Source: Dehalococcoidales bacterium (lineage in GTDB: Bacteria; Chloroflexota; Dehalococcoidia; Dehalococcoidales; Fen-1064). Taken from it: 49,241 nt of DNA. The DNA lies in NCBI GenBank assembly GCA_035529395.1, contig DATKWT010000043.1:1-49241 (forward strand). The letters run 5' to 3'. Positions 1 to 49,241 of this stretch are shown here, one piece after another; the stretch's first letter is position 1; the number at the start of each line of letters is the position of its first letter. The notes beneath the pieces were generated by a model. It saw only the letters and a list, made by a program, of their open reading frames with translations, was not told where the DNA came from and made no database searches. A program made the position numbers and the translations under genes.

Positions 1-165
1 CCCTACCGGGTAATGCATACGCCCATAGCTGATGGACCGGCCAAAGTACGTTACGTTCCTCCGAAAGCCCTGGACAAAATGTTAGATGAATACTACCAGC
101 TCCGTGGATGGAGCAAAGATGGAATTCCAGGTGAACGGAAATTGAAGGAACTGGGCCTGGCATAG
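1..165 (+). CDS. Aldehyde:ferredoxin oxidoreductase, C-terminal fragment (cut by window edge)
   Basis: Frame 1 is open from the first base to a TAG at 163-165 and gives the last 54 residues of a protein. The ending, with DEYYQLRGW followed by KDGIP and a short KLKELGLA tail, is the typical C-terminus of tungsten-dependent aldehyde:ferredoxin oxidoreductases, which oxidise aldehydes to carboxylic acids with ferredoxin as acceptor. The pterin and Fe-S ligands lie upstream, outside the window, so substrate type cannot be judged. The next gene on this strand is a tRNA 210 bp downstream, so this is the last gene of its unit. Confidence 0.8.
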   Translation, partial: PYRVMHTPIADGPAKVRYVPPKALDKMLDEYYQLRGWSKDGIPGERKLKELGLA

Positions 166-325
166 AATCTCTACCGGAAGAGATGCAGGTCTGATTGGCT
201 GCCGGACTGTGATGCTAATCGTACCTTATCCCCGGTAGTTAAGGTGTCTATATCTTCAATTTGAAAGTCAATACTTAGCAAAGCCGCAGCCACCTGATAC
301 GCAGAGCGGCAGAAGTTATGTTGCC

Positions 326-354
326 TTTACTATGGATACCTGTTCCCATATAAT
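326..354 (+). promoter_or_regulatory. Candidate promoter for tRNA-Thr
   Basis: A perfect TATAAT at 349-354 lies 21 bp before the tRNA. A TTTACT hexamer at 326-331 is 17 bp further upstream and could serve as -35. The rest of the 166-375 gap shows no ORF with coding character. Confidence 0.4.
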
Positions 355-375
355 ATCTGGTGTGCAGGAGGACAT

Positions 376-450
376 GCCAGCGTAGCTCAGTGGCAGAGCA
401 GCGGTTTCGTAAACCGCCGGTCGGAGGTTCGACTCCTCTCGCTGGCTCCA
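376..450 (+). tRNA. tRNA-Thr (anticodon CGT)
   Basis: The cloverleaf can be folded by eye. Acceptor arms GCCAGCG (376-382) and CGCTGGC (440-446) pair over 7 bp. The D arm is GCTC/GAGC. The anticodon stem GCGGT/ACCGC (401-405 and 413-417) encloses the loop TTCGTAA with anticodon CGT at 408-410, which reads the threonine codon ACG. The T arm GGAGG/CCTCT holds the loop TTCGACT. CCA is encoded at 448-450. The dnaE2 gene on the other strand ends only 11 bp beyond, so the two units converge. Confidence 0.96.
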
Positions 451-460
451 TTATTTGAAG

Positions 461-3400
461 CTAAAAAGCCCCTTTTTTTCTTCCGCAAATCGGCCTATTC
501 TCATCCTGGACGCAATTTGAATCAATGTGGAACTCCGGTTGTGGGTCATCCGAATCAACCGGTTCTAAGATTAAGGGATACAGGTTATCCGCAATAATTG
601 AGAGTGCCTTCGGACCTCTTCTCTGGACCTTCCCCGTCACCCTCAGCCAGCCCTCCCTGAACAGGACATCGCCACACTTCTCCTGGACATCGCCAAAAAC
701 GGTCACATCGGCTACTCCTGTCCCGTCTTCCATTATCACGTATACTACCCTGTTGCCGTTTCTGGTAGGTGGTGTCTGATAACGGATTACCGAGCCAACT
801 ATCTCTACGCGCTTTCCGGTCTCCGACTTATACAAATCTTTCATCCGCGTAATACCTGCGTCCAATGGCACGTAATCCAGGGGGTGTGCCGTGATACTCA
901 GTGACAGCAGCTCCCGTTCAGCAAGCATCCTCTCCTTCCTGTTATCGTTGACTGCCTCCATAGTGTGGACCGGCTCCAGTCGAGTATCTTCAAAGAGTGG
1001 CATCGTTCCCCGACCCGTCTTCTGCCGGAGTCCCGATAATGCAGGAAGTTGGCTCCGCAACTCTTCCGAGCTGCACAGTGAATCAAATGCACCAACCCTG
1101 ACCAGGTTCTCCATAGTGGGCTGGCTGACATTAGTCCGCAGGACAAAGTCTCTCAAGGAGGTAAATGAGCCCCGCATCCTCGCCGACAGTATCGAGTCCA
1201 GGGCGTCTTCGGACATGCCTCTTAGCTGTTTCAGACTGACGCGGATGGCCCCATCCTCCACGGTATAGCGGTCATCAGAGTGGTTTACATCAGGGGGGAG
1301 TATTTTGACTCCGGACCTCCTGGCTTCGGCCACAAGCACACGCGGCGGGTAATACCCCATTGGCTGGTTCGACAGCACGGCAGCGAAGAACTCGGCGGGA
1401 TAGTGACACTTCAGCCAGAGGGTCTGGTAGGCAATGATGGCATAGGCAACCGCATGCGCCTTGCAGAAGCCGTAGGCGGCGAAGGCGGCCAACTGCTCGA
1501 AGACCTGTGAGGCGATATCCTTGCTGACGCTGTTTCTGGCGGCACCCGTGATGAACGAATCCCGCATCTTCTCCATCTCTTCCGTGGTGCGGTCATGCGT
1601 CATCGCCCTTCTGAAACCGTCGGCCTCGGCGTAGCTCATCCCGGCAAGGTCGTGGGCCACTTTGAGCACCTGCTCCTGGTAGAGTATCACCCCCAGGGTC
1701 TCTTCAAGGGCATTCTTCAATTTCGGGTGCAGGTAGGTCACCGACTCTTTGCCGTGTCTCCTGGGAAGATATATCTTGTCCATACTCGATTTCAGTGGCC
1801 CGGGTCTTACCAGTGATATCGAGACGATAATGTCCTCGAAGCGGTCCGGCAGGAGCCGTCCTGCCATCTCCCTCTGCGCCGGTGACTCCAGCTGGAAAGT
1901 GCCGATTGTCTTGCCATCACGAAGCATGGCAAAGGCGGCCGGGTCATCTCCGGGGATATTATCCAGGTCAATTGATACGCCGTGATTCTTTTCAATATCT
2001 GCCAGGGTGTCTTCCAGAACTGTCAGGGTGGGCAGCGACAACACGTCCATCTTGACGAGGCCGAGCTGCTCGATATCATCTTTGTCATACTGGCTGATGA
2101 TGTCCCCACCGCTGGACCATTCCAGGGGGACAAGGTCGGAGAGCCGGCCATCGCCGATTAACAGCCCGCCGAGGTGCACTGAGAGATGCTTGGGGAATCC
2201 GTCTATCACCGCGCATAGCTTGAAAAAGCTGTCAAGCTCGGTCCTCCTGTAGATGGTGCTCTTCTTCAGTTCGGGGAGAGAATCGGCGTGTTCCTGGAGC
2301 TGGGAGGCGGACAGATAGTGGATGCCGCTGCAGGCCTCGTCGATAATCTCCTGCGGCACCTGTAAGGCCTTGCCAACGTCACGGATGGCCCCTCTGGCCA
2401 TGTAGGTATTAATCGTGGCCACACAGGCAACATTATCAGTGCCATACTTTTGAGTAATGTAATCCCTTACATCCTCTCGCTGTCTGCGGTCAATGTCCAG
2501 GTCAATGTCAGGTAGTTCCCGCCGCAGAGGATGCATGAAACGCTCAAAGAGGAGGTCGTGCTCAATGGGGTCGACGACACTGATGTCCAGCAGATAGACC
2601 ACCAGGCTATCGGCAGCACTACCCCGGGCCTGGCACCTGATGCCCCTCTCTCTGGCCCAGCGGACGATATCCCATACGACGAGGAAGTAACCACAGAAGC
2701 CGAGCTGGTTGATGGTGTCCAGTTCGTAATCGAGACGCTGTCTGATATCAGTCGTAAGCGAGCCGTATTTCGCCGGTACCCTCTCACAGGCAAGCCGTGA
2801 TAGTAAGCCGTATTCTGTCTCCCCTGCGGGGATATCGAACCTGGGGAATCGAGGCTTGCCCAGCTCGAGTTCCAGATTGCACCGCGAGGCAATCTCTTCG
2901 GTGGCTGCCAGTGCGTCAGGAAGGTCACGGAACAGGTGAGCCATCTCCTCCGACGACTTGAGGTACTGCTCCATGGTACGGCGGCCTTTAATCTGGTCGA
3001 CCGGTATGTTCCGGCCTATGGCATTGAGCAGTTCCTTAACGGCATAATCTTCCCTGTCGGCATAGTGGACATTGTTAGTGGCCACCACCGGGACCAGCTG
3101 CTGTCGGGCGAACTGGGCGAGCCAGTAGCTGCCGTCAAGGCTCTGTTGCGAGGGGTGGTTAATCAGTTCGATAAAGAAGTCATCTCCGTAGACGTCCCTG
3201 TAGAAGCAGACGGCCCGCACGGCATCTTCAATCTTCCCCCGGTGAACAAGGGCAGGGACTTCCCCGCGACTGCACCCGGAGAGAGCGATAAGTCCCGTAC
3301 GAAACTTGCGGAGCATCTCCCTGGTTACCTGCGGCTTCCGACCCCGGTTGGACAGGTGGGCCTCGGTGAGCAGCCGGCACAGGCTGGAGTAGCCCTGACC

Positions 3401-3643
3401 ATTCTTGCAGAGCAGGGTCAGGTGATGGTCGCCCTCAACATTCACCTCAGCCCCGATTATGGGCTTGATGCCGAGAGCGGTAGCCTTCCGGTAGAAGCGG
3501 ATGACTCCGGTGAGGCGATTGTGGTCGGTCAGGGCCAATGCCGACATGCCCAGGGCCTGCGCTTTCTCCAAGAGGCGGTCCAGTGGTGACGCCCCGTCCA
3601 GAAAGCTGTATTGCGAATGGACATGGAGATGAACGAAGCTCAT
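461..3643 (-). CDS. dnaE2: Error-prone-type DNA polymerase III subunit alpha (DnaE2/ImuC-like)
   Basis: A 1060-residue C-family DNA polymerase. The N-terminal PHP domain (about 1-200) keeps metal-binding motifs: H7-x-H9, D40-H41 and E66. The palm carries the catalytic aspartates in PDIDLD (D379, D381, D383 region) and KMDVLSL (D533), with the RGSAADS nucleotide-binding loop just before. A helix-hairpin-helix region and an OB-fold (about 940-1020) follow. The protein stops soon after the OB-fold and lacks the long C-terminal tau-binding region of replicative DnaE, matching the about 1050-1080 residue DnaE2 class of translesion polymerases used in SOS mutagenesis. ATG at 3643 follows AAGGGGTG. 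The gene lies 20 bp behind the DUF6504 gene and shares its LexA-type promoter, which supports the damage-inducible role. No imuA or imuB is in the window. Assignment to DnaE2 rather than DnaE1 rests on length and regulation. Confidence 0.85.
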   Translation of the reverse strand: MSFVHLHVHSQYSFLDGASPLDRLLEKAQALGMSALALTDHNRLTGVIRFYRKATALGIKPIIGAEVNVEGDHHLTLLCKNGQGYSSLCRLLTEAHLSNRGRKPQVTREMLRKFRTGLIALSGCSRGEVPALVHRGKIEDAVRAVCFYRDVYGDDFFIELINHPSQQSLDGSYWLAQFARQQLVPVVATNNVHYADREDYAVKELLNAIGRNIPVDQIKGRRTMEQYLKSSEEMAHLFRDLPDALAATEEIASRCNLELELGKPRFPRFDIPAGETEYGLLSRLACERVPAKYGSLTTDIRQRLDYELDTINQLGFCGYFLVVWDIVRWARERGIRCQARGSAADSLVVYLLDISVVDPIEHDLLFERFMHPLRRELPDIDLDIDRRQREDVRDYITQKYGTDNVACVATINTYMARGAIRDVGKALQVPQEIIDEACSGIHYLSASQLQEHADSLPELKKSTIYRRTELDSFFKLCAVIDGFPKHLSVHLGGLLIGDGRLSDLVPLEWSSGGDIISQYDKDDIEQLGLVKMDVLSLPTLTVLEDTLADIEKNHGVSIDLDNIPGDDPAAFAMLRDGKTIGTFQLESPAQREMAGRLLPDRFEDIIVSISLVRPGPLKSSMDKIYLPRRHGKESVTYLHPKLKNALEETLGVILYQEQVLKVAHDLAGMSYAEADGFRRAMTHDRTTEEMEKMRDSFITGAARNSVSKDIASQVFEQLAAFAAYGFCKAHAVAYAIIAYQTLWLKCHYPAEFFAAVLSNQPMGYYPPRVLVAEARRSGVKILPPDVNHSDDRYTVEDGAIRVSLKQLRGMSEDALDSILSARMRGSFTSLRDFVLRTNVSQPTMENLVRVGAFDSLCSSEELRSQLPALSGLRQKTGRGTMPLFEDTRLEPVHTMEAVNDNRKERMLAERELLSLSITAHPLDYVPLDAGITRMKDLYKSETGKRVEIVGSVIRYQTPPTRNGNRVVYVIMEDGTGVADVTVFGDVQEKCGDVLFREGWLRVTGKVQRRGPKALSIIADNLYPLILEPVDSDDPQPEFHIDSNCVQDENRPICGRKKGAF

Positions 3644-3663
3644 CGCAGCACCCCTTATAAGGT

Positions 3664-3954
3664 TCAGTCCAGCACTCTATGCAGGAACCAGCCGTCCCCA
3701 GGACGGCAGAGTTCATAGGTGCCATAACCGGTGTTCCGGGCATTGACTCTGACAAAGCAACGCGGCGGCTTCTCGTTCCACCAGCCAACCGGTTCTTGCC
3801 GGCAACTGAGAGCTTCTACAACACGATACAGGAGTTTGCGCCAGATGAAGGCATCTGGTAGCCAGATGAAGGCATCTGGTAGCCAGATGAAGGCATCTGG
3901 TATTTCGCCCCTATCAGTATGGGTTTCGACTGGTTCACCAATAAGCCTGGCCAT
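3664..3954 (-). CDS. DUF6504 family protein with in-frame triplicated heptapeptide
   Basis: A 96-residue protein. The start MARLIGEPVE, the central LYRVVEAL and the ending WFLHRVLD match the DUF6504 family, small proteins often encoded beside DnaE2/ImuB-type translesion genes. Biochemical function is unknown. ATG at 3954 is preferred because GGGGTGCC sits just upstream; a TTG at 3966 would add four residues. It is the first gene of the SOS unit, 20 bp ahead of dnaE2. Odd feature: residues PDAFIW(L) are present three times in tandem, encoded by a 21-bp unit at 3841-3903. One copy fits the family pattern (a hydrophobic stretch ending in W-R before LYRVVE); the other two look like an in-frame expansion. 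Confidence 0.8.
   Translation of the reverse strand: MARLIGEPVETHTDRGEIPDAFIWLPDAFIWLPDAFIWRKLLYRVVEALSCRQEPVGWWNEKPPRCFVRVNARNTGYGTYELCRPGDGWFLHRVLD
3841..3903 (+). repeat. Three tandem 21-bp units inside the DUF6504 gene
   Basis: The unit ccagatgaaggcatctgg plus three bases occurs at 3841-3861, 3862-3882 and 3883-3903. The 18-bp cores are identical, and only the final linker differs (tag, tag, tat). Each core is also an inverted repeat (CCAGATG-AAGG-CATCTGG), so each can form a 7-bp hairpin. The unit length is a multiple of three and keeps the reading frame. Confidence 0.97.
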
Positions 3955-3985
3955 ATGGCACCCCAAAAGAGCCGGGAGTTACTAT

Positions 3986-4013
3986 CATATAAGAACACGT
4001 GTTCTAATGTCAA
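3986..4013 (-). promoter_or_regulatory. SOS promoter with LexA-type operator
   Basis: On the minus strand a perfect TTGACA (-35, 4013-4008) is followed by a 16-bp spacer and TATATG (-10, 3991-3986). The spacer contains the 14-bp perfect palindrome AGAACACGTGTTCT (3992-4005). Its GAAC-N4-GTTC core is the LexA box type of Firmicutes, Actinobacteria and Chloroflexi. An operator between -35 and -10 would block RNA polymerase until RecA triggers LexA cleavage. It lies about 35 bp ahead of the DUF6504 start and so governs DUF6504-dnaE2. Confidence 0.85.
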
Positions 4014-4093
4014 GACTCCATTCGGTGGGTTTTTTGCTGTATATGCTTTGAGAGCATAGTCTGCTACTATATGCGCATAAGGTGAGACCGGAT

Positions 4094-4939
4094 ATGACTT
4101 ATCAGGCAAAGATATATATCGGCACTTCAGGCTGGTCCTACCCCAGGGGCGAGGGCACCTGGACGGGTTACTTCTATCCCAGGGGTAAGATCAACGAGCT
4201 CGAGTACTACAGCCAGTTCTTCAACACAGTGGAGGTTAACAGTACGTTCTACAGACCTCCCAGCCCTGTATATGTCCAAAACTGGGCCCGTAGAACCCCG
4301 GCGGACTTCCTCTTCACGGTTAAGCTGTGGCAGAAGTTCACCCACCCGAAGATGTACCGGGAAGCTACCGGTGAAGAAGCGGTTGTGTTGCAGAGCGACG
4401 TCGATCAGTTCAGGCAAGGCATTGAGCCCCTGGCCGAGGCGGGGAAACTGGGTGCCCTCCTGGCACAGTTCCCTCCCAGCTTCAGGAATGATGAGCACGG
4501 TCGGCAGATACTTGCTGCTGTCGTCAGGGTATTCGGGCAGTACAAGCTGGCAGTAGAATTGAGACATCGCAGTTGGAGTGATGATGATACGACCGCTCAG
4601 TCACTCAGGGAGAGCAATGTGGCCTGGGTCCAAATTGACGAGCCCAGGTTTAAATCATCAATAGCCGGAAAACTCCCGGTAACAGCTGATATGGTCTATT
4701 TCCGCTTTCACGGTAGGAATTCCGAAATGTGGTGGAAAGGGGATAACGAGACGCGCTATAAGTATCTCTACTCACCCGAAGAGATTGACGAGCTATCAGC
4801 CAAGGTGAAATCGGCTGCTGGACAAACACAGCTTCTATTCATCTTTTTCAATAACCACTGGCAGGGATATGCACCTCGCAATGCTGTGGATATGAAAAGA
4901 GTTCTGCAGTTACCTTTTGTGGATATCCCGGGCTATTGA
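4094..4939 (+). CDS. DUF72 domain-containing protein (YecE family)
   Basis: A protein of 281 residues spanning a complete DUF72 domain, a TIM-barrel-like fold of unknown enzymatic activity. Diagnostic parts are the IYIGTSGWSYP start, the NTVEVNSTFYRPP segment, FTVKLWQKFTH, the AVELRHRSW strand and a late FFNNHWQGYAPRNA motif. The ATG at 4094 is chosen because AAGGTGAG (4079-4086) stands 7 bp before it; the in-frame GTG at 4082 would overlap that ribosome binding site. It starts about 80 bp from the SOS promoter and is transcribed away from it, so it could share the intergenic control region, but no operator on its own strand is seen. Single-gene unit. Confidence 0.9.
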   Translation: MTYQAKIYIGTSGWSYPRGEGTWTGYFYPRGKINELEYYSQFFNTVEVNSTFYRPPSPVYVQNWARRTPADFLFTVKLWQKFTHPKMYREATGEEAVVLQSDVDQFRQGIEPLAEAGKLGALLAQFPPSFRNDEHGRQILAAVVRVFGQYKLAVELRHRSWSDDDTTAQSLRESNVAWVQIDEPRFKSSIAGKLPVTADMVYFRFHGRNSEMWWKGDNETRYKYLYSPEEIDELSAKVKSAAGQTQLLFIFFNNHWQGYAPRNAVDMKRVLQLPFVDIPGY

Positions 4940-5040
4940 CAGCATGGTGGTGATCATATTTACCCGTCACCGTAACTCAACGCTACTTGACATGAAGATG
5001 TGAATATTGTAGGCTTGGCGAAAACAGGGGAGGAAATTGT

Positions 5041-5181
5041 ATGGAAGCCTATTGCATGAAGTGCCGTGCCAAGAGGGAGATAAAGGACGCCAAGGCCATA
5101 ACCATGAAGAATGGAAAGCCGGCAACCCAGGGTGTCTGCCCTCAGTGTGGCACCAAGATGTTCCGGATCGGCAAGAGCTAA
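5041..5181 (+). CDS. DUF5679 zinc-ribbon mini-protein
   Basis: A 46-residue protein. Two CxxC knuckles (MEAYCMKCR near the start and CPQCG near the end) flank a KNGKPATQG turn and a final KMFRIGKS. This is the DUF5679 pattern, a small single zinc ribbon common in Chloroflexota, Actinobacteria and related groups; its role is unknown. A strong GGGGAGG (5026-5032) precedes the ATG. A rho-independent terminator follows at 5213-5256, so the gene is a monocistron. A nucleic-acid or protein contact role is possible for such ribbons but is not shown. Confidence 0.85.
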   Translation: MEAYCMKCRAKREIKDAKAITMKNGKPATQGVCPQCGTKMFRIGKS

Positions 5182-5212
5182 GACCGATAGTCGCGGAGCT
5201 GGCCTGCAACTA

Positions 5213-5256
5213 AAGGGGCTGGGTATCTTGATTAGATACCTAGCCCTTCTTCTATT
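5213..5256 (+). terminator. Rho-independent terminator after the DUF5679 gene
   Basis: A 12-bp stem, gggctgggtatc (5216-5227) with gatacctagccc (5235-5246) and one G-T pair, closes a 7-nt loop and is followed by the T-rich stretch ttcttctatttct. Confidence 0.85.
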
Positions 5257-5264
5257 TCTGATCA

Positions 5265-5462
5265 CACATTCCGGGAGTGTATATCGTCGGTCCTAACGCC
5301 ACCTGCCTGATACCGGAAGCTGTGCCGGCAATGAGGCTGGATGCAATCTCACAGGAGATAGGCACCACCGTTCATGCCCACCCCACCCTTTCCGAAGCTG
5401 TTATTGAAGCAGTTCCGGACATCGCCGGCGAAAATCTGCATTCCATGTCAAGAAGTAAATAG
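5265..5462 (+). pseudogene. Dihydrolipoamide dehydrogenase (E3) C-terminal remnant
   Basis: An open stretch of about 62 codons beginning near GVYIVGPNAT and containing AMRLDA, HAHPTLSEA and a terminal tail matches only the last part of the dimerisation domain of dihydrolipoamide dehydrogenase (pyridine nucleotide-disulfide oxidoreductase). The HAHPT segment includes the active-site His of that family. The FAD and NAD domains and the redox disulfide are missing: an in-frame stop lies just upstream and a terminator of another gene immediately before. No ribosome binding site precedes the possible GTG at 5277. It is best read as a deletion relic. The 2-oxoacid dehydrogenase-like operon 3 kb downstream has no E3, so this may be a trace of a lost local copy. 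Confidence 0.7.
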
Positions 5463-5489
5463 TGTATAGTGTGGACGGAGGGTAGAGAT

Positions 5490-5831
5490 ATGTCAAAAAC
5501 AAGACTGATTGTGGAACTGGGTACCGGGGTAGACATGCACGGTGGAGACTGCACCAAAGCAGCCAGAAGAGCAGTCGACGACGCGATTCACCACGGCTCG
5601 TTGCTCTACCTTGGTGAGATTATGAAGCAGGGCGTTCGTCCCAAGATGTACATTGACGTTACCATAGCCGCTCCCAAACCAGACGCGGTGGACGGTGACG
5701 CTGTACTGGAGGCACTTCCCTTCGGGGAGAAGACAATCAACGTGGTTGCCGGTGGTATGGAAGTGGGGCCAAGTGAGGGAGACAGCATAATCATCTGTAA
5801 TGCTGCCGTGATGGTAACCGTGGAATCCTGA
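5490..5831 (+). CDS. Lin0512 family protein
   Basis: A 113-residue protein with the family signature: LIVELGTGVDMHGGDCTKAA near the N-terminus, AVDDAIHH, a central DVTIAAPKP strand, ALPFGE, VVAGGMEVG, and a closing DSIIICNAAVMVTV. Function is unknown; the family is small, cytosolic and often near metabolic genes. The ATG at 5490 is chosen because GGAGGG (5477-5482) is 7 bp upstream; a GTG at 5469 lies before the ribosome binding site. It starts 27 bp after the E3 remnant and converges on the GNAT gene. Confidence 0.85.
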   Translation: MSKTRLIVELGTGVDMHGGDCTKAARRAVDDAIHHGSLLYLGEIMKQGVRPKMYIDVTIAAPKPDAVDGDAVLEALPFGEKTINVVAGGMEVGPSEGDSIIICNAAVMVTVES

Positions 5832-5903
5832 GAATCGCAGTGGGGCCAGGTTTCTCCTGCTTGACAGACGGATGGTCTAACTGGAGGATACCAGAGGTCT
5901 GGC

Positions 5904-6449
5904 CTATGCTCTGGAAAACCACCTCCGCCAGGGAAGCTCTGAGTCCTCAGGTGGTTCAGGTGCAAATCCGGCACTTTCCAGTAGCCGGGACCCCTCCGGG
6001 TTGACCGCAAATGAATAGATGCGCTGGATTCCCTTGCTACGCATGTAGTCAAGAGCGAAGGCGACCAGTTTAAGGCCAAGCCCCTTGCGGCGCATGGCGG
6101 AACTGACTCGCACATTCTCAATGTAGCCCAGCTTCAGAGAAGGCCAGTACCGGTAGTCAGCAGTACCGGCAACGTAGCCGTATTCCTGGTTGTCTCCGGA
6201 CTCTGGTAGAGCACTCGCTCTCAGTCTCGTATACCTGGCTACATAGGGGTTCCGCGTGCCACGTCCGTCCGGATCACCATACAGTCTACGGAGAAGGTCC
6301 CTGGTTTCAACTACGGGGCCCGGTTCAGATACTCTGGTTACCTCAATTCTGAAAGCCTCTGAATCCGCCAGGCCTTCCTGGCACCCTTCAAGGTTATCTT
6401 CCTGCAGCGGTGGACCGTAAGCCGGCCACTCCATATCGCGCCATACCAT
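5904..6449 (-). CDS. GNAT family N-acetyltransferase
   Basis: A 181-residue protein whose C-terminal half is a GNAT fold. Motif A is visible as VRVSSAMRRKGLGLKLVAFA, with the R-x-x-G-x-G/A pyrophosphate loop that binds acetyl-CoA. A later NPEGSRLLESAGF matches motif B, which closes the fold. The first 60 residues are less typical and include a YARYTRLRA strand. The substrate cannot be read. The start is uncertain: ATG at 6449 and ATG at 6434 both lack a convincing ribosome binding site. It is a single gene, convergent with Lin0512 and divergent from the deacetylase-like gene. Confidence 0.75.
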   Translation of the reverse strand: MVWRDMEWPAYGPPLQEDNLEGCQEGLADSEAFRIEVTRVSEPGPVVETRDLLRRLYGDPDGRGTRNPYVARYTRLRASALPESGDNQEYGYVAGTADYRYWPSLKLGYIENVRVSSAMRRKGLGLKLVAFALDYMRSKGIQRIYSFAVNPEGSRLLESAGFAPEPPEDSELPWRRWFSRA

Positions 6450-6689
6450 TGTATTGGTTCTTGTTTCCCTTCATAAGTGGAGTTTGTCTCACTCATATCC
6501 TACGTCTTGTGGCGGCAACAGTCAATGGCAAGCAAGCATTCCGATTGCAAAGATGCCGGAGTTCACGTAGAATTAATAACATCACCGATGAAACAGGTAT
6601 CTCCGTATGAAGCAAGTGTAAATAACGGGCCCCTACCCCCTGCCGAGAAGAGATGACAGGTCAATCTTAGAGAAAACCAGGGAGGCGGA

Positions 6690-7814
6690 ATGGCAATTAC
6701 CATCTTGTATCGAGAAGACCTGAAGGAATACGATTTTGGAGTTGGTCACTCCTTTCGGGGGGACCGTTTCGAAGTATTCCCCCAATTCCTGAAGCAGAAC
6801 CTGGCCGAAAACGGGAATTACCGGGTCGTCGAAGCCGACCCGGCTACCGATGAAGACCTGCAGCTAATCTGCCAGCAGGAATACCTTGATTTCACTCAGG
6901 GTTACTACCAGGCGGCCAATCTGGGCCTGACCTATCCCGGTGAGTTCTCTCGGTTCCAGAGTCAAGACAATAAACCGAAGAGTCAGCCGGGGAAGACGGA
7001 GGAGGCAGCCAGATTAGTTGTCGGTCAGGCAAAAACAGCCTGCGACCTGATACAGGATGGTACGACGAAGAAGGCAGTTTCCATTGGCGGTGGATTCCAT
7101 CATGCCAAACCGAACTATGGAGAAGGATTCTGCATCTACAATGACGTTGCCTTTTCTGCCCGGTATCTACAGAATAAGTACAAATTGGATAGAATCCTGA
7201 TACTGGATACCGACGCCCATGCCGGAAACGGGACTGCCGAGTACTTCTATGAAGACCCAACGGTATTGCTGATTGACATCCACCAGGACCCGAGAACAGT
7301 ATACCCCGGGACAGGTTTCGCAGATCAGACTGGCTCCGGTGATGGAAAAGGATTCACCGTCAATATCCCACTACCCGTCTATTCCGGCCAGGAATCTTAT
7401 GAACGAGTCTTTGAAGAGATAGTTCAGCCGGTAGCTGAGGAGTTCAAACCACAGATAATCATCCGGAACGGCGGCTCTGACCCCCATGTCAGTGACGGTC
7501 TGACCTGCCTGGGACTACAGGTCAGAGGTTTCAGGATGATTGGTGAGAGGGTAAGAGAACTAGCCAGGCTGTGTGACGACAAAGAGATTGACCTCATCTG
7601 CTCCGGCTACAACAAAGAGGTTCTGCCCTATGCATGGTTGGCCATGGTCTGCGGAGTATCCGGTATTGACAGTCCACTGCAACAACCAGAGTCGATAGAC
7701 AAGCTGGAGAAAATCCCTTCCTGGCTTGGCGTAGACCGTTTCTCGATAGACATTCAGGCGGTTATCAACGATGTGAAGAACTACTTGAAGGACTACTGGC
7801 AGTGTTTTCGTTAG
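6690..7814 (+). CDS. Histone deacetylase-like amidohydrolase (AcuC/HDAC family)
   Basis: A 374-residue arginase-fold deacetylase. Seen motifs: GVGHSFRGDRF at the start, IGGGFHHAKPNYGEGFCIYNDVA (the tandem catalytic histidines), ILILDTDAHAGNGTAE (zinc ligands D and H), IDIHQDPRTVYPGTG, and NGGSDPHVSDGL supplying the third zinc-ligand Asp. Such enzymes remove acetyl or other acyl groups from lysines, polyamines or small amides. Bacterial members include AcuC, which activates acetyl-CoA synthetase. The GGGAGG before ATG 6690 is a good ribosome binding site. The usual Tyr near the C-terminus is represented by a SGYNKEV segment and needs an alignment. It stands alone, followed by a MITE-like element. 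Confidence 0.88.
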   Translation: MAITILYREDLKEYDFGVGHSFRGDRFEVFPQFLKQNLAENGNYRVVEADPATDEDLQLICQQEYLDFTQGYYQAANLGLTYPGEFSRFQSQDNKPKSQPGKTEEAARLVVGQAKTACDLIQDGTTKKAVSIGGGFHHAKPNYGEGFCIYNDVAFSARYLQNKYKLDRILILDTDAHAGNGTAEYFYEDPTVLLIDIHQDPRTVYPGTGFADQTGSGDGKGFTVNIPLPVYSGQESYERVFEEIVQPVAEEFKPQIIIRNGGSDPHVSDGLTCLGLQVRGFRMIGERVRELARLCDDKEIDLICSGYNKEVLPYAWLAMVCGVSGIDSPLQQPESIDKLEKIPSWLGVDRFSIDIQAVINDVKNYLKDYWQCFR

Positions 7815-7889
7815 GAAGAATCCCTCCCCCGCTCAAGAGTGGGCATATCCGGTCTACTTCCCCTCAACTTCAACAGCAGACTGTCAGTC

Positions 7890-8180
7890 TTAGCAGGGTA
7901 CTGAAAAAGGGGAATCCAGAGGGGCTTCGCCCCTTCTGAGAGGCGCCCCTTTTGGCAGGGGTGTCTGGGCGTCATTCTTACAGAATGACGTTAGCAGAAT
8001 CCGAAACCAGATTCTGCCGGTGTCCCCCAGATATAATATTTTCCCCCTTCCGCAGAAGGCTCCTTCCTGGACAGGAAGGGGAAGGCACCGCCCCTTCTGA
8101 GGGGCCCCGCCTCTTCTGAGAGGCGCTCCATCTGGGACGCACGGGGTTCGGTCGAAAGGGTTTTTCGTCACCCTGTTAGG
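7890..8180. mobile_element. MITE-like repeat element, copy A (about 290 bp)
   Basis: Non-coding element shared with the copy at 48064-48393. Its left end (agcagggtactgaaaaa) is an imperfect inverted match to its right end (tttttcgtcaccctgtta). Inside are several short palindromes (for example cttctgagaggcgcc, gtcattcttacagaatgac, cagaatccgaaaccagattctg) and C-rich blocks. It encodes no transposase, so mobilisation would need a transposase supplied in trans. It ends about 95 bp ahead of the E1alpha start, so it may shape transcription of that operon. Confidence 0.8.
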
Positions 8181-8275
8181 AAATACAAAGTCGGAAAGAG
8201 GATGATTATGACTTAGAAGGAAATCAAGCTTGGTACGATAGTAAGGAAGTACAATAAATGGAGGTAAGGAAAACC

Positions 8276-9256
8276 ATGGAACTTCCATCCAAAGAGATTC
8301 TACTGAAGCTGTATCGGGACTTACTTACCGCACGGCGAGTAGAGGCCGAACTCTACTCAAGACAGGGCAATTTAGCCGGTAGCGGCGGAGGTGCCCATCG
8401 GGGTCCAGGTGAGGAGGTGATTCCGATTGCCTTCTGCAACAACTTGACTGAGACTGATTGCTTCTGCCCAAACTTCAGAACCGGCTTCTGCTTGTTTACC
8501 AAGCCTGGCTTCACCCTGGTCGATATTGTTGCTACGAGCATGGGGAAGACTGGCAAAGGCATACACGATACCCGGCGTACACCTGAATATGGCACGATGC
8601 CCGGCCAGGGCACACTGGGGGAGGGTAGCGTCAGGTATCTGGGCGCTGCCGCAGCCGCCAGTATGAAGAAGACCGGTGACATAGTTGTCTTCATCCAGGG
8701 GGATGGTGCCTCGAACCGTGCTCCCACCCATGAAGCGATGGCAGTGGCAGGGGCCTGGCAACTGCCGATAATCTTCGTCATCCAGAACAATCGTTACGGT
8801 ATGGGCACCGCGGTAGAGAAATCTTACAGCATTGAAGACCTGTCCTTGAGGGGTGTAGGTTACGGTTTCCCCCACGAGAGAGTGGACGGTAACGACATGA
8901 TAGCCATGTACCTGGTGGCCAAGAAGCATATTGAGAGGACACGAGCCGGCGGCGGGCCCAGCCTGATTGCGGCTGATACCTGGCGATTGAGACCACACTT
9001 TGAAGGGGACTCCCAGGTCTATCGGCCCAAGGGTGAAGTTGATGAGTGGTGGAAGAGAGAGCCATTGGGACGGTACCAGAAGGAGCTTATGGACCTGGGT
9101 GTCCTGACCGAAGAGGATGTCGACCGACTGGAGGCGGAGGTAAAGGCCGAGATTCAGGCGGCTTTTGATGAGGTAGAGGCACTGCCAGTATCAATACCAT
9201 CTTATAGGGCAGGCAGCCTGGAAGAACTTGAAAAAACTGCCATAGCCGAACTATAG
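8276..9256 (+). CDS. TPP-dependent dehydrogenase E1 alpha subunit, copy 1
   Basis: A 326-residue E1alpha of the acetoin/pyruvate dehydrogenase family. The thiamine diphosphate/Mg motif runs from GDGASN to the QNN at its end. The loop RLRPHFEGDSQVYRP resembles the acetoin-dehydrogenase pattern RWRGHxEGD. The subunit decarboxylates or cleaves a 2-oxo substrate with TPP, together with E1beta, and passes the acyl group to lipoamide. Oddity: the YR-x-HG segment of canonical E1alpha reads NFRTGFC here, so a His normally near TPP is missing. ATG 8276 is chosen because GGAGGTAAGG (8260-8269) lies 6 bp before it. E1beta copy 1 follows after 27 bp. The natural substrate is not evident. Confidence 0.85.
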   Translation: MELPSKEILLKLYRDLLTARRVEAELYSRQGNLAGSGGGAHRGPGEEVIPIAFCNNLTETDCFCPNFRTGFCLFTKPGFTLVDIVATSMGKTGKGIHDTRRTPEYGTMPGQGTLGEGSVRYLGAAAAASMKKTGDIVVFIQGDGASNRAPTHEAMAVAGAWQLPIIFVIQNNRYGMGTAVEKSYSIEDLSLRGVGYGFPHERVDGNDMIAMYLVAKKHIERTRAGGGPSLIAADTWRLRPHFEGDSQVYRPKGEVDEWWKREPLGRYQKELMDLGVLTEEDVDRLEAEVKAEIQAAFDEVEALPVSIPSYRAGSLEELEKTAIAEL

Positions 9257-9283
9257 ACTGGTTGTTAAGGAGAACGTACAGAA

Positions 9284-10276
9284 ATGGCTGTAATTAATTA
9301 TGTTGGGGCGATTAACCAGGCGCTGAAGGAAGAGATGCGCCGGGATGAGCGGGTGGTAATATGGGGGGAAGACATGATCTCAATGGACGGAGTTCATGGT
9401 CAGACCCGGGATATCTATAATGAGTTCGGTGGGGACAGAATCAGGGATACCCCTATCTGTGAGCAGGCAATAACTGGTATGACCATCGGGGCGGCTCACC
9501 GGGGGCTTAGACCGATAGGTGTCTTTATGAATGCCAGCTTTGGCCTCAGTGCCTTTGATGGTATGTTTCTGCAGCTGGGCTGCAGTGGCAGTGGTTTGCC
9601 GGTGGTACTCTATGGCGTTATCGCTGGGCCAAGAGAGGATAACGGCCACGGTACGTCTCCGGAAGCCCTGTGTATTCATGCGCCGTACCTGAAGGTAGTC
9701 ATGCCGTCAACTCCCTATGACGCTAAAGGGCTGTTCAAGACAGCTATCAGAGATGATAGTCCGGTGGTATTCTGGGACCATGCCTGGTGCTTCTTTATGG
9801 GCCATAAGGATGGCGCTATCGAACGTGGTGCCAACACTCAGGAAGTACCTGAGGAGGAATACCTCATTCCCTTTGGTGAGGCCGATATCAAGCGGGAAGG
9901 GTCTGATATTACCCTGGTGACCTTTTCATTTATGGTGCATCCGGCTCTGGCCGCGGCTCACAATCTGGCGAAAGAAGGCATAAGTGTTGAGGTTGTCGAC
10001 CTGCGCACACTTGTGCCCCTGGATGTAGAGACCATTGTCAAATCGACAAAGAAGACGGGGCGCCTTCTTGTTGTTCACGAAGCGATGAAGCGGGGCGGTA
10101 TTGCCGGTGAGATTATTTTCCGGGTACAAGAGGAGGCACCTGATTTGCTTGCGTCCTTGAAGACCCCCTTCAGGCGGCTGGCGGCTAAGAATCTGCCTCT
10201 CGATGCGGCCTTTGGTCCAATGCTTGTCCCTTCGGCGGAGACTATTGCTGCTGCTGTGAAGGAGATGGTAGTATAG
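9284..10276 (+). CDS. TPP-dependent dehydrogenase E1 beta subunit, copy 1
   Basis: A 330-residue E1beta with N-terminal pyrimidine-binding and C-terminal transketolase domains. The Glu that activates the TPP aminopyrimidine is in TPICEQAITGM. A His aligning with the QHSQ active-site His is in GHGTSPEALCIH. The C-terminal part has the usual VEVVDLRTLVPLDVETI and LLVVHEAMKRGG. Compared with canonical E1beta, the AAKxRYMSGGQ stretch is replaced by LQLGCSGSGLPVVLYG, so substrate or partner contacts probably differ. The start follows AAGGAGAA. It forms a heterotetramer with the alpha subunit by family analogy. Followed by a hairpin and the duplicated pair. Confidence 0.87.
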   Translation: MAVINYVGAINQALKEEMRRDERVVIWGEDMISMDGVHGQTRDIYNEFGGDRIRDTPICEQAITGMTIGAAHRGLRPIGVFMNASFGLSAFDGMFLQLGCSGSGLPVVLYGVIAGPREDNGHGTSPEALCIHAPYLKVVMPSTPYDAKGLFKTAIRDDSPVVFWDHAWCFFMGHKDGAIERGANTQEVPEEEYLIPFGEADIKREGSDITLVTFSFMVHPALAAAHNLAKEGISVEVVDLRTLVPLDVETIVKSTKKTGRLLVVHEAMKRGGIAGEIIFRVQEEAPDLLASLKTPFRRLAAKNLPLDAAFGPMLVPSAETIAAAVKEMVV

Positions 10277-10280
10277 GTGT

Positions 10281-10312
10281 AGAGCGCCCCCGCACAGATG
10301 TGAGGGGACGCA
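10281..10312 (+). promoter_or_regulatory. Imperfect intercistronic hairpin after E1beta copy 1
   Basis: Sequence around agcgcccccgcacagatgtg and ggggacgc folds into an imperfect GC-rich stem. It is the degenerate counterpart of the perfect hairpin after E1beta copy 2 and is followed by the same caaccctCAGAGAGTTC tail. There is no T tract, so it is more likely a processing, stability or attenuation element than a terminator. Confidence 0.5.
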
Positions 10313-10478
10313 ACCCTCAGAGAGTTCCAGAACAAGAAGCTGTAAACATTTATGAGGTGAGACTGCCTGCATCAGGAGTATCATCGGTGATATATGGTGT
10401 GTTAATGGGGGTGTTAACCATGAGTTGAGAGGAGTCGAAGGTCCAGCCTTAGAAAAGCAAGAAGGAGATAAGAGAATC

Positions 10479-11438
10479 ATGGAATTACCATCAAAAGAGA
10501 TTCTATTGAAGCTGTATCGGGACCTGCTTATCTCAAGGCGGGTAGAGGCCGAACTCTGGTCAAAACAGGGCAATCTAGCCGGCAGCGGCGGAGGTGCTCA
10601 TCGGGGTCCAGGTGAGGAGGTGATTCCGATTGCCTTCTGCAACAACTTAACTGAGACTGATTGCTTCATGCCTAACTTCAGGACATGGGTCTGCACGCTT
10701 AGCAAGCCTGGCTTCACCCCGGCCGATATCATTGCTACGAGCCTGGGGAAGACTGGCAAGAGGAACCCCTGGGCTGCCCCCGAATATGGCATGCTGGGTG
10801 GTGGCGGCACATTGGGAGAGGCTAGCGTCAGGTATGTGGGCGCTGCCGTGGCGTCTACTATCAAGAAGACTGGTGATATAGTCGTCTTCATCCAGGGGGA
10901 TGGTGCCTCGAACCGTGCTCCCACCCATGAAGCGATGGCAGTGGCAGGGGCCTGGCAACTGCCGATAATCTTCGTCATCCAGAATAATCGTTACGGCATG
11001 GGCACCTCGGTAGAGAAGTCTTACAACATTGAAGACCTGTCCTTGAGAGGTGTAGGTTACGGTTTCCCCCACGATAGAGTGGACGGTAACGATATGATAG
11101 CCATGTACCTGATGGCCAAGAAGCACGTTGAAAGATGTCGAGCCGGCGGCGGGCCCAGCCTGATTGCGGCCGATACCTGGCGATTGAGGCCACACTTCGA
11201 AGGTGACTCCCAGATATATCGGCCTAAAGGTGAAGCTGAAGAGTGGTACAAGAAAGAGCCATTGGGACGATACCAGAAGGAGCTTATGGACCTGGGTATC
11301 CTTACCGAAGAGGATGTCGACCGGCTGGAGGCGGAGGTAAAGGCCGAGCTTCAGGCGGCTTTTGATGAGGTCGATAAGCTGCCGGCAAGGACTGGTGTCT
11401 ACGAACAGATGGAGAAACTTGCCATCGCCGAACTATAG
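10479..11438 (+). CDS. TPP-dependent dehydrogenase E1 alpha subunit, copy 2
   Basis: A 319-residue paralogue of the gene at 8276. The TPP motif region (GDGASN to QNN) is identical and the RLRPHFEGDSQ loop is kept. Differences are crowded into roughly residues 64-130: NFRTWVCTLSK instead of NFRTGFCLFTK, and a rewritten, shorter segment before PEYG, plus several changes before KKTGDIV. The His of the canonical YRxHG motif is again absent. ATG 10479 follows GAAGGAGA; an upstream in-frame ATG at 10425 would add 18 unrelated residues. E1beta copy 2 starts 27 bp downstream with an intergenic sequence nearly identical to that of copy 1, so the pair arose by tandem duplication. Confidence 0.85.
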   Translation: MELPSKEILLKLYRDLLISRRVEAELWSKQGNLAGSGGGAHRGPGEEVIPIAFCNNLTETDCFMPNFRTWVCTLSKPGFTPADIIATSLGKTGKRNPWAAPEYGMLGGGGTLGEASVRYVGAAVASTIKKTGDIVVFIQGDGASNRAPTHEAMAVAGAWQLPIIFVIQNNRYGMGTSVEKSYNIEDLSLRGVGYGFPHDRVDGNDMIAMYLMAKKHVERCRAGGGPSLIAADTWRLRPHFEGDSQIYRPKGEAEEWYKKEPLGRYQKELMDLGILTEEDVDRLEAEVKAELQAAFDEVDKLPARTGVYEQMEKLAIAEL

Positions 11439-11465
11439 ACTGGTTGTTAAGGAGAACATACGGAA

Positions 11466-12449
11466 ATGGCTGTAATTAATTATGTTGGGGCGATTAACCA
11501 GGCGCTGAAAGAAGAGATGCGCCGGGATGAGCGGGTGGTAATATGGGGGGAAGACATGATCTCATTGAACGGTGTTCATGGTCAGACCAAGGACATCTAT
11601 GATGAGTTCGGTGGGGACAGAATCAAGGATACCCCTATCTGTGAGCAGGCAATAGCCGGCATGACCATCGGGGCGGCTCAGCGGGGACTTAGACCGATAG
11701 GTGTCTTCATGAACTGGGGGTTCGGCCTTTGTGCATTTGATGGCGTGTTTCTGCAGTTGGGCTGCAAAGGTCATAGTTGGCCGGTGGTGCTGTATGGCGT
11801 TATCGCCGGGCCAGGAGAGGATAACGACCACGGTATGTCGCCGGAGGCCCTGCTTATTCATGCACCGTACCTGAAGGTAGTCATGCCGTCGACTCCCTAT
11901 GACGCTAAGGGGCTGTTCGCGACAGCCATCAGGGATGACGGCGCGGTGATGTTTTTGGACCATGCCTGGTGTTTCTATATGGGACATAAGGATGGCGCTA
12001 TCGAACGTGGCGCCAACACTCAGGAAGTACCTGAGGAGGAATACCTCATTCCCTTTGGTGAGGCCGATATCAAGCGGGAAGGGTCCGATATTACCCTGGT
12101 AACCTACTCATTTATGGTGCATCCGGCTCTGGCCGCGGCTCACAATCTGGCGAAAGAGGGCATAAGTGTTGAAGTTGTCGACCTGCGCACTATTGTGCCC
12201 CTGGATGTAGATGCCATTGTCAAATCGGCTAAGAAGACGGGACGCCTGCTTATCGTGCACGAGGCGATGAAGCGGGGTGGTGTTGCCGGTGAGATTGCTT
12301 TCCGGGTACAAGAGGAAGCACCTGATTTGCTTGCATCCTTGAAAACCCCTATCAGGCGGCTGGCGGCTAAGAATATGCCCCTCATGGGGACCCCGGTACT
12401 TGTCCCTTCGGCGGAGACTATTGCTGCTACTGTGAAGGAGATGGTCTAG
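11466..12449 (+). CDS. TPP-dependent dehydrogenase E1 beta subunit, copy 2
   Basis: A 327-residue paralogue of the gene at 9284. The catalytic Glu (TPICEQAIAGM) and His (DHGMSPEALLIH) are kept. The N-terminus and C-terminal domain are almost the same as in copy 1. Changes concentrate at FMNWGFGLCAFDGVFLQ (copy 1: FMNASFGLSAFDGMFLQ), GCKGHSW (copy 1: GCSGSGL) and around FLDHAWCFYMG. These lie in parts that line the active-site cleft in E1beta structures. It probably pairs with E1alpha copy 2 to give a second E1 of altered specificity. This functional split is an inference. Confidence 0.87.
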   Translation: MAVINYVGAINQALKEEMRRDERVVIWGEDMISLNGVHGQTKDIYDEFGGDRIKDTPICEQAIAGMTIGAAQRGLRPIGVFMNWGFGLCAFDGVFLQLGCKGHSWPVVLYGVIAGPGEDNDHGMSPEALLIHAPYLKVVMPSTPYDAKGLFATAIRDDGAVMFLDHAWCFYMGHKDGAIERGANTQEVPEEEYLIPFGEADIKREGSDITLVTYSFMVHPALAAAHNLAKEGISVEVVDLRTIVPLDVDAIVKSAKKTGRLLIVHEAMKRGGVAGEIAFRVQEEAPDLLASLKTPIRRLAAKNMPLMGTPVLVPSAETIAATVKEMV

Positions 12450-12457
12450 TTATAGAG

Positions 12458-12483
12458 CGCCCCCTGACAAATGTCAGGGGGCG
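12458..12483 (+). promoter_or_regulatory. Perfect 12-bp intercistronic hairpin after E1beta copy 2
   Basis: cgccccctgaca (12458-12469) and tgtcagggggcg (12472-12483) pair perfectly around two bases. No T run follows; the tail taacccttagagagttc leads into the ribosome binding site of the lipoyl gene. It could be an mRNA-stabilising or processing structure that sets E1 to E2 ratios. Confidence 0.75.
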
Positions 12484-12519
12484 TAACCCTTAGAGAGTTC
12501 TAGAAAAGGAGTTAGAAGT

Positions 12520-12786
12520 ATGCATGAAGTGAGAATACCCAAGTTGGGAACTCAGATAGAGGATGCTGAAATCACCGAATGGGTAGCTGCGGAAGGGGAG
12601 AAGGTGACTGAGCGCCAGGTCCTTGTTGTGCTGGAGACGGAAAAAAGCAGCTATGATTTGGAGTCCGAGTTCAAAGGTATTCTGCATATCATTGTCGAGG
12701 CCTCGGATGAGAGGGTTGACGCTGGTGTGCTTATTGCTGTCCTGGCGGACTCCGAAGAGGAATACGAAAAAATTAAGTCTATGTGA
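12520..12786 (+). CDS. Stand-alone lipoyl (biotinyl/lipoyl-attachment) domain protein
   Basis: An 88-residue protein that is one lipoyl domain. The start HEVRIPKLGTQIEDAEITEW is the usual first strand, and the hairpin turn ETEKSSYDLES carries the lysine to be lipoylated. It would act as the swinging arm that carries acyl groups from E1 to E2. In most 2-oxoacid dehydrogenases this domain is fused to E2; here it is a separate gene 9 bp ahead of a short E2 core. The start follows AAAGGAG. Only one lipoyl gene serves both E1 pairs in this operon. Confidence 0.88.
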   Translation: MHEVRIPKLGTQIEDAEITEWVAAEGEKVTERQVLVVLETEKSSYDLESEFKGILHIIVEASDERVDAGVLIAVLADSEEEYEKIKSM

Positions 12787-12795
12787 GGGCCTGAA

Positions 12796-13599
12796 ATGAC
12801 TACTGAAGAAAAGAAGGAACCAACAGTCCCGGGCTCAGTGGTTGATAGCAAGAAGGTCAAGGAAGTTATCCCGCTAAGGGGAATCAGGAGGACTCTTGCT
12901 ACTCACATGCACCGCAGCCTTCAAGAATCGGCACAACTATCCGGCTCTTCGGGAACAGACATGACGGAGATGATTAAGTGCCGCGAGACCCTGAATTCGA
13001 AAGAAAAAGAAACCGGCATTCACTATACCTGGACCGATTTGTTTGTCAAAATAGCGGCTGAAGCTCTCAGGCTTGTTCCCACGATGAATTCCAGCCTGAT
13101 TGAGAGAGAGATAATCATCTGGGATGATATTAACATTGGCGTTGCACTGGATTTCGAGATGAGGGATGGCAGACGGGGTCTGATTGTGCCGGTGGTGCGT
13201 AATGCCGATAAGAAATCTATCGCGGACGTTCACAACTTTCTGGAGGAGATTAAAGAGAAGGGCAAAGTTGGCAAACTCATGCCGGATGATACTGCTGGCG
13301 GCACCTTTACCGTGACCAATACCGGTGCTCTGGGAGGTGGTCGTGGCTCCAGAAAAGGCACAGCCACCGGCATGGCCAGCGCCAGCACCCCTATCCTAAA
13401 TCAGCCGCAGGTCGGTATCTGGGGAATGGGGGGTTACAGTGATGCGGCGGTGGTGGTTGATGGCCAGGTCGTCGTTCGGCCGGTTCTGTACCACCATCTC
13501 ACCTTTGACCACCGGGTACTTACCGGGGCAGACAGCGGCATGTTTGGTGGCGCCCTGCATCGGTTAATGCTCAATCCAGGTCCGTTGCTCCTGGAATAA
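12796..13599 (+). CDS. 2-oxoacid dehydrogenase acyltransferase (E2) catalytic core
   Basis: A 267-residue protein covering the CAT-like acyltransferase domain. Seen: VIPLRGIRRTLATHMHRSL, TDLFVKIAAEALRLVPTMN, NIGVALDFEMRDGRRGLIVPVV, TFTVTNTGALG, and the active-site region YHHLTFDHRVLTGAD. The catalytic His of DHR is present, but the usual Asp of HRVxDG is Thr here (HRVLTG), with an Asp two residues later. The lipoyl domain is a separate gene, and no peripheral subunit-binding domain is recognisable, which raises the question of how E1 and E3 dock. The ATG is 9 bp after the lipoyl gene stop, and it is the last gene of the operon. No E3 gene is nearby except the remnant at 5265. Confidence 0.83.
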   Translation: MTTEEKKEPTVPGSVVDSKKVKEVIPLRGIRRTLATHMHRSLQESAQLSGSSGTDMTEMIKCRETLNSKEKETGIHYTWTDLFVKIAAEALRLVPTMNSSLIEREIIIWDDINIGVALDFEMRDGRRGLIVPVVRNADKKSIADVHNFLEEIKEKGKVGKLMPDDTAGGTFTVTNTGALGGGRGSRKGTATGMASASTPILNQPQVGIWGMGGYSDAAVVVDGQVVVRPVLYHHLTFDHRVLTGADSGMFGGALHRLMLNPGPLLLE

Positions 13600-13944
13600 T
13601 GCTATCTCTCTGACCAATCCTGATTTCCTTTGGTGCTGTAACCCTTTTTGTCAGGGGAATGCGTCATCCTGGAACCAGGACCGGACCGAAAAGTGATTGC
13701 GGACTCCAAACCATGATAGTCCGGCAAAACCATGAAAGATGCGAACATGCGGATCTGCCTGGAATGAAGAGAGCAGGTCCTTTCTTGGTTAGTTTGGCCG
13801 AGGTTGCGACTGGACATTTCATGACGCCAATTCCAGCTTCAAGGAGCGAAGGGTACTGACCAATAGCTCTCTAGAACTACGTGGTCGCTACCTCCATGAA
13901 TCTGGCAATTCAGAGCAAAAATAACTTTCAACTCTTCCGGTATT
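13600..13944 (+). other. Intergenic region without recognisable gene
   Basis: About 345 bp between the E2 gene and the epimerase. No ORF with coding character and no clear terminator hairpin were found. The last bases carry the GGAGG ribosome binding site of the epimerase. Confidence 0.6.
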
Positions 13945-13954
13945 GGAGGTTCAA

Positions 13955-14911
13955 ATGAAGGCTCTGGTAACTGGTGGCGCAGGTTTTATTGGGATGAGCC
14001 TGGTCAATGACCTGCTTGCCCGCAATACTAGGGTAAGGGTACTTGATAAGACCAGGGGAGACCTTGACGCCTTGAAGAATCCCGCCCTGAAAATTATTGA
14101 AGCGGGTATCGAAGACCGGCAGGCCGTTCAGCAAGCAGTACAGGGTATCGATGTCATCTACCACCTGGCTGAAACCTTCTCCTCTGACCCTTATGAAATT
14201 ATTGATATCGATATCAGGGGAAATGTCAATCTCCTGGAGAGCGCTGTAGAAAACAGCGTCAAGCAATTCTTTTTCGTTAGCACCCACCGCGTCTGCGGTA
14301 GACCCCGGTATATACCTATGGATGAAGAACACCCCCTTCACCCTGAAGAATCGCGGCGTCCCATGTACTCCATCTCCAAGCTCACCAGGGAACAATTATG
14401 TCTGACCTATTGGCGGGAACGTGGCTTACCGGCAACCATCTTCAGGTGGTTCTATTCTATCAGCCCTGACCGTGCCATGCAGGGCAGGGCACTGACAACC
14501 CTCATTGATAATGCCCTCAGGAACGAGCCTATCAAAGTCCCGGGGAAAGGCGGCGGCGATTTCTTCCTTGCCGATGATGCTGCCCTTGCCTTTCGCCTGG
14601 CAACGCTCAACGACAAGACTTATGGTGAGACCTTCAACCTGTCGAGCGGTCTCTATGTCTCCTGGCGGGAGATAGCCGAGCTGGTCTGTCAGTTAGCAGC
14701 CTCTTCATCAAAACTCGAAGCTGTCCCCGCGGAGGAATGGCAAGGAGATGCCTCGTTTAGCTCTGACCCCACTCTCTCATTTGAATGCGCTCTTGACATC
14801 AGTAAGGCTGAACGCCTGATGGGCTATAAATCCGGGCACAGTCCGGAGGAGGTAATGGATTCACTCAAAAAGTCGGCAAACCTGTTGGTACAGGCCAGGA
14901 AAAAGGGGTAG
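13955..14911 (+). CDS. NAD-dependent epimerase/dehydratase family protein (extended SDR)
   Basis: A 318-residue extended short-chain dehydrogenase. The Rossmann motif GGAGFIG (residues 8-14) binds NAD(P), and the catalytic Y-x-x-x-K is in MYSISKLTRE. IDVIYHLAE and FFFVSTHRVCG are typical strands; FRWFYSISPD and LADDAALAF mark the substrate-binding half. The usual substrates are nucleotide sugars or sterol/flavonoid-like ketones, which cannot be decided here. ATG 13955 follows GGAGG by 5 bp; an earlier in-frame start at 13943 would sit before the ribosome binding site. The downstream acyltransferase gene starts 102 bp later, so co-transcription is possible. Confidence 0.85.
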   Translation: MKALVTGGAGFIGMSLVNDLLARNTRVRVLDKTRGDLDALKNPALKIIEAGIEDRQAVQQAVQGIDVIYHLAETFSSDPYEIIDIDIRGNVNLLESAVENSVKQFFFVSTHRVCGRPRYIPMDEEHPLHPEESRRPMYSISKLTREQLCLTYWRERGLPATIFRWFYSISPDRAMQGRALTTLIDNALRNEPIKVPGKGGGDFFLADDAALAFRLATLNDKTYGETFNLSSGLYVSWREIAELVCQLAASSSKLEAVPAEEWQGDASFSSDPTLSFECALDISKAERLMGYKSGHSPEEVMDSLKKSANLLVQARKKG

Positions 14912-15013
14912 AGCATTCCTCGACTTGCCGGGTGAATGATAACCTGGCATAGCGGTCAACTCAAGGTTAGAGCCCGCTATGCCACATAGCAGGCAGTTAT
15001 TATGGGAGGCTAG

Positions 15014-16108
15014 GTGACGACTAACAGCACGGCAGACAGGCTTCATTATCTGGATTGGCTAAGAGTGATAACAGTTATGCTGCTTGTCATCCCCTTCCAC
15101 GGAGCACTCCCCTTCGTCGCCGGCTATTACTGGTGGGTTACGAGCGTTCAGAAGAACGTCGCAACTCAAGCGCTTGTCAATGTTCTGGACCAGTACCACA
15201 TGCCACTTCTGTTCCTCATCGCTGGAGGGGCAATATGGTTCTCCCTCAGTCGCCGCAGCGGGGGCGAATTTATGCTGGAGAGGCTGAAGCGTCTTGTGGT
15301 GCCCACTGTCTTCGCGGCGCTGGCATTCGTAGCGGTCAACCACTTCCTGTCGCAGCAGCACTACTTCTATGCTGATCCCGTGAACCAGAACCTGCTCAGG
15401 ATGAACCTGCTAGACCCGTTTGGCTCCTACCTTCAGCATTACCCGGACATCCTCACCAACAAGCTCATACCGTTCACCAGTGGCTGGAACCCGGGGCTCC
15501 TCTGGTTTCTCTGGTATCTCATCTTCTACACGCTGGTGTTCTTCCCACTCTTCCTTCTGGTCCGAAGAAAAGGTGGACGCTTTACCTCATGGCTGGCATG
15601 GTTCTTTGAAAAGCCCGGGGCTGTCTTCCTGCTGGCTATTCCGATTGCCCTCGTGCGGATATACCCGCCACAACCGGAAGCTATGATGAGTATCTGGACG
15701 TTCCAGACCTTTCAAGTGTTCTATTTTGTACTCTTCTTTGTCTTTGGTTTTTTCCTTATCTCGGAGCCGCGGATACGAAGGGGCCTGGAGAAGACCGGGC
15801 CGATTGCCATCGTCGGCGGTATCATCACGATGACACTGTTCATGCTCATCGTTTTCCCGCCGGGGAATGAAGTACTGGGGCCTGCCTTCTGGGAAAGGTT
15901 TGGATATGGCCCCGGCACCACAGGGAATGCCATTTTCCTGACGCTGCAGGCTTTCAATGGTTGGTTCTGGATAATCGGCCTCATCTACCTGGCAAAGCGA
16001 TTCCTCAACTTCAGCAACCGCTTCCTCAGATACGCCAACGACGCGGTATTGCCGTTCTACATCTTGCATGAAACGTCTCTCGTCACGGTTGGCTACTTTG
16101 TCCTGTAG
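15014..16108 (+). CDS. Acyltransferase-3 family membrane protein, cut short by an in-frame TAG
   Basis: 364 residues before a TAG at 16106-16108. The start RLHYLDWLRVITVMLLVIPFHG is the classic opening of acyltransferase-3 (OafA/YrhL/OpgC-like) integral membrane O-acyltransferases, which acylate sugars or other surface molecules. About nine hydrophobic helices follow. GTG 15014 is used because GGGAGG (15004-15009) stands 4 bp upstream. The family normally has one more membrane helix after FILHETSLVTVGYFVL. That helix is encoded in the same frame directly after the TAG (16109-16270), so the gene carries a nonsense mutation, an unusual readthrough, or a sequencing error. Activity of the truncated form is doubtful. 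Confidence 0.8.
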   Translation: MTTNSTADRLHYLDWLRVITVMLLVIPFHGALPFVAGYYWWVTSVQKNVATQALVNVLDQYHMPLLFLIAGGAIWFSLSRRSGGEFMLERLKRLVVPTVFAALAFVAVNHFLSQQHYFYADPVNQNLLRMNLLDPFGSYLQHYPDILTNKLIPFTSGWNPGLLWFLWYLIFYTLVFFPLFLLVRRKGGRFTSWLAWFFEKPGAVFLLAIPIALVRIYPPQPEAMMSIWTFQTFQVFYFVLFFVFGFFLISEPRIRRGLEKTGPIAIVGGIITMTLFMLIVFPPGNEVLGPAFWERFGYGPGTTGNAIFLTLQAFNGWFWIIGLIYLAKRFLNFSNRFLRYANDAVLPFYILHETSLVTVGYFVL

Positions 16109-16270
16109 ACCGACATGGCGGTCGGGCCAAAATACGCCATCCTGGTGTCCGGTGCCTTCGGAATGACGGTGGTCCTCTACGAAATTATCCGACGGACGAA
16201 TATAACCCGGTTCGCCATGGGTATGAGGCTCAAGAGAAAACCGGTTCCGGCAGATAAAGGACCGGGATGA
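16109..16270 (+). pseudogene. Detached in-frame C-terminus of the acyltransferase-3 protein
   Basis: The frame continues for 53 codons after the TAG, with no further stop until TGA 16268-16270. It reads as a membrane helix (KYAILVSGAFGMTVVLYEII) and a basic tail (TRFAMGMRLKRK), the normal ending of this acyltransferase type. A single C-to-T change (CAG to TAG) would explain the stop. No ribosome binding site supports independent translation. Confidence 0.7.
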
Positions 16271-16322
16271 CTCATGGCGGGTTGAAATGGGAAATCCTGG
16301 AATAAACTAATGGAGGTTTAAA

Positions 16323-16877
16323 ATGATAAAGGATTTGGCACTAAAGAACAGAAGTTATCGACGATTCCATCAGGATGTTCCAATCGAGCACGAGACAATG
16401 CGAGAACTTGTTGACTTGGTGCGATTATGTGCGTCTGCTGCCAACCGGCAAGCTCTGAAATATATAATCTCAAGTGATCCCATAAAAAATGCTTTGATTT
16501 TTCCACACATTCGCATAGATAACAATCCGGTTGAAGGAGAAAGACCGTCTGCCTACATCATAGTCCTCGAAGATACACGGATAGGGTCAGTTATGCAGTA
16601 CGTTGACTGCGGGATAACCGCACAGACCATTCTTCTTGGTGCTGTCGAGAAAGGTTTCGGCGGATGTATGGTGGGTAATGTGCTCCGAGACGATTTGAGA
16701 AAAGCCCTCAATATACCGTCTCACCTTGAAATCCTCCTGGTGATAGCTCTGGGTAAACCAAAGGAAGAAATGATAATTGAAGCAATCGGCGAAGATGGTT
16801 TCATGCAGCAGTGGTGGGACGAGAAAGGAACACGTCACCTGTACAAGCGAGCCTTAGATGACATTATAGTTGAATAG
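16323..16877 (+). CDS. Nitroreductase family protein
   Basis: A 184-residue flavin-dependent nitroreductase-fold protein. The N-terminus KNRSYRRFHQDVPIEHETMRELVDLVRLCASAANRQ has the family's R-S-x-R-x-F motif, which contacts the FMN phosphate, and the A-S-x-x-N-x-Q segment. VDCGITAQTILLGAVEKGFGGCMVG is the conserved central helix and glycine turn. Such enzymes use NAD(P)H to reduce nitro groups, quinones or enones; the substrate is unknown. ATG 16323 follows GGAGGT. The gene is AT-richer than its neighbours, which may hint at a different origin. It lies 52 bp after the acyltransferase remnant and could be co-transcribed. Confidence 0.85.
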   Translation: MIKDLALKNRSYRRFHQDVPIEHETMRELVDLVRLCASAANRQALKYIISSDPIKNALIFPHIRIDNNPVEGERPSAYIIVLEDTRIGSVMQYVDCGITAQTILLGAVEKGFGGCMVGNVLRDDLRKALNIPSHLEILLVIALGKPKEEMIIEAIGEDGFMQQWWDEKGTRHLYKRALDDIIVE

Positions 16878-16886
16878 ATATTTACT

Positions 16887-16900
16887 AGCAGGGTGCTGAA
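16887..16900 (+). repeat. Solo end of the MITE-like element
   Basis: agcagggtgctgaa is identical over 14 bases to the left end of the element at 48066, but no body and no right end follow. It is probably an excision or deletion relic, although a chance match of 14 bases cannot be excluded. Confidence 0.4.
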
Positions 16901-16980
16901 GAATTAAGTCTTTGTTTCCAGTTAGGCTCATGATTTTCGTAAGGTCCGAGCCTGGTAATAAGGATAAAGGAGGCAGGTAA

Positions 16981-17877
16981 ATGAAACTGGAAGGAGAAGC
17001 AGCAATTGTTGCCGGCGGTGGCCAGGGAATTGGTGAGGGTATTGTAAAATGCCTGGCTGAGGAGGGAGCAAATGTCGCCGTGGTTGACATTAACGGTGAT
17101 AATGCCAATAAAGTTGCTGATGAAGTGAAGGCGATGGGGCGGAAGGCTTTAGCGTTAGCCGCCGACCTTACCAACGACGACGAGGTAACCAGGGCGGTTA
17201 AGGAGACTGTTGACTTTTTTGGCAAGATTGACATCCTGGTTAATTGTGTTGGCGGTGTCAGCAGAGAAACAATGGAGTTGATGGCAACGAACAGGACAGC
17301 GGCAGGTGATGAACCTCTTCCTGAATTCATGAGCTTTAGCTCAGAGGTGTGGGATAGATATTACCGGTTGAACCTGAAATCGCACGTGATGCTGAGTCAC
17401 GCGGTAACACCCCATTTCATGAAGCAGAAGAGCGGCAAGATAGTGAACATATCATCGGATGCAGGGAGATCGCCTGAGCCCGGTCACATGCCTTATGGTG
17501 CCATGAAAGCAGGGGACATCTCAATAACATGGTCACTGGCGAGGGCGCTGGCTCCCTATAATGTAACGGTAAACTGTATCTGCCCGGGATATGTCTATAC
17601 TCCGCTTTGGGATAGAGGGGCAGCTGCCAGGCTGGAGCAAGCACGTAATGCCAGGGCTCAAGGTAAAGAGCTTCCGGCACGTTTTGCCGCCGAAGATATT
17701 GAGGGATTAACGCCCTATGAATTCTGGTTGAAGTTTATCGTTATCCCCGGTACGCCCCTGGGAAGAGAACAGACGCCGGAGGATATGGGACGTGCGGTGG
17801 TCTTCTTCGTTTCCGAAGATGCCAAGAACGTCACAGGCCAGGTATTGCATGTTAACGGCGGTCAGATTATGCGCTAG
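16981..17877 (+). CDS. SDR family oxidoreductase
   Basis: A 298-residue classical short-chain dehydrogenase. The cofactor loop is GGGQGIGEG (about residues 12-20), NCVGG replaces the common NNAG, the catalytic Ser is in NISSDAG, and Y-x-x-x-K is in PYGAMKAGD. The Asp after the second strand (VVDINGD) points to NAD(H) rather than NADP(H). An extra insertion between the NAD domain and the active site makes it longer than the usual 250 residues. The start follows AAAGGAGG. Together with the zinc alcohol dehydrogenase 170 bp downstream it may form a small oxidoreductase unit; the substrate is unknown. Confidence 0.87.
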   Translation: MKLEGEAAIVAGGGQGIGEGIVKCLAEEGANVAVVDINGDNANKVADEVKAMGRKALALAADLTNDDEVTRAVKETVDFFGKIDILVNCVGGVSRETMELMATNRTAAGDEPLPEFMSFSSEVWDRYYRLNLKSHVMLSHAVTPHFMKQKSGKIVNISSDAGRSPEPGHMPYGAMKAGDISITWSLARALAPYNVTVNCICPGYVYTPLWDRGAAARLEQARNARAQGKELPARFAAEDIEGLTPYEFWLKFIVIPGTPLGREQTPEDMGRAVVFFVSEDAKNVTGQVLHVNGGQIMR

Positions 17878-18047
17878 TGGATAGCTAATAGTTCGTGGCC
17901 GATTGGCGTGTATTGACAAGCCCCCGGTAAGGACTAAACTCAAGTTCCAAAATGAGGCATACAGCATATCATTGGCGACAAAGCAGTGAAGGTCAGGATA
18001 CCTCATTGCGAATTGAAATGGGAAATACTAATTAGAGGTGGTTTATT

Positions 18048-19115
18048 ATGAAGGCAGTATCTATTGCTGGCAAAGGTAAGGTTCAAATTGAAGAAATCCC
18101 GAAACCCGAGGTGCGCCCCGGTACGCTCTTAATAAAGGTTACCTACTGTTCGTTGTGTGGCAGTGACATAGAACGGGTTTACGGGGCTCATTGGGATACT
18201 AATGACCCCCGGTTGGAGAGTATCAAAGGGTCTATCCTTGGTCATGAGTGGGTTGGCACGGTGGAAGAAATAGGTGAAGGGGTTGAAGGCTGGTCTGTTG
18301 GCGAGCGTACCGTTGATGGAAGGCTCTTTTGCGGACGGTGCTGGTACTGTGTCAGGGGGATGCCTTTTATGTGCATGGGGGGACGGGTAAGAGGTCATCC
18401 CTATGATGACGTTCAGTCGGACACCCCTCCCCCTCCACAAAGGTATGGTGCTCTGACCGAATATGTTGTCCGCCCCGCTGCTGGCCGCCTCAAAGTGGCC
18501 GACCATGTCTCCGATGAAGAAGCTGCCATGTCTGAACCACTGGCCACCGGAGTAACCTCTGTTCTTAATGCCGAGGTAAGGCTGGCTGATGCGGCGGTAA
18601 TCATTGGTGTCGGTCACATTGGTCTCTCTGTACTGGCGGCGGCAAAGGCTGCTGGCGCAGCGCCGATCATTGCCATCGACAAGATTGACGCTCGCCTGGA
18701 GATTGCCCGGCAGATGGGTGCCAATATCACTCTCAACGCCGATAAAACCGATGTCATTAAAGAGGTGGTCGCTATCACCGAAGCCGGCCCCGACGTTATC
18801 TTTCTCGGCGTCAGTTCCCAGGCTCCCGGCATTGTTGAACAGGCTTTTGAAATGGTCAGGTATCATGGCAGGATTATGATCACCGGCAATGCGGCACCAG
18901 CGACTCTTCAGCCGGGAAAATGGCTGACCAAAGAGGTGAGAGTCGAGGGGACCGTTCATATGGGCGAATCAATGATTCCGGCGATGAAGCTGATAGAATA
19001 TGGGCAGGTCAATCTCAAGCCGATGGTCACCGAGGTCATCCCGCTCGAGGAAGCTCAGCGTGCATTTGATTCCCTCCATGATGGGACAAATGTGGCTGTG
19101 GTATTAAAACCTTAG
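18048..19115 (+). CDS. Zinc-dependent medium-chain alcohol dehydrogenase
   Basis: A 355-residue MDR enzyme. The catalytic zinc site is formed by Cys in YCSLCGSD and His-Glu in GHEWVG. The structural zinc lobe is recognisable in FCGRCWYCVRGMPFMC. The Rossmann segment AAVIIGVGHIGLSVLAAAKAAGA is followed by an Asp (AIDKID), suggesting NAD. Members oxidise sugar alcohols, threonine or other secondary alcohols, and the exact substrate cannot be told. The start follows GAGGTGG. Its last residues and TAG stop lie exactly at the edge of a decayed MITE-like copy (see 19112), so the C-terminus may have been reset by an insertion. Confidence 0.87.
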   Translation: MKAVSIAGKGKVQIEEIPKPEVRPGTLLIKVTYCSLCGSDIERVYGAHWDTNDPRLESIKGSILGHEWVGTVEEIGEGVEGWSVGERTVDGRLFCGRCWYCVRGMPFMCMGGRVRGHPYDDVQSDTPPPPQRYGALTEYVVRPAAGRLKVADHVSDEEAAMSEPLATGVTSVLNAEVRLADAAVIIGVGHIGLSVLAAAKAAGAAPIIAIDKIDARLEIARQMGANITLNADKTDVIKEVVAITEAGPDVIFLGVSSQAPGIVEQAFEMVRYHGRIMITGNAAPATLQPGKWLTKEVRVEGTVHMGESMIPAMKLIEYGQVNLKPMVTEVIPLEEAQRAFDSLHDGTNVAVVLKP

Positions 19116-19235
19116 CGGAATCCGAAACCAGATTCTGCCGGTGTCCCCCAGATACAATCTTTCCCCCCTTCCTCGGTAGGAAGGCTCTTCCTGGACAGGA
19201 AGGGGGTCAGGGGGATAGTCGAAAGGGTTTTTCAT
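19112..19235. mobile_element. Decayed partial copy of the MITE-like element (copy B)
   Basis: ttagcggaatccgaaacc, the following block with cagattctgccggtgtccccc, the run of C, ttcctggacaggaagg and the right part gtcgaaagggtttttc align with the second half of copies A and C. The left half and an internal block are missing. The element starts inside the alcohol dehydrogenase stop codon. Confidence 0.8.
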
Positions 19236-19245
19236 AGGCTTGCTA

Positions 19246-19288
19246 GAATGACAGGGACTGTAAAGGCATTTGTAAGACACTACACTGG
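19246..19288. repeat. Short dispersed repeat (shared with 48021-48067)
   Basis: agaatgac followed by tgtaaaggcatttgtaagac and actacact matches the block at 48021-48067 with few differences. In both places it abuts the MITE-like element, but on opposite sides. Nothing coding is seen in it. Confidence 0.6.
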
Positions 19289-19487
19289 CAACACGATATG
19301 GCCCATTGTTTCCTCTGAGCAATGTAAACGTTGCCACGTCTGTTGCTCCACAGGCATACTATGGTTGACACGATTTATTGCGGGTAGTAATATACGCTAC
19401 AAGCGGAATAGTGAGTGCTTGAACGAAAGGAGGTGAGCGGCCTCCACCTTTTCTGCTCGCTACATGCTGGTTAGCCATCACCAGCTC

Positions 19488-19517
19488 TTGCCAGAGGCAT
19501 GGTGAGAGTGCTATACT
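19488..19517 (+). promoter_or_regulatory. Promoter of the thiamine operon
   Basis: TTGCCA (19488-19493) and TATACT (19512-19517) are separated by 18 bp and stand about 30 bp ahead of the TPP riboswitch. Confidence 0.6.
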
Positions 19518-19544
19518 CGATTCACGTTAACAACTTAATAATGG

Positions 19545-19652
19545 CGGGGAGCTTGGGGAACCAGGCTGAGAGGATGTGCTTGATCATAGAGCGTGATCAC
19601 CCACATCGACCCTGATAACCTGATCCGGGTAATACCGGCGGAGGGAATGTAA
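19545..19652 (+). promoter_or_regulatory. TPP riboswitch (THI element)
   Basis: The sequence contains the two conserved THI blocks: CTGAGA at 19566-19571 in the pyrimidine-sensing arm, and the CTGATCCGGGTAATACCGGCG plus GAGGGAA pattern across 19617-19646 in the pyrophosphate-sensing arm. A variable hairpin (gatgtg/cacatc with inner tgatca/tgatca) between them is the optional P3 extension. It is followed at once by an intrinsic terminator, which suggests transcriptional control: with TPP bound the terminator forms and the downstream genes are off. All five downstream genes fit thiamine supply. Confidence 0.96.
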
Positions 19653-19666
19653 GCACGGCAACACAG

Positions 19667-19698
19667 AGGGCTACCCTCCATAAAGGGTAGCCCTTTTT
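19667..19698 (+). terminator. Riboswitch-controlled intrinsic terminator
   Basis: agggctaccct (19667-19677) pairs with agggtagccct (19684-19694) and is followed by TTTTT to 19698. It lies between the TPP aptamer and the thiN start, the usual expression platform. Confidence 0.92.
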
Positions 19699-19716
19699 GT
19701 ATGTGGAGTAAACCCG

Positions 19717-20361
19717 ATGAGAGCCTTAATACTGGTCAATGGCGAACTGTATCAACCCGATGTCCTGCGAAGCAGAATCCGCGCCGAGACATTCGATCTG
19801 GTGCTCGGTGCTGATAGGGGCGCACGCTATGCCTGTACCCTCAATGTCGCCCTTGATGCGATCATCGGCGATATGGATTCGCTCTCAGATTTGGAGCAAC
19901 AGGGCATCGGTAGCACTAAGTTTGTCTCCTATCCGGCAGAAAAAGACGAGACCGATCTTGAATTGGCGCTTCTCTACGCTGAGGAACAGGGAGCCGATCA
20001 GATTGTAATGGTCGGTGCAATGGGTGGGCGTATGGATATGACCATCTCCAACATCCTGCTGATAACTCATGCAAGCCTCGATTCATGCAGAATCGAAGTG
20101 TGGCACGGGGAACAAACGGGATGGGTCATCAAGCCGCCGGGTGGAGATATTTCCGGGCATCCCGGAGATACGGTCTCATTGATTCCACTGGGTGGCGATG
20201 CCACAGGCATCACGACGAAGGGATTGAAATACCCCCTTAAGGATAAACGACTCACCTTTGGCCCGGCACGGGGAATCAGTAACCTGCTGGAAAAACCATC
20301 CGCCCATATCAAACTATCAGGGGGTATTCTTCTGGCGGTCCATACTCCCGGCAGGGCATGA
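19717..20361 (+). CDS. thiN: Thiamine diphosphokinase (thiamine pyrophosphokinase)
   Basis: A 214-residue enzyme that converts thiamine and ATP to thiamine diphosphate. Family motifs seen in order: LGADRGARYA, AIIGDMDSL, PAEKDETDLELAL, VGAMGGRMDMTISN (usual GGRxDH), and a C-terminal substrate-binding domain with GDTVSLIPL and GLKYPL. The length is typical. It is the first gene after the TPP riboswitch, and its stop overlaps an in-frame start of the next ORF, so it is tightly coupled. The cofactor it makes is required by the E1 enzymes at 8276-12449. Confidence 0.95.
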   Translation: MRALILVNGELYQPDVLRSRIRAETFDLVLGADRGARYACTLNVALDAIIGDMDSLSDLEQQGIGSTKFVSYPAEKDETDLELALLYAEEQGADQIVMVGAMGGRMDMTISNILLITHASLDSCRIEVWHGEQTGWVIKPPGGDISGHPGDTVSLIPLGGDATGITTKGLKYPLKDKRLTFGPARGISNLLEKPSAHIKLSGGILLAVHTPGRA

Positions 20362-20381
20362 GAAAGGTAAGGAGGAAGGTT

Positions 20382-20684
20382 ATGACAGAAAAACGGACCA
20401 TGAACGTAGGTGTGCAGGTCTTGCCTCTAGTTGAGGATGTCTACTACATCGTCGATAAGGCAATAGAGGCCATTCAGGCCAGCGGCGTCAAATATGAGGT
20501 CGGGCCATTGGAAACGACCCTGGAAGGCGATGATCTGGACCAACTGCTTGAGGTAGCCAAGTCCGCGCACCGTGCTTGTTTTGAGGCGGGTGCGGGCAAA
20601 GTAGTGACCATCATCAAGATCGCTGACGCACTGGAAGGCACCTCGATTGAGGGGAAAGTCGGCAAGTATAGAAAGGTAGATTAG
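20382..20684 (+). CDS. Thiamine-binding protein, MTH1187/YkoF type (DUF77)
   Basis: A 100-residue protein. VGVQVLPLVEDVYYIVDKAIEAI, VKYEVGPLETTLEGD, HRACFEAGAGKVVTIIKI and a closing GKVGKYRK match the MTH1187 family, ferredoxin-like folds shown in some members to bind thiamine or its pyrimidine part. It may act as a soluble partner of the ABC importer encoded just after it. ATG 20382 is chosen because AAGGAGG (20369-20375) lies 6 bp upstream; the longer start at 20358 would overlap thiN and lie before the ribosome binding site. The stop codon overlaps the GTG start of the permease by one base. Confidence 0.87.
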   Translation: MTEKRTMNVGVQVLPLVEDVYYIVDKAIEAIQASGVKYEVGPLETTLEGDDLDQLLEVAKSAHRACFEAGAGKVVTIIKIADALEGTSIEGKVGKYRKVD

Positions 20685-21472
20685 TGAACTGGCGCAGGGA
20701 TTTCGTCCCTCCCACAGCATTGATCGCCATCCTTATCATCGGCTGGTATTTCGTGGCGAAGGTCAGCGGACTGAGTTCGTTTATCCTGCCTACTCCGCTT
20801 GATGTCATCCAGGCCGGATGGGAAACGCGAGCTCTCTTACTGGACGCCATCGGCACCACGTTGCTGGCGACCGGGATCGGGTTGTTGTTGGCCCTCATAG
20901 CGGGGATTGGGATAGCCGCCCTTGTGGATTTCTGGCCTCTGGCGCATCGCGCCCTGTATCCGATTCTGGTCGTGTCACAGACCATCCAGATACTCGCTAT
21001 TGCCCCGATCCTGATCATCTGGTTCGGGTTTGGTGTAACGCCCACGATATTGATCGTGGTGTTATTCTGCTTCTTCCCGTTGGCCATCAGCACCGCTGAT
21101 GGCCTGACATCCTCGGACCCGGAGTTGATTGCTTTGCTCCGCGCGATGGGGGCAAAGAAGAGACAGATATGGCGAATGGTCCGCCTGCCTTCGGCTTTGC
21201 CATCGTTCTTTTCCGGCCTGCGGTTGGCCGTAACCTATAGCGTGGTCGCGGCAACCATCGGGGAATGGGTGGGCGGCTCTCCCGGATTGGGATTGTATAT
21301 GCTCCGCTCAAAGAACGCGCTGGCAACCGACCAGGTATTCGTTGCCATGTTCATCACGTCACTATTGAGTGTAGGCCTGTTCATGACAGTCTATGGTATC
21401 GAACGGTTAACCCTGCCCTGGTACCACTCCACACAACGAACGGAGCAATGGGAAGGGCCTGGAATCTATTAA
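20684..21472 (+). CDS. ABC transporter permease (thiamine/precursor importer, ThiX-like)
   Basis: A 262-residue inner-membrane protein with about six helices and the binding-protein-dependent permease loop around ELIALLRAMGAKKRQIWRMVRLPSALP, whose E-A/x3-G pattern docks on the ATPase. It belongs to the SsuC/TauC/ThiX group used for sulfonates, taurine and pyrimidine thiamine precursors. The riboswitch and neighbours argue for thiamine or hydroxymethylpyrimidine uptake. The GTG start at 20684 overlaps the previous stop, indicating translational coupling. A solute-binding lipoprotein and ATPase follow. Confidence 0.9.
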   Translation: MNWRRDFVPPTALIAILIIGWYFVAKVSGLSSFILPTPLDVIQAGWETRALLLDAIGTTLLATGIGLLLALIAGIGIAALVDFWPLAHRALYPILVVSQTIQILAIAPILIIWFGFGVTPTILIVVLFCFFPLAISTADGLTSSDPELIALLRAMGAKKRQIWRMVRLPSALPSFFSGLRLAVTYSVVAATIGEWVGGSPGLGLYMLRSKNALATDQVFVAMFITSLLSVGLFMTVYGIERLTLPWYHSTQRTEQWEGPGIY

Positions 21473-21490
21473 ACTACGGAGGAATATAAT

Positions 21491-22471
21491 ATGAAACGTC
21501 TGTCTTTAGTTACCGTACTACTGCTCATGGCACTGATAACTACTTCCTGCGGAAGCCCCGTAGATGAGGAACTTACTCCTGTTATGTTCATCTTGGATTG
21601 GGTCCCGAACACCAATCACACCGGAATCTTCGTGGCGGAAGCAGAAGGCTACTTTGAGGAAGCTGGCCTCGACGTTGAGATCATCCAACCCGGCGAAGTA
21701 CGCGCTGAAGCCGCAGTCGCCGGCGATGCCGCTGATTTCGGCATCAGCTTCCAGGAACAGGTCACGCTCGCACGCGCTGATGATGTGCCCATCGTCTCTA
21801 TCGCGGCAGTGCTCCAGCATAACACATCCGGTTTTGCCTCCGCCGCCCATCTGAACGTCACCAGTCCGGCAGATTTCGAGGGTCTACGCTATGGGGCATG
21901 GGGTTCGCCGTTTGAGTATCCCACGCTTGAAGTTCTGATGAGTTGCGCGGGCGCCGATTTCAGCCAGCTTGAGATCGTGAATACAGGTTGGTCCGACCCT
22001 TTGGCCTTGATTGCTGAAGGCCAGATCGACATGGCATGGATATTCTACGGCTGGCAGGGCTTTCAGGCGCAGCAGCAGGGTGTTGCTCTCAATGTGGTGA
22101 TGATGGAAGACTACTTCGACTGCATTCCCGACTACTACACCCCGGTGGTTATCGCCAGTGAGGATACCATTGCCAATCGACCGGAAGTCGTCCGAGCCCT
22201 CATGAAAGCTCTCTCACGCGGGTATGATTTTGCGACAGAGAATCCGGGCAAGGCCGCCGATATTCTGCTTGCCGCCGTACCTGAACTCGATGCTGAACTC
22301 GTCAAAGCAAGTCAGGACTGGCTTTCGGAATACTACAAGGCTGACGCACCACGTTGGGGTGAACAGAAAGAAAGCGTCTGGCAGGAGTATGCCGATTGGA
22401 TGGTTGAATACGGCATTCTGTCAGCCTCCATCTCTGCCTCTGATGCCTTCACCAACGAGTTTTTGCCTTAA
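21491..22471 (+). CDS. ABC transporter substrate-binding lipoprotein (NMT1/ThiY-like)
   Basis: A 326-residue secreted binding protein. The N-terminus has a basic start, a hydrophobic core and a lipobox ending in ITTSC (Cys about 20), so it should be lipid-anchored outside the membrane. The mature part opens with VMFILDWVPNTNHTGIFVAEAEGYFEEAGLDVEI, characteristic of NMT1/ThiY-type proteins that bind thiamine pyrimidine precursors. YGAWGSPFEYPTLEVLM and DMAWIFYGWQG are further family segments. The start follows GGAGGA. Substrate assignment leans on the TPP riboswitch and thiN; nitrate or sulfonate specificity is unlikely in this context. Confidence 0.92.
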   Translation: MKRLSLVTVLLLMALITTSCGSPVDEELTPVMFILDWVPNTNHTGIFVAEAEGYFEEAGLDVEIIQPGEVRAEAAVAGDAADFGISFQEQVTLARADDVPIVSIAAVLQHNTSGFASAAHLNVTSPADFEGLRYGAWGSPFEYPTLEVLMSCAGADFSQLEIVNTGWSDPLALIAEGQIDMAWIFYGWQGFQAQQQGVALNVVMMEDYFDCIPDYYTPVVIASEDTIANRPEVVRALMKALSRGYDFATENPGKAADILLAAVPELDAELVKASQDWLSEYYKADAPRWGEQKESVWQEYADWMVEYGILSASISASDAFTNEFLP

Positions 22472-22546
22472 AGTATAGATTGCCATAATCCCCTCTAAGT
22501 GCCGAAGATTTTAAGGAGGGATTCTTATCATTAATAATGAGTCGCT

Positions 22547-23311
22547 ATGACCACACCACGTATCGAATTGAGACATGTCAGTAAGACCTTCTCCGGGATT
22601 AATCACGCTGTCCCGGCATTAAAAGATATCTCTTTCAAGGTTATGCCCGGCGAGTTCGTCACCATCATTGGGGCAAGCGGAAGCGGCAAAAGTACGCTTT
22701 TTAATCTCTGTGTAGGGCTCCTTGAACCCGATGAGGGCGAAATCATTATCGATGGCGAAAGGCCGGAAAATCGCACGGGGATGGTAGGCTATATGCCTCA
22801 GCGTGACTTACTTCTCCCATGGCGAAGCGTGCTGGATAACGTCCTCATCCCATTGGAGATTCAGGGCATCTCCCGAAGAGAATCACGACAGAAAGCCCTT
22901 GAGATGCTCCCTCACTTTGGATTGGAAACCTTTGAGAAGGAATATCCCTCGGCTCTCTCCGGGGGCATGCGCCAGCGTGCCGCCCTCCTGAGAACATGGC
23001 TCATGGGACGCTCTACGCTACTCCTTGATGAACCATTCGGTGCATTGGATGCCCTGACTCGCAAAGAGCTTCAAAACTGGCTATTGAGGGTCTGGCAGGA
23101 ATTCGGGCGGACAGTGATGTTCATCACCCATGATGTTGAAGAAGCCGTCTATCTTGCCGACCGGGTTATCGTGTTAAGCGCCCGCCCGGGCGAAATCAAA
23201 CGTGAATTTAAGATCGATTTACCACGCCCCCGGCGTCAGGGGATGATCGCAGAACCTGAATTCGGTGAACTGGTACGAGAATTACTCGCCGAGTTAGGGG
23301 TTGATGTTTGA
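22547..23311 (+). CDS. ABC transporter ATP-binding protein (ThiZ-like)
   Basis: A 254-residue ATPase of the SsuB/TauB/ThiZ class. Walker A GASGSGKST, Q-loop YMPQRDLLLPW, signature LSGGMRQRAALLRTW, Walker B TLLLDEPFGALD and switch His in MFITHDVEEA are all intact. It energises the importer with the permease at 20684 and the lipoprotein at 21491. The gap of 75 bp to the binding-protein gene contains no terminator, so it is probably the last gene of the thiamine operon. The stop codon overlaps the possible TTG start of an IS3-type transposase stub. Confidence 0.95.
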   Translation: MTTPRIELRHVSKTFSGINHAVPALKDISFKVMPGEFVTIIGASGSGKSTLFNLCVGLLEPDEGEIIIDGERPENRTGMVGYMPQRDLLLPWRSVLDNVLIPLEIQGISRRESRQKALEMLPHFGLETFEKEYPSALSGGMRQRAALLRTWLMGRSTLLLDEPFGALDALTRKELQNWLLRVWQEFGRTVMFITHDVEEAVYLADRVIVLSARPGEIKREFKIDLPRPRRQGMIAEPEFGELVRELLAELGVDV

Positions 23312-23391
23312 GCGAGATCATCAACAAGCTCAGAGAAGCCGAAGTCTTACTGAACCAGGGAGGCTCGGTGCGGACGGCCATCCGAATTTGA
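23308..23391 (+). pseudogene. IS3-family transposase OrfA N-terminal stub
   Basis: A 27-codon reading frame starting with TTG at 23308 reads SEIINKLREAEVLLNQG followed by a few residues and a stop. This resembles the N-terminus of IS3-group OrfA proteins, whose next part would be a helix-turn-helix (ITEQTYYRWRK in relatives) that is absent here. It is a relic of an insertion at the end of the thiamine operon. The match is short and from memory, so it is tentative. Confidence 0.5.
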
Positions 23392-23452
23392 TATCTGGCC
23401 AGGAAGCCTGGATAATAGACTGATACTCAAGATAAGGAAAGGAGACAGAACT

Positions 23453-24235
23453 TTGGACCTGTCACAGTTCGTACTGGAGGGAAAGACCGCCCTGGTGACC
23501 GGAGGGAGCCGAGGCATCGGTGAGGCAACCGCTATAGCACTGGCCAACGCCGGCGCCGATGTGGCTGTTACCAGCCGGAAGCTGCCGGAACTGGTAAGGG
23601 TGGCCGACCGCATCAGGGAAGTGGGGCGCAAGTCGATGGCGGTCGAGACGCATGTGGGGCGCATGGACCAGCTTCAGCCCCTGGTAGACAAGGTGGTGTC
23701 CGAGTTCGGAAAGATTGACATCCTGGTCAACAACGGCGGCACCAGTGTGGCCTCACCGGCCATGGAGTACAGTGAGAAGGCCTGGGACTCCGTCATGAAC
23801 CTGAACCTGAAGGGCCTCTTTTTCCTGAGCCAGGCCGTGGCAAGGGTGATGATGGAAAACGGCGGCGGCAACATCATCAACGTTACATCCATCAGCGCCT
23901 TCAAACCGGAGATACCAACCTGTGCCTACTCTATCAGCAAGGCGGGGGTCGTGATGGCGACCCAGTGCATGGCCATCGAGTGGGCGCAGCACAACATCCG
24001 GGTGAACGCAATTGCACCGGGACCGATAGACACGCACCTCTTCAACGCCAAGTACGCCGTTCTGCCCGAGGAAGAGGCCGAACAGCAGCTGGCCGGGATA
24101 GCGACAAGAGTGCCGCTCAGGCGTATAGGCCAGCCCAATGAAATAGCTGATGCGATGGTGTTCCTGGCATCCAATGCTTCCAGCTACCTGACCGGACAGA
24201 CCATCACCATAGACGGTGGTCTTACGCTAAGGTAG
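23453..24235 (+). CDS. SDR family oxidoreductase (FabG-like)
   Basis: A 260-residue classical SDR. The cofactor loop is TGGSRGIGEA, with NNGGTS in place of the NNAG motif. Ser is in NVTSISAF, and Y-x-x-x-K is in CAYSISKAG. The conserved ending LTGQTITIDGGLT is typical of the FabG/gluconate dehydrogenase-like group. The Arg in TSRKLPE after the second strand suggests NADP(H). TTG 23453 is taken as start because AAGGAG lies 9 bp upstream and no closer ATG or GTG exists. It reduces or oxidises a carbonyl/hydroxyl pair of unknown substrate. Strong GC codon use contrasts with the crotonase gene that follows. Confidence 0.87.
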   Translation: MDLSQFVLEGKTALVTGGSRGIGEATAIALANAGADVAVTSRKLPELVRVADRIREVGRKSMAVETHVGRMDQLQPLVDKVVSEFGKIDILVNNGGTSVASPAMEYSEKAWDSVMNLNLKGLFFLSQAVARVMMENGGGNIINVTSISAFKPEIPTCAYSISKAGVVMATQCMAIEWAQHNIRVNAIAPGPIDTHLFNAKYAVLPEEEAEQQLAGIATRVPLRRIGQPNEIADAMVFLASNASSYLTGQTITIDGGLTLR

Positions 24236-24278
24236 CACTACCGAAAGGCAAATCTGACGAACCCTGGCGTTGTTACAC

Positions 24279-24306
24279 GGATAGATGGAGGAGACTCCAT
24301 CTATCC
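24279..24306 (+). terminator. Perfect 12-bp hairpin between SDR and crotonase genes
   Basis: ggatagatggag (24279-24290) and ctccatctatcc (24295-24306) pair perfectly around GAGA. No T tract follows, so it may be a weak or factor-assisted terminator or an mRNA 3'-end structure. Confidence 0.5.
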
Positions 24307-24410
24307 ATCCACGTACATTGTACATGCCGTCAGTTATTAGGTAGCTGATTGAAGCGGTTCACAGTGTACTATATACTAGTCAACAAATACATTTAATCGA
24401 GGAGATGGTG

Positions 24411-25211
24411 ATGAAAACAAGGAAATTCGACTGTGTTGACTATGAGGAAGATGGTCCGATTGCCATCATACGAATGAACAATAATGAGCGCCGTAATTCA
24501 CTTAATTTATCGATGCGGAGGGGTCTCAATGGTGCCTTCGGGCAGTTCGAGGAGAATGATAACATCAGGGTGGCTATCCTCACAGGGGTAGGTAATTCCT
24601 TTTGTTCAGGACAAGATACGAAAGATATGGTAGGGCTGTCTGAGGAGGAGCGGCAGAGGCAAGCCGAAGAGAGGAGAAAGCTAAACAGATGGGGTGCATT
24701 TGAGCACAGAGACCGTATACCTAAACCGGTCATCGCTGCTGTAAATGGTTGGGCAATTGGATACGGGTGGTTTGTCGCTATGGGTTGTGACCTGGTGGTG
24801 GCAGCGGAAAGCGCCATTTTCTGGCAGAATGAGCCGTTATTCGGGTATCAGGGTGGGGGGCAGGCAATTGCTACCCAGATGCTCCCTTTTCACCTCGGAG
24901 TAGAGATAGCACTGGCCGCTAAAATGACCCCACAGAGATGCTATGAGATTGGCCTGATAAATAAAGTAACGCCAGATGACCAGCTAATATTGACAGCCAG
25001 AGAAATGGCACAGAATATATGTGAACTAGCTCCCCTCTCAGTGAGAATTATCGTGGAAGCTTGTAGAAGCGCAAGACTCTCGAACGTGGTACCTTCATCA
25101 GTTGCCTTGGCACGGTGGCAGGAATTCAATTATTTGCCCAATACGCAAGATGTCCGTGAGGGGTTCAAAGCCTTTGTTGAAAAGAGAAAACCAGAATGGA
25201 AAGGAAGGTAG
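24411..25211 (+). CDS. Enoyl-CoA hydratase/isomerase family protein (crotonase)
   Basis: A 266-residue crotonase-fold protein. The first oxyanion-hole segment is NSFCSGQDTKDM and the second is AVNGWAIGYGWFVAMGCDLVVAAE. The usual catalytic Glu pair is not obvious (QNEPLFGYQGGG in that region), so the reaction could be hydration, isomerisation, hydrolysis or decarboxylation of a CoA thioester. A charged insertion with many Glu/Arg (about 75-95) follows the first oxyanion loop. ATG 24411 is chosen because GAGGAG is 6 bp before it; two earlier in-frame starts (24405, 24408) overlap that site. AT-rich compared with both neighbours. It converges with the MaoC pair. Confidence 0.87.
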   Translation: MKTRKFDCVDYEEDGPIAIIRMNNNERRNSLNLSMRRGLNGAFGQFEENDNIRVAILTGVGNSFCSGQDTKDMVGLSEEERQRQAEERRKLNRWGAFEHRDRIPKPVIAAVNGWAIGYGWFVAMGCDLVVAAESAIFWQNEPLFGYQGGGQAIATQMLPFHLGVEIALAAKMTPQRCYEIGLINKVTPDDQLILTAREMAQNICELAPLSVRIIVEACRSARLSNVVPSSVALARWQEFNYLPNTQDVREGFKAFVEKRKPEWKGR

Positions 25212-25333
25212 GACTCTTTAGCAGACAGAGTATTTAAGTAGCGAATAGCCAGATTGTGCGACGGCTTGCAGCCAGTTACCCCTTGGGGTGAGACTCTACG
25301 CCCCCGGTATCTCCTTATGCCTCCAGCGCCCTC

Positions 25334-25789
25334 TCAAGTGACGGCCTTCACCTTCACCTCGGCGACACCCGTGAGCACCGGTTCACTGTTCTGGTTCTGG
25401 CAGAGCACTTCACATCTGACGCGGCTGTGGTCTTCATCCTTCTCAACCGCCGTTATCTCTCCGCTCACGGATATCGTGTCGCCGGGACGGGCTGGTGCCC
25501 TGAACCTGACATCGAGCCGGCCGCCACTGAGCCAGTCCCGGCCGAAGGCCGCCGTCATCATCTGTGAGACATAGGCCAGCACCAGCATACCGTGGGCAAT
25601 AGTACCACCGAGCGGCGTCCCCCTGGCATAGTCTTCGTCGATATGGATAGGATTAAAGTCCCCGCTGGCCTCAGCGTAGCGGTTGATGTTCGCCTGGCCG
25701 ATACCCTTGCTAATCCCGGGGATACTTACCCCTTCTCTCAACTCCGGTAGCAACGTTACAGACCTCCCCTCAGGGTGCACTATCCTCAT
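25334..25789 (-). CDS. MaoC family dehydratase (hot-dog fold, hydratase subunit)
   Basis: A 151-residue hot-dog protein. RYAEASGDFNPIHIDEDYARGTPLGGTIAHGMLVLAYV contains the hydratase-2 motif with catalytic Asp and His (D-x-N-P-I-H). It hydrates enoyl-CoA or a related thioester to a 3-hydroxyacyl product. ATG 25789 is chosen: the longer ORF start at 25834 lacks conserved sequence and would overlap the upstream gene by 65 bp. The chosen start overlaps the upstream FAS1-like gene by 20 bp, showing translational coupling. The pair probably forms a heteromeric dehydratase comparable to the 3-hydroxypropionate-cycle or mycobacterial HadAB type enzymes. Confidence 0.85.
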   Translation of the reverse strand: MRIVHPEGRSVTLLPELREGVSIPGISKGIGQANINRYAEASGDFNPIHIDEDYARGTPLGGTIAHGMLVLAYVSQMMTAAFGRDWLSGGRLDVRFRAPARPGDTISVSGEITAVEKDEDHSRVRCEVLCQNQNSEPVLTGVAEVKVKAVT

Positions 25790-26210
25790 TCTTCTCAGGC
25801 AGTATGAAGTCCGTCCTCCCCCGGAAGACCACACGGTCGCCGTCCTTGCAGGCGCTGAGGTTTATGCTGAGTAAATGAAACCGGCCCCGCTTCTGCATCC
25901 GGCCCACACTGGCATAGCTGGTGATGGTGTCGCGGTTATCTGCCGTATCGACGAACTCCACTACCTGAGAGACATGGACCGCGCCGTCAGGAAAAGAGAC
26001 CGCCTTTGACAGTGCCGCCAGAACCTGGGCAGCAATGGCCATCGGCGGGACCAGGTCTGAGTCCCGATACAAGCTGCTATCCTCCTCCACAGCCTCAAGA
26101 TAGGCACCGACCATTGAGGAATCCACCCGGTAGCTGGCCGGTGGGAACTCGTAGCCCGCTTCCAGCTGACGATAGTCAATCTGTTCGTGTTCCGGCATCT
26201 GGCCCCCCAT
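25770..26210 (-). CDS. FAS1-like/MaoC N-terminal hot-dog dehydratase subunit
   Basis: A 146-residue hot-dog protein lacking the catalytic DxNPxH motif. LEAGYEFPPASYRVDSSMVGAYLEAVEEDSSLY, VPPMAIAAQVLAALSKAVSFPDGAVHVSQVVEFV and the GRMQKRGRFHLLSINLSA strand match the substrate-binding, non-catalytic partner seen in two-subunit MaoC dehydratases. ATG 26210 or 26198 may be the true start; the latter has GGGGGG just before it. It is first in a two-gene minus-strand unit and overlaps the catalytic subunit. It would provide half of the acyl-CoA binding tunnel. Confidence 0.8.
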   Translation of the reverse strand: MGGQMPEHEQIDYRQLEAGYEFPPASYRVDSSMVGAYLEAVEEDSSLYRDSDLVPPMAIAAQVLAALSKAVSFPDGAVHVSQVVEFVDTADNRDTITSYASVGRMQKRGRFHLLSINLSACKDGDRVVFRGRTDFILPEKNEDSAP

Positions 26211-26543
26211 GACGGCTGCCCGCAGTTGGTTAATACTCCTGAAATGATAACATACGGATGTTACAGGTATGCGGGCTTATTGTTAGCCACCGGAGCAGCC
26301 TTTGTCAAGGGGTGTTCTCGTCCGGTACATTGGCGACACTCCGGTACAGCCGATGCTGCTTCCCACACAAGAAGAGAACTTCCCCTCCCGGCACAGTAGT
26401 ATTGAAGCGCCTGAAACGACACTTCCCGGTGCCTGGATAGACGCGCTCAGGTCTTTCTGGAAACGGTACAACCCTGGTACCTGTGCTATAATCCAGAGGA
26501 CGGTAGTCTGTACTAAAGCAAGTCAGAGGAGGATATATTTACG
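26211..26543. other. Divergent intergenic region (MaoC pair / malic enzyme)
   Basis: About 330 bp between divergently transcribed units. No ORF with coding character. The malic enzyme promoter lies at its right end; no strong minus-strand promoter was recognised. Confidence 0.5.
26484..26492 (+). promoter_or_regulatory. Extended -10 promoter of the malic enzyme gene
   Basis: TGCTATAAT: a perfect TATAAT (26487-26492) with an upstream TG, 52 bp before the start codon. No good -35 is seen, as expected for an extended -10 promoter. Confidence 0.55.
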
Positions 26544-27929
26544 ATGAACGACGTGAGCTACCGGATTGTGAGGACTATCCGCTGCAAGAACACCAACGTC
26601 CCGGGCACTCTGGGCAAGCTAACGACGGCCATCGGTCACGTTGGCGCAGAAATCGGCAACATCAAGACCGTACACCTCGGTCATCACTTCACTGTCCGCG
26701 ACATTGACATCCTTATCGAGAGTGAAGAGCGCCTCACACGCTTGATAGACGAGGTCTCCAAGCTTCAGGAGGTATCCGTCCTCCAGGTCCGGGACGAAGT
26801 GCTGGAGCTCCACCGCGGCGGCAAGATAAAGATGGTGAGCACCGTCCCCCTCGATACCCTGGACGCCCTCAGCAAGGTATACACCCCCGGGGTAGCCGAG
26901 GTATGCCGCCTCATCGCGGGGGAGCCGGACTGGAAGGATGCCTATACCGTCATCCCCTACTCCGTTGCCATCGTAACCGACGGTACTGCCGTGCTCGGAC
27001 TGGGCAACATCGGTCCGGAGGCGGGAATGCCGGTGATGGAGGGAAAGGCGGCCCTCCTCCAGCACCTCGCCGGAGTCAGCGGAATACCGATACTGGTCAA
27101 CACCACTGACCCGGATGAAATCGTGGCCACCGTGAAACATATCGCGCTCACTTTCGGGGGAATCCACCTGGAAGACATCGCATCACCGCGCTGTTTCCAG
27201 ATTGAAGACAGGCTGGAGGAAGAGCTTGACAGACCCGTCATGCACGACGACCAGGAGGGCACCGCCGTGGTGGTCCTGGCAGCCCTGATGAATGCCTGTG
27301 AACGCACCGGCCTCGTCCTTGAGGAAGCCAGGGTGGGCCTCATCGGCCTCGGTGCCGCTGGACTGACCATCGGGGAGTTCCTCCTCCGGTATACCGGCAA
27401 ACCGGCACTGGGCGTCGCCAGGACCGAGGTCAGCACACTGCGTCACGCCGAGCACGGCGGCATTCCCTCCAGCTTTGACGAAATCATGCAGACCGCCGAT
27501 ATCGTTATCGCCACCTCAGGAGTGAGCGGCCTCATCGAGCCGAGCATGGTGAGAAAGGGGCAGGTCATCTTTGCTCTGACCAACCCGTACCCGGAAATTG
27601 CCCCGGAGCTTGCCCTGGCCTCGGGGGCATCGCTGGCAATCGATGGTAAGACGGTGAACAACGTTATTGGCTATCCGGGAATCTGGCGCGGTACACTGGA
27701 CGCCAAGGCGGCCAGGATAACATACGAGATGTATCGGGCGGCCAGTCTCGCCATTGCCCGTATCGCCAGGGAAAAGGAGCAACTCGTCCCCAGCCCCATA
27801 GACCCGGACGCCCACCTGGCAGTGACTCACAGTGTAGCCAGGGCCGCGATGGAATCGGGTGTTGCCCGGCGGCAGCTTGACGACGACTACTTCGAAGATA
27901 CCGTTATTGAGCCACCCCCCGAAGTGTAA
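26544..27929 (+). CDS. NAD(P)-dependent malic enzyme with N-terminal ACT domain
   Basis: A 461-residue malic enzyme, oxidising malate to pyruvate and CO2. Residues about 7-80 form an ACT domain (VPGTLGKLTTAIGHVGAEIGNI), often an amino-acid or metabolite sensor. The catalytic part has SKVYTPGVAEVC (Tyr), GTAVLGLGNIGPEAGMPVMEGK (catalytic Lys), MHDDQEGTAVVVLAAL (metal-binding Asp), IGLGAAG (NAD fold) and FALTNPYPEI. The GAGGAGG ribosome binding site is strong. The ACT fusion suggests allosteric control and is known from a bacterial subclass. The MBL gene follows after 16 bp, suggesting an operon. Confidence 0.92.
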   Translation: MNDVSYRIVRTIRCKNTNVPGTLGKLTTAIGHVGAEIGNIKTVHLGHHFTVRDIDILIESEERLTRLIDEVSKLQEVSVLQVRDEVLELHRGGKIKMVSTVPLDTLDALSKVYTPGVAEVCRLIAGEPDWKDAYTVIPYSVAIVTDGTAVLGLGNIGPEAGMPVMEGKAALLQHLAGVSGIPILVNTTDPDEIVATVKHIALTFGGIHLEDIASPRCFQIEDRLEEELDRPVMHDDQEGTAVVVLAALMNACERTGLVLEEARVGLIGLGAAGLTIGEFLLRYTGKPALGVARTEVSTLRHAEHGGIPSSFDEIMQTADIVIATSGVSGLIEPSMVRKGQVIFALTNPYPEIAPELALASGASLAIDGKTVNNVIGYPGIWRGTLDAKAARITYEMYRAASLAIARIAREKEQLVPSPIDPDAHLAVTHSVARAAMESGVARRQLDDDYFEDTVIEPPPEV

Positions 27930-27945
27930 GGTAAAGCAGGAAAGA

Positions 27946-29181
27946 ATGCTGGAAAGAAAACGGGGCCTGCCACTGGTTCCTGAGAAACTGGACTCGCAAC
28001 CGGTCACGGACGATATCTGCGTCGTCCAGAACAACGTCGTCGGGCAGGACGCCCACACGGCGTACACCAGTTGGGTGACCACGCCCGATGGCACGGTCGT
28101 GATTGACCCGGGCAACTTCCGCACCTGCTCCATGATTAACGAGGAAATAGCTCGGGAATCAGGCAAGCCGGTCCGATACCTGATATACACCCATGCCCAC
28201 ATGGACCATATTGGCGGTGCCGCCGCCTTTGACGACCACCATCCCAGGATAATCGCCCACGAAAATGCGATACCACGGCTGGAGCGCTACGCTCTAACCG
28301 CAGGATATATCCGCCGCATAAACAGCATCCAGTTCCACTTCGACATCCCGCCGGGTCGGCACTCTCCGGTCTATCCCACGGAGACCTACCGCGACGAATA
28401 CCGCTTCGAGCTTGGCGGCAGGACCTTCGAGCTGTTCCACGGCAAGGGCGAGACCGACGACCACACACTGGTCTGGGTGCCGGACTTGAAGGCGGTGTTC
28501 TGCGGCGACCTGCTGGAGGCTTCGTTTCCGAACCTGGGCAATCCGTTCAAGGTGATGCGCTACGCCCGCGAATGGGCGGAAGCGCTGGAAAGGGTACTGG
28601 CACTCGACCCCGACTTTGCCATCGGCGGCGACGTTGTCCTCGTCGACAGGGCCAGGATACGGGAGTTATTCAAGGATAACATCGAAGTGCTCAGGTTCCT
28701 GGAGGATTCGGTGGTGAATGCCGCCAACGAGGGCAAGAACCTGGAGCAGATGATTGAGGACATCCAGCTCCCGCCACACCTGCAGAACAGCCCCAACCTG
28801 CGGCAGGAGTACTCGCGCCGGGAGTTCGCCATCTACAACATCTGGAAGCGCTACTGCGGCTACTTCGATTTCAGCCCCTCGGGGCTGTTGCCCCGGCCCG
28901 GACGCGAGATTGCCGGCGTGGTACGTGAACTGGTTAGCAGCGACGAGACAGTGCTGGATAAGGCACGGGAGCTTATGGAATCCGGCCAGTTGCAGCTTGC
29001 CCTGGAAACGCTGGACATCATCCTGAAGGTAGACTATGAAGACGTGCCCACCCGCCATATCAGGCAGCAGATACTCAAGAAACTTGCCGGCACGGACACC
29101 TGTATGATGTCCCGCAATGTCTGGACACACTACCTTGAAGAGGACGAGGCATTCCTGGCGGAGCAGACGGAGGAAGGCTAG
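27946..29181 (+). CDS. MBL-fold metallo-hydrolase, alkylsulfatase-like
   Basis: A 411-residue protein. The metallo-beta-lactamase motif THAHMDHIGG binds two metals; further ligands are likely in HGKGETDDH and CGDLL. After the MBL domain (about 35-230) a helical part with EYSRREFAIYNIWKRYCGYFDFSPSGLLPRP resembles the alkyl sulfatase dimerisation domain, and the end (ELVSSDETVLDKARELMESGQLQLALETLDI) resembles its helical extension. It probably hydrolyses a sulfate ester or similar. ATG 27946 with AGGAAAG upstream is used rather than the earlier start at 27859, which lies inside the malic enzyme gene. Confidence 0.85.
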   Translation: MLERKRGLPLVPEKLDSQPVTDDICVVQNNVVGQDAHTAYTSWVTTPDGTVVIDPGNFRTCSMINEEIARESGKPVRYLIYTHAHMDHIGGAAAFDDHHPRIIAHENAIPRLERYALTAGYIRRINSIQFHFDIPPGRHSPVYPTETYRDEYRFELGGRTFELFHGKGETDDHTLVWVPDLKAVFCGDLLEASFPNLGNPFKVMRYAREWAEALERVLALDPDFAIGGDVVLVDRARIRELFKDNIEVLRFLEDSVVNAANEGKNLEQMIEDIQLPPHLQNSPNLRQEYSRREFAIYNIWKRYCGYFDFSPSGLLPRPGREIAGVVRELVSSDETVLDKARELMESGQLQLALETLDIILKVDYEDVPTRHIRQQILKKLAGTDTCMMSRNVWTHYLEEDEAFLAEQTEEG

Positions 29182-29212
29182 GCGGTAACACCGGCCGCTT
29201 GTGGAGGCAACC

Positions 29213-29824
29213 ATGGAAAACGCAGGTCCGGAGGATACGGGAAGGGAGAGCGGGCAAACCGGGACTGACCCGGTGGCGCTTCCCTCAGGCAAGAAGACCT
29301 GCCCCGGCTGCGGCACCGTGAATGAGGCGTCATCGGCCTATTGCTATCGCTGCGGCCTGAAGCTGCCCACCGAGGTTCGTTCCGGGGCCGAGGTGATGGG
29401 AAACCCGGCCGGATTCTGGATAAGGTTCCTGGCCTTCATACTGGACCAGGTGCTCCTTTCGGTTGTCGGAATTACCATCAGTCTGCTGGTCACGGACCTC
29501 ACGCTGGCAGACATGCTGGCACGCGCAATTGACCCCGAAGCACCCTTCCTCTGGAATGAGTTGTTCACCACCTTCGCCCTGGAAGCTGGCTACTGGACGA
29601 TTACGATAGGCACGTGGGGCAGGACGGCAGGCAAAGCGTTACTGCGTATCAAGGTCACACGGGTTGACGGTTCAAGTGTCTCGTATCCCCGCAGCTTCGT
29701 CAGATATCTGGCCTACTATATCTCGTGGTTTACGCTGGGTCTTGGCTTCCTGGCCATACCTCTGAACCCACGGAAGAAGGGACTGCACGACCTGGTGTGC
29801 GATACCAGAGTAATACGAACGTGA
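29213..29824 (+). CDS. RDD family membrane protein with N-terminal zinc ribbon
   Basis: A 203-residue protein. Residues about 28-50 form a zinc ribbon with CPGCG and CYRCG knuckles. After it, GFWIRFLAFILDQVLLSVVG has the Arg and Asp that name the RDD family, followed by three to four membrane helices and the conserved WGRTAGKALLRIKVTRVDG segment and ending KKGLHDLVCDTRVI. Role unknown; RDD proteins have been linked to transport and envelope functions. ATG 29213 follows GGAGG by 5 bp. The next gene, PrsW, starts 19 bp later and also has zinc ribbons, suggesting a shared assembly. Confidence 0.88.
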   Translation: MENAGPEDTGRESGQTGTDPVALPSGKKTCPGCGTVNEASSAYCYRCGLKLPTEVRSGAEVMGNPAGFWIRFLAFILDQVLLSVVGITISLLVTDLTLADMLARAIDPEAPFLWNELFTTFALEAGYWTITIGTWGRTAGKALLRIKVTRVDGSSVSYPRSFVRYLAYYISWFTLGLGFLAIPLNPRKKGLHDLVCDTRVIRT

Positions 29825-29843
29825 CACACGAAAGCCTGCTCTT

Positions 29844-30746
29844 ATGCAGTTCATTGTAATCCTGGTCATTGCCTTCGCCCCCGGGGTATTCTGGCTCTGG
29901 ATGGTCTACCGCCGGGACCGATACCGTCCGGAGCCCAGAATGCTGGTGGTCCGGACGTTCATCTGGGGTATGGTGGTATCCATTCCGGTGGCTTTGCTGG
30001 AATTCGGCCTGATATTCATAGTAGACCCGGGGGTAATCATTTTCCCCGAGGTCGGCCAGCTTTCCCTTGGTACCGCTGCCTACATATCCTTCGTCGTGGC
30101 CGGCGTGACCGAAGAACTAGGCAAGTACCTGGTAGTGCGTAGAACGGTATACCGCTCACCCTACTTCGATGAGCCGATGGACGGCCTGGTTTACGCATCG
30201 GCTTCGGCTCTCGGTTTCGCCTCACTGGAGAATGTCGGGTACCTCCTGACCTACGGCTGGGAGGTAATCTTGATGAGAGGCCCTTTCTCCACTCTGGCCC
30301 ACGTGCTGTTTTCCGCGATGTGGGGCTATCCGCTCGGAGTGAGCAAGGTCAGACAAAAGGGGATGAGAGCCTGGACATTGCTGGGACTGCTCTGCTCGAT
30401 GGCCGCTCACGGCCTGTTTAACTTCCTCATCTTCACACAGAGTGCCTATTCCCTCCTGGTGATACCGCTGTTCCTCGGTGCGGGCGCTGTCTTCTTCTTC
30501 ATGATGAGGCGGGCAAACCGGCTTTCACCATTCCGAGAGATGGTCGGGCAACTGCTGGTGGTCTGCCCGAATTGCGGCGACAAGGTACCCGGCTACGCGA
30601 GCTTCTGCATGACGTGTGGTGCCGGGATGGCGGAGGCCGGGCAAGACGGACCTGCTTTCTGTGGCAAGTGCGGGGCTGCCCTGGACCGTGAAGCTGCCTT
30701 CTGCACCTCCTGTGGCAGTCGTATCCTCAGGAGCCAGTCAAAGTAG
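29844..30746 (+). CDS. PrsW-family intramembrane metalloprotease with C-terminal zinc ribbons
   Basis: A 300-residue membrane protein. PrsW motifs: AGVTEELGKYLVVR (paired Glu), ASLENVGYLL (second Glu), HVLFSAMWGYPLG (His) and SMAAHGLFNF (His), placed in membrane helices as expected for a zinc-type glutamic/metallo protease of the ABI/CPBP superfamily. PrsW of Bacillus subtilis cleaves an anti-sigma factor. After the last helix come two zinc ribbons with CPNCG/CMTCG and CGKCG/CTSCG knuckles (about 240-295), probably cytosolic. No sigma or anti-sigma gene is in the window. Probably co-transcribed with the RDD gene. Confidence 0.9.
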   Translation: MQFIVILVIAFAPGVFWLWMVYRRDRYRPEPRMLVVRTFIWGMVVSIPVALLEFGLIFIVDPGVIIFPEVGQLSLGTAAYISFVVAGVTEELGKYLVVRRTVYRSPYFDEPMDGLVYASASALGFASLENVGYLLTYGWEVILMRGPFSTLAHVLFSAMWGYPLGVSKVRQKGMRAWTLLGLLCSMAAHGLFNFLIFTQSAYSLLVIPLFLGAGAVFFFMMRRANRLSPFREMVGQLLVVCPNCGDKVPGYASFCMTCGAGMAEAGQDGPAFCGKCGAALDREAAFCTSCGSRILRSQSK

Positions 30747-30758
30747 GGATGAAGCCCT

Positions 30759-30779
30759 GAGCGTAAGCGAAGAATCTCG
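30759..30779. repeat. Fragment of the gaatctcg-type dispersed repeat
   Basis: The block gagcgtaagcgaagaatctc resembles part of the repeat at 47910-48031 (gatcgaagcgaatggatctc) and a repeat family common in Chloroflexota intergenic DNA. Confidence 0.4.
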
Positions 30780-30807
30780 CCGCAAAGCTGTTCTGATGCC
30801 GTGTCCT

Positions 30808-30849
30808 GATGTGGTATAATCACGCAATGATGTGGTATAATCACGCAAT
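30808..30849 (+). promoter_or_regulatory. Tandemly duplicated extended -10 promoter
   Basis: A 21-bp unit beginning gatgtggtataatcacgc occurs twice head to tail (30808-30828 and 30829-30849) with no mismatch. Each copy holds TGGTATAAT, an extended -10 element. The two start sites would lie 21 bp, or two helical turns, apart and serve the methyltransferase gene at 30902. Confidence 0.75.
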
Positions 30850-30901
30850 ATTGTACAACCCCGCCGCCTCTGCGGCATCGTTCACTGAGAAAGGAGACAC
30901 A

Positions 30902-31525
30902 ATGGCGGAAGGGAACAAGGTCCAGTGGGTCTACTCCTCGAAGAATAACCGTGAGCTGGTGGAGCGCTACGACCAGTGGGCCAGGGACTATGATGCAGAC
31001 CTTGCCGATGATTTCGACTACCGCAGCCCGCAAATGGCTGCCGAGGTTTTCGCCCGATACGTTCCCCGGAACGCCAGAGTCCTGGATGCAGGCGCCGGTA
31101 CCGGGCTGGTGGGAGAGATACTGGCCGGTATGGGATACAGTACCCTGGTCGCCATGGACATGTCGCCGGGAATGCTGGAGGAGGCTCGCAAGAAGAGCGT
31201 CTACACCGAGCTCCACCGGATGGTCATGGGTGAGCCACTGGACTTTCCCACGGACTCCTTTGACGCCGTTATTTGCGTTGGCACGCTTACCGTAGCGCAT
31301 GCTCCGGCTAGCTCCCTCGATGAACTGGTGCGTATCACCAGGCCCGGGGGGTACATAGCCTACACCCTCCGCCCGGACGTCTATCAGAAGGACGGTTTCA
31401 AGGAAAAGCAGTCCGAGCTGGAATCAGCGGGTAAGTGGAAACTGGTGGAAGCGACCGAGCCGCTCCAGACACTCCCCAGGGGCGAGCCGGACGTCCTCAT
31501 GCAGGTATGGGTATACCGGGTCTGA
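30902..31525 (+). CDS. SAM-dependent class I methyltransferase
   Basis: A 207-residue methyltransferase. Motif I VLDAGAGTGLVGEIL binds S-adenosylmethionine. The acidic residue after strand 2 is in VAMDMSPGML, and FDAVICVGTL is the motif IV region. PGGYIAYTLRPD matches the late strand. The N-terminal VYSSKNNRELVERYDQWARDYDADL is typical of the METTL27/Williams-Beuren-like group. Substrate unknown. ATG 30902 follows AAGGAG by 5 bp; the earlier start at 30809 lies in the promoter repeat. It converges on the TgpA-type gene with only 25 bp between stop codons. Confidence 0.87.
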   Translation: MAEGNKVQWVYSSKNNRELVERYDQWARDYDADLADDFDYRSPQMAAEVFARYVPRNARVLDAGAGTGLVGEILAGMGYSTLVAMDMSPGMLEEARKKSVYTELHRMVMGEPLDFPTDSFDAVICVGTLTVAHAPASSLDELVRITRPGGYIAYTLRPDVYQKDGFKEKQSELESAGKWKLVEATEPLQTLPRGEPDVLMQVWVYRV

Positions 31526-31550
31526 CCGGCGAATACGCCAGGTGCTGTGA

Positions 31551-33893
31551 CTAACCAGGTCGAGTCCTGAGGCGGGGCATGCGCCTCACCAGGGAGGGGA
31601 CCAGTTCCACCCAGGTTTTCTGTAACCTGCCCTTTTGCAGTCGACTTAGCTCCTTCCGGGAACTGAACTGGGTCTCGATGTAAGCCTGGGCGATTGCGCC
31701 GATTGCTTCGGCCTGAAGCGGCAGGGCCAGTGCCAGCCGGGCGCAGTACTCCAGGGGTGTTTCCTGCATTACCGGACCCATTTTGCCCAGTGCAGCCAGC
31801 CGACTCATCTTCCGGTAGGCATCCGTGGGGTCGTTAATACGCTTGAGACGCTGGAGCCAGAATGCATAGCCTCCCCTGACGGCAAAGAATATCACCACCG
31901 GAACAGCGATGATGAAGAAGTAGACGTATAGCTGCGGCCCGGGCAGCGTTATACGGTTGGTACTTCTCCTCACGAAATCCTCCCCCGTCGGGCCGAATAT
32001 CTCCTCTTGCGCCAGCATCAGGGTGGGGTCTATCATCTCCATGAAATCTGTTTCATCCCCGACTCCGACTATGGCATCCGTACTCCCCCCGACGGGTGTG
32101 GCCGAGAACTCCACCCACCCGAGACCGGGGAAGTAGACCTCGGTACGGGCGTGATAATGAAGGACGCGCAGGAGGTAGCTTTCCGCTTCCTCGTCATAAT
32201 CGCCTTCTAGGTACCCGGTGTTCAGCCGGGTCGGGACATCTACGCAGCGCAGCATGACCGCCATCGCCGAGGCAAAAGAGGTGCACACCCCCTCCTTTGA
32301 TTCAAAGAGGAAGTGGTCCACAGCATCGGCGTCTTCCGGGGGGACATCCGCCTCTATATCATATTCCAGGCTGTTGATATATGTCCTGACCGCCACTACT
32401 TTGTCGTACTGCGATTCCGCCTCCCGGGTAATATCTCTGGCAAGCTCCCTGATACGCGCTGGAAGACTGGCGGGAAGTTGCAGGTAGCGTTCCGTGACCT
32501 CTTCCGGATAGTCCTCTCCGACCAGGGACAACTCGTCCGGTGTGTACGAAGTCACGCTTGCCACTACCGTGTATTGCTGGTAGGGCTTCATCAGCCGCGG
32601 CGTAACGACGGCTATCACGTCGCCAGGTTCGGTCAGACCTTCTTCATCCTCACCTGTCTGTCCGGAGAATACGACAGTCAGGTTTCTACCAGGCTCTTCT
32701 TCCGTGAACGTCTGCAAAATCACCGGCATGGCGGATGAGTGGAAATCGCCCACGGTGAGTACGACATCAGTCTTCAGCTTATTCTCAACCGTATAGGTCA
32801 ACTCCTCACCGATACTAATGGGCCTGGCCTCAACTGCGTCCTCGTAGGCAGCGATTTCCCGGTCACCTATCTCGCTGCTCGTCCATCCCCACGGGTGATA
32901 GACATCATACCGCCTGGTACGCCAGTATGCCGGCCGGTCGGCAGTAACAATGAAATGCACCCGCCCGCTCGTACTCAGCGGGTCCTTGAAGGACAGTGTC
33001 TGCTGCTCGCTACTATCAATCAGGCTCCACTTGGCGCGCACACCGGCAAAGATATTAAACCACTGCCCCCGGGCACCATCCTCAGTCAGGTAGCCGCCGA
33101 CCGAACCCAGGCCTATCTGGTCTATCGGGGGCTGGGGCACGAACCAGGCCGTAGCCACACTCAGCATGCTGATGCAGACTACCGCCCCCACCAGGTAGAC
33201 CACTCCCCGGTACGGGAAGCTGTTGGTCCGCTGGCCGAACCATACGCCCTGCCTGGCCAGGTTCACCTGCCCGATAAGCAGCATTGCCACCAGCATGTAG
33301 ACAGGCAGGAAGGCATAGTCCTCCCGTGGTAAATTGCTGAGGTTAATCATGACAGCGAGTGTACCGAGGCCGACGGCCACCCACACGTTCTGCCGGCGCA
33401 GGATATACCAGGTGGAGAGAAATCCAATAACCCAGATGACCAGGCTGAGGAACATGGCAAAGTAGGTCGTCCCCTCGCTGGGTCTTGCCCCGCTGATCGC
33501 CACCCACCAGGCGCGAAAGGCCGATTCTGTCTCCGAAAAAGGCATCAGGCCAACCGCCTGCCAAACGGTCACCCCCAGTCCGAGAACAACCATCAGGGGG
33601 TACGCAATCCTGGCAGACAGCCGGCTCCTGGCCAGCAGAAGACCGGCCAGCACGGCAAGGAGAAGGGCTGTTATCAGAGAGGGCTGGGGACTTATCCAGT
33701 GGGCCTGCTCAATCGACCACGTAGCAACTGCCAGGGTAAGAAAAACCAGCAGGGCGCTGCCCCATTCCTGCGGGCTGCCGACTCCGGCACGGATTACCGA
33801 CCACAGCAGCACCGGCAGTCTGCGTCCGATTACCGTGCGAGACAGGTATCCCCGTATCCTGCCGCCACGCCCGTCAGATGCCTTTTCCTCCAT
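31551..33893 (-). CDS. Transglutaminase-like membrane protein (DUF3488/TgpA type)
   Basis: A 780-residue membrane protein. After a short cytosolic start there are about six to seven hydrophobic helices (to about residue 240), then a large extracytoplasmic part. The transglutaminase core has the catalytic Cys537 in KEGVCTSFASAMAVML and the His in LHYHARTEVYFPGLGWVEF, with DVPTRLNTGYLEG between. A further helix near 655-675 and a cytosolic DUF4129-like tail with DAYRKMSRLAALGK follow. This is the TgpA architecture found with DUF58 and MoxR partners. The function is not settled; a protease or cross-linking role at the envelope is inferred. It is the last gene of the minus-strand operon, 17 bp after DUF58. 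Confidence 0.92.
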   Translation of the reverse strand: MEEKASDGRGGRIRGYLSRTVIGRRLPVLLWSVIRAGVGSPQEWGSALLVFLTLAVATWSIEQAHWISPQPSLITALLLAVLAGLLLARSRLSARIAYPLMVVLGLGVTVWQAVGLMPFSETESAFRAWWVAISGARPSEGTTYFAMFLSLVIWVIGFLSTWYILRRQNVWVAVGLGTLAVMINLSNLPREDYAFLPVYMLVAMLLIGQVNLARQGVWFGQRTNSFPYRGVVYLVGAVVCISMLSVATAWFVPQPPIDQIGLGSVGGYLTEDGARGQWFNIFAGVRAKWSLIDSSEQQTLSFKDPLSTSGRVHFIVTADRPAYWRTRRYDVYHPWGWTSSEIGDREIAAYEDAVEARPISIGEELTYTVENKLKTDVVLTVGDFHSSAMPVILQTFTEEEPGRNLTVVFSGQTGEDEEGLTEPGDVIAVVTPRLMKPYQQYTVVASVTSYTPDELSLVGEDYPEEVTERYLQLPASLPARIRELARDITREAESQYDKVVAVRTYINSLEYDIEADVPPEDADAVDHFLFESKEGVCTSFASAMAVMLRCVDVPTRLNTGYLEGDYDEEAESYLLRVLHYHARTEVYFPGLGWVEFSATPVGGSTDAIVGVGDETDFMEMIDPTLMLAQEEIFGPTGEDFVRRSTNRITLPGPQLYVYFFIIAVPVVIFFAVRGGYAFWLQRLKRINDPTDAYRKMSRLAALGKMGPVMQETPLEYCARLALALPLQAEAIGAIAQAYIETQFSSRKELSRLQKGRLQKTWVELVPSLVRRMPRLRTRPG

Positions 33894-33910
33894 ACCTCTC
33901 CCCCCAGACC

Positions 33911-35137
33911 CTACATGAATCTCGCATGCAGTAACGAGGCCCGGTTATCCAGTGCCCGGGCAAGCTCGTCTCCCTGTCTGACGACATAGACCTGGACACC
34001 GGTTGAACTGAGGTTGCGCGCCGCATTGGCCATACTGGTCTCACCGCCAAAGCTGGCGGGGTCAAGCAGCACCACCACAATGGAGTCCACGCGGTTTTTC
34101 AGTTGCCGGACAGCGTCCGCCAGACTGCCCGTAATCGCCGGTGTGACAATAATAACAGTAGAGTTACCCCTGAGATACTCCATGTGGTCGGAGATGACCT
34201 GGCCCACGGATACCTCGCCGGTGGCCCTCATCAAAGCAAGGGCTTCCAGCATACGCCATAGATGGTCATCGCCCCTCTCCGGCGGAATCAGGTAGGTCTG
34301 CTCGCCTGAAGCCGCCAGCCCGACCCTCATCCCGCTCTGCAGGTGCTTTCTGGCCAGTGATGCCGCGATGGTCACACCATACTCCTCGGTGGTCTCCTCC
34401 CCGTGGCCGAAGTGTGAAGTCTCCTGCATATCCAGGATAATCCACACCGTCTTCGAGCTGTCATAAGAGCGGTCGGCATCAAACACCTTGACCAGGAGCT
34501 TACCGGTATGAGCTGTACCCGGCCAGTGAATGTGGTTGAGGCTGTCACCACTGCTGAATTCGCGTACGCTGGATGCGTTCGGACTTATCTGGCTGATGGC
34601 CTGGTAACCGGAGCCGTAGCCGAATTCATTGAAGGAAGACGCCTTGAACAGGGGCAGGTCAAACGTCGCCGGGTAAATTAGGATACTGTGCGGTTCTCCC
34701 ACGGTGCGCTGCCGCGAGAAAAGGCCGAAGGGGTCTGCTGCCGTTACCGTGACGGCACCCAGGTAGTACCTTCCCCGACGATGGCAGGTAAACGTGGACT
34801 GCCATTCATGGGAACTCCACCGTGGCAGGTTGAGGATAGCGGGCTCACGGTGCCCGGGCAGGTCGGTGCTCTCCTCCACCCTGAGCCAGAGCTTGGGTAT
34901 CCGGCTATCATTGGTTACCGTAATCCGCTGCTGGAACTTCTCCCCCACCTGGCTGTGCTCCGGCGGAGACTCGGCCTCGGCGCTGATACCATGTATGCCC
35001 AGTACCGACCAGATGTAGCTCACCACCGGCACCAGCACGGAAAGGAAGAAGAGGCGCAGGAACAACGTGGAGCCTCCCACCAGTGCCAGTGCAAGGAGGA
35101 CTACCGGGACTATGTAGACAATCGTTCGTACCTTCAT
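33911..35137 (-). CDS. DUF58 domain-containing protein
   Basis: A 408-residue protein. Two N-terminal hydrophobic segments (about 5-45) anchor it, then a beta-rich region (LWLRVEESTDLPGHREP, FTCHRRGRYYLG) and the DUF58 core, whose signature here is REFSSGDSLNHIHWPGTAHTGKLLVK (usually R-x-Y-x-x-G-D-x-x-R-x-I-x-W). The Arg of that motif is replaced by asparagine (SLNHIHW). The C-terminal half resembles a von Willebrand A domain but its MIDAS residues (IILDMQ) are not canonical. Such proteins work with MoxR ATPases, probably in assembly or activation of metal- or envelope-linked partners. It sits between MoxR and the TgpA-like gene. Confidence 0.9.
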   Translation of the reverse strand: MKVRTIVYIVPVVLLALALVGGSTLFLRLFFLSVLVPVVSYIWSVLGIHGISAEAESPPEHSQVGEKFQQRITVTNDSRIPKLWLRVEESTDLPGHREPAILNLPRWSSHEWQSTFTCHRRGRYYLGAVTVTAADPFGLFSRQRTVGEPHSILIYPATFDLPLFKASSFNEFGYGSGYQAISQISPNASSVREFSSGDSLNHIHWPGTAHTGKLLVKVFDADRSYDSSKTVWIILDMQETSHFGHGEETTEEYGVTIAASLARKHLQSGMRVGLAASGEQTYLIPPERGDDHLWRMLEALALMRATGEVSVGQVISDHMEYLRGNSTVIIVTPAITGSLADAVRQLKNRVDSIVVVLLDPASFGGETSMANAARNLSSTGVQVYVVRQGDELARALDNRASLLHARFM

Positions 35138-35192
35138 CTCGTCACTGCGAAGAGATTACCCTGAAGTAGAAGCCCGCGGCGCATTCCCGACA

Positions 35193-36188
35193 CTACGGTC
35201 TGAGCACCGTGCCGGGTACGGGAATGGTCTCCAGTATTTCAGCGATACTGGCCCTGCCGCTCTTGTCCTGGGAGACATCGGTCAGCCGTATTATCAACCG
35301 GTGGGCCAGAACAGACTCTGCCAGGGCTTTGACATCGTCGGGCAGAACATAGTCCCGCCCCTGTATCAGGGCACGAGCCTGGGCAGTGCGGAACAGGGCA
35401 AGCGACCCTCGCGGTGAAGCCCCGAGGTATATCGTGGGGTGGTCACGCGTGGCCGCCACCAGAGATGTGATGTACTTCTTAAGCGTGTCGTCCACATAGA
35501 TATCTTTCACCGCAGTCTGGAGCTCCAGAAGGTCGGCACCGGTGGCCACCGGGGCTATCTTCTCGATGGGATGAGCATACTGCTGCTTCTCCACAATGGC
35601 AATCTCGTCATCCTGTGACGGGTACCCGAGGCTTATCCGCAACAAGAACCGGTCCAGCTGTGTCTCCGGGAGAGGAAACGTGCCCTCGTACTCAATGGGG
35701 TTCTGTGTCGCCAGGACATGGAAGGGAGATGGCATATTGTGGGTGACACCATCGACCGTAATCTGCCCCTCGTCCATGCATTCCAGCAGGGCCGACTGCA
35801 CCTTGGGCGTTGCCCGGTTAATCTCGTCGGCCAGCACCATCTGCGCCATTATCGGCCCGGCACGGAACTCGAAATCCCCCGTTTTCTGGCTGTACACGGT
35901 AATCCCGGTGATATCCCCGGGAAGCATATCCGGGGTGAACTGAATGCGTTTGAATGAACAGTCCAGAGACCTCGCCAGGCTGCGGGCCAGCATTGTCTTA
36001 CCAACACCCGGTGCGTCTTCAATGAGCAGGTGTCCATTACTGATGAGGGCAATCACGGCAAGCTCCACTGCATCCTCTTTGCCGATGATAACCTGCTGCA
36101 CGTTGTCCAGTATCGCCCTGGCGGTACTCTGTGCCTTACCTGTCGCTTCTACCATCTCCTCCCTCACATCCGGAATAATCCCTCGCAT
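35193..36188 (-). CDS. MoxR family AAA+ ATPase
   Basis: About 331 residues. Walker A is IEDAPGVGKTMLARS, Walker B VLADEINRATPK, sensor 1 ATQNPIEYEGTFPLPE with the following ETQLDRF, and Arg finger/sensor 2 in SPRGSLALFRTAQ. MoxR ATPases are chaperone-like and pair with DUF58/VWA proteins, as here. ATG 36188 is used; an internal ATG at 36155 (MVEATGK) has GTGAGGGAGGAG just upstream and is an equally good start. The ORF extends further upstream to 36236, but that part contains the promoter. First gene of the MoxR-DUF58-TgpA operon. Confidence 0.92.
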   Translation of the reverse strand: MRGIIPDVREEMVEATGKAQSTARAILDNVQQVIIGKEDAVELAVIALISNGHLLIEDAPGVGKTMLARSLARSLDCSFKRIQFTPDMLPGDITGITVYSQKTGDFEFRAGPIMAQMVLADEINRATPKVQSALLECMDEGQITVDGVTHNMPSPFHVLATQNPIEYEGTFPLPETQLDRFLLRISLGYPSQDDEIAIVEKQQYAHPIEKIAPVATGADLLELQTAVKDIYVDDTLKKYITSLVAATRDHPTIYLGASPRGSLALFRTAQARALIQGRDYVLPDDVKALAESVLAHRLIIRLTDVSQDKSGRASIAEILETIPVPGTVLRP

Positions 36189-36222
36189 AGAAACGTGCCT
36201 CACTTGCGTCAGGCACCCACTT

Positions 36223-36229
36223 ATATTGT
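36223..36229 (-). promoter_or_regulatory. Candidate -10 of the MoxR operon
   Basis: On the minus strand TACAAT (36229-36224) lies about 35 bp ahead of the ATG at 36188. No convincing -35 hexamer is seen. A small stem (gtgcct/aggcac) occupies the presumed leader. Confidence 0.35.
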
Positions 36230-36336
36230 AGCACAAAGCGGATTACAGGGAGACACATCTGGCGTCGTTGCACGCTAATGGTCCCCGAATGACCGCGGGC
36301 GGGTGCACAACTGAAGACGCCCGCCCTGGTAAAACA

Positions 36337-36374
36337 AAATACCCGCACTCCAGAACCATGGAGTGCGGGTATTT
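36337..36374. terminator. Strong hairpin, likely bidirectional terminator
   Basis: aaatacccgcactcca (36337-36352) and its perfect complement (36359-36374) form a 16-bp stem with a 6-nt loop gaacca. A and T runs at the base make it usable from both sides. It most likely ends the zinc-ribbon gene transcript (minus strand). Confidence 0.85.
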
Positions 36375-36439
36375 CATCGGTACAGTGAGCAGGCGAGTGC
36401 CTAGCCCACGATATGGTCTCTAAGTGCCAGCCAGGCGCG

Positions 36440-36622
36440 CTACCGGCCGGTGTTAGGCCGTTCTGCTCCGGCGGTAACCGGCTGCTTCCTGGGCTCAGCG
36501 ACAGCATCTACCTCGCGCCGGTGAGAGCACTGGAGGCACTGCGCGTACCAGATATCGAACTCCCGGTCAATAAACACATCGCCCCCACACCGGGGACAGC
36601 CCTTGAGCTTCCACACTACCAT
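36440..36622 (-). CDS. Small zinc-ribbon protein
   Basis: A 60-residue protein, MVVWKLKGCPRCGGDVFIDRE followed by a WYAQCLQCSHRRE knuckle and a basic, proline-containing tail. The two CxxC pairs form one zinc ribbon. ATG 36622 is chosen because GGGAGGTGAGG stands right before it; the longer ORF start at 36676 adds unconserved residues upstream of the ribosome binding site. Function is unknown; similar mini-ribbons occur near envelope and signalling genes in Chloroflexota. It ends 66 bp before a strong terminator and appears monocistronic. Confidence 0.7.
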   Translation of the reverse strand: MVVWKLKGCPRCGGDVFIDREFDIWYAQCLQCSHRREVDAVAEPRKQPVTAGAERPNTGR

Positions 36623-36676
36623 TTCCTCACCTCCCTCGAGATACTCGGGTGCGTCGCGCTTCCAGAGGACGGTCAC

Positions 36677-37600
36677 TCCCGGACTCTACCGCTGGCGCCT
36701 TACCCTCCGGTACCGACACCCCAGTAGCAGGTTCTTCAGCGAGTCTGTTATTACAGTCCTCAGCACGAACACTGGTTATTCCCATCGCTTTCATCCTCGC
36801 CATGCATCATACTGTGATGATTTTGCACCAACACTATCTCATACGCCCAACTGGTCCGTAAGGTCTGAAAAGACGATAAACCTGAACCAAATGGATAAAA
36901 TTCTTTCACGTGAAGGGGGTCGCCGCGATGCAACCGGCGGTTGCATCCCTGACCCATATTACGGTCACTTCACACCGGCTTCTCTGCTGTAATACCAGAG
37001 TGGACAGCGCCTGGCCCCTACCTATTACACCGCCTGATGATATAGAAACAGGGCACCCAGCTTTGAGAAAAGCAGACCAACGGGGTCATCAGAATGAACC
37101 AATCGTGTCTTACAGTAGTACCTTACAGGCACCAGAATAGAACCGTAACGATACGAGGAGAGTGATTGCCGCAGGAATCAGGCGTGTCGCACCAGAACGA
37201 CGGCCAGGCACGAATACGCTCCGGAAAAGACAAACGCTGATAGCCAGGGCAATCACCATGATGACAGGAACGAACACGGGAAGTCATGAAGGACAGACAA
37301 CAGGCTATCCGAGAGGTATTACCGATGGCCACTCTGGCCATTCGTGCCTGTTTACGAGTCAGGTACTGTCTTCCAGCGGCGGACAACCTGGAAGGATATC
37401 CACATTGTATGTAAGGAGCGGGATGACTCAGCGTGAGGCTGTTCTGCCCGCCACCTGTGGAGGTAGAGTGCATCTTAGAGACGAAACAGACTTTGGGTAG
37501 AGATAAGAAACAAGACATAGAGGTAACCGGGCTTCTGCCCGGATAGAGAGTAGAACTCTATAACTTCGGTATCATTCTCGGGCACCGCTGGAAAAGAGAC
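36677..37600. other. Gene-poor region with a 9-bp perfect hairpin
   Basis: About 920 bp where no reading frame shows convincing coding character or a recognised family. One structured element is visible: gatgcaacc (36927-36935) and ggttgcatc (36939-36947) form a perfect hairpin. The frames at 36910-37140 and 37162-37500 on the plus strand have acceptable starts but compositions unlike proteins of the neighbourhood. It may hold an untranslated leader, an unrecognised small RNA, or decayed genes. Confidence 0.5.
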
Positions 37601-37615
37601 GGGAGGAAAAGAATA

Positions 37616-37909
37616 ATGGGTATACCTGTTGCATACTCGGTAAACTGCGGCTTCGGCTGGTTCATCGTCTTACTGGCTATAGCCGGGTACTTCCTGACAT
37701 GGAGAAGGATGAGAGAAAGGTGGAGCTTCTGGATTATACTGGCTGTAGGCTGGGCGTTCTTTGCCACGGCGCAAACGCTGATAGCCGCCGGTGCTCCTGC
37801 GGGGGCCCCCTATCTTGCTGCCATCTGGCTGTCTTCCTTCGTGCTGGTCATCGCCTCCCTGGTGATGCTATTTGCTAAGCTCACCAGTCGGGTTAAGGAA
37901 AAGGAATAG
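37616..37909 (+). CDS. Small three-helix membrane protein
   Basis: A 97-residue protein with three hydrophobic segments: GFGWFIVLLAIAGYFLTW (about 12-29), FWIILAVGWAFFATAQTLIA (about 38-57) and YLAAIWLSSFVLVIASLVML (about 66-85), separated by a basic RRMRERW loop and ending in a charged KLTSRVKEKE tail. The ribosome binding site GGGAGGAAA supports the start. No family recognised. It lies directly ahead of the sensor kinase cluster and might be a membrane partner of the first kinase, but no sequence feature proves this. Confidence 0.7.
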   Translation: MGIPVAYSVNCGFGWFIVLLAIAGYFLTWRRMRERWSFWIILAVGWAFFATAQTLIAAGAPAGAPYLAAIWLSSFVLVIASLVMLFAKLTSRVKEKE

Positions 37910-38164
37910 CACGGCACCACGGAGACTGCTGGTGGCCATAACCGGCCACCAGTCACAGGGCAACCGGTGATTCCGGAACCCCTTATAGAGTAATAGTACC
38001 GGGGCGTCCGGGACAGTGGGACTTGGATTATACCGACGAAAGATAGACGGTTACCATCAGAAGAAAGTGCGGGAGGAAACAACAGTATGACCGCCAGAAA
38101 ACCGTCCAGTCATGTTGGGATGAAACCAGGTACTGTGTCCCTCCAACCCTGGGACGGGTAGAAC

Positions 38165-40858
38165 ATGCAATTTGCTGAGAAGGTCCAACGCTACAAACGA
38201 GTAATCCTGATTGTGGCGGCAGCTTTCATGTTTGGCGCCCTCTTCCTGTATGCTTCCATAGAGCGCGCCAGGGACATTCGCGCTACCGTTGAAACAGTAG
38301 CGGCAGAGGAGACCTCATACCTCCTGGAGAACCTGAATGCCCGCCTCCTTTCCATCACCAGTGACCTGCCGGACGGGGACCATGAAATCCTGCCCGATAG
38401 CCAGACCGAGTACCTCTCTTTGACCAGACATCTGGTTGAAGCCAATCCGTTCTTACAGGTAGTGAATTTCATCGGGCCGGACCATCGAATCAAGTATATC
38501 GTACCGTTTGAGCCAAACAGGACCCTGGTCGGAACAGTGATAGAGGCTGCGGCTCCAAAAGAAGCGCTGGGGATGGCGGCATCTTCAAAGGAACCGTACC
38601 TTTCAGGGCCGTTTGAGATTACTCCGGGAGAACCTGGCTACTCCCTGACGATACCGGTAAGGAACGACGGTTTCTTCATGGTTGTCTTTACCGCTGAAAG
38701 CGTGTTCGGCAACGATAGTCCCTTCCGCCCCGGGGGAGATGTCCTTATTAGGGTCTCGGATAGTACTGCCCCGGTGTTCACTCCCGAAGGATACCAGGAC
38801 CAGCTTGCCCGGACGAGGACACACCAGGTGAATATAGAAGGAGAACTACTCAATAGAGCGATGCTGCTGAATGTATTACCCACTGATGCATTACTCACTT
38901 CCAGCTCACGATTCTGGCAGGTCCTCGGCATTTCAAGCCTTGCTGTCTCCTTTGTATTGCTGCTAGCCATAATCTTCGTGCAGATGCTGGAAAACAACCG
39001 GCGGAAGCGCGTCGAAGAGGAACTGAAGCTGGAAGCACGGCTGCTGGATTCGGCCACCGATTCGGTCTTCCTGTGCAACCTTGAAGGAAACCTGACATAC
39101 GCAAACGAAATGGCCTGCCGTTCCTATGGCTATAGCAGGGATGAGTTCCTGGAGATGAATCTTCGGGATCTGACCGTGCTGAAGAACGTGGCGGCTGCTG
39201 AATCCGCGATGCGGACCTTGCTGGAGACGGGCGAGGTAACCCTGGAAGACACCGGCCTCCGCAAAGACGGCGGGACACTCCCTGTTGAAGTACACGCCCG
39301 TATAATTGAGTACGCCGGTAAGAAACTCGTCCTCAGCGTCGCCCGCGACATCACCGAACGCAATCTGGCCAGGGAAGCCCTCAAGGAGAGCGAGGAAAGA
39401 TACCGGGCTATCTTTGACAACTCACGTGATGGCATTGTGCTGGTTGATAGGACTAGCGGCAGCATCGTTGAGTGCAACCGTGCGTTTGAGGTGCAGACCG
39501 GAAGGGCTCTCGAACAGTTGAGGCTGATGAAGATCTGGGACGTGCGCCCTGAGGACAGGATTGAGGCGGCCAGGCAGAAGTTCCAGGACATAAGTAAGGA
39601 AGGGACGGGTGGCTCGGCAGAACTCGATTTCCAAAAGCCGGATGGCCAAACGGTACCCGTTGAGTTCGCATCTCGAAGCGTGGAGATAGGCGGAAGGCAG
39701 TACCTGCAGAGCATGGTCAGGGACATCACGGAAGCTCGTCAGATGGCAGAGACGGTCAAACTCGCTTACGCTGAACTGGAAAGGATATTCAACGCCACCG
39801 CCGACGGCATGTGCGTGATAGACAGGGAATTTAACGTGATACGCGTCAATGACGCCTACGCTTCCATTAGCGGTGCAGGTAAGCAGGGAGTCATAGGCAG
39901 GAAGTGCTACGAAAGCATGGGCAATCAACTGTGCCACACACCCCGGTGCCCGCTGACACGCATCATGGACGGCGAGGACTACATTAATGGTGAGGTGGAA
40001 AACGAGCGCAGTGACGGCACCACGCTTACCTGCATCCTGGCAGCAACACCACTGCACGGACCAGACGGCGAACTGACAGGCATTATCGAGAGCCTGAAGG
40101 ATACCTCCGAGCTGAGAAAAACCCAGGAGCAGTTGCAGCACTCACAGCTTCTGGCCTCCCTGGGCGAGATGACTGCCGGAATCGCCCACGAGGTGAATAA
40201 CCCCCTCGGCAGTGTCCTGCTCTATTCCGAGCTCCTGATGACAGGTGACGTACCCCCACAGACCAGGACGGACCTGGAGGTAATACATGATGAGGCCAAG
40301 CGAGCTGCCCGGATAATGACCGACCTCCTCACCTACAGCCGCAAGGTAAAGTACCAGGTCCGGCGCCTGGACCTGCACCGGATTCTGAACAAGCTGCTGG
40401 ATATGCGCCGGTACACGGAGCGGGTGCATAACATTGCTGTCTCCACCGACTTTGCGGAAGGTCCGCTGTGGGTAAGGGGTGACTCTTCACACCTAAAGCA
40501 ACTCTTCATGAACCTCATGCTTAATGCTGAGGAAGCAGTCAAGGAGTCCGGAAGTGGATACATAAAAGTCACCACGATCAGGGATACCGAGTGGGTCAGA
40601 ATATCCGTCTCGGATAATGGTACCGGTATACCACCGGAAAACCTCAAGCAGATATTCTACCCGTTCTTCACCACCAGGGATGTTGGCGAGGGTACCGGAC
40701 TTGGTCTGAGTACCTGTTATGGTATCGTGACCAACCACAATGGACTGATACGCGCCGAGAATAACGAGACCGGCGGCGCAACTTTCATCGTGGAACTGCC
40801 ACTGGCACCAGGCGGAAAACAGTATACCCTGGTTCAGGCAGGCCGGGAGGCAGATTGA
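38165..40858 (+). CDS. Membrane sensor histidine kinase with extracytoplasmic domain and three PAS domains
   Basis: An 897-residue sensor kinase. A first membrane helix (about 14-33) and a second (about 253-275) enclose an extracytoplasmic sensing domain of about 220 residues, Cache-like in layout. Three PAS domains follow (about 290-400, 410-525, 540-650). The third contains GRKCYESMGNQLC and TPRCPL cysteines. The dimerisation domain has the phospho-acceptor His675 in AGIAHEVNNPLGS, and the ATPase domain has N, G1 and G2 boxes (NLMLNAEEA, DNGTGIPPENLKQIF, GEGTGLGLS). The stop overlaps an in-frame TTG; the cognate receiver gene starts 32 bp later. No strong ribosome binding site is seen. Confidence 0.93.
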   Translation: MQFAEKVQRYKRVILIVAAAFMFGALFLYASIERARDIRATVETVAAEETSYLLENLNARLLSITSDLPDGDHEILPDSQTEYLSLTRHLVEANPFLQVVNFIGPDHRIKYIVPFEPNRTLVGTVIEAAAPKEALGMAASSKEPYLSGPFEITPGEPGYSLTIPVRNDGFFMVVFTAESVFGNDSPFRPGGDVLIRVSDSTAPVFTPEGYQDQLARTRTHQVNIEGELLNRAMLLNVLPTDALLTSSSRFWQVLGISSLAVSFVLLLAIIFVQMLENNRRKRVEEELKLEARLLDSATDSVFLCNLEGNLTYANEMACRSYGYSRDEFLEMNLRDLTVLKNVAAAESAMRTLLETGEVTLEDTGLRKDGGTLPVEVHARIIEYAGKKLVLSVARDITERNLAREALKESEERYRAIFDNSRDGIVLVDRTSGSIVECNRAFEVQTGRALEQLRLMKIWDVRPEDRIEAARQKFQDISKEGTGGSAELDFQKPDGQTVPVEFASRSVEIGGRQYLQSMVRDITEARQMAETVKLAYAELERIFNATADGMCVIDREFNVIRVNDAYASISGAGKQGVIGRKCYESMGNQLCHTPRCPLTRIMDGEDYINGEVENERSDGTTLTCILAATPLHGPDGELTGIIESLKDTSELRKTQEQLQHSQLLASLGEMTAGIAHEVNNPLGSVLLYSELLMTGDVPPQTRTDLEVIHDEAKRAARIMTDLLTYSRKVKYQVRRLDLHRILNKLLDMRRYTERVHNIAVSTDFAEGPLWVRGDSSHLKQLFMNLMLNAEEAVKESGSGYIKVTTIRDTEWVRISVSDNGTGIPPENLKQIFYPFFTTRDVGEGTGLGLSTCYGIVTNHNGLIRAENNETGGATFIVELPLAPGGKQYTLVQAGREAD

Positions 40859-40890
40859 GCGAAGATACGAGACGAACTCGGGAGGCAACT

Positions 40891-41274
40891 ATGGTAACAG
40901 GCAATGCCGAAGTACTGATAGTCGACGATGAACCACATCTGTGCGATGCCCTGCACCGCATACTGACGAGGGAGGGATACTGTGTCAGAACAGCTCTGGA
41001 CGGTGAGACAGCCCTGGAGCTCTGCCGGCAGAAAGCGCCTGACGTGCTGTTGCTGGATGTGATGATGCCCGGAATGGACGGCAGGGAAGTATGCCGGAGG
41101 GTGCGCGAGTCCGCAGTAGCAACCTTAATTATCTACTTCACCGCCCGGACGGACAGCGCCGACCTCCCGAAACTGCGGCAGCTTCGCCACGAGGCGGATG
41201 CCCTTATCGCCAAGCCTTGCACAACAAAAATGATACTATCCAAGGTAAGGAATGCGCTGGAGGGTGCTCTCTAA
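40891..41274 (+). CDS. Single-domain response regulator (receiver only)
   Basis: A 127-residue CheY-like receiver. The acidic pair is in IVDDEPH, the phospho-acceptor Asp56 in LLLDVMMPGMDG, the conserved Thr in YFTART, and Lys in IAKPCT. No output domain. ATG 40891 is chosen from GGGAGG (40880-40885), 5 bp upstream; the longer start at 40855 overlaps the kinase stop. It may relay phosphate from the kinase at 38165, for example to another protein of this cluster. Confidence 0.9.
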   Translation: MVTGNAEVLIVDDEPHLCDALHRILTREGYCVRTALDGETALELCRQKAPDVLLLDVMMPGMDGREVCRRVRESAVATLIIYFTARTDSADLPKLRQLRHEADALIAKPCTTKMILSKVRNALEGAL

Positions 41275-41297
41275 CGAAGGGCACCGAAAGATAGACA

Positions 41298-42491
41298 ATG
41301 GACATAGTTCCCAACGTAGTCCGGACTACTACCCGAAGACCGAATAAGGTGACTATGAGAAGCGAAAGGATTCTGATTGTTGAGGCTGACAAGCGCCTCA
41401 GGCTCTCCAGGGTCGACGTTCTCACGCGGGACGGCTACTCCGTTACCGGCGTTGCTACCATTGAAAAGGCGGTCCGGGTAGCCAGAGAGGAGCCTTTGGA
41501 ACTTCTCATCATTGGTAGAGAGCAGCCGGTATTGCTGGACGCACTTCCAGGCCAGTTCCCACCGGAGATGAGTATTCTGATGATAGTTCCAGAAAATACC
41601 ATTGGCCGTATCACCGAGAATGCCGGGACAGGAATATGCTCCTTCCTGATTCCACCGGTCACACCACGCAGGTTGAAGGAAAGGGTTGCTCGGGTTATCG
41701 ATAACGCAAGGCAGGTCAAGGAGAGCATCCGGGGCGAACTCCTTACCTCCCTGGAGAACAGCAGGATGTCCGGCAGCGGTAAAAAGCAGTACATTCAAAT
41801 GCAGAGACTACTCCAGGAAATATCCACAGCTCAGGAGAATGAGCGCCGTCGGGTAGCCATTGAAATCCACGATGGTGTTGCCCAGTGGATGGTCGGGGCC
41901 TCATATGGTATCAAGGCATGCAGCATCCTCGTTTCTGAACTGAGACTGGACGACCTGCAGCGAGAACTGGCCGAGACCGGACAGGCGGTGCAGAGAAGTA
42001 TCAAAGAACTGCGTCGCACCATTGCTAACCTGCGCCCGCTCCCGCTGGAGGAACTGGGACTTGTCGCTGCCATTCGCCAGGTAGCGACAACACTTGCCGA
42101 AGATGGTATCATATGTCACACTGAGGTAGACGTAGACCTGCCCAGGCTTTCTATCCCTGAGGAGACTACAACCTACCGGATAATACAGGAGATGCTGAAC
42201 AATGTCAGGCGGCACTCCGGGGCGAGTGAGGTAACCGTGCACATGCAATACCACGACGGTATGTACTCGGTGGCTGTCAGCGATAACGGGCAGGGCTTCG
42301 CCCCGGAAGAGGTGCTGAACAATGAGATGTCGGCGATGCACATGGGCCTTATCGGTATGAAGGAACGCGCCGGACTGCTCGGCGGCTACCTGACAATAGA
42401 CAGCGGTCACGGAAAGGGAACCGCTATGCGTTTTTCCTTCCCCGTTTCCATTCGGGAGACTGTGAAGGCAACATCAACAGTACGAGATTGA
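41298..42491 (+). CDS. NarL-type sensor histidine kinase with N-terminal pseudo-receiver
   Basis: A 397-residue cytosolic kinase. Residues about 22-140 fold like a receiver (RILIVEADKRLRLSRVDVLTRDGYSV) but the phospho-acceptor position reads LLIIGRE, so Asp is missing and the domain cannot be phosphorylated in the usual way. The kinase part is HisKA_3: ENERRRVAIEIHDGVAQW carries His191, followed by a HATPase domain with EMLNNVRRHSGAS, VSDNGQGF and GLIGMKERAGLLGG. Such kinases pair with LuxR-type regulators; one starts 12 bp downstream. Start is uncertain: ATG 41298, or ATG 41355 with AAGGTGA just upstream. Confidence 0.9.
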   Translation: MDIVPNVVRTTTRRPNKVTMRSERILIVEADKRLRLSRVDVLTRDGYSVTGVATIEKAVRVAREEPLELLIIGREQPVLLDALPGQFPPEMSILMIVPENTIGRITENAGTGICSFLIPPVTPRRLKERVARVIDNARQVKESIRGELLTSLENSRMSGSGKKQYIQMQRLLQEISTAQENERRRVAIEIHDGVAQWMVGASYGIKACSILVSELRLDDLQRELAETGQAVQRSIKELRRTIANLRPLPLEELGLVAAIRQVATTLAEDGIICHTEVDVDLPRLSIPEETTTYRIIQEMLNNVRRHSGASEVTVHMQYHDGMYSVAVSDNGQGFAPEEVLNNEMSAMHMGLIGMKERAGLLGGYLTIDSGHGKGTAMRFSFPVSIRETVKATSTVRD

Positions 42492-42502
42492 GGGATGTAG
42501 CG

Positions 42503-43144
42503 ATGAGTGAATCACGAACTATTAAAGTACTGCTGGTCGATGACCATCATGTGGTCCGTGAGGGACTGCGGCGGATACTGGAAATGGACGATGCAATAGA
42601 CGTTATCGGCGAGGCCAGGAGTGGCGAAGAAGCCGTGGCCAAAGCTGTGGCGCTGTCACCGGACGTCATTGTTATGGATCTCAAGATGCCCGGGATGGAC
42701 GGCATTGCCGCCACCCGCGAGATAAAGGGGAAATTACCCGATGTCAACGTGCTGGTGCTGACGCTCTATGCCGAGGACTTCGTGAAGCAGGCTATGGAAG
42801 CCGGCGTAGCCGGGTACCTGCTCAAGGACAGTGATTCCGAGCAGATAACCAGGGGAGTCCACCAGGTATATGAAGGCCTTTCGCCGATTGCACCATCTCT
42901 CACCCGGGGTCTGGTGACCGAGTTTGCCAAGCTCAGCCGGAGCAGTCGCTCCTCAGTTCTTACCCCACGGCAGGTGGATATACTCAAGCTGATTGCCGAG
43001 GGGGAGAGCGGCAAGTCTATCGGGGAACACCTCTTCCTGAGCACATCCACGGTGAAGCGGGAGGTACGGCACATCTTTGACAAGCTGGGTGTGAACGACC
43101 GCGCCCACGCTGTCTCCGAGGCTATGAAGCGGAGCCTTCTCTAG
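42503..43144 (+). CDS. NarL/FixJ-type response regulator, copy 1
   Basis: A 213-residue regulator. Receiver: VDDHHVVREGL, phospho-acceptor Asp59 in VIVMDLKMPGMDG, LTLYAED and LLKDSDSEQI. The C-terminal LuxR helix-turn-helix (about 147-205) has LTPRQVDILKLIAEGESGKSI and LSTSTVKREVRHIFDKLGVNDR. It is probably phosphorylated by the kinase at 41298. ATG 42503 is preferred over the TTG at 42488. Strong similarity to the gene at 43411 shows a duplication. Confidence 0.94.
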   Translation: MSESRTIKVLLVDDHHVVREGLRRILEMDDAIDVIGEARSGEEAVAKAVALSPDVIVMDLKMPGMDGIAATREIKGKLPDVNVLVLTLYAEDFVKQAMEAGVAGYLLKDSDSEQITRGVHQVYEGLSPIAPSLTRGLVTEFAKLSRSSRSSVLTPRQVDILKLIAEGESGKSIGEHLFLSTSTVKREVRHIFDKLGVNDRAHAVSEAMKRSLL

Positions 43145-43324
43145 TCACATGTCATCCCCTGTACTGTCTTCATCACGCAGCCTTTCCTTCCCCGGATTCC
43201 CGGTTCGCCTGGGTCATGGCTATGCCCTACAGGTACTATGTAAATGTTCCCTATAGCCACGAAAGATTACCTCTTTAGTCCTCTTTTGCTGACTATTTAG
43301 ACCTTACGGATGGTTGGAGAACAT

Positions 43325-43381
43325 GAGAAAATAGCATCAGAGCATAGAGAATGCTCTCACCGGATGAGAGAATAGTCTCAC
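43325..43381 (+). promoter_or_regulatory. Three phased direct repeats, candidate operator of the second LuxR-type regulator
   Basis: GAGAAAATAGCATC (43325), GAGAATGCTCTCAC (43347) and GAGAATAGTCTCAC (43368) are repeats 21-22 bp apart, ending 30 bp before the regulator start. Spacing of two helical turns puts them on the same face of DNA, as in sites for dimeric LuxR/NarL regulators. The 43145-43410 gap holds no ORF. Confidence 0.5.
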
Positions 43382-43410
43382 TGAAGATGATTGGTTAGAG
43401 AGAGGGCAGG

Positions 43411-44094
43411 ATGAATACTGGGCTACTTTCCGATACCATTGCAGCCATAACGGCGGAGAAAACCGGGGTTATCCGTGTGCTTGTCGTCGATGACCATCAC
43501 GTGGTACGTGAAGGTCTGCGGCGGATGCTTGAACTGGAAAGCAGCATACAGGTAGTCGGTGAGGCAAGAAGCGGCGAAGAGGCTATCGCCAAGGCTATCT
43601 CGCTGTCACCGGATGTCATCGTCATGGACCTTAAGATGCCCGGGATGGACGGGATCACCGCCACTCGTGAGATAAAACAGAGAATGCCGGATATAGGCAT
43701 ACTGGTACTGACACTGTACGCCGAAGATTATGTGAAGCAGGCCGTGGAGGCCGGTGTATCCGGCTACCTGCTCAAGGACAGTGACTGCGAGCAGATAACA
43801 CGCGCCATAGAAGAAGTATATCAAGGCCTTTGCCCGATAGCCCCCTCTCTCACCCGGGAGCTGGTCATGGAATACGCCGAGCTCAGCCGGACCAGCCGGT
43901 CTTCGATACTAACCAAACGACAGATCGAGATACTGAAGCTGATTGCCGATGGTGAGAACGGCAAGGAAATCGGTAGCCGTCTTTTCATCAGTACCTCCAC
44001 CGTGAAGCGGGAAATCCGCCAGATCCTTGCCAAACTCAAGGTAAGCGACCGCGCCCAGGCAGTATCCGAGGCAATCAAGAGAAGACTCATCTAG
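43411..44094 (+). CDS. NarL/FixJ-type response regulator, copy 2
   Basis: A 227-residue paralogue of the regulator at 42503. Receiver with VDDHHVVREGL, Asp73 in VIVMDLKMPGMDG, LTLYAEDYVKQAVEAG and LLKDSDCEQI; C-terminal LuxR domain with LTKRQIEILKLIADGENGKEI and ISTSTVKREIRQILAKLKVSDR. It has an N-terminal extension of about 15 residues before the receiver. The ribosome binding site GAGAGAGGGCAGG precedes the ATG. Unlike copy 1 it has its own 265-bp upstream region with phased repeats, so it may be expressed separately. Confidence 0.94.
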   Translation: MNTGLLSDTIAAITAEKTGVIRVLVVDDHHVVREGLRRMLELESSIQVVGEARSGEEAIAKAISLSPDVIVMDLKMPGMDGITATREIKQRMPDIGILVLTLYAEDYVKQAVEAGVSGYLLKDSDCEQITRAIEEVYQGLCPIAPSLTRELVMEYAELSRTSRSSILTKRQIEILKLIADGENGKEIGSRLFISTSTVKREIRQILAKLKVSDRAQAVSEAIKRRLI

Positions 44095-44555
44095 CCCATA
44101 CCCCCCCATGTTCCATGGGCTCCATGCCCCATGTGCCCCATGCCCCATGTCCCACATGGGCCCCATGTCCCACATGGGCCCCCACTGCCATCCACCTTGT
44201 TACCCCTTCCTGACCTGATGAGGTCAGCCCGTTTGCCCCCCGGTGCTACCGCATTGCCCCACACAAGGCCACGAAACCTGCTTGTTTGGTTCCCTATTCC
44301 TGTCTGCTAAGACCTTACGCCCCGCTCGTATGCATGAGACAATTATTACTATGAGATGCAGGACGTCTTATATTATGGTGGCGAGCAGGACCACCGGCAG
44401 TCCAGGTACTGACCCCGGGCCACGAAATCGTGGGTGGTGTTTTTATGCCCGACTGCGGGAAATAATGCGTCTGGCTGTCACCCGGGACGGCTCCCTGCTC
44501 TCAGGGGATGCACCTTGTAGTGGTGTATCGGAGAGTAGCGACTTTGAGTAGCGGA
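44095..44555 (+). other. Intergenic region with CCCATG low-complexity repeats
   Basis: About 460 bp between the second LuxR-type regulator and the hybrid kinase. It opens with a CCCATG-rich stretch (44103-44180). The rest shows no coding frame I can support; the in-frame extension upstream of 44556 lacks conserved residues. Confidence 0.5.
44143..44178. repeat. Two tandem 18-bp palindromic units in a CCCATG-rich stretch
   Basis: ccccatgtcccacatggg occurs at 44143-44160 and again at 44161-44178 without mismatch. Each holds the inverted repeat CCCATGT-CCC-ACATGGG. Seven more CCATG-type words precede it from 44106. It follows the regulator stop by about 50 bp; strong local hairpins could act as a transcription barrier. 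Confidence 0.9.
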
Positions 44556-46934
44556 ATGACCGAGCTTCAGAAGACGGAGAGAGATTACCGGCGGATAGAC
44601 CGGAACTCCCTGTTCCTGCTGCTCCTGCTGACCGTACCGGCAGGAGTGATGGCGGTAGTCCTCTACCTGTGGTCGGATGCAGTGTGGGCCGCCCCGATAC
44701 CTTATAGTGCTGTGGGGATACTCGGCTCATTTGCCGCCCTGCTCCTGGCGGTCTTCCTCTTCGTACGATACCGGACACAACCTCGAATCCTCTATCTCAG
44801 CGCCGGTCTCCTGGCTATGGGCATAATCGATGGCTTCCATGCCGTCTCAACACCCGGGTCCACGGAGTTCGTCTGGCTGCATTCAACCGCCGGCATCATC
44901 GGTGGGGCCTTCTTCGTTCTCTACGCCCTTGCCGAGACAACGAGTCTCCGTGTACCGTCGGTCAAGGTCACAGCCAGGGGAGTCGGCGGGTTGTTCGGTG
45001 GGGTAGCCGCGGTCGCATTCATCTGCAGCGTTCTCCCGATGGTTCTTTCGGACGGTCTGCCCGCAGTGGCACAGAATGGCCAACTTACCGCCGTTGCCTG
45101 GACCTTGAACGCCGTGCCGGTGGCACTATTCTTCATTGCCGGTATCTGCCTGTTTCGCCAGTACCGCAAGACCGGTGCTAATGAGCTGTTCCTGCTGACC
45201 GCAATACTTATCTTCCTGTTCCAGGCATGCGAGGTTTTCTACTTCGCCACGCTATGGGGCGTCATCTGGTGGTTCTGGCAAGCAATGCGACTGGTGGTCT
45301 ATATGGCTGTTCTCGCCTACGTTCTCAAGGAGTACATACAGACCAGCGAGTCACTATCGGTCGAGATTGAGGAACGCACGAAGGCGGTACAGGCCCTCAG
45401 GGAGGCAGAGGAGGACTGGCGTAACTCCTTCAACTCACTGGAAGAGGTAATGCTCATCATTGACAGGGACTACAACATCGAGAAGGTGAATAGCAGCGGA
45501 CTGGCACTCCTCAAGAGAACCCACCAGCGAGCCGTCACGGGGCGGAAATGCTACCGCGTTATGCGCCATATGGATAAGCCCTGCGGATTCTGCCCCATCC
45601 GGCAGACGCTGGAGAACAAAACCGTAGAATCCGTAGAGCGGTACGACGAGATGTATAAACGGCATTACCACATGAAGAGTGCCCCGATGCTTGATGAAAA
45701 CGGCGAAATCACCAAGGTCATCTATTCCATGAGTGATATCACGGAACGAATAAACGCCGAAGCCAAGGAGAAAATACTGCAGAGGGAGCTCAGCCTGACC
45801 AGCCGCCTGGCTTCTATCGGCGAGGTTGCCGCCGGGATTACTCACGAGATAAACAACCCGCTGACCGGCGTGATTGCCTTCGCCCAGATGCTGATGCAGA
45901 TGGATGTTCCCAAAAACATGAGGGAAGCGGTGGAGGTGATTCACGACGGGGCAAACCGGGTGGTCGGGATTGTGGATAAGCTCCTCACCTTCGCACGCCG
46001 TAACCGTCCTGATAAAGAGTACGCAGACATCAACGACATCCTGACCAATACCCTGGCAATGCGCTCCTATGAAATGCGTATCAACAACATCAACGTATCG
46101 TACGACCTCGATGAAGATCTGCCTAAGACCATGGCCAATATCGGTAAGCTCCAGCAGGTGTTCCTGAATATCATCGTGAACGCAGAGCAGGCAATGGGAA
46201 GGGCACACGACGGGGGAGAGTTTTCCGTGAGGACCGAGAGAATCGACGGCAAGATACATGTTTCCCTGGCCGATGATGGTCCCGGGATTCCCGAAGGCAT
46301 CATCGATAAGCTGTTTGACCCCTTCTTCACGACGAGGATAGATGACGGTGGGACAGGATTGGGACTGAGTATCTCCTACGGAATTGTCAAGGAGCATGAC
46401 GGCAGGATATACGTCAGGAGTGTTCCCGACAAAGGGGCTACTTTCGTGATCGACCTGCCGATAGTGGCCGCAGTCCAGCAGCCGGAGCAGGAAGAGTTCT
46501 CTGTCCAGGAGTCGTCCAGGGTGACCTCGGCAAGGATACTGGTGGTGGATGATGAGCCACACATCTGCCGTGCCCTGGACAGGCTGCTAACCCACGAGGG
46601 GCACAAAGTAGACACCGCAGGCAATGCTAAAGCGGCCCTGCGCAAGATGTCAAAAACGCAATATGACCTTATCCTGCTGGACATCAGGATGCCGGGCATG
46701 AGTGGTATCGAGCTCTACCAGCGGATGAAGGAGGTAGTCCCGGTATTACAGCAAAGGGTAATCTGCGTAACCGGGGACGTTATCAGTGCCAAGAACAAGG
46801 CCTTCCTGGAGGAATCAGGAATACCTTGTATAGTCAAGCCATTCGGCGTTGATGAACTAATGAGCTTGGTAAAACAAGTACTGGGAGGGGAGATTGAAGA
46901 TGCACAAATCACGTATTCTCATAGTGGACGATGA
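44556..46934 (+). CDS. Membrane hybrid histidine kinase (seven-helix sensor, PAS, kinase, receiver)
   Basis: A 792-residue protein. The N-terminal half (about 20-250) has about seven to eight membrane helices with GIIDGFHAVSTPG between, like MASE-type membrane sensors. A PAS domain (about 280-390) carries GRKCYRVMRHM and KPCGFCPIRQTLE cysteines. The kinase core has His430 in AGITHEINNPLTG, NIIVNAEQA, DDGPGIPEGIIDKLF and GGTGLGLS. A C-terminal receiver has VVDDEPHICRAL and Asp709 in LILLDIRMPGMSG. It can thus phosphorylate itself and relay onward. ATG 44556 is used; the start at 44508 adds unconserved residues. The 3' end overlaps the next regulator by 35 bp, a sign of coupling. Confidence 0.92.
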   Translation: MTELQKTERDYRRIDRNSLFLLLLLTVPAGVMAVVLYLWSDAVWAAPIPYSAVGILGSFAALLLAVFLFVRYRTQPRILYLSAGLLAMGIIDGFHAVSTPGSTEFVWLHSTAGIIGGAFFVLYALAETTSLRVPSVKVTARGVGGLFGGVAAVAFICSVLPMVLSDGLPAVAQNGQLTAVAWTLNAVPVALFFIAGICLFRQYRKTGANELFLLTAILIFLFQACEVFYFATLWGVIWWFWQAMRLVVYMAVLAYVLKEYIQTSESLSVEIEERTKAVQALREAEEDWRNSFNSLEEVMLIIDRDYNIEKVNSSGLALLKRTHQRAVTGRKCYRVMRHMDKPCGFCPIRQTLENKTVESVERYDEMYKRHYHMKSAPMLDENGEITKVIYSMSDITERINAEAKEKILQRELSLTSRLASIGEVAAGITHEINNPLTGVIAFAQMLMQMDVPKNMREAVEVIHDGANRVVGIVDKLLTFARRNRPDKEYADINDILTNTLAMRSYEMRINNINVSYDLDEDLPKTMANIGKLQQVFLNIIVNAEQAMGRAHDGGEFSVRTERIDGKIHVSLADDGPGIPEGIIDKLFDPFFTTRIDDGGTGLGLSISYGIVKEHDGRIYVRSVPDKGATFVIDLPIVAAVQQPEQEEFSVQESSRVTSARILVVDDEPHICRALDRLLTHEGHKVDTAGNAKAALRKMSKTQYDLILLDIRMPGMSGIELYQRMKEVVPVLQQRVICVTGDVISAKNKAFLEESGIPCIVKPFGVDELMSLVKQVLGGEIEDAQITYSHSGR

Positions 46935-47595
46935 TATCGGTGTCGTGAAATCAGTCCGTGCCAATCTGAAGGCACGGAACTGGGAGACATTGGTCGCCAT
47001 GGATGGTGTCGAGGCGCTCGAAGTCATCGGACGGGAACAACCTGACCTGATTCTTCTGGACATAACCATGCCCAAGATGGACGGCTTTGAGGTCTGTCGA
47101 CAGGTTCGGGAGTGGTCACAGGTGCCGATTATCATGCTCAGCGCCCGCCGTAATGTCGAAGAGAAGGTCAGGTGCCTGAATATCGGGGCCGATGACTACG
47201 TCACCAAACCCTTCGGCGTGAACGAACTGACAGCAAGAGTCACGGCGGTACTGCGTCGCACCGGTGAATCAGGCATAGAGCCGACCGCCTCCAGCTTCAG
47301 TACCGGCGCCCTATTCGTCAATTTCGTGGAAAGACGAGTAACCATCGACGATAAGGAAGTCAAACTCACGCCAACGGAATACAACCTGCTGCAGGAACTT
47401 GTGCTTGGCGCAGACAGGGTCTTCTCCCACTCTACGTTACTTGGCAAGGTGTGGGGGCCGGAGTACGTCAGCGAAAGGGAGTACCTGCACGTCTTCGTAG
47501 GGCGTCTACGGAAGGAAATTGAAACAGACCCGACACATCCACAGTATATTATCACCGTGCCCGGCGTGGGCTACAAGTTCCAGACCGCATCCTGA
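46900..47595 (+). CDS. OmpR/PhoB-type response regulator
   Basis: A 231-residue regulator. Receiver: ILIVDDDIGVVKSVRANL, Asp54 in LILLDITMPKMDG, IIMLSARRN and YVTKPFGVNEL. The winged-helix output domain (about 130-231) has KLTPTEYNLLQELV, DRVFSHSTLLGKVWG and VGRLRKEIETDPTHPQYIITVPGVGYKF. ATG 46900 is chosen with GGGAGGGG 9 bp upstream; a TTG at 46894 is too close to it. It overlaps the hybrid kinase gene, its likely partner. PhoB-class proteins bind direct repeats of 11-bp period, which makes the TGACCC array at 48533 a possible target. Confidence 0.95.
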   Translation: MHKSRILIVDDDIGVVKSVRANLKARNWETLVAMDGVEALEVIGREQPDLILLDITMPKMDGFEVCRQVREWSQVPIIMLSARRNVEEKVRCLNIGADDYVTKPFGVNELTARVTAVLRRTGESGIEPTASSFSTGALFVNFVERRVTIDDKEVKLTPTEYNLLQELVLGADRVFSHSTLLGKVWGPEYVSEREYLHVFVGRLRKEIETDPTHPQYIITVPGVGYKFQTAS

Positions 47596-47631
47596 AGTCC
47601 TCAGCAACCCGCATCCCCCGACCACTATAGA

Positions 47632-47669
47632 AGGGTATCCGGACTCTCCTCCCCCGGATACCCTTTTTT
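47632..47669 (+). terminator. Rho-independent terminator of the signalling cluster
   Basis: gggtatccgg (47633-47642) and ccggataccc (47654-47663) form a 10-bp stem followed by TTTTTT, 37 bp after the last regulator stop. Confidence 0.93.
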
Positions 47670-47909
47670 ATTATATCTACATTACCTGAGCTTCCCCCCA
47701 GGACCCCTCTAAGACATCTTAGCAGTACCTCTACAGCCCTAACGACCCAACCTCTGGTGAATATGTTATTCAGCCCTCCCCAAACGTAAGGAAACTCGTC
47801 TCTATCTCCGGTATATCTTCTAGTCATCCGTCTCACAATTGACTTGACAACGCAGGCTGCCATTGCCAGACCGGCAAAGCCGTATCGCCGTATGCGAGAC
47901 GCCGCGCCA

Positions 47910-48031
47910 GTTGTCATCCTGATCGAAGCGAATGGATCTCGTGGTGGTGGGTAATGGGTTCTCCTTCCCCACCCCGGATTCTTCGTCGTCCTTCGGGTTA
48001 TTGAGAGGACGGACTCCTCCAGAATGACAAC
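47910..48031. repeat. Dispersed inverted-end repeat (gtcattctg type), 122 bp
   Basis: The ends gttgtcatcctg (47910-47921) and cagaatgacaac (48020-48031) are inverted copies with one mismatch. The body has gatcgaagcgaatggatctc and ggattcttcgtcgtccttcg, a pattern that recurs in intergenic DNA of Chloroflexota. No coding content. A related fragment is at 30759. Confidence 0.7.
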
Positions 48032-48063
48032 GTGGATTGTAAAGCCATTTACGAGACACTACA

Positions 48064-48393
48064 CCAGCAGGGTGCTGAAAAAGGGGAGTCCAGAGGGGGG
48101 TGCCCATTCTGATGGGCCTGCCCCTTCTGAGGGGCCCCGCCTCTTCTGAGAGGCGCCCCCTTTTGGCAGGGGTGTCTGGGCGTCATCCTTACAGAATGAC
48201 GTTAGCAGAATCCGAAACCGGATTCTGCCGGTGTCCCCCGGATATAATCTTTTCCCCCTTCCTCGGTAGGAAAGCTCTTCCTGTCCAGGAAGGGGAAGGC
48301 ACCGCCCCTTCTGAGGGGCCCCGCCTCTTCTGAGAGGCGCTCCATCCGGGACGCACGGGGTTCGGTCGAAAGAGTTTTTCAGCACACTCCTGG
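48064..48393. mobile_element. MITE-like repeat element, copy C (330 bp, best preserved)
   Basis: Terminal inverted repeats ccagcagggtgctgaaaaa (48064-48082) and tttttcagcacactcctgg (48375-48393) match at 17 of 19 positions. The body aligns with copy A (7890-8180) and, in its right half, with copy B (19112-19235). It has an extra duplicated cttctgaggggccccgcctc block compared with copy A. No reading frame resembles a transposase. No clear target-site duplication was identified by eye. Confidence 0.85.
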
Positions 48394-48532
48394 AGTTGCC
48401 CGTTACCCCAGGCCCTGTGCTCAAGCCGCTGTTCGCTCCATCATGACCCTCGGGCCAGCCCAGCCGGACTTATCTCACTCTCCAGTCATTACCTTCAGCA
48501 GAGACCCTGCCTCTACCTGTACTGATATGTGA

Positions 48533-48659
48533 TGACCCAATTGTGACCCCTTTTTGACCCAATTATGACCTGCAAGGGGGTGTTCTTTGTGGGTCAAAAG
48601 GACTATCATTCTGATACTCGGGCCACCAATCTGACCCCAGAAGGTCATGATTGTGACCC
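48533..48659 (+). promoter_or_regulatory. Array of TGACC(C) half-sites in 11-bp register
   Basis: TGACC(C) occurs at 48533, 48544, 48555 and 48566, spaced exactly 11 bp, and again at 48632 and 48654, which keep the same register (66 and 88 bp after 48566). A degenerate GGTCAT sits at 48643, and one inverted GGGTCA at 48591. Direct repeats of 11-bp period are the hallmark of PhoB/OmpR-type operators. The array ends 65 bp ahead of the small exported protein gene. Confidence 0.75.
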
Positions 48660-48723
48660 AGGGGTAAGCAGAACAGCGTAATAATGGTCCTCTGGCAAGC
48701 TGCCAGGGAGGGTGTGTACTGTA

Positions 48724-49158
48724 TTGGGCAAGTCGATAGGCGGATTACTAGTCGGTGTAATACTGGCAACGGTGCTCTTCATATGCCTGCCAGCCCCCTT
48801 TCCGATGGCGGCCACATCGGGGAATGCCAGCCAGCCGGAAACCCTCAGTGACAACATAACGGACAGCTACCAGAGTATCTCCTCGGTGCTGACGGAAGCG
48901 GCCAGCCAATTTCAGGACGAAGACCTGGCAATATTCTACGGCAAGCTGATAGACAGCTACGAGCTCGATGAAGGGTCTTCATGGCTGGCTCCGGATGACG
49001 GCTCGGACGACCCGGGGGTAGTGCCCGACATTGAGAAGATAATCCGCATGGCAATCACCCTGCCGCTGCTGGAAGTACGCGCTCAAATCCAGGATGAAGA
49101 TATCGCCGCATTCTACCAGGACTTCCTGGAGAAGGCCGGCTTTATAGAGGTAGAGTAG
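48724..49158 (+). CDS. Small exported protein with internal repeat
   Basis: A protein of about 144 residues. The N-terminus GKSIGGLLVGVILATVLFICLPAPFPMAATSG is a signal peptide or anchor. The mature part is acidic and holds two related segments, FQDEDLAIFYGKLID and IQDEDIAAFYQDFLE, with about 60 residues between. No known family. The start is uncertain: GGGAGGG (48706-48712) precedes a TTG at 48724 by 11 bp, while the GTG at 48712 overlaps that site. The TGACCC array upstream suggests strong regulation. Confidence 0.65.
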   Translation: MGKSIGGLLVGVILATVLFICLPAPFPMAATSGNASQPETLSDNITDSYQSISSVLTEAASQFQDEDLAIFYGKLIDSYELDEGSSWLAPDDGSDDPGVVPDIEKIIRMAITLPLLEVRAQIQDEDIAAFYQDFLEKAGFIEVE

Positions 49159-49173
49159 ACGGACAGAGGCCGA

Positions 49174-49241
49174 ATGAAGTACCTCATCACTCTTCTGTGC
49201 GGGTTCGAGATTTCCGATGGCATAATCACGCATCTCCTCGT
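49174..49241 (+). CDS. N-terminal fragment of a membrane protein (cut by window edge)
   Basis: The frame starts at ATG 49174, 15 bp after the previous stop, with AGAGG upstream, and runs open to the window end. It reads MKYLITLLCGFEISDGIITHL and continues: a hydrophobic helix with an acidic residue and T-H, as in small DUF5658-like membrane proteins. Too short to assign; probably co-transcribed with the exported protein gene. Confidence 0.5.
   Translation, partial: MKYLITLLCGFEISDGIITHLL

Follow-up and report, generated by a model that had tools for sequence, protein, structure and literature searches.

A tandemly duplicated E1 module from a divergent clade in a Dehalococcoidales genome, with local divergence peaks suggestive of gene conversion

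The E1 components of 2-oxoacid and acyloin dehydrogenase complexes are well described at the residue level. In the two-subunit enzymes, roles have been assigned to the TPP/Mg motif, a YR-type arginine, a glutamate and a histidine of the β subunit, and a histidine in an α loop (PMC2663715; PMC6168537). The positions reported for individual enzymes include Y102α, I142α, I144α, F85β, E59β and H128β in Geobacillus stearothermophilus (Bst) E1p (PMC2663715), α Phe61, His63, Tyr89, Met200 and His263 together with β Met82 in human PDH (PMC6168537), and α Phe85, Met87, Tyr113, Met146 and Leu164 in BCKDH (PMC12655727). Furthermore, two E1s can share one E2: human 2-oxoglutarate and 2-oxoadipate E1s act on one E2o (PMC10003691). 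A separate line of work concerns duplicated genes under gene conversion, for which a local divergence peak is a recognized signature (reviewed in PMC3924837; also stated in PMC3728101).

Here, we analyze a locus that touches on all of these subjects. It lies in a contig of 49,241 nucleotides from a Dehalococcoidales bacterium (GCA_035529395.1, DATKWT010000043.1), which we refer to as the window. On the forward strand, the genes follow the order A1–B1–A2–B2–lipoyl domain–E2, and no E3 gene is encoded alongside them (Table 1).

Table 1. Genes and sequence features of the duplicated E1 locus (positions in the window)
Feature	Position	Strand	Length	Remarks
A1, E1α copy 1	8276..9256	+	326 aa	Pfam E1_dh, 206 bits; PDB 1w85_A, E=8e-30
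B1, E1β copy 1	9284..10276	+	330 aa	Transket_pyr + Transketolase_C; PDB 3duf_B, E=2e-64
A2, E1α copy 2	10479..11438	+	319 aa	Pfam E1_dh, 194 bits (scan from residue 2)
B2, E1β copy 2	11466..12449	+	327 aa	Pfam; PDB 3duf_B, E=3e-65
Lipoyl carrier domain, stand-alone	12520..12786	+	88 aa	Pfam Biotin_lipoyl, 58.7 bits
E2 acyltransferase, catalytic domain only	12796..13599	+	267 aa	Pfam 2-oxoacid_dh, 206.7 bits
A1 rewritten stretch, residues 64–130	8465..8665	+		A2 counterpart about 10668–10862
Identical tract in both copies, TPP-motif region	8687..8787	+	101 bp	A2 counterpart 10884–10984
B1 divergent stretch, residues 84–124	9533..9655	+		Elevated dN and dS across residues 73–108
Hairpin 3' of B1, duplicated with the module	10284..10311	+		z -2.67; repeat family D4
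Hairpin 3' of B2	12457..12484	+		12-bp perfect stem; z -6.51

The two E1α–E1β modules lie head to tail as units of about 2.07 kb (8269–10338 and 10472–12511) that differ at 246 of 2040 aligned positions and are thus 87.9% identical in DNA sequence. This bears out the duplication proposed in a first-pass annotation of the locus, whose quoted motifs, α indel and coordinates we recovered exactly. At the protein level, A1 and A2 are 83.6% identical and B1 and B2 87.8%, and the longest identical run between the units, the 101-bp tract in Table 1, has a permutation p<1/3000. The same annotation described the intergenic sequences as nearly identical, which holds for the α–β spacers but not for the DNA upstream of A1 and A2, which is unlike. 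The presence of two near-identical E1 modules with localized changes is confirmed. Each E1β gene is followed by a hairpin, and these hairpins might possibly set E1 expression relative to that of the lipoyl domain and E2.

The genome is fragmented into 191 contigs and probably derived from a metagenome, and the contigs of its relatives break in the same gene, as one might expect if the tandem were an assembly artefact. We nevertheless regard such an origin as extremely improbable, as both copies reside on a single contig, flanked by unique sequence at either end and separated by a 134-bp spacer that is also unique, and as the upstream flank of A1 is conserved in two relatives, G001 and G002.

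The α subunits match E1_dh, and the β subunits Transket_pyr and Transketolase_C, above the curated cut-offs. A1 scores far under the curated cut-offs for pyruvate dehydrogenase E1α (208 vs 411 bits for TIGR03181; 178 vs 394 bits for TIGR03182). A predicted model (pLDDT 82, pTM 0.84) confirms the E1 fold, and its β half compares with 1um9_B at a target-normalized TM of 0.91. Where fused α–β sequences were aligned with MAFFT, we took in only full-length rows that were in frame or fused. Aligned with solved E1s and with canonical E1s of the same genus and order, both copies keep the catalytic set of R68, D143, N172 and H241 in α and of E60 and H122 in β; A1 more fully retains H41, F67–R68, GDG142–144, N172, M176 and H241, and B1 retains E60 and H122. 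Because the cofactor and catalytic positions are kept in each copy, both are probably active.

The two pairs fall within a divergent E1 clade without the usual HRGHGH and KGGSMH signatures. Most of the canonical E1α sequences that we fetched, including one from the sister species, contain HRGHGH...AKG and KG(K/R)GGSMH. Neither HRGHGH nor KG(K/R)GGSMH occurs in A1, A2 or any other clade member; FRT(G/W/Y)..C..(T/S/A)K and a variable loop stand in their place. Clade members are less well conserved than canonical E1s at residues 64–75 (0.39 vs 0.63) and 93–105 (0.24 vs 0.43), while most other α segments are more conserved in the clade. This variability across the entire clade would also suit a scenario in which one copy is turning into a pseudogene or a non-catalytic partner, and in which the divergence reflects lost constraint. 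Given, however, that both copies are open, that all mapped catalytic positions are kept and that the overall dN/dS is 0.26–0.33, we consider such decay very unlikely.

The clade is patchily distributed. At E<=1e-60, members turned up in 5 of the 156 genomes searched from the order and in one further genome among 393 of the class; among 400 genomes of the phylum, only the genome studied here matched. This genome encodes a third member on contig 131, in the order E1α–E1β–lipoyl, and two other genomes of the order hold four to about six members each. One contig of the order, with the arrangement β'–lipoyl'–α–β–lipoyl–E2, is another example of E1 modules arrayed in series ahead of a single E2. A wider contig search with exact short peptides, which by its nature cannot show absence, returned only canonical E1s of <=48% identity, and a literature search on E1s in Dehalococcoidia found nothing relevant. 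An E1β insert of 11–12 residues (FMGHKDGAIERGA; 9767–9840 in B1 and 11948–12022 in B2) is confined to B1, B2 and the third paralogue, being absent from the other clade members and the solved E1s compared. In another genome (G055 L129, 6950–10979), two canonical E1 pairs stand in tandem before one E2 and E3, so that such tandems also occur outside the divergent clade.

The amino-acid differences between the copies are not spread evenly along the proteins, but are clustered in both α (p<0.0002) and β (p=0.0088). In α, the clusters comprise residues 64–130 and the C-terminal tail (301–326), the latter with indels; in β, they comprise residues 84–105 and 304–313, with smaller ones at 117–130 and 152–171. 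The suggestion that the changes focus on one stretch of each subunit was thus correct in that the named regions are real, yet it overlooked further clusters elsewhere, including those at both C-termini.

The α changes adjoin the aligned position of Bst Y102 and human Tyr89 (F67 in A1) and lie immediately before Bst I142/I144, which correspond to BCKDH Ser162/Leu164 and to G112/L114 in A1. They also fall in a loop at about residues 95–102 of A1, which we take, on BCKDH α numbering, to hold Met146. In β, the changes A84W, S85G, G121D and T124M flank human Met82, Bst F85 (F86 in B1) and the catalytic H128 (H122 in B1). The α differences are overrepresented at <=6 residues from substrate- or pyrimidine-side positions (p=0.023, or p=0.004 without the tail; the test used positions 113 and 115 instead of 112 and 114, with an effect expected to be slight), and are depleted near the Mg, diphosphate and loop-His positions (0.02 vs 0.17 expected). 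The enrichment of β differences near active-site positions is not significant (p=0.11–0.22). The placement of the α changes at the active site, originally made by family analogy, is upheld. The C-terminal clusters of both subunits do not fit a pocket reading. On family analogy, this reading is otherwise plausible, and α residues 64–130 align with substrate- and cofactor-side positions of solved E1s.

Silent differences are unevenly distributed as well: dS lies between 0 and 0.2 in most protein-identical tracts, and between 0.4 and 0.8 in many rewritten tracts. At codons for the same amino acid, silent differences occur at 22/84 sites beside the amino-acid-difference clusters and 10/96 away from them in α (p=0.0065), and at 22/84 and 11/104 in β (p=0.0067), a 2.5-fold higher rate beside the clusters in both genes. 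A circular-shift test of the coupling between silent and replacement differences gave p=0.012 for α and p=0.033 for β, and each gene shows local peaks of both replacement and silent divergence. Silent clustering taken alone is not significant in α (p=0.49), and some orthologue controls likewise show silent clustering.

In the rewritten stretches, dN/dS is not clearly >1. We reject positive selection alone as an explanation, since dN is not clearly above dS there. The mechanism implied by the earlier annotation, in which selection alone rewrote these stretches in a recent duplicate, also fits less well: dS is high in the same places, and the sister species points to conversion as the process that homogenized the rest.

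In this sister species (G001), an A1 orthologue lies beside the same upstream genes. Across residues 63–133, the paralogues A1 and A2 differ at 52/207 nucleotides, compared with 9/213 between A1 and its orthologue; outside this segment, the respective values are 23/336 and 22/336. The interaction between type of comparison and region is significant for all sites (p=0.0002), but not for silent sites only (p=0.13). Directly next to the segment, the paralogues are closer to each other than the orthologues are, both at residues 134–183 (6/150 vs 9/150) and at residues 43–62 (1/60 vs 6/60; pooled, 7/210 vs 15/210).

In our view, these observations are best read, with somewhat better than even confidence, as a divergence peak under gene conversion combined with selection for difference, rather than as plain positive selection. 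A TPP-dependent α2β2 E1 module of the divergent clade would have been duplicated in tandem, and conversion between the copies would hold most of both genes alike. Selection for two different pockets would purge conversion tracts extending across the pocket segments (about residues 64–130 in α and 81–130 in β), leaving islands in which replacement and silent differences both accumulate.

A less probable but still sizeable chance falls to a history without conversion, in which the duplication is slightly older than the G000/G001 split and was followed by fast replacements in the pocket under positive or relaxed selection. This would account for the equal paralogue and orthologue distances outside the segment, and for the finding that replacements between the A1 orthologues also lie within it (4/4, compared with 5/26 of the silent changes, p=0.005), a pattern that also speaks for our preferred reading. 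Likewise, A1 does not group with A2 in segment trees of the flank, and a flank AU test does not reject a grouping of A1 with its orthologue. Such a history does not predict that these segments should also be enriched in silent differences (11/43 vs 5/64, p=0.024). Furthermore, a second relative, G002, seems to combine states derived from A1 with others derived from A2, which would place the duplication before G002, and at residues 134–183 the 6/150 differences between A1 and A2 are far below the 21/150 between A1 and G002.

The α sequence of G002, which branches earlier than G001, is a mosaic with A1-derived states at residues 16–70, A2-derived states at 81–114 and again A1-derived states at 122–130. 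Such a mosaic would fit conversion between the copies, but the sequence carries an in-frame stop and may represent a collapsed assembly. Together with the block-like borders of the segment, this mosaic makes recombination plausible, and with several paralogues present in the genome and the order, the segment could in principle have been imported into one copy from a third diverged paralogue or from foreign DNA. Such an import seems unlikely to us, because across the segment, the distances of A1 and A2 to the third paralogue are about the same, as are those to G359.

Assemblies often break at repeats. In G001, G002 and G359, the contig breaks off within or shortly after near-identical tracts, for which reason a second copy is likely in these genomes as well. 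A complete second copy was not found assembled in any relative searched, nor were orthologues of the lipoyl domain and E2 of the locus found in G001 or G002.

Returning to the genes downstream of the E1 pairs, the stand-alone carrier has its lipoyl lysine within ETEKSSYDLE, and the E2 possesses neither lipoyl nor subunit-binding domains. The E2 motif is FDHRVLTG, with DHRVLTG where DHRxxDG is usual, and the protein has a glycine-rich insert of roughly 10 aa that is absent from nine E2s compared. A full-length E3 was not found in the genome's own assembly; a sister species encodes one together with a canonical E1/E2 operon. A C-terminal remnant of a dihydrolipoamide dehydrogenase, about 59 aa long, lies on the forward strand at 5265–5441, upstream of the E1 genes; in G002 (C178:149–298), this gene is likewise degraded and contains a stop.

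In the likely course of the reaction, each E1 would bind TPP, decarboxylate a 2-oxo acid (or cleave an acyloin) and acylate the free lipoyl domain, E2 would move the acyl group from the carrier to CoA, and an E3 encoded elsewhere would reoxidize the lipoyl group. The first-pass annotation pictured two E1s feeding one lipoyl carrier and one E2; the gene order agrees with this picture, which lacks an E3 at its side. From these sequences, we infer two isoenzymes that may differ in specificity and share one carrier and E2. A more speculative extension, which we consider improbable, is that α1/α2 and β1/β2 pair freely through subunit contacts kept by conversion; because the active site sits between the α and β subunits, this would yield four composite pockets and thereby a combinatorial E1. 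Under such free pairing, the clade would be using a hypervariable pocket stretch for substrate diversification.

Several further features of the surroundings deserve mention. About 7 kb downstream of the E1s are genes that resemble thiamine salvage: a putative thiamine pyrophosphokinase-like gene is followed by a ThiXYZ-like ABC transporter (19717–23311, assigned by eye). In G001 (L112), the block 17958–21228 is inverted and joined beside 5276, so the surroundings of the E1 locus have been rearranged. Two similar two-component response regulators adjoin each other at 42488–43144 and 43411–44094, representing another tandem duplication, and a small ORF upstream of 4082 contains three tandem copies of a short coding repeat, QMKASGS (at about 3780–3860).

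If the proposed interplay of conversion and selection is true, the locus would give a theory examined mostly in eukaryotes, by which selection marks functional sites through resistance to conversion, a bacterial example with two subunits, and the islands would pinpoint specificity-determining residues of E1 without an assay. More generally, the expansion in a few lineages of an unstudied E1 clade that has dropped signatures present in most of the E1α subunits fetched here suggests that new 2-oxoacid or acyloin substrates may exist there.

The closest parallels to this pattern are the human red/green opsins and copepod GOT1, which share the near-identical flanks and the local peak of replacement and silent differences at functional positions (PMC3924837; PMC3728101). 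They also show mosaic alleles, to which the G002 α sequence may correspond, unless it is an assembly collapse. Our case differs from them in being a bacterial two-gene module, represented by a few fragmentary genomes. As an enzyme, it resembles the α2β2 E1s of PDH, BCKDH and acetoin DH in its E1_dh and Transket_pyr/C domains, the GDG...NN TPP motif, β Glu60/His122 and α His241, as well as in the gene order E1α–E1β–lipoyl–E2, but differs in the replaced E1α signatures, an E2 without lipoyl domain and the absence of E3 from the locus. Finally, it recalls the human system in which two E1s of different specificity serve one E2, an arrangement proposed here from gene order. The human 2-oxoglutarate and 2-oxoadipate E1s, however, are encoded by separate diverged genes, whereas the E1s described here stand in tandem and are close to 90% identical outside the islands.
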